Below are positions 1 through 64,000 of a stretch of 64,000 nucleotides of DNA, piece after piece. The position numbers and the translations under genes were made by a program. The notes below the pieces were generated by a model. That model was not told the origin of the DNA and made no database searches. It was given only the letters and a program-made list of their open reading frames with translations. Source of the stretch: an uncultured SAR86 cluster bacterium (GTDB taxonomy: Bacteria > Pseudomonadota > Gammaproteobacteria > Magnimaribacterales > AG-339-G14); assembly GCA_902526045.1 (NCBI GenBank), contig CABZJI010000002.1, forward strand, positions 1 through 64,000, given 5' to 3'. Numbering within the stretch: position 1 is the first letter of the stretch; each line of letters starts with the position of its first letter.

Positions 1-91
1 TCAAACCGTTTTCATCAAACTTAGGCATTAAAGAATTTCCTTCTTCTACCTGTTCTATACTTATTCTCTTTCCAAATTTATTTTTCATCAT
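1..91 (-). CDS. hisI: Probable phosphoribosyl-AMP cyclohydrolase HisI, N-terminal fragment
   Basis: Only the first 30 codons lie in the window; the gene runs off the left edge on the minus strand. The frame starts at ATG 91 (a second ATG follows directly) and has an in-frame TAA 15 codons upstream. The translated start contains VEEGNSLMPKFDENGL, which resembles from memory the N-terminus of monofunctional HisI proteins, where an acidic leader precedes a PKFD-x-x-GL-I-P motif. HisI opens the ring of phosphoribosyl-AMP in histidine synthesis in the cytoplasm. No catalytic residue is visible in this fragment and no Shine-Dalgarno sequence precedes the ATG, so the identity rests on a short similarity. 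It is divergent from the ccm operon. Confidence 0.5.
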   Translation of the reverse strand, partial: MMKNKFGKRISIEQVEEGNSLMPKFDENGL

Positions 92-154
92 ATGAACTAA
101 ATTTACAAAATCGTTATAATTATCAACTATTTAAGCTATTTTGGTTATAAAAAA

Positions 155-715
155 TTGATAAAAGTTGAAAATTTATCTTATTCTTTCAATGATTTTCCTT
201 TACTCGAAAATCTTAACTTCGAGGTGAATACCTCAGAAATCATTCATCTCAAAGGTGAAAATGGATCAGGAAAATCAACTCTTTTAAAAATTTTAAGTGG
301 AATATTAAACAACTTTCAAGGAAAAGTCCTTTCCACAGCTAAAAATGTATTCTTTTTAGGGCATAACTTGGGCTTAAAAGATTCTTTATCAGTTAGAGAT
401 AACCTTTTACTAGACTATCGTTTTAATTCAGAAGTTGAATCATTGAGTGAAGCTTTTAAATTATTTGAATTGAATTCAATGAAAGAAACTAAATTATTTA
501 ATCTTTCCCAAGGGCAAAGAAAAAAGGTTTCCTTGGTGCAGTTATTCTTATCCAAATATGATCTTTTTCTTCTAGATGAACCATTTGCAAACTTAGATAA
601 AAAGGGGATTGAATTAATTGAGAATACAATTAGAAGTCATCAAAACAGGGGCGCATCTATCATTTTTACTTCTCATGAGGATCATAATATTTCAAGCAGG
701 GAGCTGGTACTGTGA
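155..715 (+). CDS. ccmA: Heme exporter ATP-binding protein CcmA
   Basis: ATPase subunit of the CcmABCD complex, which releases holo-CcmE during cytochrome c maturation at the inner membrane. The 186-residue protein is a compact ABC ATPase: Walker A GENGSGKST at residues 34-42, signature LSQGQ at 117-121 and Walker B ending in LLDEP at 139-143. Length is close to the usual 200 or so. The start is a TTG; no ATG is available near the N-terminal strand MIKVENLSY, which matches the family start. It is first in a complete ccm operon and overlaps ccmB by four bases (GTGA), which indicates translational coupling. Confidence 0.93.
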   Translation: MIKVENLSYSFNDFPLLENLNFEVNTSEIIHLKGENGSGKSTLLKILSGILNNFQGKVLSTAKNVFFLGHNLGLKDSLSVRDNLLLDYRFNSEVESLSEAFKLFELNSMKETKLFNLSQGQRKKVSLVQLFLSKYDLFLLDEPFANLDKKGIELIENTIRSHQNRGASIIFTSHEDHNISSRELVL

Positions 716-1371
716 AGAGTTTTTATTACAAAACCTTTCAAAGAGATTCAAAAGTATATCTGTCAAGATCGTCTTCTTTTCTAGGACCAATCGTATTTTT
801 TTTAATAACTATCACACTTTATCCTTTAGCTTTTGGATCCGATGAAGAGAAGCTTGCAGAACTCTCAGCAGGAATAATTTGGATATCAATACTATTAGCA
901 AATTTATTGTCACATCAATTTATTTTCAACGAGGACTACAAAGACGGATCGCTTGATTTAGTTCTAGCTTCTGGAAAATCATTGTTTCTCTGGGCCAGCA
1001 TTAAAATTTTTGTAAATTGGTACTTTTCATCGCTTCCTCTAATTTTTTTATCATTACTAACTTCTTTTATGCTTTATCTCCCTTTTGATGCTGCATTGAT
1101 TTTAGCCTTAACGTTATTTTTAGGAACCCCAATTCTTTCAATGTTTGGTGCGTTAGCTGGAGCATTGACTCTTGAAAGAGGAAATATTGTGGGATCATCA
1201 ATTGTTATCCCGATGTGTTTGCCAGCACTAATTCTAGGAATACTTGCAATACAATCCTATAAAAATGAAGAAGTATTTTTTTACATTTTCTTACTTGCCG
1301 CTTTTTTATTTTTTTCCATTCCAATTCTCATCGCTTCATGCCTGGGAGCTATAAGACTTCACTTTGAGTAA
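712..1371 (+). CDS. ccmB: Heme exporter membrane subunit CcmB
   Basis: Membrane permease partner of CcmA. The 219-residue length is almost identical to the usual 220, and the sequence has about six hydrophobic segments, with charged residues confined to short loops. The start is GTG, inside the stop codon of ccmA. The product sits in the inner membrane and with CcmA, CcmC and CcmD drives release of heme-loaded CcmE. Identification rests on length, hydropathy and its place between ccmA and ccmC rather than on a short catalytic motif. Confidence 0.9.
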   Translation: MKSFYYKTFQRDSKVYLSRSSSFLGPIVFFLITITLYPLAFGSDEEKLAELSAGIIWISILLANLLSHQFIFNEDYKDGSLDLVLASGKSLFLWASIKIFVNWYFSSLPLIFLSLLTSFMLYLPFDAALILALTLFLGTPILSMFGALAGALTLERGNIVGSSIVIPMCLPALILGILAIQSYKNEEVFFYIFLLAAFLFFSIPILIASCLGAIRLHFE

Positions 1372-1372
1372 G

Positions 1373-2110
1373 ATGAGACAATTATTTAATCAATTAATTT
1401 CATTTCCTTATTTTTTTAAGTTCGCTCAAATAAGTTTTCCTTATCTATTTCTTTTATCTATTTTTGTAATACTTTTTGGAGTCTTGTGGGGAGTTTTCTT
1501 TTCGCCAGTGGATGCAACCCAAGGCGAGGTTTACAGAATAATATACCTTCATGTTCCTGCAGCTTCAGTAGCCCAGTCAATTTACTACACAATGGTTATT
1601 GCCTCAATCACATATCTTATATGGCGAATTAAGATGGCGAGTGTATTCATGATCTCTATGGCCCCTTTAGGTGCTATATTCACATTTTTAGCCCTATTTA
1701 CCGGATCAGTTTGGGGTCAGCCCACTTGGGGAACTTGGTGGGTTTGGGATGCAAGATTAACCTCAACCCTAATTTTACTAATTTTATACCTAGCAATAAT
1801 TAGTCTCTTTTCGAGTTTTGATAGAAGATCTTCAACTGATCAAGCAGTCTCAATTGTTGTTTTGATTGGAGGAATTAATCTTCCAATTATTAAGTTGTCA
1901 GTTGAATGGTGGAATACTCTCCATCAATCTGCCTCAATAACTTTGTCGGGCTCAAGCATTGATAATGAAATGTTGATCCCATTGTTGATTTCCATACTTG
2001 GTTTTTATTTGTACGTTACGGCAATTGGCATGCGCAGAATGCAAGTTGAAATTCTAAAAAGAGAGATTTCACATAGTTGGGTAAAAAAAATCTTTAAAGA
2101 AAGCAGATGA
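1373..2110 (+). CDS. ccmC: Heme-handling protein CcmC
   Basis: Inner-membrane protein of the heme-handling family that presents heme to the chaperone CcmE. It carries the tryptophan-rich periplasmic motif WGTWWVWDARLT that binds heme, with conserved histidines in flanking loops (YLHVPAA and NTLHQSAS). I chose ATG 1373, which gives 245 residues, the length of the Escherichia coli protein; an upstream in-frame TTG at 1364 would overlap ccmB by eight bases. It overlaps ccmD by four bases. Confidence 0.93.
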   Translation: MRQLFNQLISFPYFFKFAQISFPYLFLLSIFVILFGVLWGVFFSPVDATQGEVYRIIYLHVPAASVAQSIYYTMVIASITYLIWRIKMASVFMISMAPLGAIFTFLALFTGSVWGQPTWGTWWVWDARLTSTLILLILYLAIISLFSSFDRRSSTDQAVSIVVLIGGINLPIIKLSVEWWNTLHQSASITLSGSSIDNEMLIPLLISILGFYLYVTAIGMRRMQVEILKREISHSWVKKIFKESR

Positions 2111-2211
2111 TCTTAGAACTTCAAATAGTCCTGATTGTAAGTTTAATTATTTTTATAATTACTTCCTCAATCGCATTGTTTGGATTAAATAAATTTAAAG
2201 AAAAAAAATGA
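2107..2211 (+). CDS. ccmD: CcmD, small heme exporter subunit
   Basis: A 34-residue open frame between ccmC and ccmE: one hydrophobic helix (roughly residues 5-27) followed by a basic tail, NKFKEKK. Size, topology and position are those of CcmD, which stabilises the CcmABC complex and is required for release of holo-CcmE. Its ATG lies in the ccmC stop (ATGA), and its TGA overlaps the ccmE ATG in the same way, so the reading frame is held by coupling on both sides. Sequence conservation in this family is low, so position carries most of the weight. Confidence 0.85.
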   Translation: MILELQIVLIVSLIIFIITSSIALFGLNKFKEKK

Positions 2212-2636
2212 GAGCAAAACGAAGGAATAGAGTTATTTTCGTATCCTCTTTGATTGCTAGTTTGTCTATAGCCTTTATATTTATAGTTTTAGCAATGAAT
2301 GAAAATATTGATTTCTATTACACTCCATCAGATTTAACTAGCTCAAAAATTATTGATAAAGATAGTCTAAGAATTGGAGGCCTTGTCCAAGAGGACTCAA
2401 TTAAGATGAGTAAAGATAGCCTAAAGACGAATTTTCTTGTGACAGATTTAGAAAATTCTATAGAAGTCTATTATGAGGGCATTCTTCCTAATTTATTCAA
2501 AGAAAACTCTGGAGTAATTGCTAGAGGTTTCTATGATTATTCAAATGGAATCTTTTATGCCAAAGAAATATTGGCCAAACATGATGAAAATTACATTCCA
2601 AAAGAAGTAAAAAAGGCGCTTGTAAATGATTCCTGA
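2208..2636 (+). CDS. ccmE: Periplasmic heme chaperone CcmE
   Basis: Membrane-anchored heme chaperone that carries heme covalently from CcmC to CcmF. An N-terminal signal anchor (about residues 10-30) precedes a beta-barrel domain. The signature LAKHDENYIPKEV is present near the C-terminus: His125 is the covalent heme attachment residue and Tyr129 the axial ligand, by match to the E. coli motif. The protein is 142 residues, slightly shorter than usual because the C-terminal tail is trimmed. It overlaps ccmF by 11 bases. Confidence 0.95.
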   Translation: MRAKRRNRVIFVSSLIASLSIAFIFIVLAMNENIDFYYTPSDLTSSKIIDKDSLRIGGLVQEDSIKMSKDSLKTNFLVTDLENSIEVYYEGILPNLFKENSGVIARGFYDYSNGIFYAKEILAKHDENYIPKEVKKALVNDS

Positions 2637-4482
2637 GCTTGGAAATTTTCTTTTAATATTCTCTATGATTAATAGCCTTCTATTAATCAGTATCGCCTTT
2701 ATCTATCCTCCAAAAAACAAAAGATTTTTTTTATCAGCAAGCTTGGTTACTTTTTTAGCTATCTTTTTGAGTTTCATAGCTCTTGAAATCTCTTTCTTGA
2801 CCGATGATTTTAGTGTGCTTTATGTAGCCACTAACTCGAATCCCAATTTGCCAATTTATTACAAATTTGCTGCACTTTGGGGTGGGCATGAAGGATCATT
2901 ATTATTATTTCTGCTTATTTTGGCTGGATGGATTCTAGTCTTTGTTTTTTTTCACAGAGATCATAAATATTCATCAGCTTTTATGAATATTGTTCTGTTC
3001 TCTCTACTTGCTTTTACGGTTTTTCTTTCCAATCCATTCGAAAGATTGCTGCCCATTTCTTCGATATCTGGTTCGGATCTCAATCCATTACTTCAAGATT
3101 TTGCATTTACTATACATCCTCCCATGCTCTACATGGGGTACGCTGGATTAGTTATTCCATTCGGCATAGCTATGAATTTTCTTTTAAATCAGGAAAAGGT
3201 TAAACAACTAGAGCCAATACGTTCTTGGTCTGTTGTTTCATGGTCTTTCCTTACGCTTGGAATTTCCTTAGGCAGTTGGTGGGCCTATTATGAACTTGGA
3301 TGGGGAGGCTGGTGGTTCTGGGATCCGGTAGAAAACTCAGCACTAGTTCCTTGGTTGTTATGTACTGCTTTAATTCATTCATCAATAGCAACTAACACTA
3401 GACAAATTTTTATAAACTGGACTCTTGCACTCACAATCCTCTCGCTAGCAGGCAGTCTTTTGGGAATGTTCCTTGTTAGGTCAGGGATTATAACTTCTGT
3501 TCACTCATTTGCATTGGATCCCGATAGAGGTATTTTTTTGTTATTGATTTGTTTTGTGATAGTTATTCTAGGATTTTCCTTATTTTTTTTGAAAAGCTAT
3601 AGCAGAGGTCTAAAAACTGATATGGGAATTTATTCCAAAGAGTTTATGTTCTTTATTAATAATTCTTTTTTAGTTACTTTATCGGTTATTGTTCTCCTTG
3701 GTACCATTTATCCAATTATCTACGAGATCTTTTCAGGTGGTGACCAAATTACTGTTGGAGCCCCATATTTCAATCTGGTTACCATTCCATTTGCTCTGAT
3801 ATTACTATTTTTTCAAGCAATTGGGCCTTTAACCAAATGGGGAGGAAATAAAATAGATAATTTAAATTCAATTGGAATGATCATACTATCAAGTATTATC
3901 TTGAGTTATTTAGTCTCAAATACATTCTTCTCATTTTCTTTTTATGAATTTGTTGGTAATGCAATCGTCTTGATATTAGTTCAATCGTTGGCTCTTTTAA
4001 TCTTCAAGAGCTTTCACTCTAAGCGTAAAACTAATTTATCTATGATTGCAGGACATCTTGGATTAGCAATTCTAACTTTCGGCATTACCATTTCTTCTTT
4101 GAATTCAGTGGAAAAAGAATTTGTTATACAAAAAAATGAGTCGGTTTCAGTAGGTTCTACAACAATCACATTGGAAAATACCCAAAAAGTTCAAGAGGAT
4201 AATTATTATGGTGATAGGGTGACATTCTCTTTTCAAGAGGAAGATAGAGTTCTGAAACTTTATCCGGAAAGAAGATTTTATCCGGCATCTAGAATGGAAA
4301 CTACAGAAGCTGGAATCTATCCTTCTATTTATAAGGATGTGTATATTTCTTTGGGGCAGAAAATTGGTGAAAATGCCTGGGCTGCCAAGGTTCAAATTAA
4401 ACCGCTGGTACGTTTTATCTGGCTTGGAGCGATAATAATGTTTCTAGCGTTATTCGTAAGAACTAACATCAAATTCAAATGA
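2626..4482 (+). CDS. ccmF: Cytochrome c heme lyase CcmF
   Basis: Large polytopic inner-membrane protein (618 residues, usual length about 650) that takes heme from CcmE and attaches it to apocytochrome c together with CcmH and CcmI. The tryptophan-rich heme motif GGWWFWDPVENSALVPW is intact, and the conserved periplasmic loop with LLQDFAFTIHPPMLYMGY precedes it. A soluble periplasmic segment lies near the C-terminus, before a final membrane helix. It begins within ccmE and its stop overlaps the ccmG start (ATGA). Confidence 0.95.
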   Translation: MIPELGNFLLIFSMINSLLLISIAFIYPPKNKRFFLSASLVTFLAIFLSFIALEISFLTDDFSVLYVATNSNPNLPIYYKFAALWGGHEGSLLLFLLILAGWILVFVFFHRDHKYSSAFMNIVLFSLLAFTVFLSNPFERLLPISSISGSDLNPLLQDFAFTIHPPMLYMGYAGLVIPFGIAMNFLLNQEKVKQLEPIRSWSVVSWSFLTLGISLGSWWAYYELGWGGWWFWDPVENSALVPWLLCTALIHSSIATNTRQIFINWTLALTILSLAGSLLGMFLVRSGIITSVHSFALDPDRGIFLLLICFVIVILGFSLFFLKSYSRGLKTDMGIYSKEFMFFINNSFLVTLSVIVLLGTIYPIIYEIFSGGDQITVGAPYFNLVTIPFALILLFFQAIGPLTKWGGNKIDNLNSIGMIILSSIILSYLVSNTFFSFSFYEFVGNAIVLILVQSLALLIFKSFHSKRKTNLSMIAGHLGLAILTFGITISSLNSVEKEFVIQKNESVSVGSTTITLENTQKVQEDNYYGDRVTFSFQEEDRVLKLYPERRFYPASRMETTEAGIYPSIYKDVYISLGQKIGENAWAAKVQIKPLVRFIWLGAIIMFLALFVRTNIKFK

Positions 4483-4985
4483 AAATTTATCCTCTTTTAA
4501 CGTTCTTATTAGTAATATCAATTTTTGGGCTTTTATTTTCTCAATTATTTCTTAATTCTGGAATTGAAGAATTTAATCAAAAGAAGTTAGCACCTTTTGA
4601 ATCAAATTTACTTAACGGAGAATCTTTTACCAGTGAAGAGCTTAAAAATAATTCTCTATCATTGCTAAATGTTTGGGCAACTTGGTGTGTAGGATGTAGA
4701 TTAGAACACTCATACTTAATGGAGTTGGAAAAAAAAGGCATATCTATAATTGGAATCAATTATAAAGATGATAAGGAAAAAGCTTTTAAATGGCTTGATC
4801 AATTCGGAGATCCTTACAGTGAAAATATATTTGATGAACAAGGAAAAATAGGATTTTTGTTAGGTGTGTCAGGCGCCCCAGAAACTTTTTTAATAAAGAA
4901 TGGTGACTCTATAGTGATGCATCATATGGGAGTTCTAGATGAACAAGTTTGGAATAATAAATTTGCCCCTTTGATTGACAAATGA
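4479..4985 (+). CDS. ccmG: Thiol:disulfide interchange protein CcmG (DsbE)
   Basis: Membrane-anchored periplasmic thioredoxin that keeps the CXXCH cysteines of apocytochrome c, or CcmH, reduced. An N-terminal anchor spans about residues 5-24. The active site is WATWCVGC with Cys70 and Cys73, and the cis-proline loop is GAPET at about 132-136, both typical of the CcmG branch. Total length is 168 residues, slightly shorter than the usual 185. It overlaps its neighbours on both sides by four bases. The DsbD-like protein encoded at 29807-31810 is a plausible electron donor. Confidence 0.93.
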   Translation: MKIYPLLTFLLVISIFGLLFSQLFLNSGIEEFNQKKLAPFESNLLNGESFTSEELKNNSLSLLNVWATWCVGCRLEHSYLMELEKKGISIIGINYKDDKEKAFKWLDQFGDPYSENIFDEQGKIGFLLGVSGAPETFLIKNGDSIVMHHMGVLDEQVWNNKFAPLIDK

Positions 4986-5371
4986 AGTCATTTTTAATGA
5001 TTCTGATCCTTTCCTCATTTCTACACGGTCAAGATGAATTGAAAATCTTTTCATTCATAAATGATTTGGACGAAAAAAGATTCTATTCCCTTCAAAAGGA
5101 AGTGAGTTGTCCGTTGTGTGAAGGATCGAGTATTGCTGGATCAAATGCTCCTATAGCGTTTGACATCAAAATTAAAATTTACGAGGAAATATTATTAGGA
5201 AAATCTGATGAGGAGATTTTAGCTAACTTAAGAAATATATTTGGCGAAGAAGTAACCTATAAGCCTTCTTTTGAAAATAATATTTTTCTATGGCTTCTTC
5301 CATTTATTTTCTTTTTATTAATTTTATTTGCTGCAAGAATCTTTCTCAAAAAAAATGATCAAAAAATATAA
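4982..5371 (+). CDS. ccmH: Cytochrome c maturation protein CcmH
   Basis: Periplasmic thiol oxidoreductase that pairs with CcmG and CcmF. After a short signal peptide (residues 1-16) comes the redox motif VSCPLCEG with Cys43 and Cys46, followed by the helical bundle (DIKIKIYEEILLGKSDEEI) characteristic of the CcmH N-terminal domain, and one C-terminal membrane helix at about 103-122. At 129 residues it is the short form, without the fused TPR domain found in E. coli; that domain is encoded separately by the next gene. Confidence 0.92.
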   Translation: MKSFLMILILSSFLHGQDELKIFSFINDLDEKRFYSLQKEVSCPLCEGSSIAGSNAPIAFDIKIKIYEEILLGKSDEEILANLRNIFGEEVTYKPSFENNIFLWLLPFIFFLLILFAARIFLKKNDQKI

Positions 5372-5936
5372 GATTTTTGGATTATCCTTAGCATTATCTG
5401 CTGTAACTTACTTCTTTCTTTTCGGCACAGAAAACTTTCAAAAATTAAACTTCCAAAAAGATTTGCAATCAAATTTTATTGAAAATGCCTCTTATGAAGA
5501 GAAAAGAACTAAAATTGATAGCATCATCAATCTCTCCAGCAGCAATCCCGCTCAAGTTTACTTCTTAGCAAACTTTTTATTTGATAAATCTGAGTATTCT
5601 TTAGCTTCCAGAACTCTTGAACATTTTATTCTTAATTTCCCTAATGAGATTGATGCTGAAGTGATAGCTTTAGCAGCAGAAACTAAATATTTATCCAACG
5701 ACCAAATATTTAATGATGATATTGAGAGTTTAATTGAACAATCACTACTTAAAGATCCTGCAAATGTAAGAGCTTTGATCCTAAGAGGCCTAAAACAGAC
5801 CTTAGATGAAAACTATGAGGATGCACTTAAATCTTGGTCTATCGCATTTGAGTACTCTGACGATGCTGATCAAAAAAGAATAATTATGGCGGGAATGAGC
5901 TCAGCCTTAAAACAATTGAAATCCCTTGAAGACTAA
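5355..5936 (+). CDS. ccmI: CcmI-type TPR protein of cytochrome c maturation
   Basis: Last gene of the ccm operon, overlapping ccmH by 17 bases. The 193-residue product has an N-terminal membrane anchor (KIFGLSLALSAVTYFFLFG) and then helical TPR-like repeats, visible as alternating A-x-x-L and Y-x-x-A patterns (YFLANFLFDKSEYSLASRTL; DPANVRALILRGLKQTL). This corresponds to the C-terminal domain of E. coli CcmH or to CcmI, which captures apocytochrome c and delivers it to CcmF/H. I chose the ATG at 5355; an in-frame TTG at 5328 is less likely. The N-terminal region is shorter than in most CcmI proteins. Confidence 0.78.
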   Translation: MIKKYKIFGLSLALSAVTYFFLFGTENFQKLNFQKDLQSNFIENASYEEKRTKIDSIINLSSSNPAQVYFLANFLFDKSEYSLASRTLEHFILNFPNEIDAEVIALAAETKYLSNDQIFNDDIESLIEQSLLKDPANVRALILRGLKQTLDENYEDALKSWSIAFEYSDDADQKRIIMAGMSSALKQLKSLED

Positions 5937-5995
5937 ATAAAACATACAATTCAGACAATAAATTAGATAAAATATAGAAACTTTTCTTTAAATAG

Positions 5996-8424
5996 ATGAG
6001 GCTTAAACACATTAGCCTTTCAGGCTTCAAGTCTTTCGTGGATCCCACGAGAATACCTTTCCCTTCAGATATGTCGGCAGTTGTTGGTCCAAATGGGTGC
6101 GGTAAATCAAATATTATCGATGCGATTAGATGGGTGCTAGGGGAAGGCTCTGCAAAAAATCTCAGAGGAGATAGCATGTCAGATGTTATTTTTAATGGGT
6201 CCGTTGCCAGGCCTGCATCCTCGAGAGCATCTGTTGAATTAGTCTTTGATAATTCTTCAGGAAGGCTTGGAGGAGAATATTCTAGCTATTCTGAAATTTC
6301 TGTGAAAAGACAGGTAGATCATGATGGTTTATCTTCTTATTACTTAAATGGCTCTTCTTGCAGAAGAAAAGATATCACCGATATTTTCTTAGGCACTGGG
6401 CTTGGCCCCAGAAGTTATGCGGTTATTGAGCAAGAAATGGCAACAAAACTGATTAGCTCAAAGCCAGAAGAATTACGCTCACACATTGAAGAAGTTGCTG
6501 GGATATCAGTCTATAAAGAAAGAAGAAAAGAAACTGAAAGCAGAATTAAAAAAACAAAAGAAAATTTAGATCGTATCAACGATTTAAAAAAAGAAATTGA
6601 TAGAAATCTCTTAAAACTTAAACAACAAATTAAATCAGCAGAAAAGTATGATTTAGCCAAACAAAATTTGAAAAAATTTAGATCTCTAAGACTTGCATCA
6701 AATTGGCTTGCTTCCTCAGAAAAAGTAAAAGAAATGGAACTTAATCAGAAAAGACAAGAAATTGAGATACAAAAGAAGATCTCTGAAAAAGAAAAAATAA
6801 ATACTCAAATAGAAGAAACTAGAAATAATCAATCTAACCTGCTTCTACAAATAGAAAAAATGCAAGAATCTTTTTACAGCAGTGGTGCTGAGATATCAAA
6901 ATCTGAACAAGAGTTAATTTCTTTGGAAGAGAAAGTTGTTTTAACCAATAACGAAATAGAATCCATTGATAAAAAAATTATTGCTTTAAATTCTGATATT
7001 AATCTAGAAAAAAATGCAATTGATCAAATCAGTACCTCATTAGAAGAAGAAGCAAATAGTCTGGAAAAGGCTAAAAACGATTTTGAGAAACTCCAAATTT
7101 CAAGTTCACCTGAAGAATTTTTGGATAAATTATTAAACGACATCGGAAGCCTGATTGTAAAAATTAAAAATTTGTCATCTGAGGGCATAAATTTTGAAAA
7201 CGAACTCAGAGCGGTCTTAAGTGATTCAATAAATATTCAAAGTGGTCTTTCAAGATACAAGGCTGAATTTAAAAATATTAGCGATGCTGAGAAAGGGGCA
7301 TTAAATGAGAAGAGAGAGAAATATACAAGAGCTATTCAAGAAGTTTCTAATAAAAATCTAGAAATAAGTAAATTAGAAGGAGCTATTCAATCTAAACAAA
7401 AAGAGATAGAAACATTCCAAATTAAGATCAAAGAACTGTCTCAATCTAGAGAGTCACTTATGATTCCTATAAATGAAATAAAAGAAGAAATTAAACCTCT
7501 CTTAGACAAAAGATCTGGAAACCAAAACGAATTAACTGCCTTAAGAAACAACTTTGAAAGAACAAACGAAGAAATAAGATCTCTAGAAAAAAATCTAAAT
7601 GTAGAGGAAATTAAGATTGAAGAACTAAAATCACTTTCAAATTCTTCTGTTGTTGAAAAACAAAAATTTATAACAGAAGCAGAAATATTACAAAAACAGA
7701 TCCAATCTGAATATGGTGAACTTCAAACAGTTCTCGATAAGCTAGAACCTGAATTTGATATAGCTTTTATTGAAAATGAGATTGAAAAATTTAATAGGCA
7801 AATTGAATCAATTGGACCAATAAATCTAGCTGCGAAGGAAGAATTTAAGATCGAAGAAGAACGTAATCAAGAAATAGAGAGCCAACTAAATGAATTGAAT
7901 AAAGCAATTGATACTCTTCAAAGCGCCATCAAAAAAATTGATCAAGAGTCTAGAACAAAATTCCATGATACTTTAGACAGCATAAATTCAGAGATTGCTA
8001 AATTATTTCCTAAACTCTTTGGTGGAGGGCATGCAAAACTGGAATTAACAGGAGAAGATGTCTTGGAGTCAGGAGTGGTTTTGAAAGCAATGCCTCCCGG
8101 TAAAAAAAATGTATCGGTTTCTCAGCTTTCTGGAGGAGAGAAAGCTATGAGTGCAATTGCTATGGTGTTTTCTTTCTTCTCCCTCAATCCCTCACCGTTT
8201 TGTATATTAGATGAAATTGATGCTCCACTTGATGACCTGAATACTTTCCGTTATATATCAATGGTTGAAGAAATGTCTAAAAAGATTCAATTTATCTACA
8301 TTACCCATAACAAGATCTCAATGGAGAAAAGCAAACACCTTATGGGTATAACCATGGAAGAAGCGGGGGTCTCAAGACTTGTTTCTGTAGATGTAGAGGA
8401 AGCCTTAAGCCTAGCTGTCAACGA

Positions 8425-8428
<4 letters not shown>
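5996..8428 (+). CDS. smc: Chromosome segregation ATPase SMC, short form without a recognisable hinge
   Basis: Structural-maintenance-of-chromosomes ATPase, 810 residues, against about 1150-1200 in most bacteria. Both head halves are normal: Walker A GPNGCGKSN at 31-39, signature LSGGEK at 711-716, Walker B FCILDEIDAPLDD at 735-747, and the family C-terminal text from ESIGPINLAA to ITMEEAGVSRLVSVD. Residues 170-365 and 430-650 are charged heptad-like coiled coil. Between them I find none of the glycine-rich globular hinge (about 150-200 residues) that dimerises ordinary SMC; only about 65 residues of ordinary helical sequence occupy that place. The frame is unbroken, so this is not a simple frameshift. 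It is followed by zipA and ligA, the order known in Pseudomonas, which supports orthology with smc rather than with RecN or SbcC. Confidence 0.92.
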
Positions 8429-11670
<3,242 letters not shown>

Positions 11671-11689
11671 AATAAGATAATATTCATAA

Positions 11690-12220
11690 ATGATTTTTAA
11701 AAATGTATTATTGACTTTTGTAACTGTTGTTGTGACTCTTAGCTGCTCAATGACTGTTCCTGTATATTCAGATCAATTTGAGAGTTTTGATCCAAGCTCA
11801 TATGGATCTTTTAAGTTTATCAAGCCCGAACCCTTTTCAGATACCTCGGACATTTCTGAGAATCCTGTAATACTTACTAGAATATCTAGGTCTATTCTTG
11901 GGTCGTTAGAAGACCTTTCTTTAGATCAAGATCAAGCAAATCCTGATCTTGAAATTTCTTTCGCCTATGGTTCAAAGGATGATTACAGATATCGACCTAC
12001 ATCTTTCGGTTTTCAGTACAGAAGACATCCTTTTTACAGTGATACTTTCTATAATATTGTTCCAACTAAAGAATTTAGGCTTGCCATCTATGTAAAGGAA
12101 TCTATCTCTCAGGAAGTAGTTTGGTACGGCTCTACAAGATTACCAAAATCTTATTCATCTGATCAGATTTTGATTGATGAAGCTGTACAAAGAATATTCA
12201 GCTCTTATCCTAAGAGCTGA
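11690..12220 (+). CDS. DUF4136-type lipoprotein
   Basis: A 176-residue secreted protein with a signal peptide and a probable lipobox VTLSC (Cys19). The pattern of an FDPSSYGSFKFI-like beta segment, then PDLEISFAYG and a C-terminal EFRLAIYVKES...VVWYGSTRL segment, is that of the DUF4136 family, small lipoproteins of unknown function found in many Gram-negative bacteria. It lies 19 bases after the transglycosylase gene on the same strand and is probably the last gene of that operon. A strong palindrome covers its stop codon. No enzymatic motif is visible. Confidence 0.7.
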   Translation: MIFKNVLLTFVTVVVTLSCSMTVPVYSDQFESFDPSSYGSFKFIKPEPFSDTSDISENPVILTRISRSILGSLEDLSLDQDQANPDLEISFAYGSKDDYRYRPTSFGFQYRRHPFYSDTFYNIVPTKEFRLAIYVKESISQEVVWYGSTRLPKSYSSDQILIDEAVQRIFSSYPKS

Positions 12221-12223
12221 ATA
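12195..12223. terminator. Perfect 13-bp hairpin at a convergent gene junction
   Basis: The left arm TATTCAGCTCTTA (12195-12207) and its exact complement at 12211-12223 enclose a three-base loop TCC. The hairpin spans the end and stop codon of the DUF4136 gene and lies 13 bases from the end of the opposing acyl-CoA dehydrogenase gene. No long U-tract follows on either strand, so it is either a weak bidirectional terminator or a 3'-end stabilising structure. Confidence 0.55.
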
Positions 12224-12236
12224 CTTCGAATATTAT

Positions 12237-13487
12237 CTAGTTTTTTGAACCAGATGGGATTTCGTTGAATGGTACAGTCTTATCGACTCTAACATCCTGA
12301 GGCATACCTAAAACTTGCTCAGCTATAATATTTCTCAGAATTTCATCGGTACCACCTGCGATTCTTATAAGCGGGGCTCCAAGGAGACTACCTTGAAATA
12401 AAGCTCTTATATCATCTTTATCATCTGATTTGATGATAGAAGCATTATCCATGAGATCCATTCCAAAATTAGCTATATCTTGAAGTTTATTCGCGCTTAC
12501 AATTTTAGTTATAGAAGCATCTGGACCGGGAGTATCACCTCTTGATAGGGCAGAAATATTTCTCATTTTAGTGTATTTCAATCCAGCATACTCACAGTAC
12601 CAATCTGCTAGTCTTTCTCGAACTCCACCATTGCTAATGGCATTCTCACCGTTGAAGTCACTTTCTTTTGTTAATTCAAAAATCTCCTGAAAATCAACAC
12701 CTGAGGCATCACCCACAGCTAATCTTTCGTTCATAAGAGTAGTAAGAGCAACTTTCCATCCATCTCCAACTTCTCCCAATCTTTGTGAATCAGGAATTTT
12801 AACGTCAGTGAAATAAACTTCATTAAAATTCGCTCCACCGGTAATTTGTCTAATTGGTCTTACTTCTATTCCAGGGGATTTCATATCTAAGAAAAAGTAA
12901 GTCAATCCTTTATGTTTTGGAGCATTGAAGTCACTTCTAGTAACAAGAATTGCATAATCGCTGTAATGCGCACCCGATGTCCATACTTTTTGACCATTTA
13001 TAGTCCAAGTATCGCCATCCAATTCAGCTTTTGTCTTTATTCCAGCAAGGTCAGAGCCTGCGCCTGGCTCACTGAAAAGTTGACACCATATTTCTTGACC
13101 TTTTGCCATCGGCGGTAGGTATTCTTTTTTTTGCTCCTCAGTTGCGTAGAGCATCATAGTTGGACCAGCCATCCCTTGGCCAATTTCATGAAAGCCTCCA
13201 GGGACTTTGTACTTACTCTCTTCTTGAGCCCAAATTACCCTTTCGATTGCAGTAGCATCTCTACCACCGTATTCTTTAGGCCAATGTAGACAAGCCCAGC
13301 CAGCTTCATATTTTTTTGTCATCCAATCTTTAGCATCTTGAAGGGCGCTAGACTCTCCACCTTCCCCAGTCAGTTCAGCGGGACGGTAGACATCACGGGA
13401 ATGCTCTTTCTTTTCAGCATTTGCACTAAGCCAATCTGAGGCTTCTTTTCTAAATTTTGCTTCTTCAGCGGTATCATTAAAATCCAT
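12237..13487 (-). CDS. Acyl-CoA dehydrogenase, large (alpha-like) subunit
   Basis: Flavin-dependent dehydrogenase that introduces a 2,3 double bond in an acyl-CoA. The 416 residues follow the family order: an N-terminal helical domain, a flavin/substrate strand domain with QLFSEPGAGSDLAGIKTKA and GQKVWTSGAHYSDY, and a C-terminal helical domain ending in the FAD-contact motif GGTDEILRNIIAEQVLGMP. Overall it resembles the large subunit of the pimeloyl-CoA dehydrogenase group (PimC), and it lies 14 bases after a second, more divergent dehydrogenase gene, as in heteromeric enzymes. A clear AGGAG ribosome site precedes the ATG. The substrate cannot be told from sequence. Confidence 0.88.
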   Translation of the reverse strand: MDFNDTAEEAKFRKEASDWLSANAEKKEHSRDVYRPAELTGEGGESSALQDAKDWMTKKYEAGWACLHWPKEYGGRDATAIERVIWAQEESKYKVPGGFHEIGQGMAGPTMMLYATEEQKKEYLPPMAKGQEIWCQLFSEPGAGSDLAGIKTKAELDGDTWTINGQKVWTSGAHYSDYAILVTRSDFNAPKHKGLTYFFLDMKSPGIEVRPIRQITGGANFNEVYFTDVKIPDSQRLGEVGDGWKVALTTLMNERLAVGDASGVDFQEIFELTKESDFNGENAISNGGVRERLADWYCEYAGLKYTKMRNISALSRGDTPGPDASITKIVSANKLQDIANFGMDLMDNASIIKSDDKDDIRALFQGSLLGAPLIRIAGGTDEILRNIIAEQVLGMPQDVRVDKTVPFNEIPSGSKN

Positions 13488-13493
13488 TTAGTA

Positions 13494-13498
13494 CTCCT
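13494..13498 (-). promoter_or_regulatory. Ribosome binding site of the large ACAD subunit
   Basis: On the minus strand AGGAG lies six bases before the ATG at 13487, inside the 14-base spacer between the two dehydrogenase genes. It confirms the start of the downstream subunit. Most other genes in the window lack so clear a site. Confidence 0.65.
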
Positions 13499-13501
13499 AA
13501 A

Positions 13502-14611
13502 TTATTGAGGTAAATTACTTCTTTCAATTGATGAAACAAGTTTATCTTTCCATAGACTTTGTCCGCCTATATTAGCAGATAACAACCTTGCTCTTCTATA
13601 AAAGAGGTGACAATCAAATTCCCAAGTAGCACCCATACCACCATGAGTCTGGATGTTTTCTTTGGAACATTCATAAAAAGCTTTTGTAGCACTTACTCTT
13701 GCAGTGGCAGCAGCAACTGGAAGTTCTGGTGCATCGTTACCCAAAGCCCAAGCCCCAAAGTAACAGTTCGATCTAGCTAATGTAAGAGAGATATACATAT
13801 CAGCTAGTTTGTGTTTGATTGCTTGGAAAGAACCTATCTGCCTACCAAAGGCGTATCTTCCCATAGCATATTCTTTTGCCATATTCATTGAAGCTTCGGC
13901 TCCTCCAACCTGTTCAAATGAAAATAGGACAGCTGCTTGATTTAAAAGCTTTTCTATTGCTTCAGAAGAAGAATCTTCTATAACTTTTGCATCTACATCT
14001 TTAAAACTTACATTCGCATAAGATCGTGAACCATCAAAACACTCGGCTTTTGAAACTTCTACACCTTCACTATCAGTATCAACTAAAAAAAGACCTACGT
14101 TATCTCCACACTTAGCTGAAACAATAAATATATTTGCGATATCTCCATCTGGGACCGCAATCTTTTCACCACTCAATTTTCCAGCTTGAAACGTTGTTTT
14201 AGCATTATCAGATGTTGGAGTTCCTAATTCTTCAGAGTGGGCAAATGTTCCTATCATTTCTCCAGCAGCAAGTTTAGGTAGATATTCTTTTTTAACATCT
14301 TCGTTAGACGAATTTATGATAGCAGTGGTGGCTAAATAAACGCTGGAAGAATATGGAATTGGAGCTATAGCTCTTCCCATTTCTTCAGCAACTACACATA
14401 GCTCGAGAAAACCCAAGCCGATCCCACCGTGCTCTTCGGGAATCGTTACTGCTGTCAAACCCATTTCGACAACTTTATTCCATAAATCTTTATCAAAATT
14501 TTCATCACCTTCTAATATATTTCTATTCCTTTTTACAGTATCTTCTTTTTCAAAAAGTTTTCTCACTTCTTCTTTCATAACCAATTGGTCATCAGAAAAT
14601 TCAAAATTCAT
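13502..14611 (-). CDS. Acyl-CoA dehydrogenase, small (beta-like) subunit
   Basis: Second acyl-CoA dehydrogenase fold, 369 residues, first gene of a two-gene minus-strand operon. The N-terminal and C-terminal helical domains are recognisable (VTIPEEHGGIGLGFLELCVVAEEMGRA split around residue 65; YAFGRQIGSFQAIKHKLADM; HGGMGATWEFDCHLFYRRA). The flavin motif that normally reads T-E-P-x-x-G-S-D is strongly altered here (FAHSEELGTPTSD), while the glutamate in GATWE is kept. Such a pattern is typical of the small subunits of heteromeric dehydrogenases such as PimD or steroid-degrading FadE pairs. It probably forms a complex with the neighbouring gene product. Confidence 0.85.
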   Translation of the reverse strand: MNFEFSDDQLVMKEEVRKLFEKEDTVKRNRNILEGDENFDKDLWNKVVEMGLTAVTIPEEHGGIGLGFLELCVVAEEMGRAIAPIPYSSSVYLATTAIINSSNEDVKKEYLPKLAAGEMIGTFAHSEELGTPTSDNAKTTFQAGKLSGEKIAVPDGDIANIFIVSAKCGDNVGLFLVDTDSEGVEVSKAECFDGSRSYANVSFKDVDAKVIEDSSSEAIEKLLNQAAVLFSFEQVGGAEASMNMAKEYAMGRYAFGRQIGSFQAIKHKLADMYISLTLARSNCYFGAWALGNDAPELPVAAATARVSATKAFYECSKENIQTHGGMGATWEFDCHLFYRRARLLSANIGGQSLWKDKLVSSIERSNLPQ

Positions 14612-14613
14612 TT

Positions 14614-14620
14614 CTCCTCC
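14614..14620 (-). promoter_or_regulatory. Strong ribosome binding site of the small ACAD subunit
   Basis: GGAGGAG on the minus strand, two bases upstream of AA-ATG at 14611. It is one of the few near-consensus Shine-Dalgarno sites in the window and fixes the start codon of the dehydrogenase operon. Confidence 0.65.
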
Positions 14621-14689
14621 ATATTTTTCAAAAAAAACATTTCATTGTAACCATCTATCATTAGAATGTAATCCCATATAACTTAATAT

Positions 14690-15319
14690 ATGGAAAATAA
14701 TTCTAAAAATATTAGACCTTATAAAGACCTGTCTTCAAGGAAGATTTCTGCTTCCTCCTCGATAAGCTTATCAAGCCTTTTAGTCCCTCTAATACTTATC
14801 GTTGTAGTAATTTTAAGTACAGTTTTCATCAGTTTGAATCAAAATAAACTCCAGAAAGAAATAGCTGACGTTAATTTAAGGCTTTCAACCATGGAGAAAA
14901 ATCAGGCAGATCTCGGAGAAACTTCTCAGATTACTTTGGAATCTCTGGAGCAAAATTTAAAGGATGCAAATTTTGAAATTAGGAAACTTTGGGATTTAAG
15001 TAATAAAAGAAACCGAAGAAACATAGAAACTACTATGAAATCTTTAGAAACACTCCAAGAACAAGCAGATGACATAGTTAAAAAGTCACAGTTAAATGAA
15101 GAGTCTTTGAAAAGGCTTGCATTATCTTTAGATAAAACAAGGAAATTGGTGGCAAGAATATCAGGATCTGATAATTCCTTCGATCAACTCGAATCAAAAA
15201 TAGTAGAAATTGAAGAAGCCAATGAATCAAATATGGCTTTCAGAGAACAGATAAGCGAAGCACTTATTAGAATTCAAGCAGACCTTAGCAGTTTAGAGAT
15301 TGCTTTAGAGGATAAATAA
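14690..15319 (+). CDS. Single-pass membrane protein with coiled coil, function unknown
   Basis: I do not recognise a family. The 209-residue product has a serine-rich, basic cytoplasmic leader (1-28), one strong membrane helix at about 29-49 (LLVPLILIVVVILSTVFIS), and then about 155 residues of charged heptad-like helix with almost no proline or glycine, predicted to form a coiled coil in the periplasm. Such a layout is common in envelope or division accessory proteins, but nothing more specific is visible. It is transcribed divergently from the dehydrogenase operon and lies 18 bases before tRNA-Leu, which may be read from the same promoter. Confidence 0.7.
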   Translation: MENNSKNIRPYKDLSSRKISASSSISLSSLLVPLILIVVVILSTVFISLNQNKLQKEIADVNLRLSTMEKNQADLGETSQITLESLEQNLKDANFEIRKLWDLSNKRNRRNIETTMKSLETLQEQADDIVKKSQLNEESLKRLALSLDKTRKLVARISGSDNSFDQLESKIVEIEEANESNMAFREQISEALIRIQADLSSLEIALEDK

Positions 15320-15337
15320 TTTATATTATCCAGCTAC

Positions 15338-15422
15338 GCGGATATGGTGGAACTGGTAGACACGCTAGATTTAGGTTCTAGTGCCGAAAGGTGTGGGGGT
15401 TCGACTCCCTCTATCCGCACCA
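15338..15422 (+). tRNA. tRNA-Leu (anticodon UAG)
   Basis: A full cloverleaf can be drawn: acceptor arm GCGGATA paired with TATCCGC, a seven-base anticodon loop TTTAGGT with TAG at 15372-15374, a long variable arm typical of class II tRNAs, and T-loop GGTTCGACTC. The discriminator is A15419, and the CCA end (15420-15422) is encoded in the genome. UAG reads CUN leucine codons. Confidence 0.95.
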
Positions 15423-15430
15423 AGGTTAAT

Positions 15431-16276
15431 TTACTTCAAATGCTCAATTAGAAGAGTAGGTATGTTGCAAGTATGAGATTTAATAGTCGCAACTAATGTG
15501 TTTGGCTTTCTGCCATTTTTTACATCTGAAATTTCCACTCCCTCCGATAACAATCTAGCATGCGTTTTTTTAATGTCTTTGGTTGTCCAAGCTAGACCCC
15601 AGGCTTTATCAATGGGTTCATCATCTTCATTTTTGATTCCAATGGCCTCAATCGTTGTTTGATTCGTTCTAAAAAACAACATTCTTCCTCCCCATTTTTC
15701 AACAAATTGATCTAATGCAAGTCTGATTCCGTAAGTATCCCTATAGAGCTCTATTAATCCATCTGGATCATTCGAGTTAATAACAATATGATCTAGACGT
15801 TCAATTTGATCGCTTCCAAACGATTCATATTTAGGAAGAATTCCTGAGGTATGCTCTATGAGGAGGGTAAAGACACCCCTAGTAGATTTTTCTGGCAGCA
15901 TTATATTTTTCCATTTTCTCTTAGCGCCGGTATTAATATTAATTCCTTCTCCTTCAATCACCTTAATATCTTTAAAATTAGTAAAATTATCAGATTCCAG
16001 AACTTTCTCAATCTTTTCAACTTCCAATGCGATACCAAAGATAGATTCACCATTTTGCTCGATGTGATCATTAACTTTATCTGCTAAGAATCCCTCTGAA
16101 GTTCCTGCAATAAGTTCCAGATAGAGATTGTCTAAAGGAAAAAGGGCATTTTCTGTTCCAAGGTCTGGATGTTTTCCTCGCCATGTAGGTTTGATCCCTA
16201 AAATTTTTTCATAATGACCACATGATTCTTCAATACTTTTTACGGATATTAAAATGTGATCTATGGATTTAATCAT
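15431..16276 (-). CDS. VOC superfamily (glyoxalase-like) protein with two domains
   Basis: A 281-residue protein with two vicinal-oxygen-chelate modules. Each begins with the family strand: IDHILISVKSIEES near residue 5 and LDHIVINSNDPDGL near residue 160. The second module keeps a glutamate late in the fold (TTIEAIG), a usual metal-ligand position. VOC proteins include glyoxalases, ring-cleavage dioxygenases and epimerases acting on CoA esters; the substrate is not evident. The gene sits between tRNA-Leu and an acyl-CoA dehydrogenase transcribed the other way, so a role in CoA-ester metabolism is possible but unproven. Confidence 0.72.
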   Translation of the reverse strand: MIKSIDHILISVKSIEESCGHYEKILGIKPTWRGKHPDLGTENALFPLDNLYLELIAGTSEGFLADKVNDHIEQNGESIFGIALEVEKIEKVLESDNFTNFKDIKVIEGEGININTGAKRKWKNIMLPEKSTRGVFTLLIEHTSGILPKYESFGSDQIERLDHIVINSNDPDGLIELYRDTYGIRLALDQFVEKWGGRMLFFRTNQTTIEAIGIKNEDDEPIDKAWGLAWTTKDIKKTHARLLSEGVEISDVKNGRKPNTLVATIKSHTCNIPTLLIEHLK

Positions 16277-16310
16277 TAATTATGAGCAGTAGTCAGATTT
16301 TCAATTTTCG

Positions 16311-16344
16311 TATACTCTAGCACTATTAAATTTTTTACGAGGAG
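16311..16344 (+). promoter_or_regulatory. Probable -10 element and ribosome site of the ACAD11-like gene
   Basis: TATACT at 16311-16316 is a good -10 hexamer; no convincing -35 hexamer is visible at 16-18 bases upstream. The strong Shine-Dalgarno GAGGAG at 16339-16344 lies six bases before ATG 16351 and decides that start. Confidence 0.5.
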
Positions 16345-16350
16345 AAAAAA

Positions 16351-17616
16351 ATGAACTTTGAACATTCAGACAAAGTAAAAGACTTACTAGCTAGGGTATC
16401 TAAATTTATGGATGACAATATATATCCAGCAGAAGCAGTATATGCAGAACAAATGCAGTCCTTCAGAGACGAAGGAAATCCTTGGCAAGTTGTCCCAATA
16501 GTTGAAGAGCTTAAAAAGAAAGCTCGAGCTGAGGGTCTTTGGAACTTCTTTTTACCTGAAAGTTCCTACGGATTTGGTTTAACCAATCTTGAATATTCGC
16601 CTTTAGCTGAATTAATGGGAAGAAGCGGTATTGCTTCGGAGGTATTTAATTGTTCAGCACCTGACACAGGAAACATGGAAGTAATTGAAAGATATGGAAA
16701 TGAAGAGCACAAAAAATTGTGGCTTGAGCCTTTGCTTAACGGTGAAATCAGATCAGCCTTTGCTATGACTGAACCAAATGTTGCGTCTTCAGATGCAACG
16801 AATATTTCTAGTTCAATTGTTGATGCTGGGGATCATTACGTTATTAATGGTGAAAAATGGTGGACTTCAGGTGCAGGGGATCCTCGTTGTAAGATTCTTG
16901 TCTTCATGGGTGTTACTAATCCGGATAATCCGAAACATCAGAGACAATCACAAATTCTTGTTCCTATGGATACTCCTGGGATCGAAATCTTAAGAATGAT
17001 GAATGTCTTCGGCTCAGACGATGCCCCTCATGGCCATGGGCATTTAAGATTTACAGACGTAAAAGTCCCCAAAGAAAATTTACTTCTCGGTGAAGGCAGA
17101 GGTTTTGAGATTGCTCAAGGAAGGCTTGGTCCTGGAAGAATTCATCACTGTATGAGAACAATTGGTGTTGCCGAAAGAGCTCTGGATATTCTTTGTGAAA
17201 GAGCTACAAGTAGAGAAGCATTTGGTAAACCTCTTGCTGAGCTTGGTGGAAACTATGATGTAATTGCAGATTGTCGTATTGAGATAGACAGCTGCCGATT
17301 ACTTACTCTTAATGCAGCTCATATGATGGATACTGTAGGTAATAAAATTGCTAAAAGTGAAATCGCTCAAATCAAAGTAGCTGTTCCGAATATGGCCTTG
17401 AGAGTTATTGACAAAGCAATCCAAATTCATGGTGGAGCCGGAGTTTCACAGGATACTCCTCTCGCTAGGATGTATGCGAGCATGAGGACCTTAAGACTTG
17501 CTGATGGTCCTGATGAAGTTCACAGAAGAACTGTCGCAAGATTAGAACTTGGCAAACATCAGGCTCAGGCAGCTAAAGATGGATCGCCAGACGTTTACGT
17601 TGGAAGGCCTAGTTAA
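16351..17616 (+). CDS. Acyl-CoA dehydrogenase, ACAD10/11-like
   Basis: Single-subunit flavin acyl-CoA dehydrogenase, 421 residues. Recognisable family text includes [18 protein letters not shown] (flavin loop), [36 protein letters not shown] and [16 protein letters not shown], ending in [19 protein letters not shown]. The W-W-x-S-G and [10 protein letters not shown] elements are characteristic of the ACAD10/ACAD11 group, which handles long-chain or hydroxylated acyl-CoAs in other organisms. It is monocistronic with its own promoter and a strong ribosome site. Its stop codon overlaps the end of the opposing DUF2256 gene. Confidence 0.9.
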
Positions 17617-17744
17617 TCTTTTTTAGATCTTCTGCAGCGTTCGCTGCAGAAGACTACTTGATCCCAATCTCTTTCCCATTTTTTTCGCCATGAAAATGGT
17701 CTTTTGCATTTTCTACAAATTTTTTCTGGCAGGGGTTTTCTCAT
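17613..17744 (-). CDS. DUF2256 mini-protein with two CxxxC/CxxC-type cysteine pairs
   Basis: A 43-residue frame too short for most gene callers. It contains two cysteine pairs, ICRKC and FCSERC, around the conserved core [16 protein letters not shown], which is the signature of DUF2256. These are very small, probably zinc-binding proteins often found beside photolyase or cryptochrome genes (recollection of the family, not a search). Its ATG overlaps the stop of the photolyase-like gene by four bases (ATGA), which implies translational coupling. The codons for the second cysteine pair form a perfect palindrome (arms of 11 bases at 17629-17639 and 17642-17652). Function is unknown. Confidence 0.8.
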
Positions 17745-19228
17745 GTGCTAGATGTTTTATTAATAAAATTTTCCGCTAATTTAAAAATTCTTTCTTTTTT
17801 TGATGGATCCATTCTCTCTAAGGATCTTGTCATTAAAGATAGCCTAGGGTTAGATTTGAAAAAATCACTATTTTTTGAAATGAAACTCCAGTAAAGACCA
17901 TCAACAATCTCGCACCAATCTCCTCTCTTAAAATTACTCATTTTTAGAAGATAATTAGAACCACAAATGTATGGTTTAGTAGACATCAAACCTCCGTCAG
18001 CATAAGTACTCATACCAAACACATTTGGGATCATCACCCAATCCGAAGAATCGATATACATTTCCATGAACCATCTATAAATTTCTTTAGGAGCAATACC
18101 TACTAAATTCATTATGTTTGATATAACCATCAATCTGTTTATATGATGAGTATAACCGTGCTCCCAAGACTCTTTGATTGCTTTATCTAGTGGTTCAATT
18201 CCAGTGGATCCTTCATACCAGCAATCTTTAAGTTTCCGTTTATTTTTGAAAAAATTAGAAGACATTTGCTCACTACCCTTTGAGTCATAGACACCTTTAA
18301 TAAATTCTCTCCACCCTATTATTTGTCTAATAAAACCTTCGAGTGAATTAATAGGGATATTATTTTTTTTTGCATAATTAATAGATTTATTGATGACTTC
18401 TTCAGGAGTTAACAGCCCAATGTTTAAAAGTGGACTCAAAAGTGAGTGAAATAAAAATACTTCTTTATCATGTAATGCATCTTCATAATCACCAAATAAG
18501 TTAAATCTTTCTTTTAAGAAAACATCAAGCCACTTCAATGAATCTTTTCTGTTTGTTGGCGGTAAAAAACCATTTAAGCTTCCAGGATGATTAGAAAAGA
18601 GATGATTAACTAAATCCTCAAGTTCTTTTCTGTACTTTGATTCTTTAAAAATTGGAATAGTGGGTAAGGTAATTTCCTTCGGTAATTTCTTTCTATTCTC
18701 ATCATCATAAGACCACTTTCCTCCTTCAGGTTTATCAAAATCCATCAAAATATTCATTCTACGTCTCATTTTTTTATAAAAGTCAGCCATAAACAGTCTT
18801 TTGCCTTTCATAAGTTCGTTGAATTCTCCTTCTTTTAACAAAAACATAGGATTTTCTAATTGAATGGAATTCTTTCCAGAGGAATTTATAAATTTTTTAA
18901 GTTTATCGCCAAAATCTTTATCTGCCGGATTAAAGTAAAGTAAATTATCAATTTTATTGTCATCTATGATCCTTGATAAATTCTCGAAGAAACCTTTATT
19001 TCTTTTTGACAATTCAAAATAATGGATTTTTGCTTCTAAGGAAGACAATGAATCTCGATATTCCCGCATAGATGTCAGGAATAAAAGGATTTTAGACTTA
19101 TGATGTTTTTCATAAGTGCAAAGTTCATAATCCTCAATCATTAAAATATGGTTGAAGTTATACTTTTTTAATTCTTCTAAAGGAAATAATTGATTTCCTA
19201 GGACAATTAATAGATTATTTTCCACCAA
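17741..19228 (-). CDS. Photolyase/cryptochrome-related protein of the PhrB (FeS-BCP) group, cluster cysteines partly lost
   Basis: A 495-residue flavoprotein with the layout of PhrB-type bacterial (6-4) photolyases/cryptochromes: an N-terminal antenna domain (about 1-130) and a helical FAD domain with GFIRQIIGWREFIKGVY (298-314), CWYEGSTGIEPLDKAI (336-351), THHINRLMVISNIMNL (361-376) and DSSDWVMIPNVFGMSTYADGG split around 400. Members normally bind a 4Fe-4S cluster with four cysteines. Here Cys336 and Cys439 match two of them, but the C-x-x-C pair expected just before Cys439 is absent (the text reads SNFKRGDWC) and the segment is about ten residues shorter. It may be a cluster-free repair enzyme or photoreceptor. 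It is coupled to the DUF2256 gene. Confidence 0.85.
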   Translation of the reverse strand: MVENNLLIVLGNQLFPLEELKKYNFNHILMIEDYELCTYEKHHKSKILLFLTSMREYRDSLSSLEAKIHYFELSKRNKGFFENLSRIIDDNKIDNLLYFNPADKDFGDKLKKFINSSGKNSIQLENPMFLLKEGEFNELMKGKRLFMADFYKKMRRRMNILMDFDKPEGGKWSYDDENRKKLPKEITLPTIPIFKESKYRKELEDLVNHLFSNHPGSLNGFLPPTNRKDSLKWLDVFLKERFNLFGDYEDALHDKEVFLFHSLLSPLLNIGLLTPEEVINKSINYAKKNNIPINSLEGFIRQIIGWREFIKGVYDSKGSEQMSSNFFKNKRKLKDCWYEGSTGIEPLDKAIKESWEHGYTHHINRLMVISNIMNLVGIAPKEIYRWFMEMYIDSSDWVMIPNVFGMSTYADGGLMSTKPYICGSNYLLKMSNFKRGDWCEIVDGLYWSFISKNSDFFKSNPRLSLMTRSLERMDPSKKERIFKLAENFINKTSST

Positions 19229-19268
19229 TAAATATTAACGATTCATTTTTAACTAACCAAATAATTTT

Positions 19269-19736
19269 ATGAAAGATATATTTCCTACCGAAGGAGCGTC
19301 CGTAATCGTATCCGAAGATATGTGCGATATGAATGGCCATATGAATGTGAGGTACTATCAGACTATTCCAATGGATTATGATAGTAACTTCTACAACAGT
19401 CTTGGTTTTGGAGAGGACTACATCTCTAAGGGTTATTCATCCTTTACAGCAGAACAGAATATTAGATATCTTAAGGAATGTTTAAAGGGAGAAAAGCTTA
19501 CACCAAGATTTAGAATGCTTAATGTAAATAAGAAGCTTTACCACTACGTATGTGCAATCTGTAAAGAATCAGATGAAGTTGCCGCCTTGGTTGAAACAGT
19601 TGAAATTCACATAGACATGACGATCAGAAAATCCTCTGAAATGTCAAATGAAATTTTTGAGACGATGCTGAGCATGCAGAAAGAGCACCAATCTTCAGGC
19701 GATTATCCTTTTGAAAAAAAGCTAAAAATTAAATAA
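19269..19736 (+). CDS. Hotdog-fold thioesterase-like protein
   Basis: A 155-residue protein with the hotdog motif SEDMCDMNGHMNVRYY (residues 15-30), in which D-x-N-G-H-M-N-x-x-Y is the active-site segment of the 4-hydroxybenzoyl-CoA thioesterase group (4HBT_2 type), followed by the long helix and the strands of the fold. The expected reaction is hydrolysis of an acyl-CoA thioester in the cytoplasm; the acyl group cannot be predicted. It lies close to acyl-CoA dehydrogenase and enoyl-CoA hydratase-like genes, is divergent from the photolyase-like gene, and ends one base before the opposing hydratase-like gene. Confidence 0.72.
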   Translation: MKDIFPTEGASVIVSEDMCDMNGHMNVRYYQTIPMDYDSNFYNSLGFGEDYISKGYSSFTAEQNIRYLKECLKGEKLTPRFRMLNVNKKLYHYVCAICKESDEVAALVETVEIHIDMTIRKSSEMSNEIFETMLSMQKEHQSSGDYPFEKKLKIK

Positions 19737-19737
19737 A

Positions 19738-20514
19738 TTATTTTGATTGAAAAATTGGATCTCTTCTATCCAAAGAAGCTTTAATTCCTTCTTTAAAGTC
19801 CTCTGTCTCTCTTAATCTATTCTGTTCCGACAATTCCCACTTGGTAATTTTTTCTATTTCATCTGCCAATCCTTCTCTAATGGTCTTTTTTATAGCCTGA
19901 ACTCCTAAGGGGCCAGCAGAGTTTATTTCATCTGCAAGCTTTTCAGCAGCACTCATGAGGTTATCTTTTTCAACCAAGTAATCTGCTAATCCATATTCGT
20001 AAGCTTCCTCACCGGTTACTCTTCTGCCAGTCAATAGCATTAAAGAAGCTTTTTGATGCCCAATGACTCTTGGCAAGGTTATGGTTGTTCCAAAACCTTG
20101 ATGAAAAGCTAGCCTCGCAAAATTTGCACTGAATCTTGATTCTGGGCAAGCAATTCTAAAATCGCATGATAAAGAAACACCCAAGCCTCCTCCAATTGCT
20201 GCACCTTGAATTACACCTATGATAGGTTTCTTAGTTCTATAAAGTCTTACAGCTTGTTGATATAATTGTTCATAGGGATCGGATTCTTCTTTCATGGATG
20301 ATCTTGTGAAATCTGCACCTGCACAAAAATGTTTTCCCGCTGAAAAGAGAATCAAAGATCTGCATTGATCTGTCTCGTCCATTGTTTCGAGGACATCTGC
20401 AATTTCTCCTATTAAATCTGCATCAAAAAAGTTATTGGGTGGTCTGTTTATTTTGATATAACCAGTATGATTCTTGAGTTCAAACTCTAAATCTGTAAGC
20501 TTATCTAAGTTCAT
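19738..20514 (-). CDS. Enoyl-CoA hydratase/isomerase family protein lacking both catalytic glutamates
   Basis: Crotonase-fold protein, 258 residues. The oxyanion-hole segments are clear: FSAGKHFCAGADF and IQGAAIGGGLGVSLSCDFRIA. The two glutamates used by true hydratases (Glu144 and Glu164 in the rat enzyme) are replaced: GGGLG where GGGxE is expected, and NFARLAFHQGFG where a P-E pair is expected. Crotonase relatives with this pattern catalyse other reactions on acyl-CoAs or are uncharacterised. It is monocistronic, and no clear ribosome site precedes ATG 20514. Confidence 0.85.
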   Translation of the reverse strand: MNLDKLTDLEFELKNHTGYIKINRPPNNFFDADLIGEIADVLETMDETDQCRSLILFSAGKHFCAGADFTRSSMKEESDPYEQLYQQAVRLYRTKKPIIGVIQGAAIGGGLGVSLSCDFRIACPESRFSANFARLAFHQGFGTTITLPRVIGHQKASLMLLTGRRVTGEEAYEYGLADYLVEKDNLMSAAEKLADEINSAGPLGVQAIKKTIREGLADEIEKITKWELSEQNRLRETEDFKEGIKASLDRRDPIFQSK

Positions 20515-20567
20515 AATAATTTTTTTATTTTTTATTTTGATAATAACTTACAGGTAAAATAACTTAC

Positions 20568-20771
20568 ATGTCGAGTTTAATTAGGATTTTAAAGAAAATT
20601 GATTATCTTCTTTTCTTCATTTACGGAGTTATGGGATTTGGAAGCCTTTTCTTTATTCAATTTTTTAGAGAAATGATGAATCTAAATACCACACTAGAAT
20701 TCATAATTTGTTTTCTGATTTTGTCGCCTATTTACTATTTAGTAAGAATCCTTAAAAAGAAAATATTTTAA
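20568..20771 (+). CDS. Small two-helix membrane protein, unknown
   Basis: A 67-residue frame with basic ends and two hydrophobic segments (LLFFIYGVMGFGSLFFIQFF at about 14-33 and FIICFLILSPIYYLVRIL at about 45-62). I do not recognise a family. It is likely real because it starts with ATG, is followed after three bases by another small membrane frame, and leads into a run of overlapping genes on the same strand (rhodanese, monooxygenase, MscS). Amino-acid composition is compatible with an inner-membrane protein. Confidence 0.5.
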   Translation: MSSLIRILKKIDYLLFFIYGVMGFGSLFFIQFFREMMNLNTTLEFIICFLILSPIYYLVRILKKKIF

Positions 20772-20774
20772 CGA

Positions 20775-20978
20775 ATGATTAGATTAATTTTAGGAATAGG
20801 AATAATTTTGATTACATCTATGTTAGTGACTTACTTAACTAGAAAATTTGGAAGATCAATTGCAATTGCTCTATCTATTTCAATTGGCATAATAATTGGT
20901 GTGATAATTTATGCCCACGAGGATGGATGCGTTTTAGAGTCAAACGATCCAGCTGCAAAAATATGCTGGTTTAAATGA
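20775..20978 (+). CDS. Small membrane protein, unknown
   Basis: A 67-residue frame with two hydrophobic segments (LILGIGIILITSMLVTYL and IAIALSISIGIIIGVIIYA), separated by a basic turn TRKFGR, and a short polar tail with two cysteines (HEDGCVLESNDPAAKICWF). It does not match a family I know. Its stop overlaps the rhodanese ATG by four bases, which supports translation. It may be a membrane partner of the rhodanese or monooxygenase encoded next to it. Confidence 0.55.
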   Translation: MIRLILGIGIILITSMLVTYLTRKFGRSIAIALSISIGIIIGVIIYAHEDGCVLESNDPAAKICWFK

Positions 20979-21337
20979 GTAAATCTTTTTTGGAGGTTGT
21001 TGAAGAAGCTTTAAAAAATGTTGATGAAGTAGATGTCTTTCAGCTAAAAAAATCTTTTGATGATAATGAAGATTTTTTATTAATAGATACCAGAGAAACA
21101 GAAGAATGGAATCTATCCAGAATTCCAAACGCAACTCATATCAGCAAAGGACTCATTGAAAAGGTACTAGACGTGTCCGTTCCTGATAGAAATAAAAAAA
21201 TCGTCCTTTACTGTCAGTCAGGGTTTAGATCCGTATTAGCTTGCGAAAGCATAAAAAGGTTAGGATATAATGACGTTGCCTCTTTAAAGGGAGGAATCAC
21301 AGAATGGCAAAATTCTGGTTTTGATCTGGAAAAATGA
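20975..21337 (+). CDS. Rhodanese-domain sulfurtransferase
   Basis: Single-domain rhodanese, 120 residues. The active-site loop is YCQSGFRS with catalytic Cys80, the CH2A-like segment LLIDTRETEEW lies at 35-45, and the C-terminal family text SLKGGITEWQNSGF is present. The protein transfers sulfane sulfur or serves as a thiol carrier in the cytoplasm; the acceptor is unknown. It overlaps both neighbours by four bases, inside a five-gene operon with a flavin monooxygenase and a mechanosensitive channel. Confidence 0.88.
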   Translation: MSKSFLEVVEEALKNVDEVDVFQLKKSFDDNEDFLLIDTRETEEWNLSRIPNATHISKGLIEKVLDVSVPDRNKKIVLYCQSGFRSVLACESIKRLGYNDVASLKGGITEWQNSGFDLEK

Positions 21338-22785
21338 TGAATGAAAGTATTTTAGACGTGGCAGTAATAGGAGCAGGAATTTCTGGGATAGGTGCTGGAT
21401 CTTATCTCACTATGAAATGTCCAAAACATAATTTTAAAATTTTTGAATCTAGAGAGAATCTCGGAGGCACTTGGGATCTCTTTAAATATCCTGGCATTAG
21501 GTCTGATTCTGACATGTACACCATGGGTTTTTCATTCAAACCTTGGAAGGAGGATAAAACACTAGCGGATGGTTCCTCAATTTTGAGATATTTAAATGAA
21601 ACTGTTGATGAATATAATTTAAGAGAGAAAATTGAATTTAAAACGAAACTTGTTTCTATCCATTGGAATTCAACCGAAGCACTTTGGTCTCTTGAATTAT
21701 CAAACAATGGAGAAATAAAAACTCAAAAAGCTAAATTTATTTTTATGGGTACTGGTTATTACAATTACGATCAAGGCTACCTTCCAGAATTTAAAAATTT
21801 TGAGGACTTCAAAGGGCCAAAAATTCATCCGCAACAGTGGCCAAAAAATTTAGACTACACAGGAAAAAAAATAGCTGTGATAGGAAGCGGGGCTACTGCA
21901 GCAACGGTTGTTCCGGCAATGGCAAAAGATGCTGATCATGTGACAATGATTCAACGTTCTCCAACCTACTATTTTCCTGTTCCAGAGGTTAATGCTTTTG
22001 GTGCCTTCTTGAAAAAAATTCTCCCGAGCTCATGGGCTTACAGCATTGTTAGAACAAGAAATGTTTGGTTTCAGCAAGCTTTATTCAAAAGAGCACGCAA
22101 ATATCCAGAAAGAACAAAAGAAATCATTTTGAATGTGGTTAAAGAGTATTTGCCTGAAGAATATGTTAAAAAACACTTTACTCCTACTTACAATCCTTGG
22201 GACGAGAGAATTTGTGCTCTTCCCAATGGAGATCTTTTCGAAGCCATAAAAGAAGGCAATGTATCTGTTGTAACAGGTCATATAAATACATTTTCAGAAA
22301 AGGGCATTAAAATGGAATCAGGTGAGGAAATAGAAGCTGATATTGTCATTACAGCAACCGGTCTTAAACTTCAACTACTTGGAGGCGCCTCAGTAAAAGT
22401 TGATGATAAAGAAATAGATCTATCTGAGACAATCTCATATAAAGGAATGATGTATTCAGGGATACCCAATCTCATAAACTCTTTTGGATATATCAATGCA
22501 TCTTGGACCTTACGTTCAGATCTAACTTGTGAATTTATGTGTAAATTAATTAATTATATGCAAGATAAAAACATTTCTTATTCGATTCCTGATCCTGACA
22601 TAAATCTGAGAACTGAGGATCCATTTGTGAATGGATTTACTTCAGGATATTTGATGAGATCAATGCATTTATTTCCAAAGCAAGGCGAAGAATCGCCATG
22701 GAGAAACAATCAGAAATATTTTGAAGATGTTTTTGATATAAGATTTAAGAGTATTGATGATGGATCACTTCTCCTGCGCAGCTAA
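21334..22785 (+). CDS. Flavin-containing monooxygenase, Baeyer-Villiger type
   Basis: NADPH- and FAD-dependent monooxygenase, 483 residues. The N-terminal FAD Rossmann motif is AVIGAGISGIGAG (residues 10-22), the type I Baeyer-Villiger fingerprint F-x-G-x-x-x-H-x-x-x-W-P is met by FKGPKIHPQQWP, and the second dinucleotide motif is AVIGSGATAATV. The sequence G-G-T-W-D and P-G-I-R-S-D-S-D near residue 45-60 is typical of the family. Such enzymes turn ketones into esters or lactones, or oxidise soft heteroatoms. The substrate is not evident. The gene is tightly coupled to the rhodanese upstream and to mscS downstream (TAATG). Confidence 0.88.
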   Translation: MMNESILDVAVIGAGISGIGAGSYLTMKCPKHNFKIFESRENLGGTWDLFKYPGIRSDSDMYTMGFSFKPWKEDKTLADGSSILRYLNETVDEYNLREKIEFKTKLVSIHWNSTEALWSLELSNNGEIKTQKAKFIFMGTGYYNYDQGYLPEFKNFEDFKGPKIHPQQWPKNLDYTGKKIAVIGSGATAATVVPAMAKDADHVTMIQRSPTYYFPVPEVNAFGAFLKKILPSSWAYSIVRTRNVWFQQALFKRARKYPERTKEIILNVVKEYLPEEYVKKHFTPTYNPWDERICALPNGDLFEAIKEGNVSVVTGHINTFSEKGIKMESGEEIEADIVITATGLKLQLLGGASVKVDDKEIDLSETISYKGMMYSGIPNLINSFGYINASWTLRSDLTCEFMCKLINYMQDKNISYSIPDPDINLRTEDPFVNGFTSGYLMRSMHLFPKQGEESPWRNNQKYFEDVFDIRFKSIDDGSLLLRS

Positions 22786-23936
22786 TGGAAGGCTTTTTTA
22801 AATTACTAGCAGAAGTTTGGGAAGAAGGCCTTCTAGGGATAGGTTTAACAGAAATACTCATCTCTATTTCTATAGTAGCTGTAGCTTTTATTTTAAGAGC
22901 TTTTGTAGTCAGCAGAGTTTTTCAATGGGTTGAAAGCTTGGCCGATAAAACAGAAACCGAAGTAGACGATGTAGTTTTTGAGTCATTGAGGAAGCCAGTT
23001 GGCTTTATCCCTATCACGCTAGCGTTGTATTTGGTCAGTATTTATCTGCCTTTGGCAGGATCTTTGGGAACATTCATAGAAAATTTAGTCAAAGCCTCAT
23101 TAGCTTTTACAATTTTTAGTGTTTTTTCAAACGCAGTTTCACCTTTATTCTCAATTTTGTCTAAAAGCACCATCCTAACTGCAGCAATGACTATGTGGTT
23201 AGAAAGGGCAATCAGAGTATTAGTTTGGGTTATAGGATTTGCGATTATCTTGGACATATTTGGTATACAAATAGGTCCAATAGTCGCTGGCCTGGGATTA
23301 TTTTCTGTTGCTGTTGCGCTCGGAGCACAAGACCTATTTAAAAATTTAATTTCTGGAATCTTGATAATTGCTGAGAATAGGTTTCAGCCTGGGGATAGAA
23401 TCGAAGTAGAAGGACATCTTCATGGGATGGTAGATAAGATTGGTTTCAGATCGACTGTTATCAGGTTATTTAATACTTCTCCAATGATTATTCCAAACAA
23501 AGATTTATCAGATGTAAAAGTCATAAATCATGGAGAAATGTATCATCGTAGAATTGATTGGAAAATTAACCTTGTATACTCTACCACTTTGGATCAACTT
23601 AAAGAGATTTGCACAAAGATTGAAACTTTCTTGAGTGACTACAAAGATTTAGTTGTTAATGAAAAACAGGAATCTTTTGCAAAAACAGTTGCTTTCAATT
23701 CGAGTTCTATAGATGTTCAAATTCTATGTTTTACTAATCCTTGTAACTTTACTGAATTTTCTACCATCAAAGAGGATTTAGTATACGAGATAATGAATAT
23801 AGTCAGGTCAAGCGGAAGTGAATTTGCTTTTCCATCAAGATCAATTTATGTTGAATCTGGTGGTTCTGATGGGATTATGGATGAGAATGATCTCCCCGCT
23901 ACAGCTATCATTAAGGAAGAGTCTAAAGAAAAATAA
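22785..23936 (+). CDS. MscS-family mechanosensitive ion channel
   Basis: Inner-membrane small-conductance mechanosensitive channel, 383 residues. Several N-terminal hydrophobic segments are followed by the pore helix VAGLGLFSVAVALGAQDLFK and the MscS domain text LISGILIIAENRFQPGDRIEVEG split around 180-200, then the cytoplasmic beta domain (TVIRLFNTSPMIIPNKDL). It protects against hypo-osmotic shock. The start codon shares one base with the stop of the monooxygenase gene. The C-terminal tail is acidic. Confidence 0.9.
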   Translation: MEGFFKLLAEVWEEGLLGIGLTEILISISIVAVAFILRAFVVSRVFQWVESLADKTETEVDDVVFESLRKPVGFIPITLALYLVSIYLPLAGSLGTFIENLVKASLAFTIFSVFSNAVSPLFSILSKSTILTAAMTMWLERAIRVLVWVIGFAIILDIFGIQIGPIVAGLGLFSVAVALGAQDLFKNLISGILIIAENRFQPGDRIEVEGHLHGMVDKIGFRSTVIRLFNTSPMIIPNKDLSDVKVINHGEMYHRRIDWKINLVYSTTLDQLKEICTKIETFLSDYKDLVVNEKQESFAKTVAFNSSSIDVQILCFTNPCNFTEFSTIKEDLVYEIMNIVRSSGSEFAFPSRSIYVESGGSDGIMDENDLPATAIIKEESKEK

Positions 23937-23965
23937 GAATCCTACTACTCAAGATTATTAATCTC

Positions 23966-25228
23966 ATGTCTAAAAAATTCTTTACCAACAATATATTTTT
24001 AGCTTTTACCGCACTTATTCTTTTTACCAATGCTTTAGCATCAGAGAGAGTAACTTTTCATGAAAATAAAATAGTTTTTGGCGCCGGATGTTTTTGGAGC
24101 ATTGAAAAAAAATTTGAAGAATTACCCGGCGTTATTAACGTCGATGCGGGTTATGCAGACGGAAGAGGACTTCAACCCAAGTATACCGAGATAACTAAAT
24201 TTAAAAATAAATTTAACCCTGATAACTTCGCAGAAGTTGTGGAGGTGTCCTTTGATAAAAATTCTATCAGTTACTCTGAACTTGTTAGATTCTTTTTTGA
24301 ACTTCATGATCCAACGCAACTAAATAGACAGGGAAATGATATAGGAACCCAATATAGATCCCTCATACTAGTAAATAACCAAGAAGAAAAAGAAATTGCT
24401 GAGAATATAAAGAGGCGTTTTCAAGTACTTTTAAGCGAAGAAGGTTTTGGAAATATTGTTACTGATATTAAATTTTTAGAAAAATTTTACGCAGCTGAGG
24501 AATACCATCAAGATTACCTCTTAAAAAATCCTAATGGATATTGTCCGGATCATTCTACTGGAGTAGTTTTTGAAAGTAATCAAAGGTCTAAACTAGATAA
24601 TAGTGCTCTTCTAGTAGATAAACAGATACTAGTGCTTGACTCAGAATTCTGTCCATACTGTCAGAAACTTAAAGAAGAAGTTCTTAATGATTATGATGGA
24701 TCTATACCTCTTCATTTTAGGTATTCTTCTGACCTTCATAATCTTGACCTGGTTTCACCTACATGGGCAACGCCAACAATTTTTTTCTTAGATGATGGTG
24801 TTGAAAAATTTTCATTACAAGGCTTTGTTCAAAAAAAGGATTTTTATAAAGCATTGGGTGTTTTTAAGCTTGGAGATACGGAAGCTTTTAGAGTAGCTTT
24901 TAATCAGGGAACCGACCCAGTTTTTTGTAAAGAATATCAGTTATTCAAAAATACCCCTGAAGGTGTTTTTGTAGATAAATTAAGCGGCGTACCTCTTTTT
25001 GACACCAAAGATAGATTTAACTCTAAAACTGGTTGGCTTTCTTTTACTCGAGCTTTAGAAGATTCAGTTACTGAGCATATGGATTACAGCTACGGCATGA
25101 CTAGAGTAGAGATAAAATCAAAGTCCTCAGGAATTCATTTAGGTCATGTTTTTCAGGATGGGCCTAATGGACTTCCTAGATATTGCATTAATGCAACTGT
25201 GTTAGAATTCGTTCCCAGAAATATTTAG
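23966..25228 (+). CDS. msrAB: Exported MsrA-thioredoxin-MsrB fusion (methionine sulfoxide reductase)
   Basis: Three domains repair both epimers of methionine sulfoxide, probably in the periplasm because a signal peptide precedes them (residues 1-26, ending ALAS). MsrA covers about 33-200, with catalytic GCFWS (Cys42) and a late cysteine in GYCPD (193). A thioredoxin/glutaredoxin-like domain with CPYC at 229-232 and cis-proline text ATPTIFFLDDG covers about 215-300. MsrB covers about 303-420, with GVPLFDTKDRFNSKTGW and catalytic RYCINA (Cys407); the zinc C-x-x-C pairs are absent. The order differs from Neisseria PilB, where the thioredoxin-like domain is first. The stop codon overlaps the tRNA-Val gene by two bases. 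Confidence 0.9.
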   Translation: MSKKFFTNNIFLAFTALILFTNALASERVTFHENKIVFGAGCFWSIEKKFEELPGVINVDAGYADGRGLQPKYTEITKFKNKFNPDNFAEVVEVSFDKNSISYSELVRFFFELHDPTQLNRQGNDIGTQYRSLILVNNQEEKEIAENIKRRFQVLLSEEGFGNIVTDIKFLEKFYAAEEYHQDYLLKNPNGYCPDHSTGVVFESNQRSKLDNSALLVDKQILVLDSEFCPYCQKLKEEVLNDYDGSIPLHFRYSSDLHNLDLVSPTWATPTIFFLDDGVEKFSLQGFVQKKDFYKALGVFKLGDTEAFRVAFNQGTDPVFCKEYQLFKNTPEGVFVDKLSGVPLFDTKDRFNSKTGWLSFTRALEDSVTEHMDYSYGMTRVEIKSKSSGIHLGHVFQDGPNGLPRYCINATVLEFVPRNI

Positions 25229-25303
25229 ACACGTAGCTCAGTTGGTTAGAGTACTACCTTGACATGGTAGGGGTCCCCGGTTCGAGTCCGGGCGTGTCTA
25301 CCA
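25227..25303 (+). tRNA. tRNA-Val (anticodon GAC)
   Basis: The acceptor arm AGACACG pairs with CGTGTCT, the anticodon stem CTACC/GGTAG encloses the loop TTGACAT with GAC at 25261-25263, and the T-arm has GGTTCGAGTCC. The discriminator is A25300, and CCA is encoded at 25301-25303. The first base is A rather than the more common G. The gene starts inside the TAG stop of msrAB and lies 44 bases before coq7. Confidence 0.95.
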
Positions 25304-25347
25304 TTTTAGAATTATCTTATAAGACAAATTACAGATATTATTCTCGT

Positions 25348-25863
25348 ATGAATAAATTGCTCGAATCCTTTCTTCGTTCTGATCATGCTGGTGAAGTGGG
25401 CGCTGTTTACATTTATAAAGGAATTCTTTCGGTCGCCAAAGATCCAGCTTTGGTTGAGTTTTCAAATAGACATCTAGAGACAGAAAAAGAGCACTTACGA
25501 AAGATTGAGCAGATCCTCCCGCCAAGCAAAAGAAGCAAGTTGGTGGGTATTTGGAAAATTGCTGGCTATCTCCTAGGTTTTCTTCCTTCTTTCTTTGGAC
25601 CCAGAATAGTTTTTGCAACCATTGAAGCGGTTGAGTCTTTTGTAGAAGATCATTACGAAGAACAACTCAAATACTTAAGGGCACAGGATGATCCCGATCA
25701 AGCTCTTATAAATCTTCTTCAATCCTGCCAAGATGATGAGATTGAACATAAAAATGAATCTGCAATTAAAAAAAAGTCTACTCCTGGGTTCCTTCTAAAT
25801 TTCTGGATGAAAATTGTAGGGTGGGGATCTTCATCGGCAGTTAAAGTAGCAAAAATAATCTAG
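25348..25863 (+). CDS. coq7: Ubiquinone biosynthesis hydroxylase Coq7
   Basis: Di-iron monooxygenase that hydroxylates demethoxyubiquinol in the last part of ubiquinone synthesis at the inner membrane face. The 171-residue protein has the Coq7 start RSDHAGEVGAVYIYKG and the carboxylate/histidine ligands of the four-helix bundle: E in HAGEVGA, the pair in LETEKEHL, E in IEAVESFVEDHYEEQL, and DDEIEHK near the C-terminus. I chose ATG 25348, just before the conserved N-terminus; the open frame extends upstream into the tRNA, where translation is not plausible. Many Gammaproteobacteria use UbiF instead, so this is the Coq7 variant. Confidence 0.93.
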   Translation: MNKLLESFLRSDHAGEVGAVYIYKGILSVAKDPALVEFSNRHLETEKEHLRKIEQILPPSKRSKLVGIWKIAGYLLGFLPSFFGPRIVFATIEAVESFVEDHYEEQLKYLRAQDDPDQALINLLQSCQDDEIEHKNESAIKKKSTPGFLLNFWMKIVGWGSSSAVKVAKII

Positions 25864-25874
25864 ATAAGCCCACT

Positions 25875-25909
25875 TTTACTATTAAGTAATATACTGTATA
25901 TTTATACAG
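25875..25909 (+). promoter_or_regulatory. LexA (SOS) box overlapping the umuDC promoter
   Basis: CTGTATATTTATACAG at 25894-25909 matches the gammaproteobacterial LexA operator CTGT-N8-ACAG exactly and is nearly a perfect palindrome. A candidate promoter, TTTACT (25875-25880), 16-base spacer, TATATT (25897-25902), has its -10 inside the operator, so LexA would block RNA polymerase. The umuD start lies 28 bases downstream. Confidence 0.85.
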
Positions 25910-25937
25910 TATTTAATTTATTTTTTTATTTTTGCGA

Positions 25938-26345
25938 ATGATATCTGAAGATCAAAAGCGTAGGGTAAATCTGCCTCTTTTTAACGACAAAATTGCTGTT
26001 GGCTGGCCTAGTCCTGCAGACGACTACGTAGAAAGATCAATAGATTTAAATGAGCATTTGGTAAAGAATTCAGCAGCAACTTATTTTTTAAGAGCTGCTG
26101 GCGATTCTATGATTAATGTGGGTATACATAACGATGCAATCTTAATAGTCGACCGAAGTATCGAGCCAACTGACGGCAAGATAGTCATCGCTTCGGTCGA
26201 CGGATCTTATACTTGTAAGCGATTACAACTGTATCCTGAGCCTAGATTGATCGCAGAAAACATTAAATATCCACCCATTAAAATAGATAAAAAGGAAGGC
26301 TTTGAAATAATTGGCGTTGTGTTAGCTGCCATTAATCAATTCTAA
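25938..26345 (+). CDS. umuD: UmuD-like SOS mutagenesis protein (S24 self-cleaving)
   Basis: Processed by RecA-stimulated self-cleavage to UmuD', the accessory subunit of DNA polymerase V. From ATG 25938 it has 135 residues. The cleavage region reads [10 protein letters not shown] (E. coli CGFPSPAADY), the nucleophile is Ser57 in AAGDSM and the general base Lys94 in SYTCKRLQL, all spaced as in E. coli UmuD (Ser60, Lys97). An in-frame TTG six bases upstream is a less likely start. It lies directly behind a LexA box and seven bases before umuC. Confidence 0.93.
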
Positions 26346-26352
26346 TCAGGAG

Positions 26353-27615
26353 ATGTTTGCCTTAGTAGATTGCAACAGCTTTTATGCTTCTTGCGAGAGG
26401 GTTTTTAGACCAGATCTAAAAGATAAACCAGTAGTTGTTCTATCAAATAATGATGGTTGTGTAGTTGCTCTCTCAAAAGAGGCTAAAAAGCTTGGTATTA
26501 AGATGTGTGATCCTTGGTATCAAATTGAGTCTTCTTATACTAAAAAAGGAGGTTATGCCTTTTCTTCTAATTATGAACTTTATGCTGATATATCGGCACG
26601 CATAATGACAACACTGGAACGACTATCTCCTAATATAGAAATCTATAGTATTGATGAAGCTTTTTTAGACTTAACCGGAGTTAATAATTGTCAAAATTTG
26701 CAGGATTTTGGAATGCAATGCAAAGAAACAATTAAACAATGGACGGGAATGCCGGTAAGAGTAGGTATCGCTCCAACCAAAACTTTATCCAAAATAGCGA
26801 GTTATGGAGCTAAGTATTATCCAGCTACACAGGAAGTAGTAGATTTATCTAAGCCAGAAAGACAGAAAAAACTATTAAATTTGGTGCCTGTTCAAGAAGT
26901 ATGGGGAGTAGGCAGAAAGATTCACAAAAGATTAAACCAAATTGGCATCAGGACTGCCCTAGATCTTGCAATGATAGATACAAAATACGTAAGAAATAAC
27001 TTCAACATAGTTCTTGCAAAAACGGTCAGAGAGCTTAGAGGAGAACCTTGCATTGGCCTGGAAGACCAACCATCTGCTAAAAAACAAATTGTAGTTAGTC
27101 GAACCTTTAGTAAAAAAGTAGATGATTTGAGTACATTAGAGGAGGCAGTAAGCGACTATGCGGCACGAGCAGCAGCTAAGCTTAGAAGGGAAAATAGAAG
27201 GTGCCTCTATGTTTCTGTTTTTATCAGAACGAATCCTTTCAGGACGCAAGATAGGCAATATAGAAATTCAGGAACAACTAGGTTGATTGCTCCAACTAGC
27301 GACACTAGAGATATTATTCAAAATGCAAAAAAGAGTCTCAGAGCGATATATAGATCGGGTTTTAATTATATAAAGGCAGGAATATTACTTTCAGATTTTT
27401 ACGACGATCAAATTCAGCAGTATGATTTTTTTTATCCCAAAGAAAGAATCTTGCATAGCGATAAACTCATGAACACCATAGATAAAATAAATAAGAAGGG
27501 ATTGCCGCCTGTTTATTTTTTAGCTCAGGGGATTAAAAGAAAATGGTCAATGAAGAGAGAGATTCAATCACCCAGATATACCACTTCCTGGAACGATCTA
27601 CCAAAAGTCAGTTAG
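26353..27615 (+). CDS. umuC: Translesion DNA polymerase V catalytic subunit UmuC
   Basis: Y-family polymerase, 420 residues (E. coli 422). The palm motifs are [16 protein letters not shown] (residues 3-18, with catalytic Asp6) and [12 protein letters not shown], with the S-N-N-D-G-C-V-V segment that marks the UmuC branch. The helix-hairpin-helix text [20 protein letters not shown] follows, then the little-finger domain. It forms an SOS-regulated operon with umuD. Its 3' end overlaps the opposing pyrB gene by eight bases. Confidence 0.95.
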
Positions 27616-28624
27616 ATTTTTTGCTAGATACCCATGAAATATCTTCGTCATAATCGGATAGAGTTTGATCAACTCCGAGTATAAGAGAGATTAAAGCCAT
27701 ACGAACAAGAAGACCATTATCTGTTTGCCGGTAGATAGCTAAGTTAGGATTTTCATTCATATCAATATCAAGTTCATTAGCATCAGGACGAGAGTCTCTT
27801 GGAAGCGGGTGCATGATAACGGTATTTGGTTCACAATTTTCAGTATAGATATTTTGATTCAATTTAAGAAGGCCTTTGTATTTACTGGCTTCTGCAGGGG
27901 AGTCAAATCTTTCTTCTTGCAATCTAGTGACATAAATAATATCCACATCGCCAATACCGGACTCTATTGAGTTGAACTCATTTATCCTCATTCCCCTATA
28001 AACAAGGTCTTGTCTAATTTCAGGAGGAAGTTTTAATTGCTCAGGAGATATTAAATTGAAAGATATGTTTTCAAATAAATTCAATGCCTTGCAGAGAGAA
28101 TGAACAGCTCTTCCAAATTTTAAATCTCCAACAAGAGCAATATTGCTTCCATCTATGGACTTACCTTTAGATTCTAGCTCAAGCTTGATTGTGAATAGGT
28201 CTAATAGAGCTTGACTAGGATGTTCATTTTCCCCATCTCCTGCATTGATTACAGGAACTCTCGAGGCTTCGGAAAATTCTTGAACAGAATTTTTTTCTGG
28301 ATGTCTCATGACAATTAAATCGCTATAACCGCTCAAAACCCTGGCTGTATCATATAAAGATTCACCTTTTGCAAGAGAGGATGCTTCTATGCCAGTAGTT
28401 TCTCTAACTTCTCCACCTAAAAGATTAAATGCGCTTCCAAAACTAATTCTTGTTCTCGTGCTGGCCTCAAAGAACATATTGCTAAGAATAGCTCCTTGAA
28501 GGACCCTGGTCTTTTTCTCCCGGTTTGCGTAAGGAATCATTTTTTCAGCGATTGAAAAAACTTTTACTATATCGTCTTTATCAAGCTGATCTATGGAGAG
28601 GATATGATTGCCAAGAAACTCCAT
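27608..28624 (-). CDS. pyrB: Aspartate carbamoyltransferase catalytic subunit PyrB
   Basis: Condenses carbamoyl phosphate and aspartate in pyrimidine synthesis. The carbamoyl-phosphate loop [16 protein letters not shown], the ATCase text [19 protein letters not shown], and the C-terminal [16 protein letters not shown] are present. I chose ATG 28624 (338 residues), which places the start at the normal distance from HILSIDQL; an upstream in-frame ATG at 28639 gives 343. The protein is about 25 residues longer than E. coli PyrB, with a polar tail after ILGVDQTL. No pyrI regulatory gene is adjacent. Confidence 0.9.
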
Positions 28625-28714
28625 AAAGCATTCTAACATTTAAAGAATTTAAATTCTTTGAATATTACATGTTGAGACTATTGCAAATTTTTTTGACTAT
28701 GAGATATTAAAACA

Positions 28715-29227
28715 ATGTCACAGGATTGCTTGCTACTCAATGGAAATGGAAAGCCTATAAGCTACTTTCCTTTATCCGTTGTTGATTGGAAAACTGCAAT
28801 CAAATTAGTGGTTACCAGAAATGTGATCATCGTTAAAGAGCATCCTGACTGGTTTGTTCACTCACCCAGCATGAAACTCAAAGTTCCAAGCATTATTATG
28901 TTAAGGAAATATTACAAGTATACAAATCACGTAAAATTTTCAAGATCAAACGTCTTTCTTAGAGATATGTTCACATGCCAATATTGCAATGAAGTTTTTC
29001 AAAGAAAGGAATTAACCATAGATCACATAATTCCAAAGTCAAAAGGAGGAGGATCGACATGGGAGAATGTAGTTACATCATGCAAAGAATGTAATATTGC
29101 TAAAGCTGATAAATCTTTAGATCCTTCACCGGTGGCGATAAAACCAAGCTATAAAGCTTTGTTAAAAGGCCAGAACACTCAAATCGAATATAAAGACGAT
29201 ATGTGGAGAGAGTATATAGTTGCCTAA
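28715..29227 (+). CDS. HNH endonuclease family protein
   Basis: A 170-residue protein with a complete HNH nuclease module in its second half: CQYCNEVF, then LTIDHIIPKSKGGGSTWENVV and CKECNIAKAD, giving two C-x-x-C zinc pairs around the DH...N...H catalytic set. The N-terminal half (QDCLLLNGNGKPISYFPLSVVDW) is typical of a chromosomal HNH family that is widespread in aquatic bacteria and is not linked to restriction genes. Its role is unknown. It is monocistronic and divergent from pyrB, with no mobile-element hallmark nearby. Confidence 0.85.
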   Translation: MSQDCLLLNGNGKPISYFPLSVVDWKTAIKLVVTRNVIIVKEHPDWFVHSPSMKLKVPSIIMLRKYYKYTNHVKFSRSNVFLRDMFTCQYCNEVFQRKELTIDHIIPKSKGGGSTWENVVTSCKECNIAKADKSLDPSPVAIKPSYKALLKGQNTQIEYKDDMWREYIVA

Positions 29228-29228
29228 A

Positions 29229-29810
29229 TTATCCGTATTTAACTGAACAACCGTAAGGCCTTGTTTTAGAAACAGATACTGGTTTTTTTGACTTAATATC
29301 ACTTATAACTGTTTTTACAAAATTAGTAGATTCTTTTAAATCTGTAGTCCAGAACTGTGAACCTCCAGCATCATCGATAGCGCCTTGATAGATAATATTT
29401 TTATTTTTATCAGCAATAAAAATATGCGGTGTAGTTTTTGCATTGAATTGTTTACCTAAGTCGCCATTCTCATCAATCATTACATGATCAGGAAAACTTC
29501 CAAACGAAGCAAAAGTATTCATAGCTTCCTTTGGTGGGATATATCCTTGTTTACCATTAGCAGATGAAATCACAGTAATCCACATAATATTTTTACTTTT
29601 GGCAAACTCTTGAGTAGCTTGCATATTATTTGAACCGTAATGTCTTTTGACGTATGGACATTCTAGATTTGCCCATTCAAAAATTATTTCAGATTCTATT
29701 TGAGAAAGTTCAACCTTTTCTCCCTCTGAATTTATAAATTTTATATCCTTAATATTTAAAGCTGTAGCATTAAAAGATAATAGCAAGCATAGAATTAGTA
29801 GTTTTTTCAT
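29229..29810 (-). CDS. Exported thioredoxin-fold redoxin (AhpC/TSA-like)
   Basis: A 193-residue protein with a signal peptide (1-17) and a thioredoxin-like fold. The active-site position reads WANLECPYVKRHY, with a single cysteine in place of C-x-x-C, as in a PRX-like subgroup with the pattern C-P-Y-V-K. A cis-proline is visible in KTTPHIFIADK, and a second cysteine lies near the C-terminus (YGCSVKY). Last gene of a three-gene minus-strand operon behind a DsbD-like electron transporter, overlapping it by four bases, so it may receive electrons from that protein in the periplasm. Confidence 0.78.
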   Translation of the reverse strand: MKKLLILCLLLSFNATALNIKDIKFINSEGEKVELSQIESEIIFEWANLECPYVKRHYGSNNMQATQEFAKSKNIMWITVISSANGKQGYIPPKEAMNTFASFGSFPDHVMIDENGDLGKQFNAKTTPHIFIADKNKNIIYQGAIDDAGGSQFWTTDLKESTNFVKTVISDIKSKKPVSVSKTRPYGCSVKYG

Positions 29811-31810
29811 AAGTTCCTCAAAGCATTTAAAACCATAGTTTCAGTAAGAATTTCTGGAAGAATTATGGCATCAGTTCCGTTACCTTTAAATAATAAATAT
29901 AAAGGAACTCCACTTCTACCATAACTTTCGAGAACAGCCGAAATATTTTCATTTCTTTCTGTCCAATCGTAAATAATATAATCAATTTCATTTGAATCCA
30001 AGTATTCTAAAACCTTAGAAGATTTGAGCACTCTGGCTTCATTCACCTTACAAGTAATACACCAGTCAGCTGTGAAATTTACAAAAGTAGGGTTCTGAAA
30101 TTCAAAATCATTTGTATCATTTATTACTACAACTTTTGAGCTTTCTTCAGAACTTGTGCTTAAGGGAACAAAAAAGGCTAATGAAATGACCGATATAATA
30201 ACTAGTAAAGTTTTTACTTTATTTAGAACCCGAAGCTCTGATTTTTTTAAATTGGATAGCCAGACTATGAAAATTGTGACTAAGGATCCTACTAAAACTA
30301 GAGATAGATCAAACCTGTTCAGCTGAGCTGACAAGATCCAAAACAACCATATTGCCGTCAACCCCATTGGAAAAGCCATGAATTGTTTCAGATTTTCCAT
30401 CCAAGGACCTGGCTTTGGTAAAAAAGAAATTAATCTAGGATTGAAGCTCAGAACTAGATAAGGAAAACAAAAACCCAGAGCTAATGATAAAAAAATTGGA
30501 TAAGTTTGATAACTAGGTTGAAGCAGAGCTAAACCAAGTGCCGAACCCATAAAGGGAGCAGTACAAGGAGTTGCCACTATTACTGCCAAGAAACCTGTAA
30601 AAAAACTACTTGAGTATCCAGAAGAGCTTGAGACAGCATTTCCAGTAAAAGCAACGTTAAGATTCAAAGACGAAATGAAAAAACCAGATAAAAAAATAAA
30701 TAAGAAAATCAACAAGGAGAGAAAAATGGGAGATTGAAGTTGAAATCCCCAACCAACTTGGATTCCAAAATATTTAAATAAAAGAATTACGCTACAGATT
30801 AATAAAAATGTGAGTATAGCTCCAGAAGCAAAGATTAATCCATGAGCCTTAACTTCTTTCGGGGAATCAGATTTTTCAATAAAGTTAAATATTTTTAAAG
30901 ATAAAACAGGGAAGACACACGGCATCAAATTCAAAATAAGCCCTCCAATCAATGCAAACAATAGAGCTGTAAAAAAAGATATTTCATTAATATTACTTTC
31001 TTGAACAAGAGCTTTGCTATCACTTTTTATTTCATAACTAAAGGCACCATCTTGAGTCTTGATACTTAAAACGCCAGATAACAAATTAAGATCATTACCA
31101 TCAGCAGGTTTTGTTATTTCTAAATTATAAGAACCATTAATCTTTGACAGATTTTGCAATTCAGCATAATTTATGAATCCATACTCATAAGGAAAAAAAT
31201 AAGACTCATAGACATTTGCTGGAAAATCAAAAGATAAAGTGAATGTCTGAAGGTTTTTATTAGATATTACTTTAAAGTTTTTAAGATCTATCTTTTGTAC
31301 GGTACGTGTTTTTATTTCTTTTAATTGATCGTTGCTCAGAGAGCTTACATTCTGATAAGGGAACTTAATTTTCCCTGATCCAGATTGTGGTATGCATATC
31401 TCTTTGCAAACTAGCCAATTTGCTTTTAAACCTATCTCGAATTTTTTGGGAATGATTTTTGGAGCTTCAAGAATAAAAGGTAATATCACTCGATCATCAA
31501 AGCCATAAGTCATTAATGGCGGGAAGGGAATTTTGTCTGGACTTGGCCAAATGGGTCCCGTTATTTGAAATCCTTCTGGAAGTTCCCACTCAAACGTAGC
31601 AGGATCGCCTGAGTCTCCTGGATTGATCCAATAGGTATGCCAACCTTTATCCATGATAACTTCTATAGTTAATATGTTTTCTGAATTAGCATTTATTTCA
31701 TTACTCTCAGGATAGAAGTTTAGTTTTGAGTGACTGTCATTAATGGATACTGTTGCCTGAGTAAGCAAACTGAAAAAAAGAGAAATTAAAATGAAAAATT
31801 TAAACTTCAC
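29807..31810 (-). CDS. DsbD/ScsB-like transmembrane thiol:disulfide interchange protein
   Basis: Moves electrons from cytoplasmic thioredoxin to periplasmic thiol proteins. Three parts are visible in 667 residues: a signal peptide and N-terminal periplasmic domain with the ScsB-type text DKGWHTYWINPGDSGDPA; a membrane domain of about eight helices with the cysteine-proline motifs LMPCVFPVLSLK and VATPCTAPFMG; and a C-terminal thioredoxin domain with WCITCKVNE. The N-terminal domain is closer to ScsB than to E. coli DsbD. It overlaps algH upstream and the redoxin gene downstream by four bases each. It could also supply CcmG. Confidence 0.9.
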   Translation of the reverse strand: MKFKFFILISLFFSLLTQATVSINDSHSKLNFYPESNEINANSENILTIEVIMDKGWHTYWINPGDSGDPATFEWELPEGFQITGPIWPSPDKIPFPPLMTYGFDDRVILPFILEAPKIIPKKFEIGLKANWLVCKEICIPQSGSGKIKFPYQNVSSLSNDQLKEIKTRTVQKIDLKNFKVISNKNLQTFTLSFDFPANVYESYFFPYEYGFINYAELQNLSKINGSYNLEITKPADGNDLNLLSGVLSIKTQDGAFSYEIKSDSKALVQESNINEISFFTALLFALIGGLILNLMPCVFPVLSLKIFNFIEKSDSPKEVKAHGLIFASGAILTFLLICSVILLFKYFGIQVGWGFQLQSPIFLSLLIFLFIFLSGFFISSLNLNVAFTGNAVSSSSGYSSSFFTGFLAVIVATPCTAPFMGSALGLALLQPSYQTYPIFLSLALGFCFPYLVLSFNPRLISFLPKPGPWMENLKQFMAFPMGLTAIWLFWILSAQLNRFDLSLVLVGSLVTIFIVWLSNLKKSELRVLNKVKTLLVIISVISLAFFVPLSTSSEESSKVVVINDTNDFEFQNPTFVNFTADWCITCKVNEARVLKSSKVLEYLDSNEIDYIIYDWTERNENISAVLESYGRSGVPLYLLFKGNGTDAIILPEILTETMVLNALRNL

Positions 31811-32358
31811 GAACTACCTTGAGTTTGGTTAATTATTCTAGGATCAAAACCACTAACTTCAGATAATTTATTAATTTTTAAATTATTTGGTGTATCAAAA
31901 AGAATTTCATCATTTGCATTAGTTATTTCCCATGAATTATGTGCTATTTCATTTTCCAATTGATTAGGACCCCATCCGGTATATCCAAATGAGAAAATAA
32001 ATTTATCTGGAGACTTACCTTTGAGGATATTTTCTATTACCTGTTTATTTGATGAAAAACCTATCTCATTAGTAACCCAAACATCAGGTTCATTAACTTT
32101 ATCTATTGTGTGAAGAACAAAAATAGAAGTAGACTCTACTGGTCCTCCTAAAGCTATTTTTTGATTAAGATGTTTTTGTTCTTTGACGTCAATAAAATTA
32201 TCAACCATTTGAACATCTATTGACCTATTAACGATTAGACCAATGGATCCTTCCTTATTATTTTCACATACATATATCAATGAATCGGCAAAATAGTCTT
32301 TTTCTTCATATTCCGAGGGAGAATAATAAAGGAATTTATTTCTCAAAGAATCAGTCAT
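31807..32358 (-). CDS. algH: AlgH / UPF0301 (DUF179, YqgE) family protein
   Basis: A 183-residue cytoplasmic protein. The UPF0301 text is recognisable: GSIGLIVNRSIDVQM, LGGPVESTSIFVLH, and SFGYTGWGPNQLENEIAHNSW, followed by a short acidic C-terminal part. The name AlgH comes from an alginate-regulation phenotype in Pseudomonas; the biochemical function of the family is unsettled. First gene of a minus-strand operon with the DsbD-like protein and the redoxin. The family usually neighbours ruvX (yqgF); here it does not. Confidence 0.85.
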   Translation of the reverse strand: MTDSLRNKFLYYSPSEYEEKDYFADSLIYVCENNKEGSIGLIVNRSIDVQMVDNFIDVKEQKHLNQKIALGGPVESTSIFVLHTIDKVNEPDVWVTNEIGFSSNKQVIENILKGKSPDKFIFSFGYTGWGPNQLENEIAHNSWEITNANDEILFDTPNNLKINKLSEVSGFDPRIINQTQGSS

Positions 32359-32386
32359 TTATTTAGAATTATATTATTTATTTATA

Positions 32387-33451
32387 ATGGGGGCTGGATT
32401 GTTAAAAACAATTAATTACATGGATAGTTATAATTTTATTTCTAAGTCTCTTAGGCAAGAGCACCACAAAAAAATATCTGGATTAAGATATGAAGACGAT
32501 GAAAAGTTTGAGTTGCAGTCAGATATTAGAAATCTCTTAAAAAAGAATGATGCCTCATTAATAGCTCATTATTACACAGATCCAGCCATACAAGATTTAG
32601 CTTTAGATACCGATGGATGCGTTGCCGATTCTTTAGATATGGCTAAGTTTGGTGCCAAAATAGAATCAAATACATTAGTAGTTTGTGGAGTAAAATTTAT
32701 GGGAGAGACAGCGAAAATTTTATCGCCAAATAAAACTGTTCTAATGCCTACTCTAAAAGCAACTTGCTCACTTGATCTAGGCTGTAAAGCAGAGGATTTG
32801 CAACTACTTAAGCACCACCATCCGGATAGAGAATTAATTGTTTATGCCAATACTTCTGCGGAAGTTAAATCTATAGCGGATTGGGTTGTTACTTCAAGCA
32901 TAGCTTTGGATGTTGTTGATAGGCTAATGTCGGAGGGTAAAAAATTTATATGGGCTCCGGATAAGCATTTAGGAAATTATATACAAAAAGAAACCGGTGC
33001 AGACATGATCATGTGGGATGGTTCATGTGTCGTTCATGAGGAATTTAAACTTGAGGGCATTATGAACCTTAAGTATTTACACTCTGATGCGTTGATTCTG
33101 GCCCATCCTGAGTGTCCAGATAAAGTTTTGAATATTTCAGATTTTGTAGGATCTACTTCAGGAATTTTAAATTATGCAAAAAACTCAAAGAACCGAAAAT
33201 TTATTGTTGCAACTGATGCAGGGATTTTTCATCAATTAACATTACAAAATCCAAACAAAGAATTTTTTCAAGCTCCTTCATCTGGGAAAGGAGCTACTTG
33301 TATTTCATGTGCATATTGTCCTTGGATGGGCATGAATGATTTGCTTAAGTTAAAAGATGTCTTGGTTAATAAAAATAACGAAATATCAGTAGAGAAAAAT
33401 ATTTTAAATAAAGCTCAAAAATCAGTTAAAAGGATGATTGACTTTGTTTGA
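32387..33451 (+). CDS. nadA: Quinolinate synthase NadA
   Basis: Condenses iminoaspartate with dihydroxyacetone phosphate to quinolinate in NAD synthesis, using a 4Fe-4S cluster. Family text includes LIAHYYTDPAIQDLA, CGVKFMGETAKIL, PDKHLGNYI and the C-terminal CISCAYCPWM. Probable cluster ligands are Cys127 (TCSLDLGC), Cys214 (DGSCVVHEEF) and one cysteine of the CxxCxxC set at 305-311. The listed ATG gives 354 residues; a second ATG twelve codons in (32420) is also possible. The 3' end overlaps nadC by 14 bases, so the pair forms a de novo NAD operon. nadB is not in the window. Confidence 0.95.
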   Translation: MGAGLLKTINYMDSYNFISKSLRQEHHKKISGLRYEDDEKFELQSDIRNLLKKNDASLIAHYYTDPAIQDLALDTDGCVADSLDMAKFGAKIESNTLVVCGVKFMGETAKILSPNKTVLMPTLKATCSLDLGCKAEDLQLLKHHHPDRELIVYANTSAEVKSIADWVVTSSIALDVVDRLMSEGKKFIWAPDKHLGNYIQKETGADMIMWDGSCVVHEEFKLEGIMNLKYLHSDALILAHPECPDKVLNISDFVGSTSGILNYAKNSKNRKFIVATDAGIFHQLTLQNPNKEFFQAPSSGKGATCISCAYCPWMGMNDLLKLKDVLVNKNNEISVEKNILNKAQKSVKRMIDFV

Positions 33452-34271
33452 TCACATACAGATTTATCAAAGCGATGTCCAACTTGCTCTTTCAGAAGAT
33501 TTAGGAGATAAGGATCTTTCTGATGGAATTATTAAAGATCAAACAGTGACAGCTTTCTTGAAAGCAAAAGATGATGGTCTTTTTTGTGGCCAAGACTGGT
33601 TTGAAGAATCCTTCAAGCAAATAGATAAAAATATAGAAATTAACTGGAAATTCAAAGATGGTGATTTTTTTAAGAATGAAGACGAAATTGTTGAAATTAA
33701 AGGTAATGTAAATTCTATTCTTAAATCAGAAAGAACTGCAATCAATTTTGTTCAATTTTTATCTGGAATTTCTACCAACACTCAAAAGAAAGTTAGTCTT
33801 TTACAAAATAAAAAAATTGAATTATTGGATACAAGAAAAACAATACCCGGTCTTCGATATGCTCAAAAATATGCAACAAAAATAGGAGGAGCTCGCAATC
33901 ACAGATTTGGTTTATATGATGCAGTAATGATCAAAGAAAATCACATTTCCATGTTTGATAGCCTGGATGAATTAGCATTGGATGACATTGATAGAGGCAA
34001 ATTTTTGGAAATCGAGGTTGATTCTCTGAATAAGATCGAGCTTGCTTTAAATCATTCTCCAGATGTTATTATGTTTGATAACTTTTCGATTGATGACATA
34101 AAAAAGGGTATAGATATAGTTGGGAATAAATCAAAGATAGAGGTATCAGGTATTTTGAATATGCAACAGTTCAAAGAGGTTTCTAAATTAAACATTCACT
34201 ATATTTCTCTTGGAGAACTTACTAAAAATATCAAATCAATTGACTTTTCTTTGCTGCTTAAATACCTATGA
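33438..34271 (+). CDS. nadC: Nicotinate-nucleotide pyrophosphorylase NadC
   Basis: Converts quinolinate and phosphoribosyl pyrophosphate to nicotinate mononucleotide. Active-site text is clear: RTAINFVQFLSGIST, LDTRKTIPGLRYAQKYA, GGARNHRFGLYDAVMIKENH and EVSGILNMQQ. The length of 277 residues is normal. The start is a TTG inside the end of nadA; a second TTG two codons later is equally possible, and no ATG lies between the overlap and the conserved N-terminus. The stop overlaps the next gene by four bases. Confidence 0.95.
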   Translation: MTLFDHIQIYQSDVQLALSEDLGDKDLSDGIIKDQTVTAFLKAKDDGLFCGQDWFEESFKQIDKNIEINWKFKDGDFFKNEDEIVEIKGNVNSILKSERTAINFVQFLSGISTNTQKKVSLLQNKKIELLDTRKTIPGLRYAQKYATKIGGARNHRFGLYDAVMIKENHISMFDSLDELALDDIDRGKFLEIEVDSLNKIELALNHSPDVIMFDNFSIDDIKKGIDIVGNKSKIEVSGILNMQQFKEVSKLNIHYISLGELTKNIKSIDFSLLLKYL

Positions 34272-34915
34272 GAAAGTATGTAATTATCTTCTTTTTTATT
34301 TTTGGTCATTCCTGTTCATACAAAAGTAATCCAGATATTGATGCCACTCATTACAAATACTCATGGTGTAATTTAAATGAAGAAATGGATACTTTGGATT
34401 TATTTAGATTTATAAAAGATTTTGAATTAATCTTCGAGCAAAGAAAAAATGAGCAAAAAATTACCATAAATTATCTTAAGCCAGAATTTGATGTCGTAAG
34501 CTACGATTTTTTAATTGAATCAACTATTGAGGTTAGCAACATACTTGAAATTGATTTCAATTTACATGACCTTTTTATTTTTGAAGGATCCAACACCTTC
34601 GATTGTTTTGATTATCTTGAATACGGTTCTGAGAAAAAAAGGGATTTCATCAATCTAGATAATCCCTTCTTTACATATTTTATTTTCTGTAAAAATCCTA
34701 CAATACCTTCAATTAGAAATGATATAAGTTTACTTAAACCTAAAATTGTCTCTGAAGAATACGACTTTTTGGTTAAAACAGAATTAAAAGATAGTCATTC
34801 TTATGAATCCATCGATGCAAAATTTGAACTAAATTCAACCTGTAATTTATTTGAACTGGATAATTTTAAAGAATACTATTCATATGAAACATTTAATCTT
34901 TTTAATAATTGGTAA
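34268..34915 (+). CDS. Secreted protein of unknown function, probable lipoprotein
   Basis: I do not recognise a family. The 215-residue product has a short hydrophobic leader ending in FGHSC, a possible but poor lipobox (Cys16), and a soluble body rich in aspartate, phenylalanine and tyrosine, with five further cysteines that could form disulfides. Its ATG lies in the stop codon of nadC (ATGA), so it is translated with the NAD genes, and the serine hydrolase gene begins five bases after it. No catalytic motif is visible. It may be lineage-specific. Confidence 0.6.
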   Translation: MRKYVIIFFFIFGHSCSYKSNPDIDATHYKYSWCNLNEEMDTLDLFRFIKDFELIFEQRKNEQKITINYLKPEFDVVSYDFLIESTIEVSNILEIDFNLHDLFIFEGSNTFDCFDYLEYGSEKKRDFINLDNPFFTYFIFCKNPTIPSIRNDISLLKPKIVSEEYDFLVKTELKDSHSYESIDAKFELNSTCNLFELDNFKEYYSYETFNLFNNW

Positions 34916-34919
34916 CCAC

Positions 34920-36239
34920 ATGAAATTTCACCGCATAAACTTTTTACTTTTGCTCTTCCTATCTATTAATTTTTTATCTGCCTCTAGTTTTAGCGATGAA
35001 AGATTACAAAGGATTACGACCATGTTGGATGATCTTGTGGAGGATAAACAATATCCAGGCTTTGTGACTATCATTACCAAAGATGGTAAACCAATTTTAA
35101 AAGTCGTTAATGGATATAAAGACATCGATAATAATATTCCTATGACCGAGGATGCATTATTTAGAATTTATTCGATGTCTAAGCCAATCACAGGAGTAGC
35201 TTTAATGATTCTCGTCGATAGGGGCCTAATTGAATTAAGCGATCCTATTTCTAAGTTCATTCCTGAATTCAAAAATACAAAGGTTGTTAATGAGGCTGGC
35301 GATTTCTTTGATCTTGATAGATCAGTCACAGTCTTAGATGCAGCAACACATACCTCCGGGCTTATTTATGCATGGCTTCCTACTGAAACTATAGCTAATG
35401 ATATTTATGAAGAAAAAAATTTGCATCCATATTATTATCTAGATCTCGAAGTAACTGCCGATCAAACAGATTTTTCAATTCCTGCAGAAAAACCATTTTC
35501 AAATATTTGTGAATTTTCTCAAGAGCTAGCTTCTGCTCCATTAGTCCACCAACCTGGTGAAAAATGGACCTATGGTGTTGGTATGGATTTATTAGGGTGC
35601 ATTATAGAAAAAGTATCGGGCATGACCTTTGGAAACTTTATGAAAGAGAACATATTTGAGCCTTTAGATATGAAAGATACTGCTTTTGCTGTGCCTGAAT
35701 CAGAAATAAATAGGTTTACTAGTATGTACACTCACAAGGGAGCTAGCGTTGGTGATATTCAAAGAGAATTTAATGATGAAATTTTTCCTAACGACTTGAT
35801 TCTCATGGATTCTTACGAAGATAGTCCTTATTTGAAAATGAATAAAGTTGAAGATGGAGGCTCAGGTCTGATTTCAACTGCTGAAGATTATTTAAAATTT
35901 GGTCAAATGTTAAATGATAGGGGAACTTATGAAGGAAAGACCATTCTAAGTGAAAATGCTTTCGCAATGTTGTCTGGTAGTTATATGGAAGATTTCGGTT
36001 TGTTAGGTATTGTTAGTCTTGGAGTCGGACAAGCCATCTGTATGGCAAAGATAACTAATCCTGCGTTTAGTCAATATTATCAATCAGAGGGGAGTTTATT
36101 TTGGGGAGGAGCTGCATCTACAATTTTTTGGGCTGACCCTGTTGATGATCTAGTTTTAGTTCACATGACGCAAGTTCTTGGACATCCTGTCGATCTAAGA
36201 GCAGAGCTTGACAGACTTACATACTCTTCTAGAAATTGA
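34920..36239 (+). CDS. Exported serine hydrolase, beta-lactamase family (class C-like/esterase)
   Basis: A 439-residue protein from ATG 34920, with a signal peptide (KFHRINFLLLLFLSINFLSA). The penicillin-binding fold is shown by the nucleophile motif S-M-S-K in FRIYSMSKPITG, the second motif tyrosine in WTYGVGMDLLG, the domain text LSDPISKFIPEF and a C-terminal GGAASTIFWADP strand. Relatives include EstB-type esterases and D-aminopeptidases, so the substrate may be an ester or a peptidoglycan fragment rather than a beta-lactam. The open frame extends upstream, but the ATG before the signal peptide is the credible start. It overlaps recX by four bases. Confidence 0.85.
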   Translation: MKFHRINFLLLLFLSINFLSASSFSDERLQRITTMLDDLVEDKQYPGFVTIITKDGKPILKVVNGYKDIDNNIPMTEDALFRIYSMSKPITGVALMILVDRGLIELSDPISKFIPEFKNTKVVNEAGDFFDLDRSVTVLDAATHTSGLIYAWLPTETIANDIYEEKNLHPYYYLDLEVTADQTDFSIPAEKPFSNICEFSQELASAPLVHQPGEKWTYGVGMDLLGCIIEKVSGMTFGNFMKENIFEPLDMKDTAFAVPESEINRFTSMYTHKGASVGDIQREFNDEIFPNDLILMDSYEDSPYLKMNKVEDGGSGLISTAEDYLKFGQMLNDRGTYEGKTILSENAFAMLSGSYMEDFGLLGIVSLGVGQAICMAKITNPAFSQYYQSEGSLFWGGAASTIFWADPVDDLVLVHMTQVLGHPVDLRAELDRLTYSSRN

Positions 36240-36694
36240 GTAATATTGAAGACAGCTTAATTAGAAAAAAATTAATGGATTTTTTGTCTCGAAGAGAGCA
36301 TTCAAAAAAAGAACTTTTTAATAAGCTCTTTAAAAGAGTTGATAATTTGGAACTACTAAATCAAGAAATTAATAAATTAGCTAACGAAGGACTTCAGTCA
36401 GATGAAAGATTCTCAGAAGCATATATAAGAAGTAAAACACAGGCGGGTTATGGGCCCGTTAAAATTAAAATGGAGCTTGCTCAGAAAGGAATTTCAAATA
36501 ATTTTTTAGAAAAAAAATTTGCAGAGTTAAAAATAAACTGGGAAGAGGAAATAAACGAATTGCTGCAAAGAAAATTTCCTAAAACAAAATATAATTTTGA
36601 AGAGGAAACAATAAAAGCAAAGGCTATAAATTTTTTACAAAGAAGAGGCTATGATTTTGATCTTTGTTATAAACAAGTGAAAAGTTATTCATGA
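36236..36694 (+). CDS. recX: Recombination regulator RecX
   Basis: Modulates RecA filaments. The 152-residue helical protein has the RecX repeats: LMDFLSRREHSKKELFNKL, then DERFSEAYIRSKTQAGYGPVKIKMEL split near residue 60-80, and the third repeat KAINFLQRRGYDFDLCYKQ. The start is TTG within the stop of the preceding gene, and the end overlaps dnaX by four bases. RecX is usually beside recA; here it is next to dnaX-recR, and recA is not in the window. Confidence 0.9.
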   Translation: MSNIEDSLIRKKLMDFLSRREHSKKELFNKLFKRVDNLELLNQEINKLANEGLQSDERFSEAYIRSKTQAGYGPVKIKMELAQKGISNNFLEKKFAELKINWEEEINELLQRKFPKTKYNFEEETIKAKAINFLQRRGYDFDLCYKQVKSYS

Positions 36695-38151
36695 CCTATC
36701 AAGTTCTTGCTAGGAAATGGCGTCCAAATACTTTTGACGAAGTAGTAGGCCAAGATTACGTAGTGAAGGCCTTGAAAGGAGCATTGGATTTAGAAAAACT
36801 TCCTCATGCTTTTATATTTTCAGGGACAAGAGGGACTGGTAAAACAACTCTTGCCAGAATTTTGGCTAAAGCTATAAACTGTACCAGCTCAAAAAAGAAT
36901 TCCGAACCTTGTGGAAAATGTGATTCATGTTTATCCATCAAAAATGGTAGTACGATAGATTTTCAAGAGGTTGATGCCGCTTCTCGAAGAGGGGTAGAAG
37001 AAACCAAGGAACTGCTGGATTCTGTTCCATATTTACCAACATCCTCTCAATATAAAATTTATTTGCTTGATGAAGTACATATGCTATCAAAAGAAAGCTT
37101 TAATTCACTTTTAAAAACATTGGAGGAGCCCCCAGAACATGTAATTTTTTTATTCGCTACTACAGAAATAGATAAAGTTCCACCCACGGTCCTTTCAAGA
37201 TGCGTTCAATTTAATCTTTCTGCCATGAAAGCAGAAATCATAAGTGATCAACTGAAATTAATATTTGATAATGAGAAAATAAAATATGACGAAGGTTCAC
37301 TTACAAAACTTTCTAATCTTGCTAGAGGCAGCATGAGAGATGCCTTAACCCTTTCTGAGAAAGTCATTTCATTTTCAGAGGGAAAAATTACAGAAAAAAA
37401 AGTTGAAGAATTAATGGGACTTCCTTCAACTGAGCTTATTCAATCTCTACTAAAATCAGTAATAGAAAGAGATTCAAATATGCTTGTACAAAATATTCAG
37501 GAGGTAAAATCAAATTTTTATGATCCTGAACAGATATTGATTGATCTTTTATCTCTTATGCAAGAAATTGCTTTATCTCAATTTAACGACAAAATCGATC
37601 AATCTGATTTTTTTATTCAACCCCAACACCTGCAACTGATTTACGATCTAGGAATCTCAAATTTAGAATATTTTAAATTATCACCTAAACCAGAAAGTTT
37701 ACTCACGATGACTATGCTGAAAATGATTGCTTTCCTTCCAGAAAGTTCAAAAAAAAAACCTTTAAATTCTAACAAAAATAAGATTGATTTTAATTGGCCT
37801 GAAGATTTTTCAAACCTTGATTTGACAAAATTAACTGCTCAACTATTGTCACATGCATCAATGATTGAGCTTCAAGATTCAGAAATACACTTTGGCATCA
37901 ATCAAGAAAGGTTGAATGTAATTACAGAAAGTCAGACTAATGAAGTCGAGGAAGCTTTATCTGCTTTGCTAAAAAGAAAAATGAAAGTAACTTTCAAAAT
38001 CTCTGATTTAACAGATAATCCATTTGAATTTGAAAGAATTAAGTCACAACAGGAATCAAAGCAAGCAGAAGATGATCTTAAAGAAGACTCTTCATTGAGT
38101 GAAATGCTTGAAAAGTTTGATGGCAAAATTAAAAAAGTTTCAAAAATTTAG
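36691..38151 (+). CDS. dnaX: DNA polymerase III subunit tau/gamma DnaX
   Basis: Clamp-loader ATPase. Residues 1-80 read as in the family, with Walker A GTRGTGKTT (45-53), zinc cysteines in INCTSSKKNSEPCGKCDSC, then LLDEVHMLS (Walker B) and the arginine-finger segment VLSRCVQF. Domain III ends at MTMLKMIAFLPES (about 352). A short tau part (357-486) follows, with EALSALLKRKMKVTFKI near the end. Total 486 residues, against 643 in E. coli, mainly because domain IV is almost missing. A run of ten A at 37749-37758 lies exactly at the domain III/tau border; slippage by one base in either direction ends the protein at residue 357 or 360, a gamma-like form. Confidence 0.95.
   Translation: MTYQVLARKWRPNTFDEVVGQDYVVKALKGALDLEKLPHAFIFSGTRGTGKTTLARILAKAINCTSSKKNSEPCGKCDSCLSIKNGSTIDFQEVDAASRRGVEETKELLDSVPYLPTSSQYKIYLLDEVHMLSKESFNSLLKTLEEPPEHVIFLFATTEIDKVPPTVLSRCVQFNLSAMKAEIISDQLKLIFDNEKIKYDEGSLTKLSNLARGSMRDALTLSEKVISFSEGKITEKKVEELMGLPSTELIQSLLKSVIERDSNMLVQNIQEVKSNFYDPEQILIDLLSLMQEIALSQFNDKIDQSDFFIQPQHLQLIYDLGISNLEYFKLSPKPESLLTMTMLKMIAFLPESSKKKPLNSNKNKIDFNWPEDFSNLDLTKLTAQLLSHASMIELQDSEIHFGINQERLNVITESQTNEVEEALSALLKRKMKVTFKISDLTDNPFEFERIKSQQESKQAEDDLKEDSSLSEMLEKFDGKIKKVSKI
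37749..37758 (+). other. Ten-A homopolymer, candidate slippage site in dnaX
   Basis: The ten A encode the end of Ser353 and Lys354-356. Loss of one A gives ...K-N-L-stop after residue 357; gain of one A gives ...K-K-T-F-K-F-stop after residue 360. Both products would consist of domains I-III only. In Thermus a nine-A tract in dnaX produces gamma by transcriptional slippage; use of this tract is inferred by analogy. Confidence 0.5.
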
Positions 38152-38751
38152 ATGAATTTTAGTCCATTACTTTCTGACTTAATTAAATCTTTGCAAGTTC
38201 TCCCAGGAGTTGGGCCAAAAACTGCTAAACGAATGGCAATGAGTTTATTGGCTGGTGATCATGTTGAGGCCAAAAATCTTGCTAATAATCTTTCCAAAGC
38301 AATAGATTTAATTGGTGTATGCAATAACTGTAGGGTTTTATCGGAGGATGAGATTTGTTCCATTTGCAAAGATTCTAATAGAGATAGGACACAAGTTTGT
38401 GTAGTAGAAAATACATCCCAAGTTGTACAAATTGAGGAACTAGGAGGATTTAAGGGAATATATTTTGTTTTAGGCGGATATCTATCTCCAATTGACGGCA
38501 GGGGTCCAAATGAAATAGGTTTATCAGAACTCTACTCAAAGGCACTGAGTGGGGAAACAAAAGAACTTATCTTGGCCTTTAATTCTTCTCTTGAAGGAGA
38601 GGCAACTGCTCAATGTATACTTGAGAAATGTTCATCAAATTCTTTGAATATTACTAAACTTGCTCAAGGTGTTCCTCTAGGAGGAGATCTGAACTATGTT
38701 GATTCGAATACTTTAAGACACGCGTTTGATAGCAGACAAAAGCTAATTTAG
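38152..38751 (+). CDS. recR: Recombination protein RecR
   Basis: Works with RecF/RecO to load RecA on gaps. The 199-residue protein has the helix-hairpin-helix LPGVGPKTAKRMAM near residue 18-31, a four-cysteine zinc finger CNNC...CSIC (about 56-71), and the Toprim domain beginning CVVENTSQVVQIEE and including YFVLGGYLSPIDGRGP. The ATG follows the dnaX stop without a gap. The ybaB/ebfC gene that usually lies between dnaX and recR is absent. The end overlaps the opposing M20 gene by nine bases. Confidence 0.96.
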   Translation: MNFSPLLSDLIKSLQVLPGVGPKTAKRMAMSLLAGDHVEAKNLANNLSKAIDLIGVCNNCRVLSEDEICSICKDSNRDRTQVCVVENTSQVVQIEELGGFKGIYFVLGGYLSPIDGRGPNEIGLSELYSKALSGETKELILAFNSSLEGEATAQCILEKCSSNSLNITKLAQGVPLGGDLNYVDSNTLRHAFDSRQKLI

Positions 38752-40041
38752 ATGAGCTTTAATCAAGGCAATTGAACTTAAGATACCAGTATCAATTGTT
38801 TTCTTATAGTCAGGTAAAAACTTACTAGAATGAAGAGAAGGTAATTTCTTTGAATTATCTATAAATTCCTTGTAGTCCTTTTGTGATACAGCGCCAATCC
38901 AAAACAGAAGTGAAGGTATTTTTGGTTCAACTCTTCCAAATTGGCCGAAGTCTTCTCCACCCATAACCTGAGGCCCATCAAAAACTTTATCATTACCTAA
39001 CTCCTTTGAGAGAATTGCTTTAGCGCGAATTGCTAAATCTGGATTATTAAAGACAGCAGGAGTGTATTCATCCCTCAGTTCAACAACAGGATAAAGATTT
39101 TTTGGTAAATCATTTTGAATCGCTATGGATTCTGCAATTTTTTTTATTCTTGAAATGATAAGTTCTCTATCTTCATCACTATAAGATCGAACTGTAATCT
39201 GAAGATCGACGTGATTTGGGATTATGTTGTGTTTTGTTCCTCCGTGAATGGAACCTACAGTTACAACTCCTGCATTTATTGGGCTTAAATTTCTACTTAT
39301 AATTGTTTGAACAGTCGTAATAAACTGAGAGCTCATTACGATAGGATCCTTAGTTAGATGAGGATAAGCTCCATGACCTCCTTCTCCATAAAAAGTAACA
39401 TCCACAGAATCAACGTTTGCCATCGCAAAACCAGGAGTAATATGAACTGTTCCTGATTGAGTTTGAGCTGAAACGTGAAGAGCTAAATTTATATCTGGGT
39501 AAGGTATTTTTTCAAACAATCCTGCACTTATCATTTGTCTAGCACCAAAGCCAATTTCTTCAGCAGGCTGGAGAATAAATACTACAGTTCCTTTCCAAGA
39601 ATCTTTATTTTTTGAAAAGTGCTCAGCCGTTCCAATTAAGGATGTCATATGAATATCGTGACCACAAGCGTGCATGACCGGCACATCAATTCCATTTTGT
39701 TTAGTTGTTTTTTTACTCTTAAAAGTAATATCAGTATCTTCTTTTACTGGAAGAGCGTCCATATCAGCTCGAAATAAGACTGTTTTACTTCCTCCATTTT
39801 TTAGGATGGCTGCAAAACCATTGCCCCCAATATTGCTGACGATCTCGTATCCATACTCTGTTAATAATTCTTCTAAGAATTTAGTGGTCTCAAATTCTTG
39901 TAGTGATAACTCAGGGTTCTGATGTAGATATTTATAAATTTCATAAAAATTTTGATTTGATTTTAAAGGATGCGAAACAAGGAAAATTATTAAAAATAGA
40001 TAATATATGTTTCGATTTAAATATCTTTTGAAAGAAATCAT
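38743..40041 (-). CDS. Exported M20 family amidohydrolase
   Basis: Zinc or manganese peptidase/amidohydrolase of the M20D (hippurate hydrolase, IAA-amino-acid hydrolase) type, 432 residues. The metal motifs are [13 protein letters not shown] (with the metal-binding cysteine typical of this subgroup), [14 protein letters not shown] and GGEDFGQFG; the dimerisation domain contains EGGHGAYPH. An N-terminal hydrophobic segment ([14 protein letters not shown]) suggests export to the periplasm. Likely substrates are N-acyl amino acids. It is monocistronic, divergent from dcd. Confidence 0.9.
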
Positions 40042-40067
40042 TAATATATAATAACAGCTTATTTTCT

Positions 40068-40637
40068 ATGACTATAAAATCAGATAAATGGATAAAAAAA
40101 ATGGCTCAAGAGAGTCGTCTTATAGACCCTTTTATAGATAAACAAGTTAAACATACCGAAGAAGCAGGAAGTACTATTTCTTATGGTCTTTCAAGTTATG
40201 GTTACGATGTTAGGTGTGCAGATGAATTTAAGATTTTTACAAATATCAATTCTGCCATAGTGGATCCAAAAAATTTTGATGAAGGTAGCTTCATTGATCT
40301 TAAATCTGAAGTATGTGTAATTCCTCCCAATTCGTTTGCCTTAGCCAGAACAGTAGAATATTTCAAAATTCCAAGAAATGTTCTAACTATTTGCTTAGGA
40401 AAATCAACTTATGCTAGGTGCGGGATTATTGTTAATGTAACTCCTCTGGAACCAGAGTGGGAAGGACATGTGACGCTCGAATTTTCAAATACAACAAGCT
40501 TGCCGGCAAAGATCTATGCCAACGAAGGAGTAGCGCAAATGTTATTTTTTGAATCAGATGAATTATGTGAAACAAGTTATGCAGATCGAAAGGGTAAATA
40601 TCAGGGACAATTGGGTGTCACTCCTCCAAAAGTTTAA
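40068..40637 (+). CDS. dcd: dCTP deaminase Dcd
   Basis: Deaminates dCTP to dUTP for thymidylate synthesis. The 189-residue protein has the conserved text [32 protein letters not shown] with the catalytic arginine region, and [19 protein letters not shown] with the catalytic glutamate. The C-terminal [12 protein letters not shown] lid is intact. It matches the E. coli length (193). Its last four bases overlap the end of the opposing DUF3108 gene. Confidence 0.96.
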
Positions 40638-41257
40638 AGATCTTCCCAAATAAAGTCTCTTCCATTCACATTTTGAATTACTTTAAATATTTTTTTTGAC
40701 TTATCTTTAAAAAATAGTTCGAATTTATCTTTTTCTTTATTTTCCTTAATTTTAATTGTGTCAGGACCATAAGGTATCTTGAGGTATTTTTTTTGCCTTA
40801 TTTTTCCTCTCTCCAATACTTCCAGGAGAATTTCTTGGTCGGTTTGAGAGTTTAATAGTCTCAGGTAAAGATGAGCAGTTAAATCATCGTAAATAACATC
40901 ATCAAACTTAAGGGTTTCGATAAATTGTCCTTTCTTGTATTTAACTTCCTTTATTGCGTGATCTATTTCATAACTTTCTTCTATCTTTCTTAATCCACCC
41001 AAGACTATTAATTTTCTTTTAATTTCAGACAGCCTAATAGAATTGGTGTAACTGAATTTAGTTGCTTGACTTAACTTAAAGTAAGGATGAGTTATTTCAT
41101 ATTTTATGTTCCACTCATTATTCAGATTTATAAGATTCACTTTAAACTCTGACTCTCTATATTTAAATGTATAGCTTTCTTCATTGAGTGGAAAAAGGTT
41201 GCTAGCCATTATAAAAAGGAAAGTTATGTAGATCCTAAAAATCAAATCCATCCTCAT
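40634..41257 (-). CDS. DUF3108-type envelope protein
   Basis: From ATG 41257 the product has 207 residues with an N-terminal signal sequence ([18 protein letters not shown]), followed by beta-rich sequence with repeated Y-x-x-x-Y patterns. Position directly after purN, and the beta-strand organisation with a segment [19 protein letters not shown], agree with the DUF3108 family found at this place in many Gammaproteobacteria. Function unknown; an envelope role is likely. It overlaps purN by 23 bases; starts at 41251 or 41296 are also possible. Confidence 0.65.
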
Positions 41258-41873
41258 AACAATTAAAATTTTTTCCGTTAAGCTTAAGAAGATCAATTTC
41301 CCTGTCGACTATTTTTTTTAGTATTAGTGGATATAGTTTGTGTTCTACCGAGTGAATTTTGATAATCAAACTATCAATATCTTTATATTTAGATGTTTTA
41401 AATTTAGCTTGTGCAATTATTGGACCGCTGTCTAAACCTTCATCTACCAGATGAATTGTAACTCCATGATACTTATCTTTATTCCTCATTACCTTCTCAT
41501 GCGTCTTGAGGCCAGGATATTTAGGCAGAAGTGAAGGATGGATGTTGATAATTTTTTTATTAAACTTTTTTATGAAACTTTTAGATAAAATTCTCATGAA
41601 GCCTGCTAAAACAATTAAGTCCACCTCATGCTTAATCAATAGTTCACCTATTTCGTGATCAAAACTCTCTCTTGAAAAAAATTTTTTATGGTCCAAAAAA
41701 GCATGGTTCAGATTTTCTTTTTTAGCTCTTGTTAAAGCGTATGCACTTTCTACGTTTGATATTACGAGAGAAATTTTTGCACTAATCTCACCAAGATTTA
41801 TTGAATCAATAATGGACTGTAGATTACTTCCGTTTCCCGATACTAAAACAGCCAGTTTATTAATATCACTCAA
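41235..41873 (-). CDS. purN: Phosphoribosylglycinamide formyltransferase PurN
   Basis: Third step of purine synthesis: formylation of GAR with 10-formyl-THF. The 212-residue protein has the phosphate loop VSGNGSNLQSI (about 10-20), the catalytic motif INIHPSLLPKYPGLKTHEK with the essential asparagine and histidine, and GVTIHLVDEGLDSGPIIAQ with the catalytic aspartate. It overlaps purM by eight bases, forming a purMN operon on the minus strand with the DUF3108 gene. Confidence 0.95.
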   Translation of the reverse strand: MSDINKLAVLVSGNGSNLQSIIDSINLGEISAKISLVISNVESAYALTRAKKENLNHAFLDHKKFFSRESFDHEIGELLIKHEVDLIVLAGFMRILSKSFIKKFNKKIINIHPSLLPKYPGLKTHEKVMRNKDKYHGVTIHLVDEGLDSGPIIAQAKFKTSKYKDIDSLIIKIHSVEHKLYPLILKKIVDREIDLLKLNGKNFNCYEDGFDF

Positions 41874-42909
41874 ATTTCATCTCTAATTTCTTTGATTTTT
41901 TGGTTGTAATTTTTCCCAACCTAACAAAAGGCTGTCTAATTTTTTTTAGCTTTAATTCTAATATATCTTTATCAGTAGGATGAATTATTAGTATTAGCCC
42001 AACTCCACAATTAAACACTTCAGTCATTTCCTTTATTGTCAGATTAGCTTTTGATGAAATAAGATCGAAAAGATCTCCATGAAATGGATATCCATTGGAA
42101 AAATCTATACTGGCACATTTTCCATTTGGAATTACTCTAGGTAAATTTTCTACAATGCCACCTCCCGTTACATGACAAATTTGTTTAAGAGAAATGGATT
42201 TAAATAACTCCTGAACAACTTTCACATAAATTTTAGTGGGTTTAAGGAGCGCCTTTCCCAAAGTTGTTTTCCCTATTTTGCTTCTCAAATTGATCTTTTT
42301 AGATTTCATAAGCTTTCTTATCAATGAATATCCGTTTGAATGTAATCCAGTCGATGAAAGCCCATAAATAAGATCTTTATTTTTTACATTATCAATTTTT
42401 AGTATTTTATTTTTCTCTGCTACCCCCACTGAGAACCCTGCCAAATCATATTTTCCTTTTGGAAAATCATCTGGATGTTCTGCAGTTTCGCCGCCAATAA
42501 GTGAACATCCAGCTGCCAAACAACCATTTGATATTCCTTTAAAAATTTGTTTCTTTTTTCTTAAGTTAATTTTATCTGTTACCAGATAATCTAAAAAGAA
42601 AAGAGGCTCGGCACCCAAAGTTATAAGATCATTTACACACATAGCAACAAGGTCTTCACCAATAGTGCTATGATCATTTAGTTTTTCTGCTATTGAAATT
42701 TTTGTTCCTACACCATCTGTGCAAGCAACAAGTTTAGGGTTTTTATAGTTCTTTGGGATAGATGCGAGAGCAGCAAACGAACCAATATTAGAATCTATTT
42801 CTTTTCTGAGCGTTTTTTTTGCAAAGGGTTTGATTATATTGACAAGCTTGTAACCTAAGTTTACGTCTACGCCAGACGATTTATAAGTTACCTTCTTTTG
42901 TTTGCTCAA
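41866..42909 (-). CDS. purM: Phosphoribosylformylglycinamidine cyclo-ligase PurM
   Basis: AIR synthetase, fifth step of purine synthesis. Family text is strong: YKSSGVDVNLGYKLV, CTDGVGTKISIAEKL, AMCVNDLITLGAEPLFFLDYL, SLIGGETAEHPDDF and TGGGIVENLPRVIP. No ATG precedes the conserved N-terminus. TTG 42909 gives 347 residues, almost the E. coli length of 345. An upstream TTG at 42957 would give 363 and would share one base with the divergent DUF2066 start. Either way the promoter must lie within or just inside the neighbouring gene. Confidence 0.93.
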   Translation of the reverse strand: MSKQKKVTYKSSGVDVNLGYKLVNIIKPFAKKTLRKEIDSNIGSFAALASIPKNYKNPKLVACTDGVGTKISIAEKLNDHSTIGEDLVAMCVNDLITLGAEPLFFLDYLVTDKINLRKKKQIFKGISNGCLAAGCSLIGGETAEHPDDFPKGKYDLAGFSVGVAEKNKILKIDNVKNKDLIYGLSSTGLHSNGYSLIRKLMKSKKINLRSKIGKTTLGKALLKPTKIYVKVVQELFKSISLKQICHVTGGGIVENLPRVIPNGKCASIDFSNGYPFHGDLFDLISSKANLTIKEMTEVFNCGVGLILIIHPTDKDILELKLKKIRQPFVRLGKITTKKSKKLEMKFE

Positions 42910-42956
42910 TTTTTCAGTGAATTTTTTTTTGGAATATTCATTATAATGATTAAGCA

Positions 42957-43949
42957 ATGAGGAAGGTATTTTTAATTTTTCTTTTTTTCCAAGCTATTCT
43001 TTTAGCTAGTCAATCAGATCTTCCTGAGGTCTATACAGTAAAAATTGAAGATACAGGAAATAATGTCTCCTTTTATCTAGATCAGGCAGTTTTAGAGGCA
43101 ATAGTTAGAGCAACCGGAAGTTTTAAAGAGATAAAAGACTCAAAAAAAATTATAGATCTTGATTTGAACTCTTTTGTTAGAGAATACAAGTTTCTACGAG
43201 AGCTAAATAGAAATTTTATTGAAATTAAAATTGATGCTGTAGAGCTAAGATCAAAATTATTTGAGTTAAATTTTCCTTTATTTACAGAAAAAAAATTAAG
43301 AGCTATTGTTTGGATAAATTGCAATCTATCAAAAGAATTAAAATCCAAAACTTATCAGATTGCTCAAGATGAATGTAACAAACTAAAAAAAAATATTTCC
43401 TCCGAAGCAAAAAAAAGGGGAGGGAGGGTCATATTCCCAATTCTTGACCCAACAGAAATGACTTTTAATGATGATAGAAATATCGAAAGCTTTAAAAACA
43501 TTTATTTTAATAATGAAAAATATTCTCCGGATGGTTGGATGTATTGTAATAGAGGAGAGGAATTTCTTTGTTACCTGCCACAAGAACCAAAAAATATTTT
43601 TTCTAATTTAAATCCATACAATAGTTATCTTCCTTTTGATGCTATTCAAGGTCTTTTAGATAAGATTTCAGAGCCCTATAGAGTTAAATCTGGATCAAAA
43701 AACAAAAAGATTCTCATTACTGTTGAGGGAAATACATCTTTTGAGACCTTACAGATATTCAAGGAACTACTCGGCCAAAACTTTTTGGTTAAAAATTCTT
43801 TTCTTCATAGACTAGAGGATAAAATGTTTAGTTTCATCGTTATGACTGATTCTGGTACCGATGACCTCATTGAAGTAATGCTAACTGACAACTTATTAAC
43901 ATTGAGAAGCAAATCATTAGATGAAATAATTTTTCAGAGTATCGATTAA
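42957..43949 (+). CDS. DUF2066-type exported protein
   Basis: A 330-residue protein with a signal peptide (VFLIFLFFQAILLASQ), then DLPEVYTVKIED and a long body with short repeats of hydrophobic-polar strands. Divergent orientation from purM and position upstream of a CDP-alcohol transferase and hda are those of the DUF2066 family in Gammaproteobacteria. Its function is not known; a periplasmic location is expected. Codons are AT-rich like the neighbours. It ends directly before the next gene. Confidence 0.7.
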   Translation: MRKVFLIFLFFQAILLASQSDLPEVYTVKIEDTGNNVSFYLDQAVLEAIVRATGSFKEIKDSKKIIDLDLNSFVREYKFLRELNRNFIEIKIDAVELRSKLFELNFPLFTEKKLRAIVWINCNLSKELKSKTYQIAQDECNKLKKNISSEAKKRGGRVIFPILDPTEMTFNDDRNIESFKNIYFNNEKYSPDGWMYCNRGEEFLCYLPQEPKNIFSNLNPYNSYLPFDAIQGLLDKISEPYRVKSGSKNKKILITVEGNTSFETLQIFKELLGQNFLVKNSFLHRLEDKMFSFIVMTDSGTDDLIEVMLTDNLLTLRSKSLDEIIFQSID

Positions 43950-44495
43950 ATGTTTTCAAACATTCCAAATATCCTCACGGTATTGAGACTTTTTTCTGTA
44001 TACCCACTCGTAATTTTCATATTAGAAGAGCAATTTTTTTTGGCTTTAGGGATATTTTTTTTAGCAGGAATATCAGATTTTTTAGATGGCTTTTTAGCTA
44101 GGAAATTTTCATGGCAGTCAAGATTTGGACAAATAGCTGATCCGGTTGCAGACAAAACATTAGTCGTGGCAACAATAATTTCTCTAGGTTCAATAGATCT
44201 CATTGAAAACTGGTTTATGTTTATGGTTCTGGGAAGGGACTTATTAATTATTGTGGGAGTAGTGTTGGCAAATTACTTAATATCTGATTATCAAGTTGCT
44301 CCAAATTATCTTGGAAAATTGAATACAACAATTTTACTTTTGTTGGTTGGTATTATTTTGATTGATGCTGTAGGTTTCTTAGTTGCTGATCTAGTCATTT
44401 ATTGGACATCAATCATTTTCATATTTACGAATATCATAAGCTTAATTGTCTATTTCATTAATCCGGGTATAAAAATTCTTCGCAATATTAAGTGA
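43950..44495 (+). CDS. CDP-alcohol phosphatidyltransferase family protein
   Basis: Integral membrane enzyme of the PgsA class, 181 residues with about five membrane helices. The catalytic motif D-x2-D-G-x2-A-R-x8-G-x3-D-x3-D is complete: Asp43, Asp46, Gly47, Ala50, Arg51, Gly60, Asp64 and Asp68. The reaction transfers a phosphatidyl group from CDP-diacylglycerol to an alcohol, glycerol 3-phosphate if it is PgsA. The hda-linked paralogue in Gammaproteobacteria is often not the main PgsA, so I leave the symbol blank. It starts without a gap after the DUF2066 gene. Confidence 0.85.
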   Translation: MFSNIPNILTVLRLFSVYPLVIFILEEQFFLALGIFFLAGISDFLDGFLARKFSWQSRFGQIADPVADKTLVVATIISLGSIDLIENWFMFMVLGRDLLIIVGVVLANYLISDYQVAPNYLGKLNTTILLLLVGIILIDAVGFLVADLVIYWTSIIFIFTNIISLIVYFINPGIKILRNIK

Positions 44496-45181
44496 TGGAT
44501 CAAAAAACTTTTAAATTCAATTCAGAAATTTATTTATCAGAAGAAAATCTTCAATCTATTGAAGCATTTAAGATAAATTTTAAGTTACTTGAGAATTTTT
44601 TTTCTGAAATAAATAAATTCATGTTGCTTTACGGAGATGAAAAGTCTGGGAAGAAGTACATTTTGAACTCTTTTATTAATTGCTTTCATCCTGATAAAAA
44701 GATTTTTTATGCCTCATTAGAAGACGATCATTTTTCTGAAAAAATCTTAGAAGGTATATCTTATTTTGAGTTAATAGTACTTGATAGGTTAGATCTTGCT
44801 CCAACTAACCCTCATTGGGAGATGGGAATTTTTAACCTCTATAACGATTTAAACCAAGAGGGTAAAAATCAAATTATTTTTTTATCAGACAAATCTTTAA
44901 ACTCAATTGATTTTAACTTGAAAGATCTTCAATCAAGAATTTCATCTATTTCTGCTATAAGTTTTGTAGATTTAAACGATGAAGAGAAAAGAATATTGAT
45001 GGAATCAATTTTTAGAAAGCGAGGAATATCTATTGATAACTCTGTATTATCGTATGCATTAGAAAGAAGCTCTAGAAAACTTGATAATATCATCAATTTA
45101 GTTCAGAGAATTGACGAATACTCTCTTTCTAAAAAAAGAAATATCACAGTGCCTTTACTTAAAGAAATCTTAGAGTCGTGA
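44495..45181 (+). CDS. hda: DnaA inactivator-like protein Hda
   Basis: DnaA-homologous AAA+ protein that with the sliding clamp stimulates hydrolysis of DnaA-ATP. The 228-residue product lacks the DnaA DNA-binding domain and has the size of Hda. Nucleotide-binding text is degenerate: YGDEKSGKKY replaces G-x4-G-K-S/T, while the sensor and arginine-finger segments are discernible (LVLDRLD-like text near 97, LQSRISSISAI). A clamp-binding Q-L motif at the N-terminus is not clear. Position after the CDP-alcohol transferase supports the call. ATG 44495 is preferred; GTG 44492 is possible. Confidence 0.75.
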   Translation: MDQKTFKFNSEIYLSEENLQSIEAFKINFKLLENFFSEINKFMLLYGDEKSGKKYILNSFINCFHPDKKIFYASLEDDHFSEKILEGISYFELIVLDRLDLAPTNPHWEMGIFNLYNDLNQEGKNQIIFLSDKSLNSIDFNLKDLQSRISSISAISFVDLNDEEKRILMESIFRKRGISIDNSVLSYALERSSRKLDNIINLVQRIDEYSLSKKRNITVPLLKEILES

Positions 45182-45621
45182 GAATTTTTAATTTATTCTT
45201 ATTTTTATTCATCTTTACTGCATGTTCTGAGTCAGATCTGATGATTCATAATCAAAATGGTTTAATGCTGAACGATTTAAAAGAAAGGAACACGGTGATA
45301 AATTTTTGGGCTGATTGGTGTCCACCATGTATTAAAGAAATACCCGAATTGAATTCTTTATATGAAGAAAATAAAGATGAACTTAACGTTTACTTATTTC
45401 ACTTCGATGAACTTGTCGGAGATGAACTTGATGAACAATTAGCAAGGTTTAATGCAAAAATTCCTTCTTTGTTAACAAGCCCTTATAAAATTTTTGGAAT
45501 TGATGTTCCAGAAACTCTTCCCGTAACCGTAATCATTGATAGAGATTTAAACGTCAAAGAAGTTATGAGAGGTCCGCAAACAAAAGAATCAATAATCCAA
45601 AGATTGGAGCTCGTTAATTAA
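45178..45621 (+). CDS. TlpA-like thioredoxin lipoprotein
   Basis: Periplasmic membrane-attached thioredoxin of 147 residues. The signal peptide ends in the lipobox IFTAC (Cys16); the redox motif WADWCPPC has Cys48 and Cys51, and the cis-proline loop is ETLPVTVIID. It probably reduces disulfides in the periplasm, with the DsbD-like protein as a possible donor. The start is GTG, inside the hda stop. Its final 33 bases overlap the end of the opposing M23 peptidase gene. Confidence 0.87.
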   Translation: MRIFNLFLFLFIFTACSESDLMIHNQNGLMLNDLKERNTVINFWADWCPPCIKEIPELNSLYEENKDELNVYLFHFDELVGDELDEQLARFNAKIPSLLTSPYKIFGIDVPETLPVTVIIDRDLNVKEVMRGPQTKESIIQRLELVN

Positions 45622-46401
45622 ACCCTCGGGATCAATTCTCTTTCCCCCAATGAAAATTTCAAAATGTAAATGAGGACCAGTAACCCTTCCTGAAGAGCCA
45701 ACAGTTCCCATTAATTGTCCTTTTTCGAGGTACTCTTTCTCCTCAACAAATATTTCATTCAAGTGAGAATATGAAGAAAGAAAACCATTTCCATGATCAA
45801 GAATTATATTGTTCCCTTTATAAAAAAGATTGCCTTTAAAGATGACTCTCCCATTTAAAGGAGCGATTATTTTTGTACCTTCATTATTTGCAATATCAAG
45901 TCCCAGATGGCGGTTCCTAGGAGAACCATTTATAAATCTGCGTAATCCAAATCTACTCGTAATATATCCAGAAACTGGCTGTATCATAGGCCAATTTAAA
46001 TTCATTTGATCAGAGTCAACAGCATATAGGGCATTTAATCTAACTTGTTCTTCTCTAATTCTATTCCTTGATTTAGGAGATAGTTTTATAAAATTTTGAT
46101 CTTCTATAACGATTCTTGATTCTCTAAATTTTTTTTCTTGAATAATAAAAACATCATCAGAAATAGAAATTCTTTGATCTTCGAGCTCCAATGGAATTGG
46201 GTAAATCAAAGTAACGGTTTTATCTTTGTTTAAACATTGAATACCTTGAAAACTTTCTTGATAATCATTTGAAATAAATTTTATATGCCCGCCTGGTACA
46301 AGATTAGATTCAGGAAAGTCACAGCCATTTTCTAGGCTTATTATTTTATTAGTGCAGGAGATAATAATTAAAAATATTATTGGAAATATTTTTCTAATCA
46401 T
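45589..46401 (-). CDS. M23 (LytM) family metallopeptidase
   Basis: Exported zinc peptidase or LytM-fold regulator of peptidoglycan hydrolysis. From ATG 46401 it has 270 residues, with a hydrophobic leader ending IIISC (possible lipobox). The C-terminal LytM domain is intact: metal ligands in RHLGLDIA (H-x3-D) and GPHLHFEIFIGGKRIDP (H-x-H), with SGYITSRFGLR at the domain start. All zinc ligands are present, so it is likely active. ATG 46428 is an alternative start. It overlaps xseA upstream by eight bases. Confidence 0.87.
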   Translation of the reverse strand: MIRKIFPIIFLIIISCTNKIISLENGCDFPESNLVPGGHIKFISNDYQESFQGIQCLNKDKTVTLIYPIPLELEDQRISISDDVFIIQEKKFRESRIVIEDQNFIKLSPKSRNRIREEQVRLNALYAVDSDQMNLNWPMIQPVSGYITSRFGLRRFINGSPRNRHLGLDIANNEGTKIIAPLNGRVIFKGNLFYKGNNIILDHGNGFLSSYSHLNEIFVEEKEYLEKGQLMGTVGSSGRVTGPHLHFEIFIGGKRIDPEGLINELQSLDY

Positions 46402-47752
46402 CTTTAATATTTGATATATCTGCTTCATAGGATACTTTTGCAGATGTGATAGATATCTTATCTTTCAACGAGATATCATCTTTTGATTTCACTACAACTC
46501 CTTTATTATTTCTGACAATTGAATAGCCTCTTTCTAGAACGTTGAAAGGACTGAGCTGCTCAATTTGAGAACTATAAGATGTGATGAGATTTTGTTTCTC
46601 CCTAAGATTCTTTGAATAAAGAGTCTCAATTGTTGAGAGATTATCTTCTATATTCTCTCTAAATCGATCTAGTTTTGATTTTGGATTCAATAAATCTATA
46701 GATCTCTTTGAGAAATTTATTATCTCTTTTATTTTACTGAAACCATTTAAAAATGAATTATGTAATCTAAGGATGCTCTCATCTAGTTTAAGAATATTTT
46801 CATTTATCCTATTCATTGGATTTGTAATTCTTTGATTAAGGTTTTTAATTTCCTGATTAAGAAGATTAAGATTATTTAAAAAAATCTTACTTAGAAATTT
46901 TTCAAAACTTTCTAAAGAGCTTGAAATTTGAAATATCTCAGAAGAAATAATCTCTGCGGCACCTGAAGGGGTGGGCGCTCTCAAGTCACAGACAAAATCA
47001 CATATTGTGAAATCTGTTTCATGTCCAATAGCGCTGATAGTTGGAATATTTAGTTTAGATATTGCTAAAGCAATTTTTTCTGAGTTAAAAACCCATAGGT
47101 CTTCTATCGATCCTCCGCCCCTAGCAAGAATAAGTAAATCATATTTATATTTTGATTGTATTTGATTTATTAGTTTTATATTTTTAAGAATACTTTGTTC
47201 AGCTTCTTTTCCTTGAACAAAAGATGGGAATAAATTGACTTCAATATTCGGAGCTCTTCTATTTAAGACATTTTTAATATCTTGAAGAACAGCTCCTTTT
47301 TCAGAGGTAATCAATGCAATTTTTTGTGGATAGTGAGGTATTTCAGATTTGACGCTTTCATCAAACAATCCTTCATTGCTGAGTCTAGTTTTTAGTTTTT
47401 CATATTCTTCATAAAGTTTTCCTATTCCATCTTTTTCCAATGATTCAACTTGAAATTGATAGTTTCCCCTTGCTAAATACATTGAGGCACTGCCTAGAGC
47501 AATGAATTCTTCTCCTTCCTTTGGAATAAAGTTTAATAAAGAATTTTTGAACTTAAACATGACACATTGAATTTGAGATTCTTCATCTTTGAGAGTGAAA
47601 TACCAATGTCCTGATGGATAAGATTTAAAATTTGAAATCTCCCCTTTTATCCATATGTCTGAAAATGAACTCTCCAAGGATTTTTTTGCTGAATTATTTA
47701 ATTCGCTAACTGTGAAGACGTATCTATTGTCTTTTTGATCATTCCAGTCCAT
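46394..47752 (-). CDS. xseA: Exodeoxyribonuclease VII large subunit XseA
   Basis: Single-strand exonuclease subunit, 452 residues. The N-terminal OB fold is recognisable in VFTVSELNNSAKKSLE and WIKGEISNFKSYPSGHWYFTLKDE split near 35-55. The catalytic domain has ARGGGSIEDLWVFN, SAIGHETDFTICDFVCDLRAPTP split near 235-255 and SGAAEI, followed by a long coiled coil and ERGYSIV near the C-terminus, all diagnostic. The gene is divergent from an EamA transporter. xseB is not in the window. Confidence 0.96.
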   Translation of the reverse strand: MDWNDQKDNRYVFTVSELNNSAKKSLESSFSDIWIKGEISNFKSYPSGHWYFTLKDEESQIQCVMFKFKNSLLNFIPKEGEEFIALGSASMYLARGNYQFQVESLEKDGIGKLYEEYEKLKTRLSNEGLFDESVKSEIPHYPQKIALITSEKGAVLQDIKNVLNRRAPNIEVNLFPSFVQGKEAEQSILKNIKLINQIQSKYKYDLLILARGGGSIEDLWVFNSEKIALAISKLNIPTISAIGHETDFTICDFVCDLRAPTPSGAAEIISSEIFQISSSLESFEKFLSKIFLNNLNLLNQEIKNLNQRITNPMNRINENILKLDESILRLHNSFLNGFSKIKEIINFSKRSIDLLNPKSKLDRFRENIEDNLSTIETLYSKNLREKQNLITSYSSQIEQLSPFNVLERGYSIVRNNKGVVVKSKDDISLKDKISITSAKVSYEADISNIKDD

Positions 47753-47789
47753 TAGTGCAGTATAGCTAATCTTGAATAAATGCCTAAAG

Positions 47790-48683
47790 ATGAGTACTCA
47801 CAATAAATATCCTTTTTACCTTTTCACTGTAATCGGAGCGATATTAATTGGGTTGGCACCAATACTCATGCGATACAGTGAAGTTTCTCCCTCGATGACA
47901 GGATTTTATCGTTTCTTTTTTGCTTTCTTAATTTTAATGATTTACGGAGTTATTAAAGAGAAGAAATTTTTTGTAAATACAAATTTACTTATTCTTACAT
48001 TGCCTGGAATATTTTTTGGAGCAGACATTGCACTGTGGCATACGGCAATCATGATCACTCCTGTAACCAATGCAGCTTTGTTAGTTAACACTGCGCCAAT
48101 CTATGTGGGAATCATTTCCTTTTTAATATTTAAGGAAAAAATAAGCAAACTTTTTCTTGTCTCCTTAATTCTTTCATTTATAGGCGTTGGCTTAATTATT
48201 CTCAACCTTAAAAATTTTGATGTTTTTTTAGGCGAGAATCTCAAAGGTGATTTGCTTTCTTTGCTAGCAGCAATTTTTTACGCAGGATATCTGGTATCTG
48301 TGAGGAGACTATCTAGCAATTTAGATACATTTCAAATCATGCTTTACTCGGCTTTATTCGGATGCATTCCTCTTTTAGCTTTTGGCTTTTTTGAGACCGG
48401 TTTAAAGTTCCCAAACACTCTTGAGGGGGCAGGGAATCTTTTATTACAGTCCACTTTGGTTCAAATCATTGGACAAGGATTAGTCATTTATGGCTTATCT
48501 CAGATAAGCGCGCAATTCACCTCTCTTATTTTGCTTCTACAGGTTTTCACGGCAGCAATATTGAGTCTGTTTCTCTTTAATGAACTACTCTTATTTCAAC
48601 AGATCTTAGGTGGTATTATTTTGATTATAGGAATTTATATTGCGGGATTAAACGAGAGAAAGAATAACAATGACAAAAAATGA
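47790..48683 (+). CDS. EamA/RhaT (DMT) family transporter
   Basis: Inner-membrane permease of the drug/metabolite transporter superfamily, 297 residues from ATG 47790, with ten hydrophobic segments in two EamA halves (first half starts near LFTVIGAILIGLAPILMRYSE, second near LLSLLAAIFYAGYLVSVRRL). Substrate unknown; members export amino acids, nucleosides or other metabolites. An in-frame TTG at 47772 is an alternative start. The last 14 bases overlap the AtuA-family gene, so the two may be co-expressed. Confidence 0.88.
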   Translation: MSTHNKYPFYLFTVIGAILIGLAPILMRYSEVSPSMTGFYRFFFAFLILMIYGVIKEKKFFVNTNLLILTLPGIFFGADIALWHTAIMITPVTNAALLVNTAPIYVGIISFLIFKEKISKLFLVSLILSFIGVGLIILNLKNFDVFLGENLKGDLLSLLAAIFYAGYLVSVRRLSSNLDTFQIMLYSALFGCIPLLAFGFFETGLKFPNTLEGAGNLLLQSTLVQIIGQGLVIYGLSQISAQFTSLILLLQVFTAAILSLFLFNELLLFQQILGGIILIIGIYIAGLNERKNNNDKK

Positions 48684-50436
48684 AGTAATAAAAATTGCAA
48701 ATTGTAGCGGCTTCTATGGAGATAAACTCTCTGCTGCCAAAGATATGGTTGATGGAGGTCCAATAGATGTTCTGACTGGGGACTACTTAGCTGAATTAAC
48801 TATGACAATACTTTATAACCAAAAGCTCAAGAGGGGCGAAGACCATGGTTATGTTGGAACCTTTTTAAAACAATTTAGGGATGTTGCTGAAAAATGTCAG
48901 CAAGAAGGAATTAAAATTGTTACCAATGCAGGGGGATTAAATCCAAAAGGCATGGCTTCAATGATTGAAGACATCGTTTCAGAACTCAACTTAAAGTTAA
49001 AAGTAGCTTATATCGATGGAGATGACCTTATGCCTGAATTATCAAAGTTAAATGAATCAGGTGAGGAAATAAAAAATATTGATACGAATGTATCTCTTTT
49101 TGATTATGATAAAAAAGCTGTAACTGCAAATGCTTACTTTGGTGCCTGGGGTATTAAAGAAGCGCTAGACTCAGGTGCAGATATAGTTATTTGTCCAAGA
49201 GTCACGGATGCTGCAGTAGTAATTGGTCCTGCTGCATGGAAGTTCAATTGGCAAAGAAATGACTACGATAAATTAGCTGGCGCTCTTGCAGCTGGCCACC
49301 TTATTGAATGTGGGGCTCAAGTTACTGGAGGTAATTATTCATTCTTTAGAGAAGTTCCTTCATTCAGTAACGTTGGTTATCCTATTGCAGAAATAGAAGA
49401 AGATGGAAATTTTACAATTACTAAACATCCTAATACCGGCGGATTGGTTTCTGTTGGTACTGTTACGGCCCAACTGCTATATGAAATAAGCAGTCCCGCT
49501 TATGTTAATCCTGATGTGATTGCTAATTTTGATACTCTAAAAATCGAACAAGAATCCAACGATAGAGTTTACGTAAGTGGTTGCAAAGGAAGTAGCCCTC
49601 CAAAGAAACATAAGGTTTGCATTAATTTAGCCGGAGGTTTCAGAAATGGAATAGAACTTCTATTAACAGGTTTAGATATAAAAGATAAAGCAGATTTAAT
49701 TACTGATTCAATTTTTGAAAACGTAGGCGGAAGAGAACAATATGATAAGGTGGATGTTCAACTCCACAGAACCGATAAAATTAACCCTAACAGTAATGAG
49801 GAGGCTCAAGCATTCTTGAGAATTGATGTTATGTCTAAGGATGCTGATAAAGTTGGCAGACTATTTAATGCAAAAATTGTAGAGCTAGCTTTAGCTAATT
49901 TTCCTGGTTGGACAGGAAGAAGCGGGGTAGTACCTAGCGGACCTTTCATAGAATACTGGCCAGCCTTAGTCGATAGTAAATTTATTAAAGAACAAGTTCA
50001 TTTTCGAGGAGAGACGAAAGAAGTGGTTCCAACCAGCCAGCTTGATTACGAAGAGATTCTCTATCAAAAGGAACCTTACTCTAATCCAGAAGTTGATAAA
50101 ACCATTTTGGAAGAAGTCCCATTTGGCAATCTTTATGGTACACGTTCAGGCGACAAAGGTGGGTGTGCAAATGTTGGAGTTTGGGCAAAAAATAAAGACA
50201 GTTATGCTTTCCTGTATGATTTTTTAACTGTAGACAAATTTAAGGAATTATTACCTGATCTAGGTAACTTTGAAATCGAAAGGTATGAATTACCAAACAT
50301 TCTCTCACTTAATTTTTATGTCCGTGGAATTCTTCAAGATGGAGTTTCTTCTTCGACTAGGATGGATCCTCAAGCTAAATCACTCGGGGAATATTTAAGG
50401 GCAAAATTAATTCAAGCACCCAAACAACTTTTATAG
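48670..50436 (+). CDS. AtuA-family protein (DUF1446, acyclic terpene utilization)
   Basis: A 588-residue cytoplasmic protein. The DUF1446 domain spans about 1-450 with family text IANCSGFYGDKLSAA, GGPIDVLTGDYLAELTM, IVTNAGGLNPKG, and CPRVTDAAVVIGPAAW; the C-terminal AtuA-like module carries TRSGDKGGCANVGVWA. AtuA is required for growth on citronellol or geraniol in Pseudomonas, but its reaction is not established. Here it is followed by an enoyl-CoA hydratase and faced by a biotin-dependent carboxylase pair, the same partners as in atu and related leucine-type clusters. The EamA transporter gene overlaps it upstream. Confidence 0.85.
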   Translation: MTKNEVIKIANCSGFYGDKLSAAKDMVDGGPIDVLTGDYLAELTMTILYNQKLKRGEDHGYVGTFLKQFRDVAEKCQQEGIKIVTNAGGLNPKGMASMIEDIVSELNLKLKVAYIDGDDLMPELSKLNESGEEIKNIDTNVSLFDYDKKAVTANAYFGAWGIKEALDSGADIVICPRVTDAAVVIGPAAWKFNWQRNDYDKLAGALAAGHLIECGAQVTGGNYSFFREVPSFSNVGYPIAEIEEDGNFTITKHPNTGGLVSVGTVTAQLLYEISSPAYVNPDVIANFDTLKIEQESNDRVYVSGCKGSSPPKKHKVCINLAGGFRNGIELLLTGLDIKDKADLITDSIFENVGGREQYDKVDVQLHRTDKINPNSNEEAQAFLRIDVMSKDADKVGRLFNAKIVELALANFPGWTGRSGVVPSGPFIEYWPALVDSKFIKEQVHFRGETKEVVPTSQLDYEEILYQKEPYSNPEVDKTILEEVPFGNLYGTRSGDKGGCANVGVWAKNKDSYAFLYDFLTVDKFKELLPDLGNFEIERYELPNILSLNFYVRGILQDGVSSSTRMDPQAKSLGEYLRAKLIQAPKQLL

Positions 50437-50444
50437 GAAAAAAT

Positions 50445-51233
50445 ATGACTAATAAATTATCTTTAGAGGGCTTAAATTTTCAAGCAACAAAGTTAAACAT
50501 TGCCAACAATGTTTTAACTCTTACCCTGAATAGGCCAGAGAAAAAGAACGCTTTAAACAACGTGATGATGAATGAAATTAATTATGCTCTTGCTTACGCC
50601 AAACAAGAAAGAAGTATCAGAGTAGTTATCATCGCTGCAGAAGGAGACGTTTTTTGTGCTGGAGCAGATTTAAACAGAAAACAAGAAGAATCAAGTGTTC
50701 CGAGAATAGAAGGTTCTGATGATATAAGTATGTCCATAAGGCATTTATATAAACCCGTAATTTGCAAAATTCAGGGATCTGTCCACGCTGGTGCATTATT
50801 GATGGTTACAAATTGTACTCATGCTATTGCAGTGGAAAATGCAAAATTTTCAGCACCAGAAATACTCAGAGGAGTTTGGCCGCATATGGTAATGGCAGGT
50901 TTATTTAGAGTAATGCCCAAAAGAGCTGGATTAGATTTCTGTATGAGGGGGCATGCGATTGATGCAAAAAAAGCAGAGGAGTGGGGTTTAATAAATGAAT
51001 CGGTTCCTAACGATCAGTTAGATGAAAGGGTAGATAACCTTGCAAGTGACCTTGCTAACCTTGCTCCAGGCACCATGCAATTTGGATTGGAAGCTTATGT
51101 AAATCAGGATGGAATGAATTTTGATGAAGCATTACCTTACTTAGGTAAAAAAAGTGCGGAAACCTTTGCAGGTCCAGATGCTCAAGAGGGCATTTCAGCT
51201 TTTTTAGAAAAAAGAGAACCAAAGTGGGACTAA
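50445..51233 (+). CDS. Enoyl-CoA hydratase family protein (AtuE/LiuC-like context)
   Basis: Crotonase-fold protein, 262 residues, eight bases after the AtuA-family gene with a recognisable AGGA ribosome site. The oxyanion-hole segments are AEGDVFCAGADLN and IQGSVHAGALLMV. The second catalytic glutamate is present (SAPEILRG), but the position of the first is leucine (GALL), so one glutamate remains. By context it would hydrate the glutaconyl-CoA-type product of the adjacent carboxylase, as AtuE or LiuC do. Which of the two pathways applies cannot be decided from the sequence. The end overlaps the opposing carboxylase gene by four bases. Confidence 0.85.
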   Translation: MTNKLSLEGLNFQATKLNIANNVLTLTLNRPEKKNALNNVMMNEINYALAYAKQERSIRVVIIAAEGDVFCAGADLNRKQEESSVPRIEGSDDISMSIRHLYKPVICKIQGSVHAGALLMVTNCTHAIAVENAKFSAPEILRGVWPHMVMAGLFRVMPKRAGLDFCMRGHAIDAKKAEEWGLINESVPNDQLDERVDNLASDLANLAPGTMQFGLEAYVNQDGMNFDEALPYLGKKSAETFAGPDAQEGISAFLEKREPKWD

Positions 51234-53152
51234 TCTTCTAAAATCACTAAAGTTGAGCCGCTCTCAACTTGATCTCCAACGGCAATCAACACTTCTTTTA
51301 CTTTTCCATCACTTGGGGCAGTTACCTTATGTTCCATTTTCATAGCTTCTAGGATCACTAAAGTTTGACCAGACTTAACAGACTCATTTTTTTTGACAGG
51401 CACATCAACCACTTTTCCTGGCATAGGAGCAGTTAAGCCACCGGCAATTTCATTTATCGAGCTAGACTCAAACCTTTCCTTCATCTCAAACAATAAGTCT
51501 CCTTTAATCGTTTGAATGAGGAACTTTCCTTCATAATATGTAATTTTTGAGATTATCCTTTTACCATCAATTTCTATATCTATTGATTCATCATCAAATT
51601 CATAAATCATTACTGAAGAATTATTTGAAAGGTAAAAGCCTCCACCTCTTTTTGACTTATATTTGACTTCAATAACATCATCACCAAAAATTAAATCAAC
51701 TTTTTGATATGGAAGCCTAGCGTTATGCCAACCAGATTGTATGTTAGAAAGAACATCAGCACTTTCTCTGTTTTTAGCTTGATTCCAGATGGCTACCGCA
51801 ACAGCATGATCAAAAATTTCATTTTCTGACAGATCAATTTCTGTATTCAGATCTACTCTCTCAACAAAGTCAGTTGTTGTCTTTCCTTTAAGAAAATCTT
51901 TAGATCTTAAGATTGAAATAAGATAATCACGGTTTGTTCTCATGCCACCAAAATGACTTTTTTCAAGAGCTAAAGCTAGCTTTTGCGCAGCTTCCTCTCT
52001 TGTTTCAGCATAGGAAATAACTTTTCCGAGCATTGGATCAAAATTTGAGGATACGACAGTTCCTTTTTCTATCCCGACATCCCAGCGCACAGAAGGGTTA
52101 TCGCAAGGTTCGAAGGCAATTATGTCTCCAGTGACTGGGAGAAATTCATTTGCAGGATCTTCAGCATAAAGCCTTACTTCAATTGATGAACCTATCAATT
52201 CAACATCATCTTGAACAAACTCTAATTCATTGCCTTGAGCAATCTTTATTTGTTCCTTAACAAGATCTAGACCAGTTACCTCTTCTGTTACAGGATGTTC
52301 CACTTGGAGTCTCGTGTTTACTTCTAAAAAAAAGAATTCTTTGGTTTTATCATCAAATAAAAATTCAACCGTTCCTGCAGATTCATATTTAAGCACGGAA
52401 GCAAGTTGAACGGCTGCAGACCCAATTTTGTCTCTAAGCTCTTTATCAATAACTGTAGAAGGAGATTCTTCAACTATTTTTTGATGCCTTCTTTGAATTG
52501 AGCACTCTCTTTCGCCTAAATGAACTACGTTTCCAAAAGAATCACCTAAAATTTGAATCTCTATGTGGCGAGATTTTTCTACATATCTTTCTAAAAAAAC
52601 TCTTTTATCACCAAAACCACTTTCGGCTTCACGTTCTGCAGCTGATATGCTTTCTTTTAACTTTTTGGGATCTTCTACAATTCTCATCCCTTTTCCACCT
52701 CCTCCAGCAGAAGCTTTAACAAGAATTGGATATCCAATTTTTTTTGCATCTTTGGCATCAGAAGTCATAGGAAGAGTAGGAACACCAGCCTTTTCGGCAA
52801 GTTTCTTAGAGGTAATTTTATCTCCCATTTTTTTAATGACATTCCCACTTGGTCCAATCCATATGAGCCCTGCTTTTTTGACAGAATTTGCAAACCCAGC
52901 ATTTTCAGATAAAAAGCCATATCCAGGATGAATAGCATGAGAACCTGAATTTTTTGCAATGGAAATTATTTCTTTTGCATCCAAATAACTGCCTTCTAAT
53001 TTATAAGCTTCATCAGCCTCCTTAACATAAGGAGAATTAGCATCATCTTGTGTATAAATAGCAACACAAGAGATTCCCATATCTTGAGCACTGCTGATTA
53101 CTCTGCTTGCAATTTCTCCTCTATTTGCAATTAGTAATTTTTTAATGATCAT
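51230..53152 (-). CDS. Acyl-CoA carboxylase biotin-containing alpha subunit
   Basis: Carries biotin and charges it with bicarbonate and ATP. The 640-residue protein has the biotin carboxylase domain (1-445: LIANRGEIASRVI, ASAGGGGKGMRIVED, FLEVNTRLQVEHPVTEEVTG split near 285), a short middle region and a C-terminal biotinyl domain with ILEAMKMEH; the biotinylated lysine is Lys605. Length and layout suit 3-methylcrotonyl-, geranyl- or propionyl-CoA carboxylase; context with AtuA and a hydratase favours the first two. The gene overlaps the transferase subunit by four bases. Confidence 0.92.
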   Translation of the reverse strand: MIIKKLLIANRGEIASRVISSAQDMGISCVAIYTQDDANSPYVKEADEAYKLEGSYLDAKEIISIAKNSGSHAIHPGYGFLSENAGFANSVKKAGLIWIGPSGNVIKKMGDKITSKKLAEKAGVPTLPMTSDAKDAKKIGYPILVKASAGGGGKGMRIVEDPKKLKESISAAEREAESGFGDKRVFLERYVEKSRHIEIQILGDSFGNVVHLGERECSIQRRHQKIVEESPSTVIDKELRDKIGSAAVQLASVLKYESAGTVEFLFDDKTKEFFFLEVNTRLQVEHPVTEEVTGLDLVKEQIKIAQGNELEFVQDDVELIGSSIEVRLYAEDPANEFLPVTGDIIAFEPCDNPSVRWDVGIEKGTVVSSNFDPMLGKVISYAETREEAAQKLALALEKSHFGGMRTNRDYLISILRSKDFLKGKTTTDFVERVDLNTEIDLSENEIFDHAVAVAIWNQAKNRESADVLSNIQSGWHNARLPYQKVDLIFGDDVIEVKYKSKRGGGFYLSNNSSVMIYEFDDESIDIEIDGKRIISKITYYEGKFLIQTIKGDLLFEMKERFESSSINEIAGGLTAPMPGKVVDVPVKKNESVKSGQTLVILEAMKMEHKVTAPSDGKVKEVLIAVGDQVESGSTLVILED

Positions 53153-54780
53153 AGTCTGAACACCCCAAATCCATCTGATCCCTTAACTTCTTTATTATTT
53201 ACAACAGAAAGGCAAATACCAAGAACTGTCCTGGTATCTCTTGGATCAATAATCCCATCATCGGAAATTGCACTTGTAGCTATTAAGGCTTCTGAACCTT
53301 TATCATGAGAAATTTTTTGACCTTCTACAATTTTGGCATCCTCTTTTTCATCAAAGGGGAGACCGTCACGCATAGCTTTAGCTCTTCTTACCATCGACAT
53401 TACTCCAGCTATTTGCTCTCCTCCCATTACGGCAATCTTTGCTGTTGGCCATAAAAAGGTAAAAGCATTACCAAATTCTCTTCCAGACATTGCATATGTA
53501 CCGGCTCCGTAGGAGTTGCCAAGAACAACAGTCAAATGAGGTACCTCAGAATTTGAAACTGCATTTAGCATTTGGGCCCCTTTTTTAATCGATCCATTCT
53601 GCTCAAATTCTTTTCCAATATTAAAACCTGTAATATTTTGTAAAAAAACAAGAGGGATGCTTATCTGATTACATAGTTGAATGAAATGGGCTGCTTTTTG
53701 AGATGAATCTGGGAACAAGGAGCCATTATTTCCTAAAACTCCGACTGTGTGACCATGAATTTTCATGAAACCACATATAATTGTGGGACCAAAGAGGGGC
53801 TTGAATTCTTCAAACCTTGAGCCATCTGCTATTCTTGAGATTACTTCACGAACATCAAATGGTCTTTTCAAGCTGGGATTCACAATACCTAATAAATCTT
53901 CTTGATCATTAATGGGTTCTTCATAAATAGAATCAGGAGAATTACCTTCTTTTGACCAATCAAGATGAGACATAACTTCTCTTCCAATTCTTATTGCATC
54001 CATTTCATCTTCCGCAAAATAGTCCGCTAAGCCAGATTTTTCAGCATGCATCTTTGCACCACCTAGACTTTCGGCATCAGATTCTTCACCTGTTGCCATT
54101 TTGACTAATGGCGGACCACCCAAAAATACTTGAGACTGCTCTTTAACAAAAATATTGTAATCTGACATTCCTGGCTGATAAGCACCTCCCGCAGTGGAAG
54201 ATCCAAAAGTAATTGTTACAGTCGGAATACCGAGCTTTGACAGTTCGGTAATTTCATAGAACTGTCTTCCTGACTCAGCAAAATGACCAACATTTAAAGC
54301 GACTGAAGAACGGTTCCCTCTGGGTCTCAAATCTCCGCCGGCTGATTCAACAAATTGCACAAAAGGAATGCGGCAATCTCTGGCAATTTGCATTGCTCTC
54401 ATCCATTTTTTTACTGAGAACGCTTGCATTGCCCCAGCCAAGACCGTTGGATCATTTGCAAAAATAATACATTCAACGCCGGCAGAAACACCTATACCGG
54501 CTACGCAACCTCCTCCGACTGGATAGTCAGACTTATAACCAGCTAGTGGGCTAATTTCTAAAAATGGAGTATCAGGATCTAAAAAATTAAAAATTCTTTC
54601 TCTTACAGGGAGTTTTCCTCTAGCAGCAAGTCTTTCATGATGCCTCGGACCACCACCAGCTTCAGCTTCATCGAGAAGCTCATCGATCTCATCAAGCTTT
54701 CCGAGCATAGATTTTTTATTTGAAATAAATTCATCATCGTTTAGGTTTAAACGAGTTTTTAATGGTTGTGCTTCTAACAT
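53149..54780 (-). CDS. Acyl-CoA carboxylase carboxyltransferase beta subunit
   Basis: Transfers the carboxyl group from biotin to an acyl-CoA. The 543-residue protein shows both halves of the transferase fold: ARGKLPVRERI and ANDPTVLAGAMQAFSVKKW in the first, FGSSTAGGAYQPGMSDY with the acyl-CoA oxyanion glycines, and GNNGSLFPDSSQKAAHFIQL and GNSYGAGTYAMSGREF in the second. The length and the SAGGDLRP-containing segment resemble methylcrotonyl/geranyl-CoA carboxylase more than propionyl-CoA carboxylase (about 510 residues). First gene of a two-gene minus-strand operon. Confidence 0.92.
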   Translation of the reverse strand: MLEAQPLKTRLNLNDDEFISNKKSMLGKLDEIDELLDEAEAGGGPRHHERLAARGKLPVRERIFNFLDPDTPFLEISPLAGYKSDYPVGGGCVAGIGVSAGVECIIFANDPTVLAGAMQAFSVKKWMRAMQIARDCRIPFVQFVESAGGDLRPRGNRSSVALNVGHFAESGRQFYEITELSKLGIPTVTITFGSSTAGGAYQPGMSDYNIFVKEQSQVFLGGPPLVKMATGEESDAESLGGAKMHAEKSGLADYFAEDEMDAIRIGREVMSHLDWSKEGNSPDSIYEEPINDQEDLLGIVNPSLKRPFDVREVISRIADGSRFEEFKPLFGPTIICGFMKIHGHTVGVLGNNGSLFPDSSQKAAHFIQLCNQISIPLVFLQNITGFNIGKEFEQNGSIKKGAQMLNAVSNSEVPHLTVVLGNSYGAGTYAMSGREFGNAFTFLWPTAKIAVMGGEQIAGVMSMVRRAKAMRDGLPFDEKEDAKIVEGQKISHDKGSEALIATSAISDDGIIDPRDTRTVLGICLSVVNNKEVKGSDGFGVFRL

Positions 54781-54859
54781 GATTTTTTTAAGAAATTAAA
54801 AATAAAATATGCCTCAATATTTCTATATTGTCTATTTTGTTGATATCGAGAACTAAGAG

Positions 54860-54888
54860 ATGACTTCAATAAAGTTGAATATTATAAT
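54860..54888 (+). promoter_or_regulatory. Promoter of tRNA-Val(UAC)
   Basis: ATGACT (54860-54865), a 17-base spacer and a perfect TATAAT (54883-54888) lie 12 bases before the mature 5' end of the tRNA. The rest of the 120-base spacer 54781-54900 is AT-rich and shows no gene. Confidence 0.65.
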
Positions 54889-54900
54889 TTCTGCTCCTTC

Positions 54901-54976
54901 GGGCGATTAACTCAATTGGTAGAGTGCCACCCTTACAAGGTGGAAGTTACAGGTTCAAGTCCTGTATCGCCCACCA
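54901..54976 (+). tRNA. tRNA-Val (anticodon UAC)
   Basis: The acceptor arm GGGCGAT pairs with ATCGCCC, the anticodon stem CCACC/GGTGG encloses CTTACAA with TAC at 54934-54936, and the T-arm reads AGGTTCAAGTCCT. The discriminator is A54973, and CCA (54974-54976) is encoded. With the GAC species at 25227 it covers all valine codons. Confidence 0.95.
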
Positions 54977-54981
54977 GTTTT

Positions 54982-56232
54982 TTATTCAGTTTTTATAAAG
55001 AAATTTACCTGCGCGTTTTCATTTGGCGCAATAAATGCATTTTCTATGGAAAATAAAAGTTCAAGTTCCTTTAATAGATCTATTGTTTTTAATTCAATAA
55101 TCCTTTTGCTGTGGCGATCAACTTCAAAAAAATTAGTATTTTGAGTCAACGTAAATTTAGAAAGATTTTTGATCAACATATTTGCATCAGATTTGTTCTC
55201 AATCTCAATTTCTAAAATGGATGTTCCAACCTGATATCCCAAGCTTTTCATAGATAAGCTATTTTTTAATAAAGGTACTAAATTTTTTTCTAAGCCAATT
55301 AAATTATTCTTAAACCAAACAACCGTTCTGCCTTCAAAAAGAGCTTCCTTAATTGAATTTTCTGTTTTACCTTTTGAAAGGATCAAAGTGACTGGACGAT
55401 GTTTGCCTTTATAGAAAGAGTAGTCCCAGTCAATTAAATTATGAACATCTGAAGTACCAATGATTGTTAAATCGTTATCTATTGCAATTTGAAAAGCTTC
55501 ATCTGAATAATTAATTCCGTTTGCAATCTCTATTCCATGTAATTTATTTTCTTGTATTAGTTTTTTATGAAAATCAGTAAGCACAGAAATACCTTGAGGG
55601 GACTGTGGAGTCCACCATGAATGATTCCAAAAAATAAATGCGCCTTGAGCTTGAGCTGCATTTACAGCTTTTTCAACTGGCCACACTGAGGTCAATGCAT
55701 AATAGTCTCTAATGGTTTTATTTTCTTCCCATGAAGCTGCTTCAGGATATTGCCTCAAGAGTTCTTGAGCTAAGGGAATATTAGATTCATCGTCATTAAA
55801 TAATAAATTTGCATCTTGTATGAAAATTGCATTTATATGACCTGCCGGCGGTATTCTTGTAATTTCGGCTCCATTAATTACTAATAAATCCTCATTATTT
55901 TTATTAGCTTGCAGAGCCTCTTTATAAGCATCGTTTCTATTTTTGTTAGGTAAAAATTCAATATGGGGCTGATATTCAAGATGTTCAGTAATTGCCAAAA
56001 CATCTAAGCCATCCCTTAGGGCTTCTTCAACTCTTATGTTTGGCCAAACATGCCCATCAGAAAAGATTGAATGAGTATGCAAATCAGAAATAATTACAAA
56101 GTATTCTTTTGTATTAGGAAACAAAATTTTCCTATCTTCAATAATCTCTTTATCTAGCGATAAAGAACCTGCCTCACCATCAGCTAAAGAGTAAAGACTT
56201 AAAATAAGAAAATTTATAAGTATTTTTTTCAT
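54982..56232 (-). CDS. Exported PHP-domain metal-dependent hydrolase
   Basis: A 416-residue protein with a signal peptide (KKILINFLILSLYSLADG) and a PHP domain. Metal-binding text is visible: SDLHTHSIFSDG (H-x-H and D), LAITEHLEY (E-H), INGAEI, FIFWNHSWW, and GTSDVHNL (D-x-H). PHP enzymes hydrolyse phosphoesters; periplasmic members of this type are poorly described and the substrate is unknown. The C-terminal third is beta-rich without a known motif. The gene is monocistronic, between tRNA-Val and tRNA-Asp, on the opposite strand to both. Confidence 0.82.
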   Translation of the reverse strand: MKKILINFLILSLYSLADGEAGSLSLDKEIIEDRKILFPNTKEYFVIISDLHTHSIFSDGHVWPNIRVEEALRDGLDVLAITEHLEYQPHIEFLPNKNRNDAYKEALQANKNNEDLLVINGAEITRIPPAGHINAIFIQDANLLFNDDESNIPLAQELLRQYPEAASWEENKTIRDYYALTSVWPVEKAVNAAQAQGAFIFWNHSWWTPQSPQGISVLTDFHKKLIQENKLHGIEIANGINYSDEAFQIAIDNDLTIIGTSDVHNLIDWDYSFYKGKHRPVTLILSKGKTENSIKEALFEGRTVVWFKNNLIGLEKNLVPLLKNSLSMKSLGYQVGTSILEIEIENKSDANMLIKNLSKFTLTQNTNFFEVDRHSKRIIELKTIDLLKELELLFSIENAFIAPNENAQVNFFIKTE

Positions 56233-56299
56233 ATCCTATTTTGAATAAAGCATAAAAAAGTATTGATTAGTTTATGTGATTTTTTTTCCTCAAGGTATG

Positions 56300-56305
56300 T
56301 ATAAT
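56300..56305 (+). promoter_or_regulatory. -10 element of tRNA-Asp
   Basis: A perfect TATAAT lies 13 bases before the tRNA-Asp 5' end. No good -35 hexamer is seen at the usual distance (TGATTT at 56277-56282 with a 17-base spacer is poor). The same transcript could continue into the RhlG-like gene. Confidence 0.5.
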
Positions 56306-56318
56306 TGCAACCTCAAAT

Positions 56319-56397
56319 GGACCGGTAGTTCAGTTCTGGTTAGAACGCCGCCCTGTCACGGCGGAGGTCGCGGGTTCGAGTCCCGTCCGGTCCGCCA
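56319..56397 (+). tRNA. tRNA-Asp (anticodon GUC)
   Basis: The acceptor arm GGACCGG pairs with CCGGTCC, the anticodon stem CCGCC/GGCGG encloses CTGTCAC with GTC at 56355-56357, the T-arm has GGGTTCGAGTCCC, and the discriminator is G56394. CCA is encoded at 56395-56397. The gene ends 19 bases before the RhlG-like reductase start. Confidence 0.96.
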
Positions 56398-56416
56398 TTT
56401 AAAGAGGTATTTTATT

Positions 56417-57220
56417 ATGAAAATTGAAGATATTTTTTCCGTTGAAGGTAAGGTAGCTCTTGTGACAGGTGGATCAAGAGGAGTAGGTGAGATGATTGCA
56501 TCAGCTTATTTAGCAAATGGTGCAAAAGTTTATATAACAGCTAGAAAAGCAGATGCCTGTAATGATAAAGCTAATGAGTTAAGTGAGAAATATAATGCTG
56601 AGTGCATTTCAATACCCAATAATGCTTCAATGCTTGACGGAATAGAAGAACTCTTTAAAGAAATTTCTAAAAAAGAACCCAAAATTGATATTTTGGTAAA
56701 TAATGCTGGTGCTGCATGGGGAGAGCCAATTGAAGAATTTTCAGAACTTGGTTGGGATAAGGTAATGGATTTAAATGTCAAAAGTATGTTTTTTGTTACT
56801 CAAAAATTCTTACCCTTATTAAAAAAAGAATCTACTAAAGAAAATCCTGCCAGAGTGATTAATATCGGTTCGATTGATGGTATTAATACACCGGCTTTTG
56901 AGAACTATGTTTACAGTGCGTCAAAAGCGGCAGTTCATCATTTGACGAGACATCTATCCTCAAGATTGGTGCAAGACAATATATTAGTCAATGCAATTGC
57001 TCCAGGTCCCTTTCCTAGCAATATGCTAGGGTCTGCCGTGGCACATAATTATGATCCTTTGGCTGAAAGAAATCCTATGAAAAGAATTGGAACCGCAGAA
57101 GATGTGGGAGGTCTTGCAATTTTCCTGTCTTCGCGAGCAGGAAACTTTACTGTTGGTGAAACTATTATTTGTGATGGAGGATTGACTGCTTCATCCGGTC
57201 ATGACCTTACATCTGAATGA
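56417..57220 (+). CDS. RhlG-like short-chain dehydrogenase/reductase
   Basis: NAD(P)-dependent SDR, 267 residues from ATG 56417; the open frame extends upstream through the tRNA, but that is not translated. Cofactor motif VTGGSRGVGEMI (about 16-27), NNAG at the strand 4 end, and the catalytic Y-x3-K in YSASKAAVHHL are present. Overall text, such as ITARKADACNDKA and NPARVINIGSIDGI, is close to RhlG-type 3-oxoacyl reductases. It may be co-transcribed with tRNA-Asp. AtuB and AtuG are also SDRs, so a link with the nearby carboxylase locus is possible but unproven. Confidence 0.87.
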   Translation: MKIEDIFSVEGKVALVTGGSRGVGEMIASAYLANGAKVYITARKADACNDKANELSEKYNAECISIPNNASMLDGIEELFKEISKKEPKIDILVNNAGAAWGEPIEEFSELGWDKVMDLNVKSMFFVTQKFLPLLKKESTKENPARVINIGSIDGINTPAFENYVYSASKAAVHHLTRHLSSRLVQDNILVNAIAPGPFPSNMLGSAVAHNYDPLAERNPMKRIGTAEDVGGLAIFLSSRAGNFTVGETIICDGGLTASSGHDLTSE

Positions 57221-57221
57221 A

Positions 57222-57247
57222 AAAAACCCCGCCTTTGCGGGGTTTTT
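57222..57247. terminator. Strong bidirectional rho-independent terminator
   Basis: AAAAACCCCGC and GCGGGGTTTTT form an 11-bp stem around the loop CTTT directly after the RhlG-like gene. The T-run follows on the plus strand, and an even longer T-run of seven follows on the minus strand, so it can stop transcription from both sides. It is the only textbook intrinsic terminator found in the window. Confidence 0.92.
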
Positions 57248-57496
57248 CAAGAGAAAGTATCTCAACTAATCTCTTACTAGAGGCGGGACGTACCGGCCTC
57301 TAGCCGGAATACGGGTCAACCCGTTGTCAAGAGGCACCCCCTGATATTCCTGCTAAATCGTTAATATTAATTTTGGACCACCTCCTGTACAGGGTAATTT
57401 TGTTGAAAACAGTTCTAGAGAATCCCTGATTTATTTCACTAGCTGCGACACCTATAAATATCTTAATACTTGGAGTAAAGAAGAACAATAAAAAAA
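57248..57496. ncRNA. Gene-free spacer with a GC-rich structured core, candidate RNA
   Basis: This 249-base spacer between convergent genes has no convincing open frame. Its core, 57281-57340, is 39/60 GC by hand count, about twice the genome average. It can form ACGGG-TCAA-CCCGT (57311-57324), and two mutually exclusive hairpins: TAGAGGC with GCCTCTA (57278-57284, 57296-57302) or CCGGC with GCCGG (57293-57297, 57303-57307). AGAGGC at 57330-57335 could also capture GCCTCT. On the minus strand the region would end at the seven-T side of the terminator, so a minus-strand RNA of about 200-250 bases is plausible. I do not recognise it as tmRNA, RNase P, 4.5S or 6S RNA. Confidence 0.4.
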
Positions 57497-58930
57497 CTAG
57501 CTAAATAACTCAAAAGAATTTGGAAATAAGATATTCATTAATAACAAGATTAATCCACAAATAGCATTGAGAAATACTCCAGCCCTGACCATTCTACTTA
57601 TAGGAATATATCCAGACGCGTAAACAATTGAATTAGGAGGAGTCGCAACTGGAAGCATGAAAGCACAACTAGCTGCAATAGTGAGAGGCACTATAAGTAA
57701 CATCGGATTTACTCCAATATTGATCCCTATTCCTGCAATTATTGGAATAAAAGTAATTGTCGTAGTTAGGTTGCTTGTTAATTCTGTAAGTGCGATTACT
57801 AAGGCAATGACGATGAATAAGACCAAGATAAGATTAGCTTCATTGGGCACTAAGTTTGCTAACCATATTGCGAGACCAGAATCATTCACTACGTATGCAA
57901 GTGCCATCCCACCACCAAAAAGAAAAATTAATCCCCAGGGGAATTTTGATTGAACATCATCCCAATCAACCAAAGCTTTATTATTAGAGGTTAAGAAAAA
58001 AAGACTTAAGCCTCCAATCATTGAAATGACTGCGTCCTCTAATAGAAACATATAAGGTAAGTCATCAATGAGTTTTCTAAAAACCCACCCAAGGGCCGTG
58101 AATAAAAATACTCCGGATATAATCTTTTCCTCTTTAGTCATGGATCCTAATTCAATCTCTATATCGGTTAGAATCTTTTTAGCGCTTCCCGTATCCGAAA
58201 AATTAATCGGAAATAAGAATTTAGTCAAAACAATCCATATTATTGGCAAAGAAATTAATGAAAACGGGGCAGCTACCATAAACCAATCTATGAAGCCGAT
58301 ATCAAGATTATAGTTTTCAAATGCATATTGAATCAGAACTCCATTAGGTGCTGTTCCTATTGGAGTTGATATGCCTCCCAAAGAGGAGGAGTAGGCAATA
58401 CCTAGTAAAAGACAAACCTGAAAGTTTAATTTTTGGTTTTCGGTAAGATTTTTTATCGAATCGTTAATAGCTTGAATTATTGAGATCCCAATTGGGAGAA
58501 GCATAATAGTAGTTGAAGTATTCATTATCCACATACTTAAAATAAAGCTTGCCAGCATAAATCCTGCAATCAATCTTTCGCTTTTAAAACCGGCAACTGT
58601 CAAAACAAAAAGAGCAATTCGTTTATGTAAATTCCATTTCTGCATTGCTATCGCGATCATAAATCCACCGGCAAACAAAAATTGAACTTTATTCATGTAT
58701 TCTTTTGACAAAACTCCTATTTGCTCGACTCCCAAAAGAGGGAAAGCTACTAAAGGAATCAAAGCTGTTGCAGGAAGTGGAAGAGCTTCGGTTGCCCACC
58801 AAATACCCATCAAGACAAAAATCGCAGCGGTAACTTGTCCTCTATCCGACAAATCATCTGGATTAAAAAAAAGCAAGATTACAAAAAAAAGAATTAATCC
58901 TGACCAAAACCCTATTTTTTTTGTATCCAT
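57497..58930 (-). CDS. SLC13/DASS family anion transporter
   Basis: Sodium-coupled dicarboxylate or sulfate symporter, 477 residues with about 11-12 membrane helices. The two conserved S-N-T-type hairpin regions are present: MNTSTTIMLLPIGISI in the first half and TSNLTTTITFIPI in the second, with the C-terminal signature VATPPNSIVYASGYIPISRM. The opening ATEALPLPATALIPLVAFP is family text too. Likely substrates are succinate, other C4 acids or sulfate. Second gene after sir2 on the minus strand, six bases downstream of it, so the two form an operon. Confidence 0.9.
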   Translation of the reverse strand: MDTKKIGFWSGLILFFVILLFFNPDDLSDRGQVTAAIFVLMGIWWATEALPLPATALIPLVAFPLLGVEQIGVLSKEYMNKVQFLFAGGFMIAIAMQKWNLHKRIALFVLTVAGFKSERLIAGFMLASFILSMWIMNTSTTIMLLPIGISIIQAINDSIKNLTENQKLNFQVCLLLGIAYSSSLGGISTPIGTAPNGVLIQYAFENYNLDIGFIDWFMVAAPFSLISLPIIWIVLTKFLFPINFSDTGSAKKILTDIEIELGSMTKEEKIISGVFLFTALGWVFRKLIDDLPYMFLLEDAVISMIGGLSLFFLTSNNKALVDWDDVQSKFPWGLIFLFGGGMALAYVVNDSGLAIWLANLVPNEANLILVLFIVIALVIALTELTSNLTTTITFIPIIAGIGINIGVNPMLLIVPLTIAASCAFMLPVATPPNSIVYASGYIPISRMVRAGVFLNAICGLILLLMNILFPNSFELFS

Positions 58931-58936
58931 AAACTA

Positions 58937-59683
58937 TTAGTGAATAATTTTTAGATTTGAGAAGGTTTTAGAGATATCGTCATGAATTAAAATGTCAGCA
59001 AAGTGATCAAATTGAGTTTCTTCGTTGTTAATAATAATAAGCTTTGCCCCATTTTCCTTGGCAATCAATGGAAAGTTAGCTGCTGGAAATACAGATAATG
59101 ATGAGCCTGCGACTATAAAGACATCGGCTTTTAGTGTTTCTGCTTGAGCTATGATCATCTTACCCTCTGGCATAGGTTGCCCAAAAGATATTGTTGCAGT
59201 CTTTATCCAGCCATCACATTCGTCGCACGATGGAGATTGTCTTACTTCTTGAAATTGTTGATGGATTTTGACGAGTTCAAACTTTTTTTGGCAGTTCAAG
59301 CAAACCGCATAAGTTGCATTCCCATGAAGTTCTGTGACTTGATCTTCTTTCAAACCTGATCTTTGATGAAGATTATCAACATTTTGAGTTATGCAATGCC
59401 CAGATTCTTTTTCATTAATAATATCTGTGATAATGATGTGGCCTTCATTTGGTTTTTTCTCTTGAAAGTTAGATTTGAATTCAACACTTTGAGTCCAGTA
59501 CTTCAATCTTTGAGATTCTTGATTTACAAAGTCTTGAAACATAATAGGCTTGTTAGTTTTCCAAAACCCCTTTGGCCCTCTGAAGTCAGGTATTCCAGAG
59601 TTTGTGCTTATTCCCGCGCCCGTAAAAAAAACAGGATAATTTGAGTGTAGAATAGATTCAATAAATTGCTCTTCAAGATTCAT
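58937..59683 (-). CDS. Sir2-type NAD-dependent protein deacylase
   Basis: Class III sirtuin, 248 residues. NAD-binding text is FTGAGISTNSGIPDFRGPKG, the active site is ITQNVDNLHQRSG and ELHGN with the catalytic histidine, and the zinc ribbon is C-x-x-C (CLNC) plus CDEC. Text SFGQPMPEGKM and VAGSSLSVFPAANFP completes the domain. It should remove acyl groups from lysines of metabolic enzymes, using NAD. The gene precedes an SLC13 transporter gene on the same strand and is divergent from a patatin gene. Confidence 0.93.
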   Translation of the reverse strand: MNLEEQFIESILHSNYPVFFTGAGISTNSGIPDFRGPKGFWKTNKPIMFQDFVNQESQRLKYWTQSVEFKSNFQEKKPNEGHIIITDIINEKESGHCITQNVDNLHQRSGLKEDQVTELHGNATYAVCLNCQKKFELVKIHQQFQEVRQSPSCDECDGWIKTATISFGQPMPEGKMIIAQAETLKADVFIVAGSSLSVFPAANFPLIAKENGAKLIIINNEETQFDHFADILIHDDISKTFSNLKIIH

Positions 59684-59714
59684 AAAATAATTATAACTGA
59701 GCTAAACAATCTGC

Positions 59715-60584
59715 ATGACAAAATATGTTTTATCTCTTGATGGTGGCGGGGTTAGGGGCCTTGCTACTTCTGTTTTTCTTTATGAATTAGAAAAAAAAAT
59801 AGGTAAACCTCTTTCCTCAAAATTTGATCTTGTTGTGGGAACATCAACCGGAGGAATAATAGCCCTCGTCATCTCAGTTTTAGAAATTGAAGGACCAAGA
59901 TTATTAGAAATTTATTCTGAAAAAAATTTAAAAAAGATTTTTACTCGATCTTTTTCAAGTCTTTTTCGAACCAAATATAATGGATATAAAAAACTAGAGG
60001 TTATGTATGATTATTTTGGAAGTCTAAAAATGTCTAGTTCAGATACTCCGTGCTCAATTGTTACTTACAATCTAAATACCCGTTTTCCAGAAATTTTTTC
60101 TGATAGAGATCATCCTGAAGTATCTGTTGCAGATATAGCTGCTGCAACTTCTGCAGCACCTACTTATTTCCCAGCAGTTCAAATCGAAGATAATTGGTAT
60201 GTGGACGGTGCTGTTTCAACAAATAATCCTGCCCTAATAGCTTTAACTGAAGCAGAAAAACTTTATCCAGAAGATGAAATTAAAGTTTTTAGCGTTGGGA
60301 CAGGATTCAATAACAACTTTATTGATGGATCGAGAGCAAAAAATTGGGGCTCTCTTTCTTGGTTGAGGGGAGGAATAATTCCAATGTTACTTGAATCAAA
60401 TTTAGAGCACCAATTATCAGAAAAAATCATAGGTGATAACTATTTTAGAGTGGACTCCAACTTAAATGATGCAGCTACTAAAATAGACATTAAATCAATG
60501 AACAATCTAGAACGAATGAGCGAAATGGGCCAAAAATGGTGGTCAAAGTATATGAACGATTCTTTAGATTTTTTAAATGAATAA
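59715..60584 (+). CDS. Patatin-like phospholipase
   Basis: Serine lipase of 289 residues. The catalytic elements are complete: oxyanion motif LSLDGGGVRGLAT (about 6-18), nucleophile VVGTSTGGIIAL (G-x-S-x-G), and the aspartate of the dyad in WYVDGAVSTNNPALI. There is no signal peptide, so it acts in the cytoplasm or on the inner membrane face, releasing fatty acids from phospholipids. The last eight bases overlap gpsA, which makes glycerol 3-phosphate, giving a phospholipid-related pair. Confidence 0.9.
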   Translation: MTKYVLSLDGGGVRGLATSVFLYELEKKIGKPLSSKFDLVVGTSTGGIIALVISVLEIEGPRLLEIYSEKNLKKIFTRSFSSLFRTKYNGYKKLEVMYDYFGSLKMSSSDTPCSIVTYNLNTRFPEIFSDRDHPEVSVADIAAATSAAPTYFPAVQIEDNWYVDGAVSTNNPALIALTEAEKLYPEDEIKVFSVGTGFNNNFIDGSRAKNWGSLSWLRGGIIPMLLESNLEHQLSEKIIGDNYFRVDSNLNDAATKIDIKSMNNLERMSEMGQKWWSKYMNDSLDFLNE

Positions 60585-61581
60585 TGCATCCAAAAAAATA
60601 GGTATTTTGGGAGGTGGATCTTGGGGAACCGTTCTGTCTGAAATCGCTAGTTCAAATGGATATGAGATATTACTTTGGTCTAGAAATAAAAAAACTGTTT
60701 ACGAAATAAACAATAAGCACACAAATAAAAAATATACAGGAGCCAAAAAGCTTAGTAAAAGAATAAAAGCTACTTCTAATCAAAGAGATGTTTTAAAACT
60801 AGGACATATTATTATTTCAATACCCTCATCATCTGTAAGGAGTTTTTTCAAAAAAAATAAACACAACTTAAATAATTCAACTTCTTTTTTAATTGCTTCA
60901 AAAGGTATAGAGAGAAAGACCTTCAAATCTTTGAGCGAAATATTATTTGAGGAGATCAGTCCAAAAGCTAAAATCTCGGTTTTATCTGGACCAAATCTTG
61001 CATCTGAAATCATTGAGGGTATGACTTCAGCATGCGTGATAGCTTCAAAAAATAAAAAACTAGCCAAAGAGTTTGCGACGATACTAGATCAAGATAATTT
61101 TAAGGTTTTTCTAAATAATGATGTCAAAGGGATTGAGCTAGCTGGAGCTCTGAAAAATATATATGCCATAGTTTCTGGGTTATCCGATGGGCTAGGAAAT
61201 AAAAAAAATACCAAGGCAATGATCTTAACGAGAAGCTTAGTTGAAATGTCGCACCTTTTTCAAAGGCTGAAGTTAAATAAACTCACTTTAATTGGACTGG
61301 CTGGCGTAGGAGACTTGATTGCTACATCAAGCTCAGAAAAAAGTAGGAACTATTCCTTCGGATACCTTTTGGGAAGAGGAAAGTCTAGGCTCGAAGCTAA
61401 AATCTCAATAAATCAAGTAATAGAGGGAGAAAAAACACTTAAAACTGTTTATGAAAAGATCCACGAAATGAATTTAGAAATGCCTATAGTTGAAAAGTTA
61501 CACAACATTGTTTTTAAAAAGTCTGCAGTAAGAGAATCTTTTGATAAAATGATTCTGGAATCTGATGGAAGAGATTTATAA
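60577..61581 (+). CDS. gpsA: Glycerol-3-phosphate dehydrogenase [NAD(P)+] GpsA
   Basis: Reduces dihydroxyacetone phosphate to glycerol 3-phosphate for phospholipid synthesis. The 334-residue protein has the dinucleotide motif GILGGGSWGTVLSEIA, SKGIERKTFKSL, LSGPNLASEIIEG, ELAGALKNIYAIVSGLSDGLG split near 188-206, with the catalytic lysine in ALKN, and GLAGVGDLIATSSSEKSRNY. All landmarks are as in the family. It overlaps the patatin gene and is followed without a gap by the DUF4389 gene. Confidence 0.96.
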   Translation: MNNASKKIGILGGGSWGTVLSEIASSNGYEILLWSRNKKTVYEINNKHTNKKYTGAKKLSKRIKATSNQRDVLKLGHIIISIPSSSVRSFFKKNKHNLNNSTSFLIASKGIERKTFKSLSEILFEEISPKAKISVLSGPNLASEIIEGMTSACVIASKNKKLAKEFATILDQDNFKVFLNNDVKGIELAGALKNIYAIVSGLSDGLGNKKNTKAMILTRSLVEMSHLFQRLKLNKLTLIGLAGVGDLIATSSSEKSRNYSFGYLLGRGKSRLEAKISINQVIEGEKTLKTVYEKIHEMNLEMPIVEKLHNIVFKKSAVRESFDKMILESDGRDL

Positions 61582-61926
61582 ATGACTGAAGAAAAAGATA
61601 GTTCAAAAGAAGGCAAGGAAGCTCAACAGGAACCAAATGTAATTTCTGATGAAGCTATGTCCAATATTAAAGATAGCTCTACATGGATAGATGCCTTATT
61701 GGTAATTGTTTATCTTATAATTTTTTCATATTCAATTTTTCTTTTATGGATTATCGCAATTGCACAGTTTTTCTTTAAGTTGATTACAAAAAATCCTAAT
61801 AAGCATCTTGGCGAACTGACAAATCTTTTTCAGAAATTTATAAATCAAATCATAGACTTTGTTTCATTTGAGACAGAACAAAGACCTTATCCATTTAATA
61901 GCATTGATAACAAGAAAGATGATTGA
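61582..61926 (+). CDS. DUF4389 membrane protein
   Basis: A 114-residue protein with an acidic N-terminal tail, two hydrophobic segments ([20 protein letters not shown] and the amphipathic part [18 protein letters not shown]) and a C-terminal signature [11 protein letters not shown]. The pattern S-T-W-I-D...F-E-T-E-x-R-P-x-P-F is that of DUF4389, small gammaproteobacterial membrane proteins of unknown function. The ATG follows the gpsA stop directly, and the end overlaps yfcG by eight bases, so all are in one operon. Confidence 0.78.
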
Positions 61927-62602
61927 CTTATATACAACCTCCACACCGAATGGCCATAAAGTTTCATGCACTTTGGAATCTATGGGTCTTGATTACACAA
62001 CTCATGCCATTGACTTGCAAAAAGGAGATCAAAAAACACCTGATTTCTTAGCCATGAATCCTAATGGAAGAATACCAGTAATTGTCGATAGGAAAAACGA
62101 TGATTTAGCAATTTTCGAGTCTGGAGCCATCATGATCTACCTTGCTGAAAAGACAGGGAAACTTCTTCCTAAAGATACAGTTAAAAGATCGCAAGTTATT
62201 CAATGGTTGATGTTTCAAATGGGCGGAATTGGACCAATGATGGGTCAGGCAAATGTATTTTTCAGATATTTTCCAGAAAAAATTCAACCTGCTATAGACC
62301 GCTACCAAAATGAAAGCAGAAGATTGTTTGAAGTTTTGAATACTAGCTTGAAAGGCAAAGACTGGCTCGTGGACGAATTTTCAATAGCTGATATTGCGAA
62401 TTGGTGTTGGGTGAGGACTCATAGATGGTCTGGAGTATCAACAGACGGTCTTGATGATCTGAAGTTATGGATAGACAGAATTTATGAGCAGCCTGGTATG
62501 CTGAAAGGCCTTGAGGTGCCTGTTAAAGTGGAGAACCTTCTCAAAGACAAGAAAAAAGCTGAAGAATTTGCAAAAGGGGGCGGATCAATCGTCCAGAAAT
62601 AA
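61919..62602 (+). CDS. yfcG: Glutathione transferase-like disulfide-bond oxidoreductase YfcG
   Basis: Cytoplasmic GST-fold protein, 227 residues from ATG 61919. It matches E. coli YfcG closely: start [16 protein letters not shown] (E. coli MIDLYFAPTPNGHKI), then [41 protein letters not shown] and [12 protein letters not shown]. YfcG uses two bound glutathiones as a disulfide reductase. There is a short C-terminal extension of about 15 charged residues. The frame extends upstream into DUF4389, but the conserved start is at this ATG. Confidence 0.92.
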
Positions 62603-62672
62603 CCTTATTCCTCATATTAACTTTGCTATATTGTAAAATTACATCTAGAGTAACCATCTTTTAAGACAAAAT

Positions 62673-63278
62673 ATGAAAAAAGTAGCAAAATTTAAGCCTT
62701 CTGCTCCATCAATGGAGGAAGCAAAGGAAGCTGTTCGAACTCTTATTGCTTGGGCCGGGGATGATCCAGAAAGAGAAGGATTGATCGAAACACCAGATAG
62801 GGTAGCAAGAGCTTACCAAGAATTTTTTGCTGGTTATGAAGAGGATCCAGAAGAAATATTATCTAAAACTTTTGAGGAAGTTGAAGGTTACGATGAGATG
62901 GTAATTGTGAGAAACATAAGATTGGAATCTCATTGCGAACATCACATGGTGCCAATTTTAGGCATAGCACACATAGGATATATTCCTAATAACCGAGTCG
63001 TTGGCATAAGTAAGCTTGCAAGAATCGTTGATGTTTTTGGAAAAAGACTTCAAACGCAAGAAACTATGACCGCTCAGATTGCAGATGCAATAAGCAATGT
63101 ACTGAAGCCAAAAGGAGTCGCAGTTGTCGTCGACGCAGCTCATCAATGCATGACTACCAGAGGAATTCATAAATCAGAAACTAGCACTGTCACAAGTAAA
63201 ATGACGGGTGTTTTTCAAAAAAATACAAATACTAGAAATGAGTTTATGTCCTTAATCCATTCAGGAAATAATCAATAA
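62673..63278 (+). CDS. folE: GTP cyclohydrolase I FolE
   Basis: First step of tetrahydrofolate synthesis. The 201-residue protein has the zinc and active-site text LESHCEHHMVPILGIAHIGY, GISKLARIVDVFGKRLQTQE and AAHQCMTTRGI, with the two zinc cysteines and histidine conserved. The conserved N-terminal DRVARAYQEFFAGY is also present. A 70-base spacer separates it from yfcG, so it probably has its own promoter, although no clear hexamers were identified. It is followed three bases later by a Maf-type gene. Confidence 0.96.
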   Translation: MKKVAKFKPSAPSMEEAKEAVRTLIAWAGDDPEREGLIETPDRVARAYQEFFAGYEEDPEEILSKTFEEVEGYDEMVIVRNIRLESHCEHHMVPILGIAHIGYIPNNRVVGISKLARIVDVFGKRLQTQETMTAQIADAISNVLKPKGVAVVVDAAHQCMTTRGIHKSETSTVTSKMTGVFQKNTNTRNEFMSLIHSGNNQ

Positions 63279-63281
63279 ATT

Positions 63282-63848
63282 TTGACAATTGATTTTGTTC
63301 TTTCTTCAGAATCAGAGATAAGAAAAAAAATTCTCTCTGAGGCAGGTTTCAAATTCGAAACTTGCAAACCCCAAATTGATGAATTTACACTTAAAGATAA
63401 AAATAAATCACTTTCGCCAATTGAACTATCCATTCTGCTGGCAAAAGAAAAGGCGCTTAGCGTAAGTAAACTTTTCCCTAACAAACACATAATAGGTAGC
63501 GACCAAATTTGCATACAAAAAAATAAGATCTTTAGTAAACCTTTACTAATAGAGAAGGCAATTGAAAATCTGAAAGAACTTTCAGGTAAAGAGCACTCAC
63601 AAATAAATGGTCTAGCAATTGTAAAAAATCAAGAAGTTATTTTGGAAGACCATTTTAAAGCAATTCTTAAAATGAAGAATTTAAGTTTAGAAGAGATAAA
63701 AGCATATGTAGAAAAAGATAAGCCTCTAATGGCAAGTGGTTCTTATAGATACGAATCTTATGGAAAAGAGTTATTTGAATTTGTTAAAGGCGATCCTTTT
63801 GTTATTCAAGGATTACCGTTGGAAGCTATAAAGAATTTTTTTAGATAA
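63282..63848 (+). CDS. Maf-family nucleoside triphosphate pyrophosphatase-like protein
   Basis: A 188-residue protein starting at TTG. Maf elements are visible: VLSSESEIRKKILSEAGFKFE (L-x-S-x-S-x-x-R), LAKEKALSVSKLFPNKHIIGSDQ, in which GSDQ replaces the common G-A-D-T/Q, KPLLIEKAIENLKELSGKEH and a C-terminal GDPFVIQGLPLEAI. Maf proteins hydrolyse non-canonical or modified nucleotides and have been linked to septum formation. The first residues are divergent, so specificity (dTTP, UTP or m7GTP subtype) cannot be given. Confidence 0.83.
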   Translation: MTIDFVLSSESEIRKKILSEAGFKFETCKPQIDEFTLKDKNKSLSPIELSILLAKEKALSVSKLFPNKHIIGSDQICIQKNKIFSKPLLIEKAIENLKELSGKEHSQINGLAIVKNQEVILEDHFKAILKMKNLSLEEIKAYVEKDKPLMASGSYRYESYGKELFEFVKGDPFVIQGLPLEAIKNFFR

Positions 63849-63868
63849 TTTGGTATGGTTTATAAATA

Positions 63869-64000
63869 ATGAAGAATTTCAAGGATAAAGTCGCTGTAAT
63901 TACAGGTGCTGGGTCTGGAATGGGACAAGAACTTGCTTTGCAGCTGGCAGCTGAAGGTTGCAACTTAGCCTTAGTTGAATGGAAAGAAGACCTTTTGAAC
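63869..64000 (+). CDS. Short-chain dehydrogenase/reductase, N-terminal fragment
   Basis: Only the first 44 codons are in the window. The text KDKVAVITGAGSGMGQELAL contains the SDR cofactor motif T-G-A-G-S-G-M-G, followed by the second strand CNLALVEWK, whose acidic residue suggests NAD preference. The gene lies 20 bases after the Maf-type gene on the same strand. The active site and substrate are outside the window. Confidence 0.85.
   Translation, partial: MKNFKDKVAVITGAGSGMGQELALQLAAEGCNLALVEWKEDLLN

Follow-up and report, generated by a model that had tools for sequence, protein, structure and literature searches.

The dnaX gene of an uncultured SAR86 cluster bacterium carries a run of ten A residues (A10) at the junction between the part common to the gamma and tau subunits of DNA polymerase III and the part specific to tau. 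Judged from the sequence and its conservation in relatives, the run is very probably a programmed transcriptional slippage site of the Thermus type, from which tau would be made together with a gamma subunit of about 357–360 residues. The gene lies in a window of 64,000 nucleotides, the whole stretch of DNA analysed here; the genome assembly is 1.2 Mb in size and 93% complete.

The dnaX gene and the A10 tract

The features of the locus, with their positions in the window, are as follows.

36,691–38,151, + strand: dnaX, DNA polymerase III subunits gamma/tau, 486 aa (open reading frame (ORF) list, Pfam, alignment with E. coli DnaX)
36,691–37,731, + strand: domains I–III (AAA+ ATPase, lid, gamma domain III), to residue 347 (Pfam PF13177, PF22608, PF12169)
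37,749–37,758, + strand: putative A10 slippage tract (sequence; A9–A11 in related SAR86 dnaX genes)
37,763–37,765, + strand: TAA for mRNA with one A less (or two more), last residue 357
37,770–37,772, + strand: TAA for mRNA with one A more (or two less), last residue 360
37,792–38,136, + strand: tau domain V (alpha-binding), residues 368–482 (Pfam PF12170, E = 1.8e-12)

The gene order is recX–dnaX–recR, with recX at 36,236–36,694 and recR at 38,152–38,751. The genes are packed head to tail: the dnaX start lies over the recX stop in a 4-base overlap (ATGA, 36,691–36,694), and the ATG of recR directly follows the TAG of dnaX (38,149–38,152). Given this tight dnaX–recR spacing, slipped mRNAs might alter the coupling to recR.

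Residues 1–351 of the window DnaX align with residues 1–362 of E. coli DnaX (E = 7e-90), and the gamma chains in the PDB, 368–373 aa in length, align over domains I–III. Gamma domain III, as delimited by Pfam, comprises residues 233–347; the alignment of the second domain with residues 522–636 of E. coli tau is weak. Domains I–III are predicted to be common to tau and gamma, and domain V to be confined to the unslipped product. Residue 351 pairs with E. coli residue 362 and residue 368 with E. coli residue 522; at residues 353–368 (37,747–37,794), about 160 residues found between domains III and V of the E. coli protein are absent from the SAR86 tau of the window's family. The DnaB-binding domain IV appears, from these alignments, to be missing from this tau, which is just 486 aa long. 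Named SAR86 records are 83–86% identical to the window DnaX across the whole protein.

The tract runs from the third base of codon 353 to the end of codon 356 in the 486-codon ORF (TCA AAA AAA AAA CCT), between gamma domain III, which extends to residue 347, and tau domain V, which begins at residue 368. The initial annotation had placed an A10 run after domain III, with stops soon after it in both shifted frames; the Pfam domains and the E. coli alignment confirm the first statement and the sequence itself the second. The loss of one A leads to SKKNL followed by TAA, and the gain of one A to SKKKTFKF followed by TAA. Tau is encoded by a single uninterrupted ORF and is the zero-frame product, requiring no frame change.

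During transcription, the hybrid of nascent RNA and template over the ten As would realign, and the number of As in the dnaX mRNA would fall or rise. Full-length tau would be made from unslipped mRNAs, or from those in which the number of As has changed by a multiple of three; translation of the other mRNAs, in either shifted frame, would meet a stop after a few codons and yield a gamma-like subunit of about 357–360 residues, consisting of domains I–III without the alpha-binding domain V. Since window residues 1–351 correspond to residues 1–362 of E. coli gamma and solved gamma constructs have 368–373 residues, a product ending at residue 357–360 would be a complete clamp-loader subunit lacking the tau-specific part. 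We infer that the slippage occurs by RNA polymerase rather than mainly by the ribosome, and that the gamma formed is stable and used.

Tracts of this length are scarce: a pattern search of the whole 1.2-Mb genome found just five A10/T10 tracts. The run statistics rest on this search and on the 64-kb window, in whose ORFs there are five sense-strand runs of at least nine As versus 6.8 expected, a non-significant depletion, and no T runs of at least nine versus 4.2 expected. The deficit of A runs provides no independent support for slippage of the SAR86 RNA polymerase at nine As. The earlier remark that long homopolymers are avoided inside essential genes is thus only weakly reflected in the window and is borne out more clearly by the pooled SAR86 dnaX genes, where runs of at least nine As away from the junction are rarer than expected under synonymous shuffling (7 versus 29).

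Conservation of the tract across SAR86

Searches at the genus, family and order levels, with loci located by tblastn, yielded 107 SAR86 dnaX loci; 102 are intact (ORF >450 codons), from 21 genera in four families. Most of these genomes were assembled from metagenomes, where homopolymers may be given the wrong length. A run of A9–A11 is present at the same alignment position in 101 of the 102 intact genes and in 20 of the 21 genera (A9 in 35 genes, A10 in 63 and A11 in three), and all 66 runs of at least ten As in these genes are at the junction. Two other A10 tracts of the same genome served as controls; the one in a glycerophosphodiesterase gene (L138, codon 211) is reduced to A8/A5 within the genus, and the one in a 146-codon ORF (L134) to A7/A5.

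The length of the run is kept in all three codon registers. The tract starts at codon position 3 in genus g1 (TCA AAA AAA AAA) and mostly also in family f4, at codon position 2 in genera g2–g4 and nearly all of family f2 (CAA or GAA AAA AAA AAT), and at codon position 1 in family f3 (NNT AAA AAA AAA G). In f4, the leading codon is TCA, TTA, GTA or ATA (S, L, V, I), the final A always being kept. The codon preceding AAA AAA AAA in f3 (L042–L061) always ends in T, although the residue it encodes varies (S, T, V, P, H, Y, N, A, L), and in consequence the run has exactly nine As in 18 of 19 genes. The tract is therefore retained while its surroundings drift, with both amino acids and register changing. 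Interrupted A tracts, which would have told against the initial annotation, were not seen among these relatives: the one intact gene without the tract, L058 (G162, family f3, genus g20), has no lysine run at the junction either. The absence of the tract from L058 indicates that it can be lost and that gamma is not indispensable.

A lysine-rich linker might be kept for the sake of the protein (for example, for DNA binding), the A run being a by-product of the preference for AAA in AT-rich genomes. Two or three lysines do recur at the site, and the probability of a run of at least nine As, given the protein and the codon use, is 0.26–0.64 per genus. This explanation is nevertheless very unlikely. 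The peptide at the tract varies (SKKK, QKKN, EKKN, VKKK, KKKV) while tract length remains constant, and AAA is used in excess at the lysine columns 354–356 (93–100%, versus 61–84% at nine of ten other Lys-rich columns). Identity at fourfold sites between genera is 0.34–0.36 versus 0.32–0.33 expected; these sites are saturated, so the genera count as nearly independent, and the probabilities, multiplied over 20 genera, come to about 10^-7.5. Nor does selection on the protein predict the constraint on stops in both frames described below, and the junction A9 also occurs in genes of 54–71% GC outside SAR86. Chance was considered as well: in a single genome, the tract is unremarkable given the peptide SSKKKP (probability about 0.57 for the window's genus), and it is the order-wide conservation alone that rules chance out.

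Three assembled genes lose the reading frame precisely at the tract (L063 with A11, L081 with A8 and L105 with A10) while their sisters, with A10, A9 and A9, are in frame; assembly error and real variation would both produce this pattern. Such genes are what would be expected of a contingency locus at the DNA level, where replication slippage toggles tau in populations by phase variation. This is extremely unlikely: of the 106 assembled genes extending beyond the tract, 103 keep the reading frame through it, the three cases are explained by homopolymer errors in metagenome assembly, and tau is expected to be essential, given that in E. coli only tau is essential, according to Blinkova 1993 as cited in PMC11253446.

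Constraint on stops in the shifted frames

In 98 of 101 SAR86 genes, the stops of both shifted frames are no more than 12 codons from the tract, the farther of the two being at a median of 4 codons, versus 10 for the gene as a whole. Compared with synonymous shuffles of the downstream codons, the farther stop has a rank of 0.21, and it is closer than the shuffles in all 20 genera (20/20 with rank <0.5; Wilcoxon p = 2e-6); compared with the downstream linker, its rank is 0.16. Runs of A6–A8 elsewhere (n = 371), used as a control, give a farther-stop rank of 0.497, that is, no effect. Relatives devoid of nearby shifted stops, the other finding that would have spoken against the initial annotation, were thus not seen.

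Taken singly, the stops of both frames are nearer than in synonymous shuffles over 20 genera, with the frame reached by losing one A (–1A) more constrained (p = 2e-4) than the frame reached by gaining one (+1A; p = 0.0017). The proximity in single frames is modest (ranks 0.32 and 0.39) because AT-rich genes have off-frame stops every 4–7 codons anyway, and it is the joint measure that carries the signal. A –1 ribosomal shift needs the +1A-frame stop alone, whereas a change in the number of As in both directions needs both stops. A tract of at least nine As in all registers, accompanied by both stops, is the Thermus pattern, and it is this combination that points to programmed transcriptional slippage.

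Tests for signals of ribosomal frameshifting

Poly-A can also make ribosomes slide, and they might generate the short product by shifting to the –1 frame on A_AAA_AAA, in the manner of E. coli dnaX but without stimulators. An in-frame A_AAA_AAA is present in all registers, the –1 frame stop (which is that of the +1A frame) is, as given above, somewhat nearer than expected, and just one tRNA-Lys (UUU) was detected among 30 typed tRNA hits of the 93% complete assembly. A single tRNA of this kind is permissive for slippage on A_AAA_AAA/G and thus for a ribosomal contribution. The tract ends in an AAG codon in 12 of the 101 SAR86 genes; in the window, which reads A AAA AAA AAA CCT, there is no in-frame A_AAA_AAG.

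Other observations make –1 frameshifting unlikely as the source of the short product. Seven bases would be enough for it, yet 9–11 are retained; lysine codons at the tract are rarely AAG (13, versus 239 AAA), even though an AAG end is more slippery in E. coli (PMC5009743); and the more constrained stop is that of the other frame, which is irrelevant to a –1 shift. The E. coli-type stimulators are also absent. The Rfam model RF00382 has no match in the window up to E = 10, where Rfam as a whole gave nothing beyond sub-threshold chance matches, nor does RF00382 match any of 16 SAR86 and other loci, the positive control, E. coli dnaX, scoring 96.8 bits. An upstream Shine–Dalgarno-like motif is missing from 86 of 101 SAR86 genes and is longer than 4 nt in two of the 101. 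Downstream of the tract, no stem–loop signal was detected over 100 genes (mean MFE –3.9 kcal/mol, mean z –0.12 versus shuffled sequences); the corresponding region of E. coli dnaX has an MFE of –19.7 kcal/mol. The initial annotation had named Thermus and E. coli as precedents; transcriptional slippage of the Thermus type fits these results, and the E. coli type does not.

Other Gammaproteobacteria

The survey of the class comprised 120 dnaX genes from other gammaproteobacterial genomes, taken evenly over the class without a tree. A9 or A10 occurs in 18 of the 120, in every case beyond domain III, past codon 358. At codons 350–430 there are 16 runs of at least nine As versus 5.5 expected under synonymous shuffling, and there are none in domains I–III (codons 1–349; 126 kb). 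In 17 of the 18 genes tau is encoded in one frame, and here the farther stop has a mean rank of 0.17 (p = 8e-5). A9 occurs at the junction in genes of 54–71% GC, and some tract-bearing genes of 55–71% GC have both stops near; in one dnaX gene of 71% GC, both stops lie within 7 codons versus a gene median of 79, and a congener at 70% GC has kept A9 and both stops amid diverged sequence. These genes of 70–71% GC (L285/L310, L309) have A9 and both stops near where off-frame stops are very rare. The tract is not universal, being absent from three relatives of G323 and one of G318.

A reversed arrangement was observed in L197 (G345) and L131 (a Legionellales MED753 MAG), where a zero-frame stop directly follows A9/A10. 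In these genes the rest of tau is open in the +1A or –1A frame, and tau would therefore need a slip.

Whether a poly-A slip tract is a general route for making gamma in Gammaproteobacteria, repeatedly gained or anciently inherited, is evenly balanced on these data; such a route would be fixed in SAR86, found in roughly one-seventh of the other families sampled and reversed in a few lineages. If so, selection for making gamma would extend well beyond what the enterobacterial frameshift implies, and tract length would possibly tune the tau:gamma ratio.

Comparison with known systems

The mechanism proposed here is already known from Thermus; that it is fixed across the SAR86 order and recurs in the class appears to be unreported in the literature searched, which is no proof of novelty (one collection was searched, and no paper treating both dnaX and SAR86 was found in it). 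According to a review (PMC3290774), frameshift signatures are missing from dnaX in most bacteria, which may produce tau alone. The present results point to selection for a second DnaX product across a marine order that is abundant, uncultured and has genomes of around 1.2 Mb, and, outside it, in scattered members of the Gammaproteobacteria; they bear on whether most bacteria make gamma and on the purpose of gamma. Baranov and colleagues (PMC1088944) noted that truncating slippage is hard to prove comparatively, as it provides no new coding sequence to compare. The retention of tract length across registers, combined with the constraint on both stops, is a comparative test usable for such slippage.

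Poly-A frameshifts are also described in dnaX of Blochmannia (PMC3017870); they lie away from the junction, within the tau region, and were rejected as examples of the same device. In Caulobacter crescentus, gamma is produced by proteolysis of tau, as cited in PMC5009743; the outcome is the same as that proposed for SAR86, gamma from dnaX, but the Caulobacter route, as cited there, is post-translational and does not involve a slippery tract. The two-ORF dnaX genes found with GeneTack (PMC3711429) have a poly-A of about 10 at the junction and a predicted transcriptional realignment. Tau needs a slip in those genes, whereas in the window it is the unslipped product; the reversed arrangement of L197 and L131 resembles the two-ORF genes.

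The –1 ribosomal frameshift of E. coli dnaX (RF00382) acts in the same gene, at the same place, and gives the same kind of short product, consisting of domains I–III. Unlike E. coli, SAR86 lacks the combination of A6G heptamer, Shine–Dalgarno sequence and stem–loop, and both stops, not one, are constrained. In Thermus thermophilus, gamma arises by transcriptional slippage on a run of nine As, and stops are present in both frames (Larsen et al. 2000, as reported in PMC5009743 and PMC1088944). As in that description, the SAR86 genes encode tau in one ORF, have at least nine As at the gamma/tau junction and have near stops in both other frames. They differ in belonging to another phylum, in usually having A10 and in using three codon registers; of the two, it is Thermus in which, according to these sources, slippage has been demonstrated experimentally.
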